A DNA stretch of 36,035 nucleotides, from contig CAINEC010000143.1 of assembly GCA_903847585.1 (NCBI GenBank), positions 1 through 36,035 of the forward strand. Reading direction: 5' to 3'. A program made the position numbers and the translations under genes. Shown here in pieces: positions 1-36,035 of this stretch. This DNA is from an uncultured Bacteroidota bacterium. Lineage in GTDB: Bacteria > Bacteroidota > Bacteroidia > AKYH767-A > OLB10. How positions within the stretch are numbered: the first letter of the stretch is position 1; every line of letters starts with the position of its first letter. The notes under the pieces are model-generated. The model worked only from the letters and a program-made list of their open reading frames with translations, did not search any database and had not been told where the DNA came from.

Positions 1-555
1 ATTAATAAATCAGGAAACAAGTGGTTAATGAAAGCCTTATTTAAGAATAATGGGAACCTGACCATAAACGAACTAGATGTTAAACTCAACCTTCAGGGCA
101 AGTCCGTTTTGTATGAACATGTATCATCATTAAATCTGTTGCCAGGCAGTTCTATTGAGTATGAATTTAACTCATCATTTGACGCTAGTGATTACTCGCC
201 CTCATATTTCTGCGTTGAAGTAACGGCAGTAGATAATTCAGCAGATTTCAATAGTCAAAACAATTCTTTCTGCTCAACGCTTAAAAAAGATTTTGAGTGT
301 TATAATTTATATCCTAATCCTGCGGCAGACTACATTAGTTTTGGAATTACTATTCCGGAAGATGATAATATTGATATTACACTTTATGATGAAAATGGAA
401 AATTATGTCTTCAAACTAGTTCCAATTTTTACAAGCAAGGATACTCGACTGTAAATTTAAATCTTAACCAGCCTTATCAGCTTTCTTCAGGAACTTATTT
501 TATCAATGTGCAATACAAAGATGAAAACAGAACACTAAAATTTGTAAAGCGATAA
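1..555 (+). CDS. T9SS-exported protein, C-terminal fragment with type A sorting domain (5' end outside window)
   Basis: The frame is open from base 1, so the ATG at 28 is probably internal and only the last 184 residues are visible. The first part (motif LFKNNGNLTINELDVKL) looks like an Ig-like/CARDB-type beta-sandwich as often found in exported Bacteroidota proteins. The last 80 or so residues form a type A T9SS sorting domain: YPNPA box, a central LYDENGK segment, then GTYFINV and a basic terminus (FVKR). By family knowledge such a tail is recognised by the type IX secretion machinery at the outer membrane and cleaved off, leaving the mature protein secreted or attached to the surface. The catalytic or binding part lies off the left edge, so the role is unknown. 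The stop codon is one base from the stop of the convergent glycosyltransferase gene. Confidence 0.85.
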   Translation: MNKSGNKWLMKALFKNNGNLTINELDVKLNLQGKSVLYEHVSSLNLLPGSSIEYEFNSSFDASDYSPSYFCVEVTAVDNSADFNSQNNSFCSTLKKDFECYNLYPNPAADYISFGITIPEDDNIDITLYDENGKLCLQTSSNFYKQGYSTVNLNLNQPYQLSSGTYFINVQYKDENRTLKFVKR

Positions 556-556
556 T

Positions 557-1456
557 CTATTTTAAAAGATAAATAAGATAATATTTAAAGATTGCTAGTG
601 TTCTTCTATTGAAAACACAAAATGGATAACGCTTAAAGGCACGGAATAAATAAAACAGACTTCTCTTTTTCTTTCCTGCCAAAGCAAGATGTAGCGAATT
701 ATAAGTGTCTGAATGCGCCAAAATTTCTCTCAAGTAAGATCCATACATTTTAACTACTGCAGGATCTTCAAAAGCATAATCAACGGCTAATTGTTTACGC
801 TTTACCAAGCGATGTTCTTCTATTTGATAAACACTTCTATCATCATGAAGAATTAAGCAAGCACAAATTTTCTTCCCTCTACGCAATCCAAAATTAGCAC
901 TTAAACGAAGCCATAACTCCCAGTCCTCTGAACCCGAAAGTGCACGATCTTCATTAAACGGAAATTGCAAAGCCTCTGCTCTTCTAATAAAAATACCTAA
1001 GCAGCTTAATGGATTACCCTTCACTAAAAAGCGAACATCTCGATTATGATAATTATGCACTAATCGATCGCTAAACTTTACATAACTTCTTATTTCGTAA
1101 GCTTGATGATAAAAAGGTATATAGTTATGTTTCCGCAAGCCGTTTAAAGCCTCTTCTAAATAGTCATCATATAGTTGATCATCAGAATCTAAAAAAGTGA
1201 CATAATCGCCAGTGGCCAATGCAACACCTGTATTACGGGCCTTTCCACGCTCACTATTTTCAATTCTAATATATTTTAGGCGATCATCCTTAATTGTCGC
1301 AATAACACTTTCAGTTTCATCAGTACTTCCATCATTTACAACAATTAGTTCGAAATTTTTGTACGATTGAAGCAAGACTGAACGAATCGCTAATAGAATA
1401 AATTCTACGCGATTGTAGGTGGGAATGATTATAGAAAATTTAATATCACGATGCAT
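557..1456 (-). CDS. Family 2 glycosyltransferase
   Basis: 299 residues, a GT-A fold family 2 enzyme that transfers a sugar from a nucleotide donor to a growing surface glycan on the cytoplasmic side. Visible motifs are IIPTYNR at about residues 10-16, NDGSTDETES at 41-50 and the metal-binding DSDD at 90-93, followed by GSEDWELWLRL, the usual acceptor-side ED motif. The C-terminus is basic and partly hydrophobic but has no clear transmembrane pair. It starts with ATG and overlaps the end of the upstream GT4 gene by 11 bp, so the two are translationally coupled. It is the last gene of the leftward polysaccharide operon. Donor and acceptor cannot be told from sequence. Confidence 0.93.
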   Translation of the reverse strand: MHRDIKFSIIIPTYNRVEFILLAIRSVLLQSYKNFELIVVNDGSTDETESVIATIKDDRLKYIRIENSERGKARNTGVALATGDYVTFLDSDDQLYDDYLEEALNGLRKHNYIPFYHQAYEIRSYVKFSDRLVHNYHNRDVRFLVKGNPLSCLGIFIRRAEALQFPFNEDRALSGSEDWELWLRLSANFGLRRGKKICACLILHDDRSVYQIEEHRLVKRKQLAVDYAFEDPAVVKMYGSYLREILAHSDTYNSLHLALAGKKKRSLFYLFRAFKRYPFCVFNRRTLAIFKYYLIYLLK

Positions 1457-2564
1457 ACAAAGCCTCCAGCGAATTAATCATTTTAATTACTTCGAATTGT
1501 TTCATAACATCATTTCGACCATTTGCAATCAACTTATTCTTTAAATCAGGATTCTCCAAAATTAATCGAATTCCATTATAAATTTCATCGGTGTTTTTAT
1601 AAACAACAACAATTGCATTTTCACGATCTCTTACAAATTCAGAAGCAATACCTGAAAGCGTAAATACACAAGGAACTCCAGCAGCAAGTGCTTCAACATA
1701 AGTTTGACCGAATGCCTCCGAATGTTCATCAATTGGCACATGTACAAATACATCAAACAATTGATATAAAGAATACAAATCCTTTTCAAATTTTATTGTA
1801 CAATACTGCTTACTTTCAAATTGGGAAAGCTGTTTAAATAATTCCTCTTGCATATCCCCTTGCGCATTGGCTAATATTATAAACGCATTAGGATAATCTT
1901 TTAAAATATTTTTGAATGCTGGAATAATATACTGAACACCTTTCCAATCTGTAAAACGAGATATGACTCCTATAACAGGCGATTTGCCTTCAGGATTATA
2001 CTTTGATTTTAATGCTAAAATATTGTCAGCATTTGTATTGAGAAATTTATTCAATTCAAATCCATGGTGAACAATCTGCACTTTTGATGCAGCTACATGC
2101 TCTCTTTTAATTAAAACATTCTCTACGTTTTTTGAAATAGCAATGATATTTGTTGCAAGAAAATTAATTAGCTTATCGTATTTAACTGCATGTGGAAAAT
2201 AATCAAAGTGATAAGTTGAATGATGTCGTGAATAAATTCTTTTTTTAATACGCATTAAATAAGCGACAGGCATTGTAGTTAAACAAGCATCAATCAAATG
2301 TACATGCAATACATCAGGTTTTATTTTCAGGAAAATTTTAAAAAGATTAAAAGCGACTTTAATATAATCTCGCTTAGAATTAAATGGGATGTAATATGAA
2401 CTTGTTCCTCGCTGCAATAAATCATTATGCATTTTGGGAACTGATGGATTAATAAAGATGAATTGCAAATCGAATTTATCTTTATTCAAATACTTATCTA
2501 CCCAGTCAAATCCTAGTGCATAATCTATTCTTGATATTACATAAACTACTTTTATTCTTCCCAT
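1446..2564 (-). CDS. Family 4 (GT-B fold) glycosyltransferase
   Basis: 372 residues, a retaining GT-B glycosyltransferase. The N-terminal half carries a Rossmann-like start (VVYVISRID) and the HVHL segment. The C-terminal half carries the donor-binding region GVISRFTDWKG and the EAFGQTYVEALAAG motif, an E-x7-E type signature of GT4 enzymes (the second glutamate binds the sugar nucleotide). It contains no membrane segment. It lies 6 bp downstream of a GT2 gene and overlaps the following GT2 by 11 bp, within a co-oriented polysaccharide operon. It probably adds one sugar of the repeat unit; the specificity is unknown. Confidence 0.93.
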   Translation of the reverse strand: MGRIKVVYVISRIDYALGFDWVDKYLNKDKFDLQFIFINPSVPKMHNDLLQRGTSSYYIPFNSKRDYIKVAFNLFKIFLKIKPDVLHVHLIDACLTTMPVAYLMRIKKRIYSRHHSTYHFDYFPHAVKYDKLINFLATNIIAISKNVENVLIKREHVAASKVQIVHHGFELNKFLNTNADNILALKSKYNPEGKSPVIGVISRFTDWKGVQYIIPAFKNILKDYPNAFIILANAQGDMQEELFKQLSQFESKQYCTIKFEKDLYSLYQLFDVFVHVPIDEHSEAFGQTYVEALAAGVPCVFTLSGIASEFVRDRENAIVVVYKNTDEIYNGIRLILENPDLKNKLIANGRNDVMKQFEVIKMINSLEALYAS

Positions 2565-2570
2565 CTTATT

Positions 2571-3461
2571 CTACTGAAAGTAATAGGTATCATGATTCTT
2601 TTTAACCATCGTTTGTATGAAGTTCAAAGGGTCGATAAAAAATGAAATTAACGCATACTTCATTGCTAATAAATAATGACCTGTTTTAAAGTAAGCACCG
2701 AATAAAATGTAATTCGATTTAGATAAAAACAACTTTCTAACTCGTTGTCGAGGTTTTATTTCTTGAAAAACATATTTGTAAAACAGTTCATTGTCCTTAA
2801 TTAATGATTCATTCAACTTATTCGACATACTTTCATTCCGAATACGATAATACAAGAAACTATTTTCGCTTCGAAGAAAATGGCCTTTAATATGCTTATC
2901 AATTTGCAGAAGAAAATACCTATCCGCTGCACTCGACAAGGTAACATCAAACTCAAGATTATTATTTATAAGATCTTGCTTTCTGAACATATATCCACTC
3001 GGACAAGTAATGATATCCGAATGATAAAGTAAGATTTCGTTTTGCAAATCATTACATGCAGATTTCATCTTTGCACCAATCAACTCCCCACGTTCATTTA
3101 TTTTCTGCACCCATCCAGTCACAAAACTAAAAAACGGATTTTTTATCAGGAATGTAATACGCTCCATAATAAAATCAACAGGCATAAAGTCATCAGAATC
3201 AAAAAAAATCACATAATCACCATTCGCATTTTCAAGTCCGAAATTTCGGGTAGCACTAACGCCTTGGTTAGCTCTATTGAAAAGCTTAACGCGAGAATCA
3301 TTAATCGATTCAACAACTGAAATTGTATTATCAGTCGACCCATCGTTCACAATCAATATTTCAAAATTTGAATACGATTGTTGCAAAACAGAATTAACCG
3401 TCTCAAGAATAAAACCTGAGGCGTTATAGGTAGGAATAATGACAGAAACTATATCATTCAT
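2571..3461 (-). CDS. Family 2 glycosyltransferase
   Basis: 296 residues from the ATG at 3461. An in-frame TTG nine bases upstream would add three residues, but the ATG gives the usual short lead before VSVIIPTYN and is preferred. GT-A motifs are IIPTYNASG near residues 8-16, NDGSTDN at 39-45 and the metal-binding DSDD at 88-91. It is a paralogue in design of the 557-1456 gene, but its C-terminal half differs, implying a different acceptor or donor. A sequence matching the Bacteroidota -7 consensus (TATTTTTG on the minus strand, 3480-3473) sits just upstream in the widest gap of the operon (36 bp). It could be an internal promoter or AT-rich chance. Confidence 0.92.
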   Translation of the reverse strand: MNDIVSVIIPTYNASGFILETVNSVLQQSYSNFEILIVNDGSTDNTISVVESINDSRVKLFNRANQGVSATRNFGLENANGDYVIFFDSDDFMPVDFIMERITFLIKNPFFSFVTGWVQKINERGELIGAKMKSACNDLQNEILLYHSDIITCPSGYMFRKQDLINNNLEFDVTLSSAADRYFLLQIDKHIKGHFLRSENSFLYYRIRNESMSNKLNESLIKDNELFYKYVFQEIKPRQRVRKLFLSKSNYILFGAYFKTGHYLLAMKYALISFFIDPLNFIQTMVKKNHDTYYFQ

Positions 3462-3497
3462 AATTATCAACTCAAAAATAGAGAAATAAAAGGAATG

Positions 3498-4772
3498 TTA
3501 AAGATTGGAAATAAGCTCAGCCAACAACATTGCCTGGTTTTCCCTCGAATAAAACTTGATTGCTGATTCATTTCTGTTTTCCAGCAAGGCCTTTTGGTTT
3601 TCCCATGAAGAATACCAACTGTTTAATTGCTCAGCAAATTCCTCCGGTGAAAAAACAGATATACCTGAATTAGTATTTGATAATAAATCATCAATTATAT
3701 CACGATCTCCGGGAGCAATGAGAATAGGATTACCACTTGCAATATAATCGAATATTTTAGTTGAAATAATCCCTTTGGTGCCTAACCAACCCGGATAAGA
3801 TAAAACCGTTGCTTTTTTTGTTTCACGAATAGCATCTTCCTTTGATACCCTATCGGTGATGGTTAAGAAATTGGCAGGTAAATGATCTTTCACAAATTGA
3901 CTAATCGACGGAATTACATTTAATCCAATAAAACGTAATTCAACTTTATCGGCTGATTTATCTGTCAAAAACAACTTTAAGCCTTCAACCATTACATTAA
4001 TATTCTGCTCAGGATAAATACTACCTACAACCGAAAAAATAAACTTGTCCGATTTTTCTTCAGCAATTTGATCAAATAAATATTCTTCATACCCATTATA
4101 AACTACATCGATTGGCCCGTTATAACTTTTAACAAGAACATCACAAAATGAAGGAGTAATTACAGAAACACGTGCTGCATTTTTCATCCAACGTTTAAAA
4201 TGAAAAGAATATACTTTGTCCCAAAATTTTTGTTGTAAACCCGGACGATAATCATTCGTCAACATCATATTGTTCCAAAGATCTCTTACATCAACAATCA
4301 CCTTAATGTTCTGCTCGTGAAACAAGTCGACCATCTGTAGCATATTGAACGGAGGGACTGTTATAATCGCCACATCATATTTGTTTTCCTTCAGATGATT
4401 AACAATAAAATCTTTAAAAGTTAACGTACCATCAATCTCAGTATTTAACTTTCCTATTAAGGCCATGATGAAAAAATACAATTTACCAAACAACCTTACC
4501 AAACTATTTTTCTTTGAAAAAAAAGCACTTAGTTTATTTCTTCGCGATGGCAAATAAAAAACACGGTAATGATCAAACTGACTTTCTTTTAAAGGTGATG
4601 TATTCGGACGAATAAATTCCTCCCAGGTGTTTTCATTGCCAGTCCAATGACGTGTTATGATAGTTGTATTAATTCCTTTTTTATGAAAATTGGTAGCCCA
4701 ACTAAATGGTCGCCATGCAGGAGCTCCTGTATTAGGTGGAAAATAATAGGAAACTACAAGGACATTTTTCAT
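3498..4772 (-). CDS. Family 4 glycosyltransferase (WbuB-like)
   Basis: 424 residues. The N-terminus VLVVSYYFPPNTGAPAWRP is typical of the WbuB-like GT4 group, which begins with an SxYFPP acceptor-loop motif. The C-terminal Rossmann domain holds the donor site (FSVVGSIYPEQ; TKIFDYIASGNPIL). The second segment lacks the canonical E-x7-E but keeps the KxFDYxASGxP form used by this subgroup. There is one hydrophobic stretch around residues 95-112 (YFFIMALIG), which may be a membrane-associating helix. Its ATG overlaps the stop of the upstream asnB-like gene by four bases (ATGA), a coupled arrangement. It probably makes one linkage of the surface polysaccharide repeat. Confidence 0.92.
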   Translation of the reverse strand: MKNVLVVSYYFPPNTGAPAWRPFSWATNFHKKGINTTIITRHWTGNENTWEEFIRPNTSPLKESQFDHYRVFYLPSRRNKLSAFFSKKNSLVRLFGKLYFFIMALIGKLNTEIDGTLTFKDFIVNHLKENKYDVAIITVPPFNMLQMVDLFHEQNIKVIVDVRDLWNNMMLTNDYRPGLQQKFWDKVYSFHFKRWMKNAARVSVITPSFCDVLVKSYNGPIDVVYNGYEEYLFDQIAEEKSDKFIFSVVGSIYPEQNINVMVEGLKLFLTDKSADKVELRFIGLNVIPSISQFVKDHLPANFLTITDRVSKEDAIRETKKATVLSYPGWLGTKGIISTKIFDYIASGNPILIAPGDRDIIDDLLSNTNSGISVFSPEEFAEQLNSWYSSWENQKALLENRNESAIKFYSRENQAMLLAELISNL

Positions 4773-6475
4773 TCAGCGAATGATTTTATAAAATAGTACG
4801 CGACTAAATTTCGATAATCATTTTTACTAGGTTGGTAACCATTATCTGATAAATTACTTCTTGAATTACGAACCTCTCCGCGTACTAAATCTGTTTCCAT
4901 CCAAGAATTTTGAGGAGGAGCAAATCCAATTTTATCAGTTCGATTGTAGACTGATTCAGGCAATACATTTTTCATGCTCTCTCTCAAAATGAATTTTGTT
5001 TTACCCTGACTATAAACATGCGTCATTGGTAAAGAAAAAACATACTCCACTAAGTGATGATCAAGAAAAGGCAATCGCACCTCAATAGAATTTGCCATTG
5101 AGTTTCTATCGGCATAACGAAGCAACTCGTTTAATTTATTTTCGGTATAATATTTTAAAATCTGCTTTAACGAATGTCCGTATTTAAACACATCTCTTTT
5201 TTTACCAAATAATTTTAGCAAAGGATCAATTAAAAATGCATAACCGATTGACTTATCCTTTCCATAATGTTTTTTAAAGTGATTACGCTCTTCGAAGAAT
5301 TTTTTAAAGTTGCCTTTATGATAATGCTCCCACAATGCATAATATTTTAACTCATCATATCCGGCAAGGTATTCATCTGCACCCTGACCGTCTAATAACA
5401 CCTTCACACCTTTTGTGCGAGGCAACTTCATTACACACCATTGCGCAAAAACAGATGCTGATCCTGGGGGATATTCATGATGCCAAATCATTTTCTCTAG
5501 TTCCTTTAAAAATGTTGATGGATCAGGCCATACTTCATTATTGGAATAAGATGTTTTACTCGATACATCAGCAATCCATTTCCCCTCATCTAACTCGCTC
5601 TTAAAACGAGCTGAGAATGTTTGCATGTTTTCTACATTCAATTCCTTCAAACTACAAACAATAGAAGAAGAATCTAATCCGCCAGACAAACTACTTCCAA
5701 CAGGAACATCACTTCGCAGTCGCAATTGAATAGACTTGTTAAATAGCGTTTGAAACTTTGTTTTACTTTCCGTGAATGAAACATTATCCTCTTTCAATTC
5801 AATGTTCCAGTATTTTTTCTTTTCAAACTTATCTTTTGAAACGATTAAATAGGTAGCTGGCTCTAATGCATAAACATCCTTAAAAAAAGTAATTGAATTA
5901 TCAATTACCAATTTTTCGTCGAGATAATTTTGTAATACCTGTTGGTCTATAGTTATTCCTGACAGATATGCTTTAATCGATTTTATTTCAGAAGCAAAAG
6001 CAAAAACATCATTCGATTTAAAATAGTGAAATGGTTTTTCTCCGAATCGATCACGTGCACAAAACAACTCCTGCTTTTGATTATCCCAAATCGCAAATGC
6101 AAACATTCCATTGAAATGATTCAAACATTTAACTCCCCAATGTATATACGATTGCAAAAGCACTTCGGTATCAGAATTCGTTTTAAAACTAACGCCGTGG
6201 GCTATGAGTTCATTTCTTATTTCAATATAATTATAAATTTCACCATTGAATGCAATGACAACATTTTGATCATCACTAATCATAGGTTGTGCTGCTGCAT
6301 CTGATAAATCAATAATGGAAAGTCGACGGTGCAAAAGGGCAACAGTAGCATTTGAGTTATACCAAGCACCTTCCCCATCAGGTCCTCTATGCGCCATCAC
6401 ATCACACATTAGTTGAGCTTTTGTTGCATCAACCTTTAGTTCATTAAACTGAAATACCCCTGCTATTCCGCACAT
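4769..6475 (-). CDS. asnB: AsnB-type glutamine-dependent amidotransferase / asparagine synthase (copy 1)
   Basis: 568 residues with both AsnB domains. The class II glutaminase begins MCGIAGVF, so Cys2 becomes the N-terminal nucleophile; RGPDGEG, HRRLSIID and FNGEIYN follow. The synthetase domain carries the ATP-pyrophosphatase P-loop SLSGGLDSSS, then DGQGADEYLAGYDEL and the late motif SIEVRLPFLDHH. AsnB uses glutamine nitrogen and ATP to amidate a carboxylate, classically aspartate. In surface-polysaccharide clusters relatives are thought to amidate uronic-acid sugars, which fits a gene embedded among glycosyltransferases; this is inference. It is followed by a GT4 with a 4-bp overlap. DGQGADE replaces the more common SGEGGDE, so it is not a close duplicate of the second copy at 11919. 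Confidence 0.92.
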   Translation of the reverse strand: MCGIAGVFQFNELKVDATKAQLMCDVMAHRGPDGEGAWYNSNATVALLHRRLSIIDLSDAAAQPMISDDQNVVIAFNGEIYNYIEIRNELIAHGVSFKTNSDTEVLLQSYIHWGVKCLNHFNGMFAFAIWDNQKQELFCARDRFGEKPFHYFKSNDVFAFASEIKSIKAYLSGITIDQQVLQNYLDEKLVIDNSITFFKDVYALEPATYLIVSKDKFEKKKYWNIELKEDNVSFTESKTKFQTLFNKSIQLRLRSDVPVGSSLSGGLDSSSIVCSLKELNVENMQTFSARFKSELDEGKWIADVSSKTSYSNNEVWPDPSTFLKELEKMIWHHEYPPGSASVFAQWCVMKLPRTKGVKVLLDGQGADEYLAGYDELKYYALWEHYHKGNFKKFFEERNHFKKHYGKDKSIGYAFLIDPLLKLFGKKRDVFKYGHSLKQILKYYTENKLNELLRYADRNSMANSIEVRLPFLDHHLVEYVFSLPMTHVYSQGKTKFILRESMKNVLPESVYNRTDKIGFAPPQNSWMETDLVRGEVRNSRSNLSDNGYQPSKNDYRNLVAYYFIKSFAE

Positions 6476-6481
6476 AATAAA

Positions 6482-7000
6482 TCAATCAGCTTTTTCGATT
6501 TGCTTAATCACTTTTGCTGGTACTCCAGCAATAATAACATTTGATGGAAATGATTTAGTTACAACTGCATTTGCACCAACTACCACATTATCGCCTAATT
6601 CAACACCCGCAGTTATTACCACACCATTACCTAACCAACAATTCTTTCCTATTTTAATAGAACCGGTAGTATATTCCTTTAAATTTCCAGGAACATGATT
6701 AGCCGTTTGAAGACAAATATTATAGGCCCAAATAGTACCGCTTCCAACCTCGATGGTTGTATTATCAAAGGCTGCAATATAAGCACCGCCACTTGCTAAA
6801 AGATTCATTGCAACTGAATCATCTTCGAATCGAATATTTTTCCAACCAGAAATTTTGTTAGTGTAATTAACTAAAAAAGGAATATCAGCATTCACACGAA
6901 ATACGCGCTGAATTATCCAACAAAGAAATAAATAACCTAAACTAAAAGTAGTGTAATAGGACTTTCCAAATAAACGGTATAAACGACGCATAATACCCAT
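6482..7000 (-). CDS. Hexapeptide-repeat (left-handed beta-helix) acyltransferase
   Basis: 172 residues. The C-terminal two thirds show irregular hexapeptide repeats (GSIKIGKNCWLGNGVVITAG, then VELGDNVVVGANAVVTK), ending with IAGVPAKVIKQI, the classic terminus of WcaF/CysE/NodL-like O-acetyltransferases. A histidine in QTANHVPG at about residues 80-87 is a candidate catalytic base. The basic N-terminus has one hydrophobic stretch (FSLGYLFLCWIIQ) that may associate with the membrane. By family it transfers an acetyl (or other acyl) group from a CoA donor to a sugar hydroxyl or amine. Its position in the operon points to acetylation of the polysaccharide or a sugar precursor. It is separated by 6 bp from the downstream asnB gene and by 1 bp from the upstream flippase stop. 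Confidence 0.9.
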   Translation of the reverse strand: MGIMRRLYRLFGKSYYTTFSLGYLFLCWIIQRVFRVNADIPFLVNYTNKISGWKNIRFEDDSVAMNLLASGGAYIAAFDNTTIEVGSGTIWAYNICLQTANHVPGNLKEYTTGSIKIGKNCWLGNGVVITAGVELGDNVVVGANAVVTKSFPSNVIIAGVPAKVIKQIEKAD

Positions 7001-7001
7001 A

Positions 7002-8465
7002 TCAAATTCTATTTAACACTTTAAATTTATTCTTTAAGAAATTAGCCAATGAATCAGGAATTAAATTGAATTTAAAACCTCCTAAAATTATAAAAAGAAA
7101 ATAAACAGGCGCCGAAAAAATGATAAACCAAACAGAATTAAAGTATAGCAGGTTAACCGAATAAATAATTGTCGCTAAAACTGCTGCTAGTCCTACAATC
7201 TTTCCAATCAATACTACATCAAACAAATCATAAAAACTACATTCCAGAATTTTTATTGATTTCCAAAGTAGAAGTAATGCAAACGAGCTTAAACTAATGA
7301 TAAAAGCACATGCAGCACCATTGATTCCAAAGTAAGTTATTAGTGTATAATTTAAAACGAGGTTCAAAATAGAGACAAACAATACTGATCTAAAAATAAA
7401 CTTGCTGTTTTTACTAATGATGATAATATCTTGATAATCATTTACTCGAATCAACAACGATAAATTAAATATCATAAAGATTACAATACTTGCAGAGTAA
7501 CTTTTAGACAAATAGGCAGACACTAATGGCTCTGCAAAAAAGAATAAAAATATCAGAACAGGATAAACAAAAAATATGGTTCCAGAGATAGCAATTCGCT
7601 TTAACCGGATAATTTCTTTTAGATTATTATCACTAAACAACTTGGCAATTTCAGGCATCACAATAGCCGTAACAGAACCATACAAACCTGCAACAAACGG
7701 TACTTCCACCGCTCCTGCTCGGTAGAAAGCATATGCAGTAGTGGTAAGCATAGCCGAAACCATGACACCATCTAAGTAAACAAGGGACTTTTCAATGAGC
7801 GAAGAAATGGCTAACGGCGAAGCCATAACGAACATATTCTTTGCTAGACTCTTGTCGAAATAACTAAAACTTAGTACCTCTTTTGGGACTTGCGTTAAAA
7901 AGGCAATTAACTGGATTAGACTAACTATACTCAATCCTATCATCAATACTTCCAAAGAATGCATAAAATGAATCGCATAAAACATCGATGCCACCTTTAG
8001 AATATTTGTTGATACTAAAATAGCGACTGTGTTTTGCACGCGATTGAAAAATATCAATACCGAAATTAAGATTGGAGCAATCACTTGCGCGAATAAATTC
8101 AATACAGAGAACGAGAGTAACTTAAAGAGCAAATCATTATCGAATGCAGAACCTACAATAGGAATACTTGCAAACATCACAATGCAACTTAATAACGACA
8201 TGCCCAGCGAAAATTTCGCGATGGTAGAAAACACCACTTTAGGATCATACTCTTCGTTAGCAAAATAAATATTAGCAATTTGATTTAAATTGAAAGTAAA
8301 AAATCCTTGTAGGATAGTTACAATCATCAATACCTGACCATAGGTACCATAATCATCAAAAGATAATGAACGAACAAGGTATGGTAGCGTCAGGAAATTG
8401 ATTAGAATATTAATTCCATTACCAATGGCAACAACAATCACTTTAAACGATCGATTACTTTGCAT
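7002..8465 (-). CDS. Polysaccharide flippase, Wzx/MATE-like (Polysacc_synt family)
   Basis: 487 residues, almost entirely hydrophobic with roughly 12-14 predicted membrane spans and short charged loops. The start (FKVIVVAIGNGINILINFLTLPYLVRSL, then YGTYGQVLMIV) is the hallmark N-terminus of Wzx/RfbX flippases. By family it moves undecaprenyl-linked oligosaccharide units from the cytoplasmic to the periplasmic face of the inner membrane. The length is normal. Its start overlaps the end of the upstream methyltransferase gene by 11 bp. Its presence makes a Wzx/Wzy-type assembly pathway the best reading of the cluster, rather than an ABC-transporter pathway, since no transporter ATPase is seen here. 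Confidence 0.92.
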   Translation of the reverse strand: MQSNRSFKVIVVAIGNGINILINFLTLPYLVRSLSFDDYGTYGQVLMIVTILQGFFTFNLNQIANIYFANEEYDPKVVFSTIAKFSLGMSLLSCIVMFASIPIVGSAFDNDLLFKLLSFSVLNLFAQVIAPILISVLIFFNRVQNTVAILVSTNILKVASMFYAIHFMHSLEVLMIGLSIVSLIQLIAFLTQVPKEVLSFSYFDKSLAKNMFVMASPLAISSLIEKSLVYLDGVMVSAMLTTTAYAFYRAGAVEVPFVAGLYGSVTAIVMPEIAKLFSDNNLKEIIRLKRIAISGTIFFVYPVLIFLFFFAEPLVSAYLSKSYSASIVIFMIFNLSLLIRVNDYQDIIIISKNSKFIFRSVLFVSILNLVLNYTLITYFGINGAACAFIISLSSFALLLLWKSIKILECSFYDLFDVVLIGKIVGLAAVLATIIYSVNLLYFNSVWFIIFSAPVYFLFIILGGFKFNLIPDSLANFLKNKFKVLNRI

Positions 8466-9396
8466 TTGTAGTTGACTTATTGGAAGTAGCGATGATTACA
8501 GTATTAATTCCTAAAGTTCGAATAATTGGTAACTTACCCATCTGAAGTTCCAGCTTTCGAGAGCCCTGATGAATTTTAGCTGACAAAATTGGGAACACAG
8601 GTCCGACTAACGGCAACAACGGATTTAATTGTGTTGTCGATTGATGAATGACATTAAACTTGCCTCCCATTAAAACCTTATTTCTCCATCGTGTACACCC
8701 CCACTCTTTCCATTCATTTAAAAAATGATTTGAATATCCATGAGGCGGTGGAAATGGGAAAGACCTCAAAATTGAAGGACCACTTTCTTTATTATTTGAG
8801 GTTGTCGCTTCATTATTCAGTACAACAGGATTCTTTGCAAATAATTTAGCAACACGATTCAAAGATGCCTTCAGCAAATACGAGTAAAATGAAATAAATG
8901 CATACAGTTTTTCAAAACGTACAGGAACAATACAAACATGATATCCTCCAGGTTTAAGCACACGATAAATTTCATTAAGTGCTTTTTGCTGATTGGGAAT
9001 ATGCTCTAGAACATGACTTGAAAACACCATATCCATAGATGAATCCTCGAAAGGCAATTCCTCTGCAGAGCATGGCACCAACTTAACATTATCTATTTCG
9101 AGATGTTTGTGAAGTTCAGCTGCAGCAGCCATTCCAGGGGCATGATCAACTACACTCTCATTGGGCAAATCAGTAGCCACCACCGACTTGCTGATTTTTG
9201 CGAGCATAGCACTCTGATAACCAATACCACATCCTAACTCAAGAATGCGAAGGTCTTTTGTTTCAGGCATCAAGTCTACATAACTCTGCATTTCCAATGC
9301 TCTTCTATGAAAATAGGATGGCCATCGTTCTAATTCAGAACAATTTGCTTTACAAAAACGATAGATTGATTCGATTTTATCCTTTTTAGATTGCAT
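8455..9396 (-). CDS. SAM-dependent methyltransferase, class I
   Basis: 313 residues. The SAM-binding motif I is ILELGCGIGYQS at about residues 49-60, with an acidic end to the next strand (VVATDLP). The segment SSHVLEHIPNQQKALNEI and the post-motif RVLKPGGYH identify a Methyltransf_11-like domain. The region after about residue 165 is an extra C-terminal portion of unknown fold that probably recognises the substrate. It is the first gene of the leftward operon, so it could methylate a sugar or the glycan chain; a role in lipid or quinone metabolism cannot be excluded by sequence. A 102-bp divergent region separates it from the rightward GT2 gene; no exact -7 box is seen for this direction. 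Confidence 0.88.
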   Translation of the reverse strand: MQSKKDKIESIYRFCKANCSELERWPSYFHRRALEMQSYVDLMPETKDLRILELGCGIGYQSAMLAKISKSVVATDLPNESVVDHAPGMAAAAELHKHLEIDNVKLVPCSAEELPFEDSSMDMVFSSHVLEHIPNQQKALNEIYRVLKPGGYHVCIVPVRFEKLYAFISFYSYLLKASLNRVAKLFAKNPVVLNNEATTSNNKESGPSILRSFPFPPPHGYSNHFLNEWKEWGCTRWRNKVLMGGKFNVIHQSTTQLNPLLPLVGPVFPILSAKIHQGSRKLELQMGKLPIIRTLGINTVIIATSNKSTTNAK

Positions 9397-9466
9397 ACTC
9401 AGCCAGTCCCAAAGATGATTCTTTTTATCAAAATAATGAAATCCTGAAGCAAATTAAGTAATTAAA

Positions 9467-9474
9467 TAATTTTG
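9467..9474 (+). promoter_or_regulatory. Putative -7 box (TAnnTTTG class) for the rightward polysaccharide genes
   Basis: TAATTTTG fits the Bacteroidota housekeeping -7 consensus TAnnTTTG and lies 24 bases before the ATG at 9499, inside the divergent gap between the two arms of the cluster. No clear TTG at the -33 position is seen, so the assignment rests on the -7 match and placement. Confidence 0.45.
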
Positions 9475-9498
9475 TATGTTTGAAATGACATTTCAAGA

Positions 9499-10464
9499 AT
9501 GACAAATTCACAAAATCCGCTTGTTTCTATAGTAATACCTCTTTATAACGAAGAGCAGGTATTTGACCGACTTATTAACCGTTTAGATTCAGTTTTAAAT
9601 AGTTTTCAATATCCTACAGAAGTAGTTTTAATTGATGATGGAAGTCGCGATAAGACTGCTGAATTAATGAAAGCTAAATGCTTGGCGGATGCGCGTTATA
9701 CTGGACTATTTCTTTCGAGAAATCACGGACATCAACTAGCATTATCGGCAGGGTTGGCACATGCCAGAGGGACTGAAGCAATTATGGTGTTAGATGGCGA
9801 CTTACAAGATCCACCTGAATTAATCAACGAGTTTTATAATCTGTATAAAAATGGTAATGATGTAGTTTATGCCATTCGTAAAAACAGAAAAGAAGGTCCA
9901 TTAAAGAAACTAGCTTACTGGGCTTATTATCGTCTTCAAAAATCAGTTAGTAATTTCAATATACCTATCGACAGTGGGGACTTTGGATTAATGAGCAGAA
10001 GAGTAGTTGATAAATTAAACTCGATGCCTGAACAAAGTCGCTACTTAAGAGGTATGCGTTCATGGGTTGGCTTCAAGCAAATCGGATTTGAATATTCAAG
10101 AGACGAAAGAAAGGAAGGCCAATCGAATTATGGCTGGAAACAATTAATGGGTTTAGCCTTTAATGGAATTTTCAATTTCTCTGAATTCCCAATCAGACTA
10201 ATTACCAAATTAGGTTTGTTTACAATCATCGTCTCCTTGATTTATTTAGGAGATGTTTTATACAAAAAACTATTTACTGATCAAGTTATACCAGTAGGAT
10301 TCACTGCAATATTAATGGCAATCATTTTATTTAGCGGTGTTCAATTAATTTCTATCGGCATCATTGGCGAATATGTACTTCGAATTTTCTTCCAGGTTAA
10401 AAACAGACCCCTATTCATTGTAAAAGAAAAAATCGAGAATAAAGAAATTAGCGAAAGTGTATAA
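9499..10464 (+). CDS. Membrane-anchored family 2 glycosyltransferase (DPM1/GtrB/ArnC-like)
   Basis: 321 residues. The GT-A domain shows IVIPLYNEE at 11-19, DDGSRD near 46-51 and the catalytic region LDGDLQDPPE at 98-107. Two C-terminal membrane helices follow (about 232-256 and 266-292), then the family-typical IGEYVLRIFFQVKNRP and a cytoplasmic tail. Enzymes of this group move a sugar from a nucleotide donor to undecaprenyl phosphate, giving a lipid-linked monosaccharide used on the periplasmic side by a GT-C enzyme. The next gene, 18 bp downstream, is exactly such a GT39-like enzyme, so the pair probably forms a sugar-donor and transferase module that decorates the glycan or lipid A. The donor sugar is unknown. 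Confidence 0.92.
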   Translation: MTNSQNPLVSIVIPLYNEEQVFDRLINRLDSVLNSFQYPTEVVLIDDGSRDKTAELMKAKCLADARYTGLFLSRNHGHQLALSAGLAHARGTEAIMVLDGDLQDPPELINEFYNLYKNGNDVVYAIRKNRKEGPLKKLAYWAYYRLQKSVSNFNIPIDSGDFGLMSRRVVDKLNSMPEQSRYLRGMRSWVGFKQIGFEYSRDERKEGQSNYGWKQLMGLAFNGIFNFSEFPIRLITKLGLFTIIVSLIYLGDVLYKKLFTDQVIPVGFTAILMAIILFSGVQLISIGIIGEYVLRIFFQVKNRPLFIVKEKIENKEISESV

Positions 10465-10482
10465 CGTTGTCCCCTATACGTA

Positions 10483-11913
10483 ATGAACAGATTTGAAAAA
10501 TTAATTAGCATTAGGAATATCGTCCTTTTAGGACTAATACTTCGAGTAGCTTTTATGATTTGGGGTGCTCCGATTTATTATGGAACTCCAGAATATGCTG
10601 CTAAGGGTGGCGACACGCATGCTTGGGTTGTATCAATGCAAAATCTCGTTCATACGGGAACATATACTGCGGACACGAATTATGATGATGGCAAATTCTT
10701 CCGCCCACCAGGGTATTCGTTTTTCCTTCTTCCATTTTATTTCTTAAGCGGATTCAATTTAAAATTGATGTATTTGCTAGCACAAATTTTCCAGGTGCTA
10801 TTAGACACTATTTCTATTTTGTTAATCTACCGAATAATTAAGAATGCAAATGGAAATGATAAAATTGCACTATTGGGATCGCTACTATATTGCATTTACC
10901 CCTTTTCAATAGTATGGTCACCTTACTTATATGCTGAATCGCCGAGCGTATTTTTTCTGCTTTTATCTGTTTACTTTATTACCAAAGAACCTCAAAAAAG
11001 AGATTATCTTTTTAGTGGTATTGCTTTAGGCTTTGCTGTTTTATTACGAGTTCAAATAATATTTGCAGCACCAGCAATTGCCATTTATCTATTAATCAAG
11101 AACAAATCTTTTATAAAACTTTTCGTAACGCCAGCCTTGTTTTTCTTTATTGCATTCGGACTTACATACGGATCATGGCCAATAAGAAACTTATGCTATG
11201 GAAAGTTTATTCCTGCTGAAGAACTACAAAACGACAAACATTTCTCTGCTGATTTTATCGCTTACATGTTTTACATATGGTCAGTTAAAACGGATCACAA
11301 TCCTCAATTCGAACAAATCATTAATGGTCAAAAGGTAGAATGGCCAGAAGATTCTTACTTACATCCTGAAGACTCTGCAACATTAGCTCGCATGGCTGTT
11401 CTATGTAACACTTGTGGAAGAGGATTTAGTCATTTCAAAGCTTCTGCAGGCAAAATCGACAAGCCAATTTTAGAAGATAACGATTGTACAAAAGAAATAG
11501 CTGCAACTTTTAATCGTTTACGACAAGAACAAATAAAAGAAAACAAATTTCATTTTTACATTACTGTTCCACTATCTAATTTAAAAAAGGCGCTATTTAA
11601 ATTTAGCCTTTATGGAGAGAAAAGCTTTTTAGTAAAATTAGTCTCAACAGTCCTGTTCACCTACCGAACATTATTTATTTTTTTAGGTCTAATTGGAATA
11701 TGGTTAAACAGAAAAATGAAACTAATAAATCAAGATTTTTTAATGATGATTTTGATTTATTTCACTTTATGGTATTTAGTAATTTGCTTTGGCTATCGAA
11801 ATATGGAAATCAGATATTTTCTAATGAATGATGTTTTACTATTAATACCTGCGAGCATTTCAATTGTTTTTTTATTGGAAAAAATGGGATTGAAAATAAA
11901 TTTTAAAAACTAA
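10483..11913 (+). CDS. GT39-like polytopic membrane glycosyltransferase (ArnT/PMT_2 type)
   Basis: 476 residues with about 10-12 membrane spans. The first periplasmic loop has the acidic GGDTHAW (a GGD or DxD-like catalytic position) and a RPPGYSFFLLPFY motif, the form seen in ArnT, PMT and other GT-C enzymes that use polyprenyl-phosphate sugars. A large soluble loop in the middle (about residues 245-370) carries a small cysteine cluster, CNTCGRGF, which I do not recognise from the family. Its partner GT2 lies immediately upstream and an asnB-like gene 5 bp downstream, so all three are probably cotranscribed. Likely role: transfer of the lipid-phosphate sugar to a surface glycan or lipid A. 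A protein target is possible but less likely here. Confidence 0.8.
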   Translation: MNRFEKLISIRNIVLLGLILRVAFMIWGAPIYYGTPEYAAKGGDTHAWVVSMQNLVHTGTYTADTNYDDGKFFRPPGYSFFLLPFYFLSGFNLKLMYLLAQIFQVLLDTISILLIYRIIKNANGNDKIALLGSLLYCIYPFSIVWSPYLYAESPSVFFLLLSVYFITKEPQKRDYLFSGIALGFAVLLRVQIIFAAPAIAIYLLIKNKSFIKLFVTPALFFFIAFGLTYGSWPIRNLCYGKFIPAEELQNDKHFSADFIAYMFYIWSVKTDHNPQFEQIINGQKVEWPEDSYLHPEDSATLARMAVLCNTCGRGFSHFKASAGKIDKPILEDNDCTKEIAATFNRLRQEQIKENKFHFYITVPLSNLKKALFKFSLYGEKSFLVKLVSTVLFTYRTLFIFLGLIGIWLNRKMKLINQDFLMMILIYFTLWYLVICFGYRNMEIRYFLMNDVLLLIPASISIVFLLEKMGLKINFKN

Positions 11914-11918
11914 AAAGC

Positions 11919-13841
11919 ATGTGTGGCATAGCAGGATTCTTTTCATTTGAAAATCGTTTTAACCAGGATGACTTGGTTAAAATGACTAATCGCATAGCGC
12001 ATAGAGGTCCTGATGCAGAAGGTTTTTTTAATGATGGAATTTGCGGACTAGGACATAGACGTCTTTCGATTATTGATTTGCAGGAAAGATCTAACCAACC
12101 AATGCACTCCGCAAACGATCGCTTTGTTATTGCTTATAACGGAGAAGTTTATAATTACCGAGAGATTGGCGCTTCACTCAAAGAGAACAATGATGAGCAT
12201 AAAATCATGTTTAAAACATCGAGTGATACAGAAGTTATTCTAGAAGCCTTTTCCACTTTTGGAATCGATTGTATTCAGCAATTAAACGGAATGTTTGCTA
12301 TTGCTATTTATGATAAACTCAAAAAAGAACTTTATCTGATTCGCGATAGATTAGGAATAAAACCATTGCTATATTATTGGGATGGAAAAAACCTCGCATT
12401 CGCGTCGGAGATGAAATCAATTTTACAATTAGATGGAATCAATAAAGAGATTAATCATAATTCAATTGCTGATTTTCTACACCTTGGATTTATCCCTGCT
12501 CCGAATAGCATTTTTAAAAACATCAAGAAACTGGTTCCAGGATCTTATTTAAAAATCAACAGCGAGGGGATTGCTACAACACGATATTGGAATGTCAAAC
12601 AAAAACTAACCAACGATATCATCACGGATAAAGAAGAAGCATTAGTTAAGCTGAGTGATTTATTGATGAGTTCAGTTCAGTATCAATTAAAAAGTGATGT
12701 GCCTTTTGGAGTGTTCTTAAGCGGTGGAATCGATTCCAGTTTAGTATCAGCTCAAGCCGTTCAATTATCCGGAGTAAAAGTTAATACTTTTTCTATTGGA
12801 TTCGAAGAAAACAGTCATAATGAATCGGAGTACGCCAAAGCAGTAGCAAATTACTTAGGGACCAATCATCATGAATTTATTGTATCCTATAAAGACGCTA
12901 TCAATCTTTTTGATAACATCTTTGAAACTTATGATGAACCTAACGCAGATTCATCATTCATTCCTACGATGCTGGTATCGAAACTTGCAAAGCAATATGT
13001 TACCGTTACATTATCGGGTGAAGGTGGAGATGAATTATTTTTTGGTTATGGCTCCTATCAATGGGCTCGCAGATTAAGCAATCCTTTGTTCAATATATTG
13101 AGAAAGCCTCTTCAATTTTCATTTGACAAAATGGGGTCGCGCTATCAACGAATTGCGAAACTGCTCGATGTTGAAGCTTCTGAAAATTTAAGAAGTCATA
13201 TTTTTTCGCAAGAACAATATTTCTTTACCAATAGAGAGATAAATAAATTGGCGAAACAACCATTCACAAAAATGGGATTCCTTGCAGAGTTTGAAAATCA
13301 AGATACAGATTGGATTCTAACGGAACAACAAGGAAAAGGAATGCCGTCAGTGAAAGAGCGAAAATTGACAAGCATGGAGCAACAGGCTTTGTTTGATATT
13401 CAATACTACCTACCCTATGATTTATTAGCGAAAGTTGATGGATCCAGTATGCAATATTCGCTTGAAACAAGAGTGCCTTATTTAGATCACCGTGTTGTTG
13501 AATTTGCTATTAATCTTTCTCCAGATTTAAAATATCAAAATGGTATTTCAAAATACATTCTGAAGAATATATTGTTCAAATATGTTCCAGAGAAATTATT
13601 CGACCGACCTAAACAGGGCTTTGCTATACCTTTAAATAATTGGCTTAAGGGAGAATTAAATTATTTACTTCAAGATTATTTAGATCAAAAAACTATTGAA
13701 GAAGTAGGCATTATTAATTTCGAAGAAGTAAAAAAACTTCAGAAACAATTTTATGAAGGGAAGGATTATTTATATTCCAGAATCTGGCTTTTAGTAGTGT
13801 TACACAAATGGTTTAAGGATAATCGTATTTATTTATCCTAA
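11919..13841 (+). CDS. asnB: AsnB-type glutamine-dependent amidotransferase / asparagine synthase (copy 2)
   Basis: 640 residues, longer than copy 1. It starts MCGIAGFF with the Cys2 nucleophile, then RGPDAEGFF, HRRLSIIDL and YNGEVYNY (glutaminase), followed by the P-loop LSGGIDSSL, SGEGGDELFFGYG, SMQYSLETRVPYLDHR and RPKQGFAIP (synthetase). All the motifs of a working AsnB are present. By family it amidates a carboxylate with ammonia from glutamine; in this setting either ordinary asparagine synthesis or amidation of a uronic acid is possible. It follows the GT39-like gene by 5 bp and its last four bases overlap the end of the convergent membrane-protein gene. Motif and length differences from copy 1 argue for separate substrates rather than recent duplication. 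Confidence 0.92.
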   Translation: MCGIAGFFSFENRFNQDDLVKMTNRIAHRGPDAEGFFNDGICGLGHRRLSIIDLQERSNQPMHSANDRFVIAYNGEVYNYREIGASLKENNDEHKIMFKTSSDTEVILEAFSTFGIDCIQQLNGMFAIAIYDKLKKELYLIRDRLGIKPLLYYWDGKNLAFASEMKSILQLDGINKEINHNSIADFLHLGFIPAPNSIFKNIKKLVPGSYLKINSEGIATTRYWNVKQKLTNDIITDKEEALVKLSDLLMSSVQYQLKSDVPFGVFLSGGIDSSLVSAQAVQLSGVKVNTFSIGFEENSHNESEYAKAVANYLGTNHHEFIVSYKDAINLFDNIFETYDEPNADSSFIPTMLVSKLAKQYVTVTLSGEGGDELFFGYGSYQWARRLSNPLFNILRKPLQFSFDKMGSRYQRIAKLLDVEASENLRSHIFSQEQYFFTNREINKLAKQPFTKMGFLAEFENQDTDWILTEQQGKGMPSVKERKLTSMEQQALFDIQYYLPYDLLAKVDGSSMQYSLETRVPYLDHRVVEFAINLSPDLKYQNGISKYILKNILFKYVPEKLFDRPKQGFAIPLNNWLKGELNYLLQDYLDQKTIEEVGIINFEEVKKLQKQFYEGKDYLYSRIWLLVVLHKWFKDNRIYLS

Positions 13842-15202
13842 ACTCCACCTTCATACAACTGAACCTTCATTGCATTTTGTTCCTCAAGATATTTCTCATG
13901 CAAATGTCTGATAATATAAAGCGATGCAATGTAAAATGGGATACAAGGTATTTTATAACGAACTAATGCTCCAAAATTACTGGTTGAAAGTCCAATGAAG
14001 AAGGCAAATAAAATGGCGAAGGAAAATGAAAACATCAATAAGTGATGTGATTTAATATACTTGAAAAATCTAAAAAACCGGATGTACCATAAGACTCGAA
14101 AAGTCAAAATTAAAATGAGTAAATTTTCAATGGAGGCCAGAAACATAACCACATTGTTCACCTCAAAAATCATCGGACGATAAATGGCTGAAAATGTCGC
14201 AATGAAGAACTTACTAGATATACCCTGAACGGAAGGATCGAACTCTCCAATATCGAATGAATTTCCTTTGTGGTAATCACTTTTTAAATCTTTCTGATTT
14301 ACAGCAGCCTTATCTAAGAAAGAATCAAGTTTATACTCTTGTAATGAGTCGCCCATAATCTGTAAAAAAGCATAGCCGAAAACAATCCCTGCTAATAACA
14401 ACAAGGGGAAAGAAATCGAGCGTAGTGTTGGAATCTCAATCTTTTGAATAAACTTAAAGATCATCCATAAAATAAGTGATGGCACTAATCCCACAAGAAT
14501 ATATGGCTTAATAGATACTATAACAAATCCTGACAAGATCATGGTGAAGGCCCCTTTAATAACAGACTTATTTGAAATAAATGTATTGTACACACCACTA
14601 ACAAAAAAACCTAATGCTGCAAGCGTGAATGTATCTTTAAGCAAACCAGAGCCCCAGAAAAAAACAGAAGGAACAAACAAAAAAGAAATCGCCATTTGCT
14701 TTTGAATTTCAGGAAATTCTTGAGCAAACACTCTGTACATTTTCCAAATACCTATAAAAGATAATGTGGAACACAAAATGGTAGTAATTAAATAACTCTG
14801 CATACTAAAACCAACTATAAACAAAGATATTTTCACAACAAACCATGCTTTAGGATCCCTACAATAAGCAGGATAGCCTGTCTCATCATTAAAATAATAA
14901 AAATTGCTTATTTCAGCTTTTTTGGTAAACACATGCCAAAATGATTTGAAGTCAACGAATATTAATTTCTGAAATGCAAGACTATCCCAATAATATTGTA
15001 AAGTATCACCACCTGGATAATAAAGAGTGTACACCAATGCAAGACCTACCCCTCCTACTATTTTCGCTATCAAGCCTGGAAACAAATATCGATATTCAGG
15101 ATGGTCGATAATTCTCTTTGCCTGATATATGCGTGCAGCAAACAGAATGATAAACAGATAAACCGGAACAAATAAAATATCAAGTAATGAATAAACGTTC
15201 AT
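13838..15202 (-). CDS. Polytopic membrane protein, possible O-antigen polymerase/ligase-like
   Basis: 454 residues with about 10 hydrophobic spans. I cannot place it in a named family with certainty. Visible features are a GGDTLQYYWDSL loop after the second span, the segment FFWGSGLLKDTF in mid-protein, a hydrophilic loop of about 50 residues with many charged groups, and a terminal NFGALVRYKIPCIPFYIASL. The last (an arginine before a P-x-x-P-F stretch in the final span) resembles the C-terminal region of Wzy-like polymerases. With a Wzx in the same cluster and no other Wzy candidate, a polymerase role is a reasonable inference but is not shown. The gene is transcribed alone, convergent to asnB and divergent from the GT4. 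Confidence 0.6.
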   Translation of the reverse strand: MNVYSLLDILFVPVYLFIILFAARIYQAKRIIDHPEYRYLFPGLIAKIVGGVGLALVYTLYYPGGDTLQYYWDSLAFQKLIFVDFKSFWHVFTKKAEISNFYYFNDETGYPAYCRDPKAWFVVKISLFIVGFSMQSYLITTILCSTLSFIGIWKMYRVFAQEFPEIQKQMAISFLFVPSVFFWGSGLLKDTFTLAALGFFVSGVYNTFISNKSVIKGAFTMILSGFVIVSIKPYILVGLVPSLILWMIFKFIQKIEIPTLRSISFPLLLLAGIVFGYAFLQIMGDSLQEYKLDSFLDKAAVNQKDLKSDYHKGNSFDIGEFDPSVQGISSKFFIATFSAIYRPMIFEVNNVVMFLASIENLLILILTFRVLWYIRFFRFFKYIKSHHLLMFSFSFAILFAFFIGLSTSNFGALVRYKIPCIPFYIASLYIIRHLHEKYLEEQNAMKVQLYEGGV

Positions 15203-15228
15203 GTATTCCCGTTTGAATTAATCGTTTT

Positions 15229-15236
15229 CAAAGATA
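15229..15236 (-). promoter_or_regulatory. Putative -7 box for the polytopic membrane-protein gene
   Basis: Read on the minus strand the site is TATCTTTG, an exact TAnnTTTG match, 26 bases upstream of the ATG at 15202. No clear TTG at the -33 distance was found. Confidence 0.45.
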
Positions 15237-15300
15237 AAATTTCTTAAGCAAGTATTACCACCTAACATTGTTAGTTTTTAAGTATTTTAGCAAATAAAAA

Positions 15301-16539
15301 TTGAAAGTCAGAGTTCTCTATATCTCCTATGATGGTATGACAGACCCACTCGGTCAGTCGCAGGTACTACCGTACCTATGTGGGTTGAGCAAAAAAGGAT
15401 TTGAATTCGATTTAATCAGTTTTGAAAAGCCGGATAAATACTCATTGCATAGCGCATTAATAGAGAGCATTTGTAAAGAAAATAATATCACCTGGCATTC
15501 TCAAAAGTACACGAAGAAGCCACCAGTTTTAAGCACCATTTACGATTTGCTTAAAATGAAAAGGCTGGCAAAAGAACTACATCAGCAAAAAAAGTTTGAT
15601 GCAGTGCATTGCAGAAGCTATATACCTGCAATTGCCGGCAGAAGTCTAAAATTAAACTACGAACTTCCGTTTATTTTTGACATGCGTGGCTTTTGGGTAG
15701 ATGAGCGTGTAGAAGGTAAAATATGGAACTTAAAAAACCCTGCATTTAATCTTATTTACAAATACTTTAAAAAACTAGAGATTAAATTATTTAGTTCCGC
15801 TGATTATGTCATTTCACTTACGAACGCTGCTATACCTGAGATCAATAAAATCAGAGGAGAAAGCAAAAACAATATAAGTGTAATCCCATGCTGTGTAGAT
15901 GATAATCACTTTAATTACAATTCTATTTCTCACAACAAAACAAATGAGTTAAAGGCGGCCTTAGGATTTACCAAAGATGATTTTATACTAACCTATTTAG
16001 GAAGTATTTCAACCTGGTATATGCCTGATAAGATGCTCGACTTTTTTAAAGTATTAAAATCAAAAAAAAATAATGCGAAGTTTCTTTTTATTACTCAAGA
16101 GAATCCTCAATTAATTAAAGACTTGGCTAATTCAAGAAATATTGAATTAAGTGACCTTATATTCAAACCAGCAAATAGAAATGAGCTACCTTCGCTTTTA
16201 AGCGTTAGTGATGCAACTGTTTATTTTATCACCCCAAGTTTTTCTAAAATAGCAAGCTCTCCAACCAAAAAAGCAGAATTGCTCTGCATGGGAATTCCTA
16301 CTATTTGCAATGACGGTGTTGGCGATACCAGCAAAATTATGGAAGAGAATAAATCAGGCTTTGTATGCAGAAATTTTGATACAGCAGAATACAACAATGC
16401 AATCGAATTCTTGATAACCTCTTTAAATAATGTAAATGAGAAATCACGGTTACGCTCTATTGGACAGAAAGAGTTTTCATTAGCCTCAGGAATTGAAAAG
16501 TACTACCTGGCCTATCAACGACTTTTAAAGTTCGAATAA
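15301..16539 (+). CDS. Family 4 glycosyltransferase
   Basis: 412 residues. The start used is TTG at 15301: it is directly preceded by an in-frame TAA-rich leader, and KVRVLYISYDGMTDPLGQSQ is the expected GT4 beginning (YISYDGMxDPLGQSQ). The first ATG downstream would delete that strand. GT-B features are the N-terminal acceptor domain with FDAVHCRSYIPA and FIFDMRGFWVDERV, then a donor domain with LTYLGSIST and SSPTKKAELLCMGIPTICN in the position of the E-x7-E motif. There is no signal or membrane helix. It ends 2 bp from the stop of convergent rlmH and is the last gene that clearly belongs to the polysaccharide cluster. Confidence 0.9.
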   Translation: MKVRVLYISYDGMTDPLGQSQVLPYLCGLSKKGFEFDLISFEKPDKYSLHSALIESICKENNITWHSQKYTKKPPVLSTIYDLLKMKRLAKELHQQKKFDAVHCRSYIPAIAGRSLKLNYELPFIFDMRGFWVDERVEGKIWNLKNPAFNLIYKYFKKLEIKLFSSADYVISLTNAAIPEINKIRGESKNNISVIPCCVDDNHFNYNSISHNKTNELKAALGFTKDDFILTYLGSISTWYMPDKMLDFFKVLKSKKNNAKFLFITQENPQLIKDLANSRNIELSDLIFKPANRNELPSLLSVSDATVYFITPSFSKIASSPTKKAELLCMGIPTICNDGVGDTSKIMEENKSGFVCRNFDTAEYNNAIEFLITSLNNVNEKSRLRSIGQKEFSLASGIEKYYLAYQRLLKFE

Positions 16540-16541
16540 AG

Positions 16542-17012
16542 TTATTGATGGTGATAGGGCTCGTTTTTCAAAATGGTCATTGCCCGATACAACTGCTCTG
16601 TAAAAAACAATCTTGCCATTTGATGAGTGAAGGTCATCTTCGAAAGAGAGATTGACTCGCTTGCCCTTTCTTTTAATTCGGGATGGAATCCGAAAGCGCC
16701 ACCGACAATAAAAACCAGATCACTATTTACCGAAACAAACTTTTTATTCATCCATTCGGAGAACTTCAATGAACTAAATTCCTTCCCACCTTCATCCAAT
16801 AAAACAATATAATCTGATTTCTTTAATACTTGATTCACCTTTTTATACTCTTCCGCCAACATGGCCTCTTTGGTCTTTAGCTTCTGTAAATTCACCTCTA
16901 ACTCAATGTGCTCAAAAGGAATATAATTCAATAATCGCTTATTATATTCTGTCAGTCCACTCTGTATCCAGGCAGCATTCGTTTTGTGTATTGAGATCAA
17001 CTTAACCTTCAT
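16542..17012 (-). CDS. rlmH: 23S rRNA (pseudouridine-1915 N3)-methyltransferase RlmH
   Basis: 156 residues from the ATG at 17012. An upstream in-frame start at 17066 would add 18 residues not found in the family, whose members are about 155-157 residues and begin MKVKLISI. The SPOUT fold is shown by YIVLLDEGGKEFSS, VFIVGGAFGFHPEL (SAM-binding knot) and the terminal AMTILKNEPYHHQ, whose YHH ending is diagnostic. The enzyme methylates a pseudouridine in helix 69 of the large ribosomal subunit, using SAM as a homodimer. It is the first of a set of core genes (rlmH, DUF4783, nadC) that follow the polysaccharide cluster, and is divergent from the DUF4783 gene. Confidence 0.96.
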   Translation of the reverse strand: MKVKLISIHKTNAAWIQSGLTEYNKRLLNYIPFEHIELEVNLQKLKTKEAMLAEEYKKVNQVLKKSDYIVLLDEGGKEFSSLKFSEWMNKKFVSVNSDLVFIVGGAFGFHPELKERASESISLSKMTFTHQMARLFFTEQLYRAMTILKNEPYHHQ

Positions 17013-17146
17013 AAATTCTTGTTGAAAACATCCCGCTTTCAGTTTTGAAAAATACAAAAAATGCACTTATTATTGTATGTGCTTTAAGAAGTCGGAATTA
17101 AATTCCTAATGGCTTGATATTTGGAAGCGGAAAATAAAACGTAGCT

Positions 17147-17536
17147 ATGAAAAATTTGATTTTCATTTTAATATTTGCTCCTCTTTCGCTCTTTTCAGCA
17201 CCTTCTATTATAGACCCTTATGAGGACATTGCTAATGCAATTAGGTCGGGAGATGCTAAATCGGTTTCAAGATATTTCTCAAACTCAGTAGATTTAACAT
17301 TAATAGGACAAGAAGATGTCTACAGCAAGGCACAAGCCGAGCAGATTCTCAAGGACTTTTTCAACAAAAATACGCCAAGGTCTTTCTCAATCATTCATCG
17401 TGGAGAATCAAAGGACGGAGCCAAATACGCAATTGGAAATCTCACCACTTCCAACGGAAACTACAGAGTTTACTATTACTTCAAAGTTTCAGGAGGAAGC
17501 GTAAACATACAGGAACTTCGCTTTATGAAGGAATAA
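17147..17536 (+). CDS. DUF4783 family exported protein
   Basis: 129 residues. An N-terminal signal peptide (MKNLIFILIFAPLSLFSA, cleavage near residue 18) precedes a domain of about 110 residues with the pattern of a small NTF2-like alpha+beta fold: DIANAIRSGDAKSVSRYFSN, later EQILKDFFNK and YRVYYYFKV. This matches the Bacteroidota family DUF4783, usually found beside nadC, as here. The function is unknown; the signal sequence places it in the periplasm or outside the inner membrane. A hairpin with a T-tract directly after the stop closes the unit. A near-match -7 box, GATATTTG at 17116-17123, precedes it. Confidence 0.85.
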   Translation: MKNLIFILIFAPLSLFSAPSIIDPYEDIANAIRSGDAKSVSRYFSNSVDLTLIGQEDVYSKAQAEQILKDFFNKNTPRSFSIIHRGESKDGAKYAIGNLTTSNGNYRVYYYFKVSGGSVNIQELRFMKE

Positions 17537-17542
17537 TACAGG

Positions 17543-17569
17543 AAGGTTGCTTAAATAGCAACCTTTTTT
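17543..17569 (+). terminator. Rho-independent terminator after the DUF4783 gene
   Basis: A perfect 8-bp inverted repeat, AAGGTTGC and GCAACCTT, with a 7-base loop (TTAAATA), is followed by a T run ending at 17569 and more T-rich sequence. It begins 7 bases after the DUF4783 stop codon. Confidence 0.9.
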
Positions 17570-17596
17570 ATTTACTTTGTACTTTAATTCCTTCAA

Positions 17597-18430
17597 ATGG
17601 ACATTACCAGTTTTATTCAGCAATCTTTACAAGAAGATATCGGTCAAGGAGATTTTACTACGCTTTCAACTATCAACAAAGATCAGCAAGGAAAAGCAAA
17701 GCTGCTTGTTAAAGAAAATGGCGTATTAGCGGGCATCGAACTAGCTAAACAAATTTTCCAAAAAGTAGATGACTCATTGGTCTTTCACCAACACCTGCAT
17801 GATGGCGATAAAATAAAAATTGGGGATATCGCTTTTATTGTTGAAGGTAAAATTCAAAGTATATTGATTTCAGAACGACTTGTTTTGAATTGCATGCAAC
17901 GCATGAGTGGCATTGCTACCGTAACGAATGAACTTGCAAGTGCACTTAGTCCTTATGAAATTAAAATCTTAGATACTCGCAAAACAACACCTCTCAACCG
18001 ACATATAGAAAAATGGGCAGTACGAATTGGTGGTGGAGCGAATCATCGATTTGGTTTATATGATATGATCCTTATTAAAGATAATCATGTGGATAGTGCC
18101 GGGGGAATTAAGAATGCATTGGTAAAAGCAAAACAATTTGTTGAGGAAAATAATTTATCAATTCCAATAGAAATTGAAACAAGAAATTTAAGTGAAATTG
18201 AAGAGGCACTTTCTACAGGGATTCCGAATAGAATCATGCTCGATAATTTTAAACCCGATTTAATAAAAGAAGCTATTGCTCTAATTAATTCAAGATGCGA
18301 AATTGAAGTGTCAGGAGGAATTACAAAAGAGAATTTAATGGACTATGCAATTAAAGGAATAGACTTTATTTCAATGGGTGCATTAACACATTCAGTTAAG
18401 AGTTTGGACTTAAGTTTAAAAATTACCTAA
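17597..18430 (+). CDS. nadC: Nicotinate-nucleotide pyrophosphorylase (carboxylating), NadC
   Basis: 277 residues, the normal length. It converts quinolinate and PRPP to nicotinate mononucleotide, CO2 and PPi in de novo NAD synthesis, in the cytoplasm. Motifs are EDIGQGDFTT near the N-terminus, ERLVLNCMQRMSGIAT, the substrate-binding DTRKTTP (about 126-132), GGGANHRFGLYDMILIKDNH, IEIETRN and the late EVSGGI and DFISMGALTHS. All the basic residues expected at the phosphoribosyl site appear to be present. Its stop overlaps the ATG of the following YihY-family gene by one base, so the two are coupled. The sequence TTACTTTG at 17572-17579, one base off the -7 consensus, lies just upstream of the start. 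Confidence 0.96.
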   Translation: MDITSFIQQSLQEDIGQGDFTTLSTINKDQQGKAKLLVKENGVLAGIELAKQIFQKVDDSLVFHQHLHDGDKIKIGDIAFIVEGKIQSILISERLVLNCMQRMSGIATVTNELASALSPYEIKILDTRKTTPLNRHIEKWAVRIGGGANHRFGLYDMILIKDNHVDSAGGIKNALVKAKQFVEENNLSIPIEIETRNLSEIEEALSTGIPNRIMLDNFKPDLIKEAIALINSRCEIEVSGGITKENLMDYAIKGIDFISMGALTHSVKSLDLSLKIT

Positions 18431-19377
18431 TGCTAAAAAACCTTAAGAATAAACTTTTGAATTCATTGCCTACGCAGCTTTTAATTAGCTTTTTAAAAAG
18501 GTTAAAGCTACCTGGCTTCGAAGGAATTCCTTTTTATTCTGTTGCAACTTTCTTTATTCAACGAATTAAAGAAAGTGAATTACAAACCAGAGCAAGATCA
18601 CTAGCCTTTAGTTTTTTGTTGGCGCTATTCCCTTCGGTAATTTTTTTGTTTACCCTTATCCCATATATACCGATTGATAACTTTCAGGATAAATTACTTT
18701 CACTAATAAGTACTTTATTACCTGGAAACACCTATGAAGCAGCTTATAATACGATTGAAGATATTGTAAGACATCAGCACAGTGGTTTACTTTCATTTGG
18801 TTTCTTCTTCGCACTATTTGTATCAACTGATGGTATCATGGCACTCATGCGATGGTTTAATAGAAGCTACCATGGAAAAGATAATCGACCTGTATGGAAA
18901 CAACGATTTTTATCCATTGGAATAACTTTACTAATTGCCACACTAGTTATTGTTGCAATCCTTCTAATTATTATTAGCGAATTAATTTACTACTACATTA
19001 CAAGCAAGGAGTTATTATTAGAAAACATTTTCCATCTATTATTACTTCAAGTTGGAAAGTGGGTCATATTGGTCACATTATGTTTTACTGCTATTTCAAT
19101 TCTTTATTTTTTCGGTCCATCAAAAAGAGAAAAAATGAAGTTTGTGACAGCAGGATCTTCGCTAGCAACCTTTCTATTGATTGCAACCTCATTAGGATTT
19201 AATTATTTTGTTACCAACTTTGGGAGATACAATAAGGTGTATGGTTCAATCGGAACCTTAATCATCATATTGATTTGGCTTTACATCAACTCTCTTGTGA
19301 TGCTGATAGGATATGAGCTAAATGTGGCTATTAGAAAAGCAAAAGATAAAGGCACTACTCCTCTTCCCATTCAGTAA
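18430..19377 (+). CDS. YihY/BrkB family inner-membrane protein
   Basis: 315 residues with about six membrane spans. ELQTRARSLAFSFLLALFPSVIFLFTLIPY near residues 50-79 and the closing YGSIGTLIIILIWLYINSLVMLIGYELN are the signature of the YihY/BrkB family (Virul_fac_BrkB). Members were once mislabelled RNase BN; their actual role is unsettled, with transport or lipid-related functions proposed. The gene is joined to nadC by a TAATG overlap. Its last 23 bases overlap, tail to tail, the end of the giant PKD-repeat gene on the other strand. The terminal residues after the last family motif (KAKDKGTTPLPIQ) are not conserved, so this end could have been altered along with that neighbour. Confidence 0.9.
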   Translation: MLKNLKNKLLNSLPTQLLISFLKRLKLPGFEGIPFYSVATFFIQRIKESELQTRARSLAFSFLLALFPSVIFLFTLIPYIPIDNFQDKLLSLISTLLPGNTYEAAYNTIEDIVRHQHSGLLSFGFFFALFVSTDGIMALMRWFNRSYHGKDNRPVWKQRFLSIGITLLIATLVIVAILLIIISELIYYYITSKELLLENIFHLLLLQVGKWVILVTLCFTAISILYFFGPSKREKMKFVTAGSSLATFLLIATSLGFNYFVTNFGRYNKVYGSIGTLIIILIWLYINSLVMLIGYELNVAIRKAKDKGTTPLPIQ

Positions 19378-22300
19378 TAACGCCTGTAACAACTTTTATT
19401 TGTTCCCAGTCACCATTATTATTTAATTTCTCAATTACATATTTTTCTACACCTGAATCCCAGTCAGTGTATTTTGTCCATTTAAGGATATTAGAAATTT
19501 CGCTTTCGTAAACATCAAGTAATATAGAAGATCCTATGCGCCCTTGCATAGTTGCCATGTTACAAGTATTTACCACTTCCACTTTGTAATAATAATTTTG
19601 TGCATCTACAGTAACATTGTTATCATCATAAGACAATGCTTGTGAAGGCAATGTTGCAACCAAGTTATAATTAACCTGGTCGGTAGATCTATAAATATTA
19701 TAACTAGTGATTAAATCCGAACGATAAGATGGCGGAGTCCATTCCGTAAGTGTATAACTATCATTAACAACCGTTGTACGAGTAATATCAACAAACTGCT
19801 GATCTAAATCACTTGTTGTAATAGTCATAGTAGTATCACTCCATGAATCAAATCGTGTGTCGTTACAAATTGATACTGCTTTAATTTGATAAGCATATTC
19901 TCCAGCGCAATACGCCGTTGTATCTAAGAAATTATTAATTGACTTTGATACAGATGTTAGATAGACAAATGACGAGTTAGCATTATCTTTTCTATAAATT
20001 TCATAGCGTGAGAAATCACAACCAGCATACTGATTCCAGCTAACATCATTTTTCATAAATCCACCAACAACACTAACCTCAATTGTCTTATGAGCAATTA
20101 AATTTTCCAACGACTGATATCCTCCACAATAGTCATATGCCTGCACTTTATAAGTATATGCATTATGTAATGTATTCAATCCTGCATCCACATAATCAAT
20201 AAATGCATTTGCTTGTTGTGGTACTGAAGCGATAGAATCATAATCACCAGAAACCAAATTCAATCGATAGATGATGTATTTAGTAATATCAGGCTCATTA
20301 CTAACCGGCCATGTAATTTTAACACTTGAATTATCCAATACCGTTACATAACTAATCGATGTTGGTAATGGAGGTGTTTGATCATATACGACAATCGGAC
20401 TAGACATGTACACGGTATCTTTACATCCACCTTCGTTTGTCACGATTAAATAAGGAGTAAAGTTGCCGCTATTTACATATGTATAGTATGGATTATTTTG
20501 AGTTGAGGAATCTTGATTACCAAAATTCCAAACGTAAGTAGCGTTAGATAAATTTGAAGAAGTATTATTAAATTGTACTGGCAATGGATTACATCCAATT
20601 TGAACGTTCGATGTAAATGATGCCGATGGAGATTGATAAACAGTAATAGTATCTGGATATACAAGTGAATCGGCGCAACCGCCATTATTATAGGCGATAA
20701 GTTTGATTACATAATTACCAGCATTTTGATAGGTATAAAATGGATGCGAACCAGTAACAATAGACCCATCGCCCATATCCCAAACTAAACTATCAGCAAT
20801 TGTATTATAGTCAGAAATTGAAATTGTAAAAGGAGAACATCCTGAAGTACCAGATAATGTATAATCTAAAACAGGACTCTCTCCAATTATGATCGGATTT
20901 GGATAAGAGAATATTGTTGAACACCCAGTAGAATCAAACGCATAAAGCGATGCAGTAAAATTCCCTTGATTGGTATAACTATGCGTTGCATTAGCAGTTG
21001 AATCTGTTGATCCATCACCAAAACTCCAATAGTAATTAATTGCTCCAGAAGTTAAATTAGTAAAAGTAATTATCGCAGGTGCGCAACCGTTAGTACTGCT
21101 TACACTGAAATTCGGAACTGCTCCTCGCACATTAATCATTTCTGATTTGATTATAGTATCTGTGCAACCAAAAATATTCTCTGTTATTAATCGAATAGTA
21201 TACTTACCCGGACTAGTATATACGTGATTTGGATTTTGATTTGAAGATGTACTGCCATCACCAAAATCCCATTCCCATCCAATTACATTAGATGACAAAT
21301 CGGTAAACTCTACTAATAAAGGTAAACAACCATTAGTCGTATCGGCTGTAAAATTAGCAGTTGTCTGTCCAACTACAATTAATGAATCCATATGAACCGT
21401 ACTGAAACATCCCTCCGCAGCTTCTACCGTTAATTCAACATCGTAACTACCATTAGTTGAATAAGTATGCGTAGGATTTGGATCTGTTGATGAAGTTCCA
21501 TCGCCAAAATTCCACAACCAAGAAATCGGATTTAAAGAAGAATCTGCGAATGTGACTGTAACTGGATTACAATTTCCACTTGACGTAAAACCAAACTCTG
21601 CATTCGTCAATTCAATATTATTTTTTGTCGAATCTTTCTGACATCCATTTACATCTTTAATGATTAATGTAATTGGATTAACGGGCTTCGTTGTAAATAC
21701 ATGGACAGGATTCTGAACGGTATCTGTTGCTCCATCACCAAAGTCCCAATACCATTTAGCAGCATCAACACTTAAATCCTGGAATGTTGCTGTAACTGGC
21801 AAACAGACTGTTGATTGCGAATAAGTAAAATTAGCAGCTGGTCGACTAACATAAATTGCATGAGGAATAACCATTGTATCAGAACAGATATTCTCGTATG
21901 CAATTAATGTAATATCATAATAACCTGGGGTGCTGTATGATTTAGTAGCAACAACGTTGGATGAATTAGATCCATCACCAAACTTCCATAACCAAGATGT
22001 ATAGTTTGAACTATTATTATTTAAATAAGCGACAACGGTTGTACAATTTGTTGTTGTAGTAAAATTAAAATCAGCAATTGGTTTATAAACTTCAATCTGA
22101 TAGGCTAAATTAAATGTATCAACGCATCCATTTATATCAGTCACAATTAGCATTACCTGATAACTACCTGCATCTTGGTATGCATGAACGGGATGCTTTA
22201 TGGTAGATGAGTTACCATCACCGAAGTTCCATAAATAATTTTGGTAATTCACAGCGCCAGCATTAAACTCAACATCTGTATTCGCGCAAGTACGTCGCAC

Positions 22301-25120
22301 GTTAGAAGTAATTGGCGAAGTAGCACTTACCTGGAATGATTTCGCCACATAAGAATTACACTGATTAGTATCTGTTATATTTAAACTTATCAGATACGAT
22401 GCTGTAGCTAAAGGATAATTATATGTTGCAGATGATGTATTGAATGTGATTCCATTTCCAAAATTCCAATGGTATGAATTAGCTGCTTGAATTGTTGAAG
22501 CTGTTACAATAACACCATTACATAAATTAGTAGTATTAATTGTAAAATCAGTCACCGGCTTTACAACATAATACGGCAACGGATAAAACATGGTATCGTT
22601 TACTCCATTTAACCCTGTAATAATCACACTTGGAATAAAGGCACCACTATCAGTATACGTATGCGAAGGATTAGGATCACTTGATGTATGTCCATCACCA
22701 AAATCCCATAACCAACTTAACCCAGTACTTAAAGGAGAATAAAATTGAACATCAAAAGGAGCGCAATGCACTTCTTTAGGAACAACCACTACTCCACCAC
22801 CACCTAATGAACCTCCATTACTAGATCCATGTCCTAGTGTAGTATTTGGGAAATCCAATGTATATGTACAACTATCATTACCCACAGTTAGAGTTAATGA
22901 AAATGGACCGTTAGAGGTATATAAATGTGTTGGGTTTTGAAGAGTCGAAGTAGTACCATCACCAAAATCCCATAGCCACCACGTTGCATTACTAGAATTA
23001 GCTTGAAAGGCCACATTAAACGGAGCAACTGTATCTGCACAATTCATTGTAGGATTAGCACCTAAACCTGTAATATGAACACCATTGCTTATTGATACAT
23101 TTGTCGGACATCCATTAGCGGTAGTTGTAGTCAAACTTACATTGAAATAACCTAACCCTGGGAATGTATGCACCGCGTGCTGATCGGTTGAGTGACCACC
23201 ATCACTAAATGACCAATTCCATGCAACCGCATTATGACTAGTATCTGTGAATTGTACAACGTAAGGCGGACAAGGACTAACTGTATAGGTAAATCCTGGA
23301 TCTGATTTATCAATATGGAATGTTTGAAAATTTGAAATAGTTCTTTCGCATCCACCATTTACTCCCCATGTAGTTAAAGTAACCACATACGTTCCTGAAT
23401 CTGTATAAGTATGTTGAGGATTTGAAAGTGTAGAAGTTGTTCCATCACCAAAATCCCATAACCATTGACTAGATGCGCTATTATCAGCAAAATTAGCACT
23501 GAATGGTGCGCATCCTGTTATTGGTGCTGGTGATACATAGTTAACCGTTGGAGCATTAACATTTATTGCCGTTGGATAGACTAATGTGTCTGTACAACCA
23601 GTACCACTTGTAACAATTAATTTTGGCGTATACACACCTGCGTTAGCATAGACATGCGTTGGATGTTGTTGAGTTGATGTTGTTCCATCACCAAAATCCC
23701 AAAACCACGAAGTTGCGGCGTTAGAATGATCAGTGAAGTTTACAGTAAGCGGTGGACAACCCGAAGTAACATCAGGATTAAAAATCGCTTCCGGAGCATA
23801 AACGGTTACATCAAGATTTAAAGGATAACCAAATGAACAACCATTTGCAGAAGTAACCGTAAGTGAAATATGATATAAACCTGCTGTTGTATAAGCATAA
23901 TTTGGTGTGTGTTGAGTAGATGTATTACCATCACCAAAATCCCACAAATAAGTATTGTTATTGCCAGGTGTATTATTTACAAAATTTACATACAATGGAG
24001 CGCAACCAATATAATTACTCACCGAATAATTTGTCTGAGGCTTTGCTAATGATGTGATCGAATTTAATGTAGTCGAATTAATACATCCATTATTATAATT
24101 TACAGTTACTGTTGGATTAAATACTCCAGCATCATGATAAGTATGATAAGTGGCAAAAGTGTTTACGATATTACTTGAATCATCTAAATCCCATTGGTAA
24201 GAGAAATTAGGATTAAACGGAACCATCATTGAAACATATAATGGCTGACAGCCAGTCATTGTACTTGCAGTAATGATTGGCTTAGGATTATACTTAATAT
24301 GAATATAATTCTGTTTTGTTAATGTGGCAGGACAACCGTTCGCTGATACAGCTGTTAACGTTATCGAGAAATATCCTGTATCGTTATAAACGTGATTAGG
24401 GTTTTGAATGCTTGATGTTTGACCATCTCCAAAATCCCACGACCATGAAAGAACATTACTTGCAGAAGCTGTAAACTGAAAGACCTTCGCACTATCGCAG
24501 GTAATTGAGTCATTGACAACAAATGTTAAATTAGGTTTAGGGTTAACTGTTATTAATGCTACTTGCGTTTTTGTATTACTGCATCCATACGTTTTATTGA
24601 AGGCGATCAAAGTAACATTAAAAACTCCTGGAATATTATAAATATGCTGAGGGTTTGTTATTGAACTAGTTGTTCCGTCACCAAAATCCCATAAACAAGA
24701 GTCATAATTTAAAGAGGTATTCTGAAAATCAAAAACCTGACTTGACTGACATCCTGAAGTATTTGAAACAGTGAAGTTGGCTATCGGAGATGCAACAACT
24801 GTTATTGATGTTGAGTAATTATTGGATTGTCCTGCGGCATTAGTAGCTGTTAATGTAACGGTGTACGTACCTGATGCTAAAAACACATTACTTGGGTTTT
24901 GAAGAACTGAGGTATTACCATTGCCAAAACTCCAATTATAACTTACAGCATTTTGTGAGGTATTGGTAAATTGTACATTCAGCGGAGCGCAACCTGTAGA
25001 TACTGAAACGCTGAAGGATGCTACTGGAGATTGAGCCATCAAACTACCACAAATTAGAATAGCCCATCCTAACAGGAAGAGCTTTAATAACACTGATGAT
25101 GTGGCTTTTTGGGTTAGCAT
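19355..25120 (-). CDS. Giant PKD-repeat surface protein, about 19 PKD domains plus FN3-like modules, lacking a sorting domain
   Basis: 1921 residues. A signal peptide (LLKLFLLGWAILICGSLMA, cleavage near residue 30) is followed by about 19 tandem PKD-type beta-sandwich repeats of around 81 residues (roughly residues 31-1578), each with a GC(A/P)P start, a W-D/N-FGDG centre and an H-x-Y turn. Each repeat carries one or two cysteines near its ends, which may form disulfides. Repeats 4, 8, 11 and 18 have degenerate centres. A GSSNGGSLGGGG spacer interrupts repeats 9 and 10. From about residue 1579 there are three FN3-like modules and part of a fourth. The stop falls inside that fourth module (VTGVITEWEEE), and neither the type A nor the gliding-associated type B (CHU_C) sorting domain expected for such T9SS cargo is present. 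It is probably an adhesin-like surface protein, perhaps now unable to be sorted. Confidence 0.9.
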   Translation of the reverse strand: MLTQKATSSVLLKLFLLGWAILICGSLMAQSPVASFSVSVSTGCAPLNVQFTNTSQNAVSYNWSFGNGNTSVLQNPSNVFLASGTYTVTLTATNAAGQSNNYSTSITVVASPIANFTVSNTSGCQSSQVFDFQNTSLNYDSCLWDFGDGTTSSITNPQHIYNIPGVFNVTLIAFNKTYGCSNTKTQVALITVNPKPNLTFVVNDSITCDSAKVFQFTASASNVLSWSWDFGDGQTSSIQNPNHVYNDTGYFSITLTAVSANGCPATLTKQNYIHIKYNPKPIITASTMTGCQPLYVSMMVPFNPNFSYQWDLDDSSNIVNTFATYHTYHDAGVFNPTVTVNYNNGCINSTTLNSITSLAKPQTNYSVSNYIGCAPLYVNFVNNTPGNNNTYLWDFGDGNTSTQHTPNYAYTTAGLYHISLTVTSANGCSFGYPLNLDVTVYAPEAIFNPDVTSGCPPLTVNFTDHSNAATSWFWDFGDGTTSTQQHPTHVYANAGVYTPKLIVTSGTGCTDTLVYPTAINVNAPTVNYVSPAPITGCAPFSANFADNSASSQWLWDFGDGTTSTLSNPQHTYTDSGTYVVTLTTWGVNGGCERTISNFQTFHIDKSDPGFTYTVSPCPPYVVQFTDTSHNAVAWNWSFSDGGHSTDQHAVHTFPGLGYFNVSLTTTTANGCPTNVSISNGVHITGLGANPTMNCADTVAPFNVAFQANSSNATWWLWDFGDGTTSTLQNPTHLYTSNGPFSLTLTVGNDSCTYTLDFPNTTLGHGSSNGGSLGGGGVVVVPKEVHCAPFDVQFYSPLSTGLSWLWDFGDGHTSSDPNPSHTYTDSGAFIPSVIITGLNGVNDTMFYPLPYYVVKPVTDFTINTTNLCNGVIVTASTIQAANSYHWNFGNGITFNTSSATYNYPLATASYLISLNITDTNQCNSYVAKSFQVSATSPITSNVRRTCANTDVEFNAGAVNYQNYLWNFGDGNSSTIKHPVHAYQDAGSYQVMLIVTDINGCVDTFNLAYQIEVYKPIADFNFTTTTNCTTVVAYLNNNSSNYTSWLWKFGDGSNSSNVVATKSYSTPGYYDITLIAYENICSDTMVIPHAIYVSRPAANFTYSQSTVCLPVTATFQDLSVDAAKWYWDFGDGATDTVQNPVHVFTTKPVNPITLIIKDVNGCQKDSTKNNIELTNAEFGFTSSGNCNPVTVTFADSSLNPISWLWNFGDGTSSTDPNPTHTYSTNGSYDVELTVEAAEGCFSTVHMDSLIVVGQTTANFTADTTNGCLPLLVEFTDLSSNVIGWEWDFGDGSTSSNQNPNHVYTSPGKYTIRLITENIFGCTDTIIKSEMINVRGAVPNFSVSSTNGCAPAIITFTNLTSGAINYYWSFGDGSTDSTANATHSYTNQGNFTASLYAFDSTGCSTIFSYPNPIIIGESPVLDYTLSGTSGCSPFTISISDYNTIADSLVWDMGDGSIVTGSHPFYTYQNAGNYVIKLIAYNNGGCADSLVYPDTITVYQSPSASFTSNVQIGCNPLPVQFNNTSSNLSNATYVWNFGNQDSSTQNNPYYTYVNSGNFTPYLIVTNEGGCKDTVYMSSPIVVYDQTPPLPTSISYVTVLDNSSVKITWPVSNEPDITKYIIYRLNLVSGDYDSIASVPQQANAFIDYVDAGLNTLHNAYTYKVQAYDYCGGYQSLENLIAHKTIEVSVVGGFMKNDVSWNQYAGCDFSRYEIYRKDNANSSFVYLTSVSKSINNFLDTTAYCAGEYAYQIKAVSICNDTRFDSWSDTTMTITTSDLDQQFVDITRTTVVNDSYTLTEWTPPSYRSDLITSYNIYRSTDQVNYNLVATLPSQALSYDDNNVTVDAQNYYYKVEVVNTCNMATMQGRIGSSILLDVYESEISNILKWTKYTDWDSGVEKYVIEKLNNNGDWEQIKVVTGVITEWEEE
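20385..25031 (-). repeat. Tandem repeat region encoding the PKD array
   Basis: About 19 diverged coding repeats with a dominant spacing near 243 bp (81 codons). The most conserved DNA is the stretch encoding WDFGDG: the 17-mer CCATCACCAAAATCCCA (plus strand) recurs exactly at 21255, 22692, 22956, 23442, 23685 and 23928, all in the same phase, the last three exactly 243 bp apart. Near-matches occur at most other repeats. Confidence 0.85.
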
Positions 25121-25301
25121 TTTTAGCCTTTTTGAGCCTCTTATTACGCAAGCATCAACAAAAGGTTCGTTTTTCGTAAAGTTTTTTAATCCAAAACCCT
25201 ACTTATTTTCAATCATCTATATGATTTGGAGAATAAATTAACATCCTACCCTTAATTAGGCTCGTTCTTGTTATTTTTGAAAGTTAATTTAATCGACAAA
25301 A
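25121..25301. other. Divergent intergenic region between the PKD gene and uvrA
   Basis: 181 bases with no open frame and no RNA gene that I can see. It must hold the promoters of two divergent genes. Only the uvrA side has a recognisable -7 box; nothing convincing was found for the PKD gene. Confidence 0.7.
25272..25279 (+). promoter_or_regulatory. Putative -7 box for uvrA
   Basis: TATTTTTG matches TAnnTTTG and ends 22 bases before the uvrA ATG. No good -33 TTG is present. No LexA-like palindrome was recognised in the region. Confidence 0.45.
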
Positions 25302-28046
25302 ATGCTTTCGGAAGAAGAATGGGTTGAAGTATATGGCGCGCGCGTTCACAACCTTAAAAATGTAGACGTTGTTTTCCCTAGAAACAAGTTAGTTGTAATT
25401 ACTGGATTAAGTGGTAGCGGTAAAAGCTCCTTGGCTTTTGATACTATTTATGCCGAAGGTCAGCGCCGATACATGGAAACTTTTTCAGCCTATGCACGTC
25501 AGTTTTTAGGCAACCTCGAACGGCCAGATGTAGATAAAATCAAAGGACTAAGTCCGGTTATTTCCATTGAACAAAAAACTACTAATACCAATCCCCGATC
25601 AACGGTTGGAACGGTAACTGAAATTTATGATTTCCTTCGATTATTATTTGCCCGTAGCGCGGATGCGTATTCGTATTTGTCGGGAGAGAAAATGATTCGA
25701 ATGACCGATGCTCAGATATTAGATGTCATCTTCAAATCATACGACGGTAAAAACATTTTATTATTGGCTCCAGTAGTAAAAGGCCGCAAAGGACATTACC
25801 GCGAATTGTTTCAGCAAATTATGCAGCTTGGATTTGTGAAAGTTCGAATTGATGGTGAGCTTACCGATCTAAAACGCGGACTTCAAGCCGATCGTTATAA
25901 AACCCATGATATTGAAATTGTCGTTGATCGTATCGTTATCAATGAAGACTCTCGTCAACGCATTACCGATAGTATTAAAATGGCGCTTAAGCATGGTAAA
26001 GGCACCATCATGGTTTTAGATGAGAAGTCGAATAAAGTAAAACATTTAAGTCAGCATTTGATGTGTCCTGTTACAGGCATCTCATACGACGAACCTGCTC
26101 CAAATAGTTTTTCATTCAACTCGCCGTATGGTGCATGTCCTAAATGCAACGGACTAGGAACTGTTCCAGAGATTGATGTAAATATCATCATCCCTGATCG
26201 TAGTAAATCAATTAAACAAGGTGGTATTGCGCCGTTAGGAGAATTTAAAGACAATTGGATCTTTAGTAAAATTACAACCATCGGTAAGCGCTACGGATTT
26301 ACACTCACTACACCAATAAAAGATATTCCCGATGAAGCCTTAAACATCATTTTATATGGCTCCAGTGAAATCTTTAATGTAGAATCTGATTTTGTATCTG
26401 GAAGTATTAACTCAACCGTTTCAAGCTTCGAAGGTATAGCAAGCTTTATTGCATCACATATAGAAAGTGAAGTAGCCTCAGCTAAAATGAAAAACTGGGC
26501 GCAGAGTTTCATGACTCATATTGTATGTAGCGAATGTGATGGTAGTCGTTTGAAGAAAGAATCACTCTTCTTTAAAATCGATCAAAAGCATATCGGTCAG
26601 TTAAGCGCAATGGACCTTTCTGATTTTTATGAATGGTCGCTGACAGTAGAAAAAAGATTAACAAAGCAACAGCTTACCATTGCAAAGGAAATTTTAAAAG
26701 AGATTACCAAACGTGCGAAATTTTTATTGGATGTTGGTCTCGAATATTTAACACTCAACAGAAGTTCAAAGTCCCTTTCAGGAGGAGAATCACAACGTAT
26801 ACGATTAGCAACACAGATCGGCTCACAGCTCGTAGGTGTTATGTATATTTTGGATGAGCCAAGTATTGGATTACATCAACGTGATAATATTCGTTTGATT
26901 GAATCACTTAAAAACTTAAGAGATATTGGCAACTCAGTTATTGTTGTTGAACACGACAGAGAAACAATTATGGCTGCCGATCATGTTATTGATATTGGCT
27001 ATGGAGCCGGTGCGCATGGAGGAAAAATAATTGCCAGTTGCAAACCAGATGCGTTAATTAATTCTGATACATTAACAGCAAATTACCTTTCAGGAAAATT
27101 TCAAATCAAGCCAGGCAAAATCAGAAAAGGCAACGGCAATAAAATAGAGTTATCAGGATGTACAGGAAACAATCTGAAGAATGTAAATGTAGAATTTCCA
27201 CTAGGTAAATTAATTTGCATCACAGGTGTTTCTGGTAGTGGAAAATCAACATTGATTAATGAAACCCTCTACCCTATTTTAAATCAACATTTCAATCGAT
27301 CAAGTCAGAAACCTTTGCCGTATAAAAAAATCAAAGGACTTGAGAACATCGATAAAGTAATCGAGATAGATCAGTCTCCTATTGGAAGAACGCCTCGCTC
27401 TAATCCTGCTACTTATATAGGAGTGTTTAGTGATATTCGAAATTTATTTGCGCAACTGAACGAATCAAAAGTAAGAGGATATCCTCCAGGCTGGTTTTCT
27501 TTTAATGTGAAAGGCGGACGTTGTGAAACCTGTCAGGGTGCAGGTATGCGCGTTATCGAAATGAACTTCCTTCCAGATGTAAATGTTATTTGTGAAAACT
27601 GTAATGGCCATCGTTATAATCGTGAAATTTTAGATGTTCGCTATAGAGGAAAATCGATTAATGATGTACTTAATATGAGTATTGAAACAGCAGTTGACTT
27701 TTTTGAAAACATGCCCTCTATCCGACATAAAATAAAGACGCTTAAAGAAGTTGGATTAGGGTATATCACTCTCGGACAACAAAGCACAACTTTATCAGGA
27801 GGTGAGGCGCAACGTGTGAAACTTGCAACTGAACTTGCTAAAAAAGATACAGGTAATACACTCTATATTCTTGATGAACCTACAACAGGTTTGCATTTCG
27901 AAGATGTTAGAATATTATTGGATGTATTAAATATTTTAGTTGATAAAGGAAATTCAGTGCTTGTGATTGAGCATAATATGGATGTGATTAAAATGTCTGA
28001 TTACATTATTGATATCGGTCCTGAAGGTGGTAGTAAAGGCGGATAA
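25302..28046 (+). CDS. uvrA: UvrABC excinuclease subunit A, C-terminally truncated by an in-frame TAA
   Basis: 914 residues as read. UvrA is the dimeric ABC-type ATPase that finds DNA lesions and loads UvrB in nucleotide excision repair. The first ATPase half has Walker A GLSGSGKS at 35-42 and signature LSGGESQR at 492-499, then Walker B YILDEPSIGLHQ. The second has Walker A GVSGSGKST at 642-650, signature LSGGEAQR at 831-838, YILDEPTTGLH and the H-loop VIEHN. The DNA-binding zinc module is intact (Cys741, 744, 764, 767). The first zinc module reads CPVTG where many UvrA have CPxCG, so one ligand is a threonine. The frame stops at 28044-28046 directly after IDIGPEGGSKGG, but the usual final segment (VIATGPPEEL...) follows in the same frame. 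The full-length product would be 950 residues. Confidence 0.93.
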   Translation: MLSEEEWVEVYGARVHNLKNVDVVFPRNKLVVITGLSGSGKSSLAFDTIYAEGQRRYMETFSAYARQFLGNLERPDVDKIKGLSPVISIEQKTTNTNPRSTVGTVTEIYDFLRLLFARSADAYSYLSGEKMIRMTDAQILDVIFKSYDGKNILLLAPVVKGRKGHYRELFQQIMQLGFVKVRIDGELTDLKRGLQADRYKTHDIEIVVDRIVINEDSRQRITDSIKMALKHGKGTIMVLDEKSNKVKHLSQHLMCPVTGISYDEPAPNSFSFNSPYGACPKCNGLGTVPEIDVNIIIPDRSKSIKQGGIAPLGEFKDNWIFSKITTIGKRYGFTLTTPIKDIPDEALNIILYGSSEIFNVESDFVSGSINSTVSSFEGIASFIASHIESEVASAKMKNWAQSFMTHIVCSECDGSRLKKESLFFKIDQKHIGQLSAMDLSDFYEWSLTVEKRLTKQQLTIAKEILKEITKRAKFLLDVGLEYLTLNRSSKSLSGGESQRIRLATQIGSQLVGVMYILDEPSIGLHQRDNIRLIESLKNLRDIGNSVIVVEHDRETIMAADHVIDIGYGAGAHGGKIIASCKPDALINSDTLTANYLSGKFQIKPGKIRKGNGNKIELSGCTGNNLKNVNVEFPLGKLICITGVSGSGKSTLINETLYPILNQHFNRSSQKPLPYKKIKGLENIDKVIEIDQSPIGRTPRSNPATYIGVFSDIRNLFAQLNESKVRGYPPGWFSFNVKGGRCETCQGAGMRVIEMNFLPDVNVICENCNGHRYNREILDVRYRGKSINDVLNMSIETAVDFFENMPSIRHKIKTLKEVGLGYITLGQQSTTLSGGEAQRVKLATELAKKDTGNTLYILDEPTTGLHFEDVRILLDVLNILVDKGNSVLVIEHNMDVIKMSDYIIDIGPEGGSKGG

Positions 28047-28154
28047 GTTATCGCTACAGGACCCCCTGAGGAACTAATTAAAAATGAGAAATCAATAACT
28101 GGCCAGTACTTAAAACAAGAATTTGACTGGATGAAAAAAACCTTTTCCAATTAA
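28047..28154 (+). pseudogene. uvrA: Orphaned in-frame 3' tail of uvrA after the premature stop
   Basis: Thirty-five codons in the uvrA frame follow the TAA and end in a second TAA at 28152-28154. They read VIATGPPEELIKNEKSITG and continue through QYLKQEF, the normal UvrA ending (family form EVIATGTPEE then tGxyLk). The stop replaces the residue between GG and VIATG, usually E, Q or K, whose codons GAA, CAA and AAA are each one substitution from TAA. There is no other disruption in the tail, so the change is recent, read through, or an error in the sequence. Confidence 0.88.
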
Positions 28155-28175
28155 TTCCGTTAAAGTCCAATTACT

Positions 28176-28883
28176 ATGAATAAAGAAGAAGCTAAAATCC
28201 GTCGTGCATTTTCCGAAAGAGATAAACAAGAAAGAAAATCACAAGACACCTGGCAGGTTTTTAAAATCATGGGTGAGTTTGTTGAAGGCTTTGAAAAGCT
28301 AGGACAACTTGGACCATGTGTGACCATTTTTGGATCGGCAAGAACAGCGCCTGACAGTAAGTATTACTTAATGGCAGAAGAAATTGCAAAGCTTCTCACG
28401 CAAGAGGGATACGGAATTATTACCGGTGGTGGACCAGGAATTATGGAAGCTGCCAACAAAGGAGCGCAAATGGCCAAGGGGACATCTGTTGGATTAAACA
28501 TCAAACTACCCTTTGAACAAACATGCAATCCATACATCGATCATGATAAAAACATTACATTCGATTACTTCTTTGTAAGAAAATTAATGTTCATGAAATA
28601 CGCTCAGGGATTCATCGCATTGCCTGGTGGATTCGGAACAATGGACGAGCTATTCGAATCGTTAACCCTTATTCAAACAGGGAAAATTGCTAAGTTCCCC
28701 ATCGTATTAGTTGGTAAAGAATATTGGAAAGGACTTCACGAATGGATCATTAATGTACTGATTGAAGAGAAGTATATTAGCCCTGATGACATCAACTTAA
28801 TCACCATTGTAGATACAGCAGCAGAAGCCGTTTCTGTTATAGATGCCTTCTATACGAAGTATATGCTAAAACCAAACTTTTAG
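28176..28883 (+). CDS. LOG family protein (lysine decarboxylase-like Rossmann fold, TIGR00730)
   Basis: 235 residues. The defining motifs are present: CVTIFGSAR near 48-56, the phosphate-binding GGGPGIMEA at 84-92 and PGGFGTMDE at 150-158. By family these enzymes hydrolyse nucleoside 5'-monophosphates (cytokinin riboside monophosphates in plants, AMP or related nucleotides in bacteria) to the free base and ribose 5-phosphate; the old name lysine decarboxylase is wrong. The first 40 residues are a charged helical extension compared with the shortest members. It lies 21 bases past the true end of uvrA, so it may be cotranscribed with it. The substrate is not determinable here. Confidence 0.92.
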   Translation: MNKEEAKIRRAFSERDKQERKSQDTWQVFKIMGEFVEGFEKLGQLGPCVTIFGSARTAPDSKYYLMAEEIAKLLTQEGYGIITGGGPGIMEAANKGAQMAKGTSVGLNIKLPFEQTCNPYIDHDKNITFDYFFVRKLMFMKYAQGFIALPGGFGTMDELFESLTLIQTGKIAKFPIVLVGKEYWKGLHEWIINVLIEEKYISPDDINLITIVDTAAEAVSVIDAFYTKYMLKPNF

Positions 28884-28995
28884 TGGTTTTGTAAGATTCT
28901 TCGATTTTTTCTCAAATTATAACCTCCCCTTTTTCGTTATTGCGTAACAAGTTCGAGCAATTTGTTGTAGAAAAGAAACTATTAAAAATTTCTTT
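28884..28995 (+). other. Leader region of the signalling operon
   Basis: 112 bases between the LOG gene and the histidine kinase. I looked for a TAnnTTTG box, a sigma-54 type GG/GC element and a hairpin terminator, and found none that is convincing. Confidence 0.4.
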
Positions 28996-30078
28996 ATGCA
29001 ATCGAACCAACTACAAGAATTACTGCAATCACAATTAGGAAGCGATATTATCAATCACCCCAATTTTTCAACATTAATTGATTCGTTAAATGAAAACTTC
29101 AACGAACTGAAAATTAAAAATGAATTATTAGAGCGTTCTAGTAATGCTTCGGTTGATGCATATAACAAATTACTTTTTATTAATAAGCAACTGAACAACG
29201 AGTTGAGTTTTATTAATGAAAAAACAAAAAACCTCTTATACACAATTTCAAAAGAAAAAGGAACATCGCCAGCTGAATATTCATCATTACAGCTAGATGA
29301 AACTTTTCAAATTTTACAAAACGAAATATACAAGAGGAAATCGCTTGAAGAAAAACATAAGCATAGCCTTGCAACATTAGAGAAAGCAAACAAAGAATTA
29401 GATCAGTTTGCTTATGTCGTTTCTCATGACTTAAAAGCTCCATTACGTGCGATTGCTTCTTTGGCAGACTGGATTGAAGAAGATACAAAAGATAAAATCT
29501 CCGACGATTCCAGAAGCAATTTAAATATGCTAAAAGGAAGAGTATTAAGAATGGAAGCATTAATTCACGGAATTCTTTCTTATGCTAAAGCAGGGAAAAT
29601 AAAATGCGAATCGAAAGTAATCGACTTAAACTATCTGTTAAATGAAATCATTGATAGTTTAAATCCTCCGAGCTTCTTCCAAATTCATATTCAGGAAAAC
29701 TTACCATCAATAGAAACAGAACAAACTAAATTATTTCAGGTGTTCAGCAATCTAATTAGCAACGCCATTAAATACAACGACAAAGTTGTTGGTAATGTTA
29801 AAGTATCATTCTATGAGAAAGAAGGTGTTTGCCAATTTTCTATAGAAGATAATGGACCTGGAATTGAAAAAGAATATCACAGCAGAGTATTTATGATCTT
29901 TCAAACATTATCTGCAAGAGATGAATTTGAAAGCACTGGAATAGGATTATCAATTGTCAAAAAAATTGTTGAAGAACAAGGTGGTAAAATCTGGATTGAA
30001 TCAGAGAAGAACAAATTCACTCGTTTCAATTTTTCATGGCCATCAAAAGTTATTATTAAAAAATCAATTGTAGTATGA
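28996..30078 (+). CDS. Soluble sensor histidine kinase
   Basis: 360 residues with no membrane span or signal, so cytoplasmic. Residues 1-130 are polar and helical, rich in E, K, L and N with coiled-coil character, and contain no sensor domain that I recognise. The HisKA dimerisation domain has the phosphoacceptor His144 in FAYVVSHDLKAPLRA, a form common in phytochrome-like kinases. The HATPase_c domain follows: N-box NLISNAIKYND, DNGPGIEKEYHSRVF and the G2 box GIGLSIVKKIVEEQGG. Its stop overlaps the ATG of a single-domain response regulator (ATGA), which is its probable partner, as for the phytochrome kinase and Rcp1 pairs. The signal sensed is unknown; a partner protein may bind the N-terminal helices. 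Confidence 0.93.
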   Translation: MQSNQLQELLQSQLGSDIINHPNFSTLIDSLNENFNELKIKNELLERSSNASVDAYNKLLFINKQLNNELSFINEKTKNLLYTISKEKGTSPAEYSSLQLDETFQILQNEIYKRKSLEEKHKHSLATLEKANKELDQFAYVVSHDLKAPLRAIASLADWIEEDTKDKISDDSRSNLNMLKGRVLRMEALIHGILSYAKAGKIKCESKVIDLNYLLNEIIDSLNPPSFFQIHIQENLPSIETEQTKLFQVFSNLISNAIKYNDKVVGNVKVSFYEKEGVCQFSIEDNGPGIEKEYHSRVFMIFQTLSARDEFESTGIGLSIVKKIVEEQGGKIWIESEKNKFTRFNFSWPSKVIIKKSIVV

Positions 30079-30524
30079 GTCCAATAGAAGAAAAATTATT
30101 AAACATCTTACTAGTAGAAGATGACAGTGTAGATGTGATGAATGTTCAAAGGGCATTTGTAAAAAATAATATTACTAATCCACTGCACATTGCATTTAAC
30201 GGTGTTGAAGCATTAAACATGTTGCGCGGAAGCAATGGTAAGCCAAAGCTTAATCCATCACCTCGCATCATTTTATTAGACATCAATATGCCTAAAATGA
30301 ACGGACTAGAATTCTTAAGAGAACTTCGTAATGATGAAGACCTTAAGAGTGTAAGTGTTTTTGTTATGACAACCAGCAATGATGATCAGGATAAAATTGA
30401 GGCATATAATTTAAATGTTGCGGGCTATATCTTAAAGCCATTATCATTTGAAAAATTTGTTAATGCTGTAGCTGTACTAAATAGCTATTGGAAACTTTGC
30501 GAGCAACCAATGCTAATGATGTAA
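30075..30524 (+). CDS. Single-domain response regulator (Rcp1-like receiver)
   Basis: 149 residues comprising one REC domain and nothing else. The acidic pocket is ED/D at 15-17 (LLVEDDSVD) with Asp69 in IILLDINMPKMNG as phosphoacceptor. The switch threonine is in VFVMTTS and the lysine in YILKPLS. The inserted loop before the phosphorylation site (NGKPKLNPSPR) is typical of Rcp1-type receivers paired with phytochrome-like kinases. With no output domain, it most likely passes phosphate on or acts by protein contact. It overlaps the kinase gene by 4 bp and is followed after 2 bp by the hybrid kinase, whose receivers and HPt could take part in the same relay. Confidence 0.93.
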   Translation: MSPIEEKLLNILLVEDDSVDVMNVQRAFVKNNITNPLHIAFNGVEALNMLRGSNGKPKLNPSPRIILLDINMPKMNGLEFLRELRNDEDLKSVSVFVMTTSNDDQDKIEAYNLNVAGYILKPLSFEKFVNAVAVLNSYWKLCEQPMLMM

Positions 30525-30526
30525 TT

Positions 30527-32851
30527 ATGGAACAGAAAACGCTTGACATTTTAATTGTTGATGACAACCAACAAGATTGTCTTTTTTTACAGAAGGTAAT
30601 TGAGTCCACTACTCTACCTACTCACGTTATTAGTGCGCATACCATTGCTGAAGCTATTGGATTATGTAACAATAATAATTTCGATTGTATATTTCTCGAT
30701 TACAATTTACCGCATTTAAATGGTCACGACTTCTTAACTGCTCATGCTTTAAAGCGCGGCAAAGGAAATATCATTGTTGTTTCTTCGGAAGAATCAGTTG
30801 AACTGGCGGTTGAATGCATGAAGCTTGGAGCTTGCGACTTTATCAATAAATCAAAAGTGAATAAATCAAGCATTGAGAATTGTTTGAATTACATCGTTAA
30901 ATTAAATAAGATTCAAACTTTTTCTGCTATAACAGAAAAATCACTTATCGAATCTGAATTACGACTAAACAATATCATTGGTAAGTCGCCAATCATTCTA
31001 TTTAATATAAACAACAACAAAGTAGTTACCTTATTCAAAGGGAAAGCAATTGAACGATTAAAAGTTAAAAATGAAAATATTATTGGTAGAAAACTCGATC
31101 AAGTCGCTGAATTAACACCAATTAAAGAAAACGATTATCAAGCAGCTTTTTCCGGAAACAATTTTCAGTTCACTGTAGAAGTAGAAAATAGTTTTTTCGA
31201 TGTGACATATATTCCTGTTTATAATGATGACAAATCTATCATTAATATGATGGGGGTTGCTATTGATGTAACAGATTATAAAAACAGCGAAGAAGAATTA
31301 AAAAACAAAATCCTTAAAACAGGACAATCTGCAAAAAGCAAAGAAGAATTCCTTGCGAATATTAGTCATGAAATCAGAACTCCTATTCATGGGATTATTA
31401 GCTTGTCGCAATTCTTAAACAGTACTGCTTTAAACAACGAACAAAATAAATACTTAGAGTTAATTCGTAAATCGGCAAATACTTTATTAGTAATTGTCAA
31501 TGATATTCTAGATTTGTCAAAAATCGATGCAGGTCATATGACCTTTGAAGAAATTGATTTCAACAGTAGAGATATTATTCAATCGAGTATTGCTGCCTTC
31601 ATTCCTAAATCGAATGAAAAGGGTATTTATATCAAAACGAATATCAATAATAATGTACCGGAATGCATCAAAGGTGATCCAGTACGATTGACACAAGTAG
31701 TTAATAATATACTAGGTAATGCTGTTAAGTTCACCAATCTTGGAGGCATTGACATTTCCGTAGATTGTTTTGATCGCACCAGCAAATATGTGATGTTAGA
31801 AATCCGCATCCGAGATACTGGTATTGGAATTCCTGCACATAAAATAAAAAGCATCTTCAACACCTTTAGTCAGGCTAGCCTTGATATCACTCGTAAATAC
31901 GGCGGTACCGGACTTGGTTTGAATATTACCAAGCAGCTCGTAGAGAAACAAAATGGAAGTATTTATGTGGACTCTGCTTTAGACAAAGGAACCTTATTTA
32001 CAATTAAAATTCCTTATCAAATTTCTGAAATCACTTCAGCACAAAAGGCAGATACAGCAAAAGTGGTAGATGGTATTCCGGATAAAATAAAAGTACTCGT
32101 AGCAGAAGATCATGACATCAATCGATTCATTATTGAAAAAATATTGAAGGACTGGAACTACGAATACGATTTTGCCATGAACGGAGAAGATGCGGTGGCT
32201 TATGCAAATAAAAAAGAATACGATCTCATATTAATGGATATTGAGATGCCAGATATCGATGGGTATAAGGCAACATCACTTATTAGAAATTCAGGTAGTT
32301 TAAATGCTAAAACGCCTATCATCGCTATCACAGGACATGCAATGAATGGTGAAAGAGAGAAATGTATTGCATCAGGGATGAATGAATATATCTCAAAACC
32401 ATTTAAAACTGTCGAATTACAACAACTTATTAAGAAACTCATCGTAGAAGTCACCAACGAATCAAATTTAAAGGAGGGTAATTTAATGCAAAGTACTACC
32501 GCAAATCGTTTTACAGATATGCACTTTCTAAAAGAGCTATCTGATAATAATGATCAATTTTACAAGGACTTCCTTATTATGTTCTTAACGAACACCCCAA
32601 TCGCAATTAATGCTATCAAAAATGCGTTTGTTACAAACGATTGGGAGAATTTGAAGCTGGCTGCACATAAAGTAAAGCCTTCATTTAACTATGTTGGACT
32701 AAAAGAATTGAATGCATTAGCAGCAAAAATTGAAGCTCAGGCGAAAGAAAAAAATCCAGACAATATTCCTGCGATGATTACTCGTATTGAAGAAGTCATG
32801 GCTTATGCTATTAAAGAACTAGAATCAGAACTAAACACAATCATCCATTAA
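30527..32851 (+). CDS. Hybrid histidine kinase REC-PAS-HisKA-HATPase-REC-HPt
   Basis: 774 residues from the ATG at 30527; an upstream start at 30488 would overlap the previous gene by 37 bp and add 13 residues before the receiver. Domain order: receiver 1 with Asp58 (FLDYNLPHLNG); a PAS-like region about 145-255; HisKA with His281 in FLANISHEIRTPIHG; HATPase_c with NILGNAVKFTN, RDTGIGIP and GGTGLGLNITKQLVE; receiver 2 with Asp571 (LILMDIEMPDIDG); and a C-terminal HPt with candidate His714 in LAAHKVKPSFNYVGL. There is no membrane span. An N-terminal receiver means it can be switched by phosphate from another protein, probably the adjacent single-domain regulator or kinase. Its HPt can deliver phosphate to the sigma-54-type regulator encoded next. 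Confidence 0.93.
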   Translation: MEQKTLDILIVDDNQQDCLFLQKVIESTTLPTHVISAHTIAEAIGLCNNNNFDCIFLDYNLPHLNGHDFLTAHALKRGKGNIIVVSSEESVELAVECMKLGACDFINKSKVNKSSIENCLNYIVKLNKIQTFSAITEKSLIESELRLNNIIGKSPIILFNINNNKVVTLFKGKAIERLKVKNENIIGRKLDQVAELTPIKENDYQAAFSGNNFQFTVEVENSFFDVTYIPVYNDDKSIINMMGVAIDVTDYKNSEEELKNKILKTGQSAKSKEEFLANISHEIRTPIHGIISLSQFLNSTALNNEQNKYLELIRKSANTLLVIVNDILDLSKIDAGHMTFEEIDFNSRDIIQSSIAAFIPKSNEKGIYIKTNINNNVPECIKGDPVRLTQVVNNILGNAVKFTNLGGIDISVDCFDRTSKYVMLEIRIRDTGIGIPAHKIKSIFNTFSQASLDITRKYGGTGLGLNITKQLVEKQNGSIYVDSALDKGTLFTIKIPYQISEITSAQKADTAKVVDGIPDKIKVLVAEDHDINRFIIEKILKDWNYEYDFAMNGEDAVAYANKKEYDLILMDIEMPDIDGYKATSLIRNSGSLNAKTPIIAITGHAMNGEREKCIASGMNEYISKPFKTVELQQLIKKLIVEVTNESNLKEGNLMQSTTANRFTDMHFLKELSDNNDQFYKDFLIMFLTNTPIAINAIKNAFVTNDWENLKLAAHKVKPSFNYVGLKELNALAAKIEAQAKEKNPDNIPAMITRIEEVMAYAIKELESELNTIIH

Positions 32852-32852
32852 A

Positions 32853-34025
32853 ATGAATACGAAGGTTTTTATCATTGAAGACGACCCTATAGTTACATCT
32901 GTAATTAAGCAATCATTAATTGTAAACGCTAACTGTGAAATTTTCACATTTGATAATGCACAAGATTCATTAAACAACTTACATCTGAATCCGGATATTG
33001 TGATTCTTGATTATAACCTACCAGATGAAGATGGTTTTTCTGTGATGGCAAAAATCAAATCCTATTCGCAAACAATACAAGTCATTATTTGCTCTGGACA
33101 AGAGAAAGCAGATGTTGTTTTAAAATGTTTGAATAACGGTGCTAACGGATATGTATTCAAAGATGAAATGATGATTGAATACATCAGAAAAAGTGTTAAT
33201 ACACTTGCTGAGAATTCAACATTAAGAAAAGAAGTAGAGTTATTAAAAGATCAAATTATTGATCGTAATAAATACTCGAATATCATTGGTAATAGTAAAG
33301 AAGTTTTAAAAGTTCTTCGCCTAATTCAAAAGGTAGAGAAGAATAATATGACGGTACTTGTTACTGGTCAGAGTGGAACTGGAAAAGAACTTGTTGCGAA
33401 AGCGCTTCACTACAATTCAAATCGTTCGAGAAAGCCATTTGTTATTGTAAACATGGGAGCTATTCCAACAGATCTTGTAGAGAGTGAATTATTCGGACAT
33501 GAAAAAGGCGCATTTACTGATGCGAGAGAAAAACGAATTGGAAAATTTGAAGAGGCAGATGGCGGAACAATCTTCCTGGATGAAATTGGAGAGATGGACT
33601 TAAGTCTACAATCAAAATTACTTCGTGTATTACAGGAAAAAGAAGTCACTCGTATTGGAAGCAATAAGATTATGAAACTTGATTTTCGTTTGATTGCTGC
33701 AACCAATAAAAACATGTTGCAAGAAGTGAAAGAAGGACGATTCAGAGAAGATTTGTTTTATCGACTACAAGGATTTTTAATTCACCTACCTCCTTTAAAA
33801 GAAAGAGGCGATGATATTATTTTATTAGGTAAAAGTTTCTTGAATGATTTCTGCAAGGAAAACAGAATGCCACAAGTGACCTTATCAAAAGATGCTTGTG
33901 CCTTTATGTTGGATTATGATTGGCCAGGAAATATTCGTGAATTGAAAGCGGTAATTGAAAGAGCTGCGTTAATGGCAGAAGATAATATTATCACAGTTGA
34001 AGATTTAACATTTGTAAGCGCTTAA
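32853..34025 (+). CDS. NtrC-like response regulator (REC + sigma-54 AAA+) without a DNA-binding domain
   Basis: 390 residues. The receiver holds Asp53 in IVILDYNLPDEDG. A linker of about 25 residues (110-140) looks like a coiled coil, then the AAA+ domain: Walker A GQSGTGKE at 172-179, the sigma-54 contact loop GAFTDA at 219-224 (canonical GAFTGA), Walker B IFLDE at 240-244, and arginines in GRFREDLFYRL at 296-305. It ends at VEDLTFVSA just after the C-terminal helical subdomain. The Fis-type HTH that normally completes NtrC proteins (total about 440-480 residues) is absent, and no HTH lies downstream in any frame near the stop. It may work from solution on sigma-54 holoenzyme without an enhancer site, or no longer activate transcription. 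It starts one base after the hybrid kinase stop. Confidence 0.92.
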   Translation: MNTKVFIIEDDPIVTSVIKQSLIVNANCEIFTFDNAQDSLNNLHLNPDIVILDYNLPDEDGFSVMAKIKSYSQTIQVIICSGQEKADVVLKCLNNGANGYVFKDEMMIEYIRKSVNTLAENSTLRKEVELLKDQIIDRNKYSNIIGNSKEVLKVLRLIQKVEKNNMTVLVTGQSGTGKELVAKALHYNSNRSRKPFVIVNMGAIPTDLVESELFGHEKGAFTDAREKRIGKFEEADGGTIFLDEIGEMDLSLQSKLLRVLQEKEVTRIGSNKIMKLDFRLIAATNKNMLQEVKEGRFREDLFYRLQGFLIHLPPLKERGDDIILLGKSFLNDFCKENRMPQVTLSKDACAFMLDYDWPGNIRELKAVIERAALMAEDNIITVEDLTFVSA

Positions 34026-34027
34026 TT

Positions 34028-35131
34028 ATGAAACTCAGAAATAGGCAACGGCAGAATTTACGAACGAGACAAATTGTTCGTTATATCTCCTATTTCACAT
34101 TAGCCATAGGTATCTTACGAATTATCGTGATGGCTACCAATTATTTTTTATCTACCAATGACTCTCATGGTAAAAATCCAAAGATTATTGAAAATGATAT
34201 CATCAATAACGGTGAGGTAATTACGAACTTAACATGGGAAGAAAAGGACAAGGATCAATCCATTTCATTTGAAGATATTCAAAGCATTTCAAAAGATGCA
34301 CATTTTGCTACAATACAAAATGGATTCAGTGGATTATCTGCAGGAAAGAATGGGAATGATTTATCAATCGTTTTAAAAGACAATGACTATTTAAATGCGG
34401 ATGGACTTGATTTCTCACTCGACTTTAACAAACTAGAATCAGATGGTCAGTTTTTTAGTCGCGGAAAAGAATTTGAATTCGGATTTGATAAAAATGGAAT
34501 TAAAATCAACTATACGCTGACTGGTCCGAATGGGAAAAGTTATGTTGTAAAAGAAGATATCGCCTACGAGTTGACTGACAATACAATTTATAACTGTCGC
34601 TTTTTATTTACTCCACAAACAGGCAAAGGAGAAGTATTTATCAATAAAATATTAATCTGGTCTAATCAAGCGGCACCTAATTGCCGACTGACATGGAATG
34701 GCAAGACGAATCTTGTTATTGGAAATAAAATAAATGGTAACGAAACCGATAAGCCAGTTATCAATAATATCATCATCAAGAAAACTGGCAAATCGAATTT
34801 ATCGCCTATGGACTTATTAGGCTTTACTGCTGATTTGCAAGGAAAAGAAGTGGCGATACAATGGTACACGGCAAAAGAAAACGGAACCGATTATTTCAAA
34901 ATAGAGAGAAGTTTTGATACCAAAGAATATAAAGAAGTTGGTAGAATTAAAGCAGCAGGCTTATCAACGGGATTAAAAACTTATACGCTGATTGATTCAA
35001 ATCCTAATCCCGGAGTGAATTATTACCGCATCGGTTTAAATAATAATACGAGCAAATCAGTTTGGTTGCCTGTTATTGCCATTCGAATAAAGCCGGGAGT
35101 TTTACAGCAAAATAGCTCTAGTTCAAATTAA
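34028..35131 (+). CDS. Membrane-anchored protein with a jelly-roll-like and an FN3-like domain
   Basis: 367 residues, no named function. A strongly basic N-terminus (KLRNRQRQNLRTRQ) precedes one membrane helix at about 17-41, so the rest should face the periplasm. Residues about 60-250 are beta-rich and resemble a LamG/concanavalin-like sandwich (NADGLDFSLDFNK, EFEFGFDKNGIKI, FTPQTGKGEVFINKILI). Residues about 265-350 match the short FN3-like module common in Bacteroidota surface proteins (VAIQWYTAKENGTDYFKIER, ending YYRIG). There is no T9SS tail. It begins 2 bp after the NtrC-like gene and ends before a strong terminator, so it belongs to the signalling operon and may be its periplasmic sensor or output. 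That role is inferred from position only. Confidence 0.75.
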   Translation: MKLRNRQRQNLRTRQIVRYISYFTLAIGILRIIVMATNYFLSTNDSHGKNPKIIENDIINNGEVITNLTWEEKDKDQSISFEDIQSISKDAHFATIQNGFSGLSAGKNGNDLSIVLKDNDYLNADGLDFSLDFNKLESDGQFFSRGKEFEFGFDKNGIKINYTLTGPNGKSYVVKEDIAYELTDNTIYNCRFLFTPQTGKGEVFINKILIWSNQAAPNCRLTWNGKTNLVIGNKINGNETDKPVINNIIIKKTGKSNLSPMDLLGFTADLQGKEVAIQWYTAKENGTDYFKIERSFDTKEYKEVGRIKAAGLSTGLKTYTLIDSNPNPGVNYYRIGLNNNTSKSVWLPVIAIRIKPGVLQQNSSSSN

Positions 35132-35156
35132 TTAGACATATCTATCATAATTTATC

Positions 35157-35187
35157 AATCCTTTGAGTAAAATTCAAAGGATTTTTT
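35157..35187 (+). terminator. Rho-independent terminator closing the signalling operon
   Basis: A perfect 10-bp inverted repeat, AATCCTTTGA and TCAAAGGATT, with a 7-base loop (GTAAAAT), runs into six T residues. It lies 26 bases after the stop of the membrane-anchored protein and 25 bases before mscL. Confidence 0.93.
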
Positions 35188-35212
35188 ATTTTTATAAGAT
35201 ATTAAAAGAACT

Positions 35213-35644
35213 ATGGCTATACTAGATGAATTCAAAGCATTCGCTTTAAAAGGCAACCTTATTGATTTTGCAGTAGGTGTTGTTGTTGGTGGTGGATTTA
35301 CAAAAATCACCTCCACCTTTATTGATGGAATTGTAATGCCTCTTATCGGAAAAATTGTTGGAGGCCAAGATTTTTCTGAGCTGAAATATAAAATTCAAGA
35401 TGGTTCGAAAGACGTGTTGGATGCATCAGGAAATATAATAACGAAAGCTGTCCCGGAAGTTTACATCCGCTACGGTGAATTTATGAGTGCAGTCATCGAC
35501 TTTTTCATGGTTGCCTTAGTAATGTTTTTTGTGGTGAAAGCAATGAATAAACTACGTAAGAAAGCGGAGGAAGAAACTGTAGTTGCAAAACCAAATCAAG
35601 AAATACTATTAGAAGAAATTAGAGACCTACTTAAAAACAAATAA
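35213..35644 (+). CDS. mscL: Large-conductance mechanosensitive channel MscL
   Basis: 143 residues. MAILDEFKAFALKGNLIDFAVGVVVGGGFTKI is the family N-terminus with the first membrane helix; the second helix is AVIDFFMVALVMFFVVKAMN at about 93-112. The cytoplasmic helix bundle at the end (LLEEIRDLLKNK) is also typical. MscL forms a homopentamer in the inner membrane that opens under high membrane tension and releases solutes in osmotic downshock. The periplasmic loop is normal in length. It follows a strong terminator, so it should have its own promoter. The AT-rich TATTTTTA at 35188-35195 is one base off the -7 consensus. Confidence 0.96.
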   Translation: MAILDEFKAFALKGNLIDFAVGVVVGGGFTKITSTFIDGIVMPLIGKIVGGQDFSELKYKIQDGSKDVLDASGNIITKAVPEVYIRYGEFMSAVIDFFMVALVMFFVVKAMNKLRKKAEEETVVAKPNQEILLEEIRDLLKNK

Positions 35645-35645
35645 C

Positions 35646-36035
35646 ATGAATAAATACTTTACACTACTGACCTTTTTCGTGCTTTCTGCACTATCAGGTA
35701 TTTGTCAAACTGCTAACGATACCATCTGGAAAAAAGGACTATTTGTATCTGCTAATATTAATCAGGTAAGTTTTTCTAACTGGGCTGCTGGAGGAGAAAA
35801 CTCGGTGGCTATCAACGGATTTTTAAATAGCTATGCGAATTATAAAAAAGACAATGTTATTTGGGATAACAATCTTGATTTATCATATGGATTAAACCAA
35901 ATTGGCGATGAGGATTTAAAAAAGAATGAAGACAGAATTGAATACACTGGAAAGCTAGGATATGCTATTAAAAATAGTAAGAAATGGTATTATACTGCCT
36001 TGTTAAATGTGAAAACACAATTTGCTAACGGTTAC
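35646..36035 (+). CDS. DUF3078 family exported protein (3' end outside window)
   Basis: 130 residues are visible, open to the window edge. An N-terminal signal peptide (MNKYFTLLTFFVLSALSGIC, cleavage near QT) is followed by WKKGLFVSANINQVSFSNWAAGGENS, the characteristic opening of the Bacteroidota family DUF3078, and alternating strands with aromatic ends typical of an outer-membrane beta-barrel. The family function is unknown; the location is probably the outer membrane. It starts one base after the mscL stop, so the two may be cotranscribed. Confidence 0.85.
   Translation, partial: MNKYFTLLTFFVLSALSGICQTANDTIWKKGLFVSANINQVSFSNWAAGGENSVAINGFLNSYANYKKDNVIWDNNLDLSYGLNQIGDEDLKKNEDRIEYTGKLGYAIKNSKKWYYTALLNVKTQFANGY

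Follow-up and report, generated by a model that had tools for sequence, protein, structure and literature searches.

A giant PKD/FN3 protein of Bacteroidota that ends in half an FN3 domain, and a small sorting-domain protein that may complete it

The window (the whole stretch of 36,035 nucleotides that was analysed, contig C143 of an uncultured Bacteroidota genome) encodes a giant protein of 1921 aa built of PKD and FN3 modules. Its gene converges on a YihY/BrkB-family gene and diverges from uvrA, both regarded as bystanders. The features of the locus are as follows.

18430-19377, plus strand: gene of a YihY/BrkB-family membrane protein, convergent neighbour of the giant
19355-19377, both strands: 23-bp convergent overlap of the 3' ends of the giant and YihY genes
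19355-25120, minus strand: ORF of the giant PKD/FN3 protein, 1921 aa, with signal peptide, PKD array, three full FN3-like modules and a half FN3, without a sorting domain
25031-25120, minus strand: signal-peptide-like segment MLTQKATSSVLLKLFLLGWAILICGSLMAQ at the giant's N-terminus, read by eye
20402-25030, minus strand: PKD array, PKD_4 in 18 stretches of the protein (Pfam)
19526-20401, minus strand: three complete FN3-like modules preceding the half module (alignment, AlphaFold2, Foldseek)
19358-19525, minus strand: half FN3 lacking strands F and G, the proposed docking groove for a carrier
19505-19519, minus strand: half-FN3 strand A (this and the next four strand names are our assignment on the AlphaFold2 model)
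19478-19492, minus strand: half-FN3 strand B
19424-19444, minus strand: half-FN3 strand C
19385-19408, minus strand: half-FN3 strand C'
19361-19372, minus strand: half-FN3 strand E
25302-28046, plus strand: uvrA, divergent neighbour (family searches)

The truncated FN3 module and its neighbour

The giant ends in SILLDVYESEISNILKWTKYTDWDSGVEKYVIEKLNNNGDWEQIKVVTGVITEWEEE directly before its stop codon, after strand E of the fourth FN3 module. AlphaFold2 was given the last 348 aa with a 17-row alignment (the giant and 16 relatives) and placed strands of the last module at residues 295-299, 304-308, 320-326, 332-339 and 344-347 of the modelled piece; these were read as A, B, C, C' and E, with none for F or G. 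The pLDDT was ~79-87 across this module and 66 in one loop block, and the top Foldseek match of the modelled end was the FN3 7-10 tandem of human fibronectin (1fnf). Of the seven strands by which an FN3 domain is recognised (A, B, C, C', E, F, G), the last module of the giant therefore has five, and F and G were assigned to a separate small protein, here called the carrier, through alignment with fused relatives. Pfam and NCBIfam (E <= 0.001) reported neither CHU_C nor any other sorting domain in the giant. The ORF, the domain searches and the AlphaFold2 model agree on what the original prediction had read from the letters, namely that the giant stops inside an FN3 module without a secretion tail.

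The same end recurs in relatives. In the first set of 41 genomes (the window's genome and 40 relatives), it lies at the identical point in 31/31 loci, including a paralogue of 1835 aa in the window's own genome (G000:C24, L021:4204-9711), and the half-FN3 end is thus an old family trait. When 30 of these 31 loci were aligned, the ends fell within two columns. A further search covered 30 loci, and all 27 with the end displayed stop in half an FN3, while a related-loci search with ten closer sequences gave 22 loci, of which L072-L076 are distant only. Over all loci, 67 distinct half tails were gathered, with 16 or 17 residues after the conserved Trp of strand C' in 57 of them.

It had been proposed that a recent deletion joined the 3' ends of the PKD and YihY genes, which would account for both the missing tail and an unusual YihY terminus. 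The giant does stop within a domain, the DNA past its stop codon is the 3' part of the YihY gene on the opposite strand, and the two ORFs share 19355-19377, as had been noted. However, alignment of the giant C-termini with those of relatives found both the same FN3 end and the same overlap, the very observation that the original prediction had named as speaking against its proposal: the identical end is present in all 31 loci, and the giant and YihY genes overlap by 4-26 bp in 11 other genomes (L027-L034, L039, L041, L049). The paralogue ends alike before a different downstream gene, read as a histidine kinase, and other half giants precede kinase and phosphoglycerate mutase genes, or other genes (names by eye). 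The YihY terminus also proved ordinary, since YihY proteins of relatives adjoining a half giant end similarly (e.g., AIRKAKDKGTTPLPIQ, SIRKARKITSLPIQ). In addition, half giants form one branch of the tree described below. Among ORFs of >=70 aa past the stop in the first-set loci (up to four per locus, examined by eye), no FN3/CHU_C continuation was seen. A recent deletion therefore retains practically no probability, being refuted by relatives and by a paralogue with another neighbour that share the end; a deletion, frameshift or misassembly at 19355-19400 was excluded on the same grounds.

Fused relatives and the missing strands

More distant relatives keep the FN3 module whole and fused to CHU_C on one chain, which bears out the expectation of a full FN3 followed by a sorting domain as the usual ending of such proteins. 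They run ~125-160 aa beyond the half-giant end, with a continuation such as 'CYRIRAFE....SLSNEAC' (strands F and G) followed by 'PNAFTPN.DGIN' (CHU_C), and one lies in the window's own genome (G000:C109, L174). Among 40 fetched stretches, 18 end in half an FN3 and 22 continue into F-G and CHU_C. When giants and carriers were aligned as separate fragments to the fused relatives, the giants stopped at strand E and the conserved part of the carriers began at strand F; part of the rows was displayed, and a few residues preceding the F strand were scattered by the aligner. A FastTree phylogeny of the region upstream of the trait separates 66 half giants from 57 fused proteins by one branch (support 92; the program warns of some long branches), so that the split looks like a single old event. 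The carriers need three changes on their tree, with which a single origin of carriers appears compatible.

The carrier of the window's genome is a protein of 145 aa on contig C142 (L285:8851-9288), unlinked to the giant. It comprises a signal peptide, FN3 strands F-G and a CHU_C/TIGR04131 type B sorting domain (66 bits against TIGR04131, cut-off 35; 80.4 against CHU_C, cut-off 27). The original prediction had suggested that the giant may need a separate carrier, and the missing strands together with a sorting domain were indeed found as a separate gene. The carrier alignment (A3) reads as a signal peptide, then 'YRVTAYK......S.SN' (strands F-G), then CHU_C. In 55 distinct carriers the F strand mostly follows the hydrophobic core by 10-20 residues (a few are longer and two were left unmeasured), and so the mature carrier is predicted to begin almost at the F strand. 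The sole structure match of the carrier profile at E <= 0.01 was the C-terminal end of the Aureispira grappling hook protein GhpA (9flp). A scan of viral contigs with the carrier gave one match, to CHU_C only, and PADLOC gave no match.

Further genes recur near half giants. In the window's order, a protein of 172-195 aa that combines a hydrophobic segment with a complete FN3-like domain and has no sorting domain is encoded 13-66 bp upstream of the second half giant. The copy beside the paralogue (L021:9761-10324), whose product has no Pfam or NCBIfam match, was considered as the missing half and rejected, because its family model shows eight strand elements, which suffice for a whole FN3, and it has no sorting domain. 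This protein is possibly a third subunit. To the eye, similar genes follow the giant downstream in L141, L142, L143 and L148. A second protein, of ~485 aa ('KTIKKLS..EYQ.LL.EVSGKKKNKPYMVLE'), recurs in divergent or downstream positions relative to half giants and has no family match above cut-off. The copies are listed below.

Gene of 172-195 aa FN3 protein, first group: L021:9761-10324 (minus strand); L055:2653-3183; L056:1111-1629; L057:2608-3195
Gene of 172-195 aa FN3 protein, second group: L059:2724-3254; L061:1313-1873; L062:2933-3496; L067:2406-2990
Gene of ~485 aa protein: L021:10589-12046; also L055-L057, L059, L061, L062, L067, L136, L138, L140
Gene of ~485 aa protein, less similar copies: L145-L147, L150

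Joint occurrence and gene order

The half giant and the carrier come and go together. In the 41-genome relatives set, carriers scored 160-207 bits in frames of 145-209 aa, one per genome, and other CHU_C proteins reached at most 130 bits; the match in G040 contains one stop codon. Both genes are present in 31 genomes, the giant only in two (G002, 85% complete; G006, 79%), the carrier only in one (G039 of family group f3, 85% complete) and neither in seven, where the 33 genomes with a giant had its end read in 32 cases (all but G014). The corresponding Fisher p of 1.2e-5 is illustrative only, because the genomes are related and not independent.

A class set of 395 genomes, at least 16 of them common to the first set, was searched, with scoring limited in each genome to the top 5 (A1) or top 9 (A3) first-look candidates. 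The carrier was found in 41/395 (148 bits or more, frame of 140-209), and the half giant in the same 41. Its end was read in 40 of these; in the remaining one, G124, stops interrupt the giant, which starts 11 bp past its carrier. In 48 other genomes (18 and 29 from two sets of fetched ends, plus G008) the end of the best relative was read as the fused type, and there is no carrier. A further 64 genomes gave weaker matches, with ends outside the count, and 242 had no giant match at 1e-20. Seven family groups (f1, f5, f9, f10, f25, f37, f62) hold both states, and within them both genes go together save in the incomplete G002 and G006; in f25, the pair is present in G344 and G401, and other listed members of their genus group have neither gene.

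Nine short CHU_C frames below carrier scores (two in G207, and one each in G308, G341, G002, G032, G027, G019 and G001) were examined as missed carriers. Eight proved to be longer fused proteins truncated where their contig stops, and in the ninth (G027, L298) CHU_C is not preceded by an F strand. In G124, a draft genome, the in-frame stops of the half giant beside its carrier (L302, G124:C3:84500-93000) may reflect sequencing error or a pseudogene.

Outside the window's order, giant and carrier lie on the same strand 0-65 bp apart in 16/28 pair genomes, carrier first in 15 and behind the giant in G368; at 11 loci the same-strand gene directly upstream of the giant is a carrier of 146-189 aa. 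In three more pair genomes the two genes share a contig and a strand (G096 and G132, with the giant read in more than one frame, and G045, with ~1.3 kb between the genes). The remaining nine have the genes on separate contigs; six of them (G042, G062, G156, G215, G269, G293) have a giant cut off by the end of its contig, and in three (G113, G146, G369) the giant is intact with another gene upstream. Within the window's order, class-set pairs lie on different contigs even in genomes of few contigs (e.g., G035, ~10). No carrier is present in L055-L076. With two half giants and a single carrier in the window's genome, one carrier may be common to both giants. At L153:2405-2887 (minus strand) a carrier lies downstream of its giant and is followed by an ORF that is PorP/SprF-like by eye, an order that would put cargo, carrier and shuttle in one gene run.

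A proposed two-chain type B substrate

Type B substrates of the type IX secretion system (T9SS), such as SprB and PG1035, are defined by the TIGR04131/CHU_C domain. According to the portions of the literature consulted, they need this C-terminal domain and sequence beyond its conserved part, 150-235 aa in all, as well as PorP/SprF proteins, which also hold substrates on the surface (PMC12618676, PMC9143113). The window's genome encodes SprA (2639 bits), 23 CHU_C domains over cut-off and nine PorP/SprF proteins over cut-off, none of these nine on C142 or C143, and so both the translocon and the shuttles are present. A Sec signal peptide is present in the giant by eye, and the C-terminal CHU_C/TIGR04131 domain is absent from its chain and present in the carrier. 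Judged from its sequence the giant alone is no member of the type B substrates, and giant and carrier together appear to have the features. It is thus probable that the giant is one of the two chains of a T9SS type B substrate, with the last FN3 domain split between two genes.

Binding, reassembly of the FN3 domain and export in trans are steps that we infer, and they may be pictured as follows. Strands A, B, C, C' and E stay with the giant, and the carrier would supply F and G at its mature N-terminus, followed by CHU_C/TIGR04131. Both chains would cross the inner membrane by Sec, and in the periplasm the F-G hairpin of the carrier would complete the open FN3 of the giant by fragment complementation, comparable to donor-strand insertion in pili. 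The complex would then bear one sorting signal, at the position seen in fused relatives. With the carrier as its link, the giant would be exported and anchored by SprA together with a PorP/SprF shuttle. Each genome would use a single carrier for its giant or giants (two giants in the window's genome). A coevolution distance test gave a partial r of 0.20 for half FN3 with F-G, vs 0.11 and 0.13 for control pairings such as those with CHU_C, a weak signal in the expected direction from 49 pairs with no phylogenetic null.

Several known systems come close to this arrangement. Like established type B substrates, the carrier combines a signal peptide with a type B domain over both cut-offs. In the giant's fused relatives that domain belongs to the cargo chain itself, and the genome has SprA and PorP/SprF; unlike in those substrates, cargo and sorting domain are separate chains that would meet at a split FN3. 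In chaperone-usher pili, an immunoglobulin-like domain left open where C-terminal strands are missing is filled by the N-terminus of another protein. The strands missing from the giant would likewise be offered by the carrier N-terminus, as far as sequence anatomy reveals, but here the domain is FN3, two strands (F-G) rather than one would be supplied, and a cargo would be joined to its export signal with no fibre built. Partner-formed composite targeting signals of type VII secretion substrates, as described in part of PMC10730906, similarly draw on more than one chain, although with helical partners and in a different secretion system. Finally, two artificial fragments of an FN3 domain that is cut in a loop can refold into a working domain, as in the laboratory split FN3 and split monobodies of PMC11666773 (citing Dutta et al., 2005); that laboratory cut lies in the CD loop, whereas the present one is natural and lies in the E-F loop. 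What would be new here is the two-chain type B substrate, with its sorting domain set apart from the cargo.

Other relations between the two proteins were weighed. They could be partners of which the small one is exported alone and anchored on PorP/SprF, the giant leaving otherwise or assembling later. The same co-occurrence and domain data would fit, and type B proteins remain bound to PorP-like proteins in the part of PMC9143113 consulted, yet the giant has no sorting signal of its own and the F-G hairpin would presumably have no partner strands unless the small protein met the giant before export, which makes this arrangement rather unlikely. Alternatively, the chains might be covalently joined after docking, by an isopeptide-like bond or ligation, so that one polypeptide is restored. 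Split immunoglobulin-like domains with isopeptide bonds exist (SpyTag type), and a Lys stands at the end of the F strand in 7/12 carriers. However, no intein-like sequence was seen at the junction by eye, we know of no isopeptide-like bond in FN3 domains, and the Cys pair found in F and G of 32/49 fused relatives has no counterpart in the F-G segment of carriers (Cys in 0/55), which argues against a disulfide there; covalent joining is considered very unlikely. The chances are slimmer still that the half FN3 is functionally complete alone, for example in a strand-swapped pair of giants, with an indirect link to the small protein. AlphaFold2 gave the half module alone fair confidence, but the small protein holds exactly the strands absent from the giant, and both genes come and go together.

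The sorting domain of the carrier might be export-competent only once F-G has completed the FN3 of a cargo, giving an assembly-licensed signal in trans, a conjecture for which the balance is even. If true, one small general carrier would deliver several giants and could not leave empty. On the plain two-chain reading, the extra sequence needed by type B export could be the reassembled FN3. A reason could thus be offered for the finding that the conserved domain alone falls short of efficient type B export, as reported in the consulted part of PMC12618676. T9SS substrates in the published work consulted, in part, carry their own C-terminal signal. In open-licence PubMed Central papers, a body of literature that holds no preprints, we found no T9SS substrate described as having its sorting domain on another chain. 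A signal provided in trans through a split domain would mean that sorting-domain screens miss surface proteins in many Bacteroidota, and it would offer a natural split FN3 as a non-covalent docking tag.
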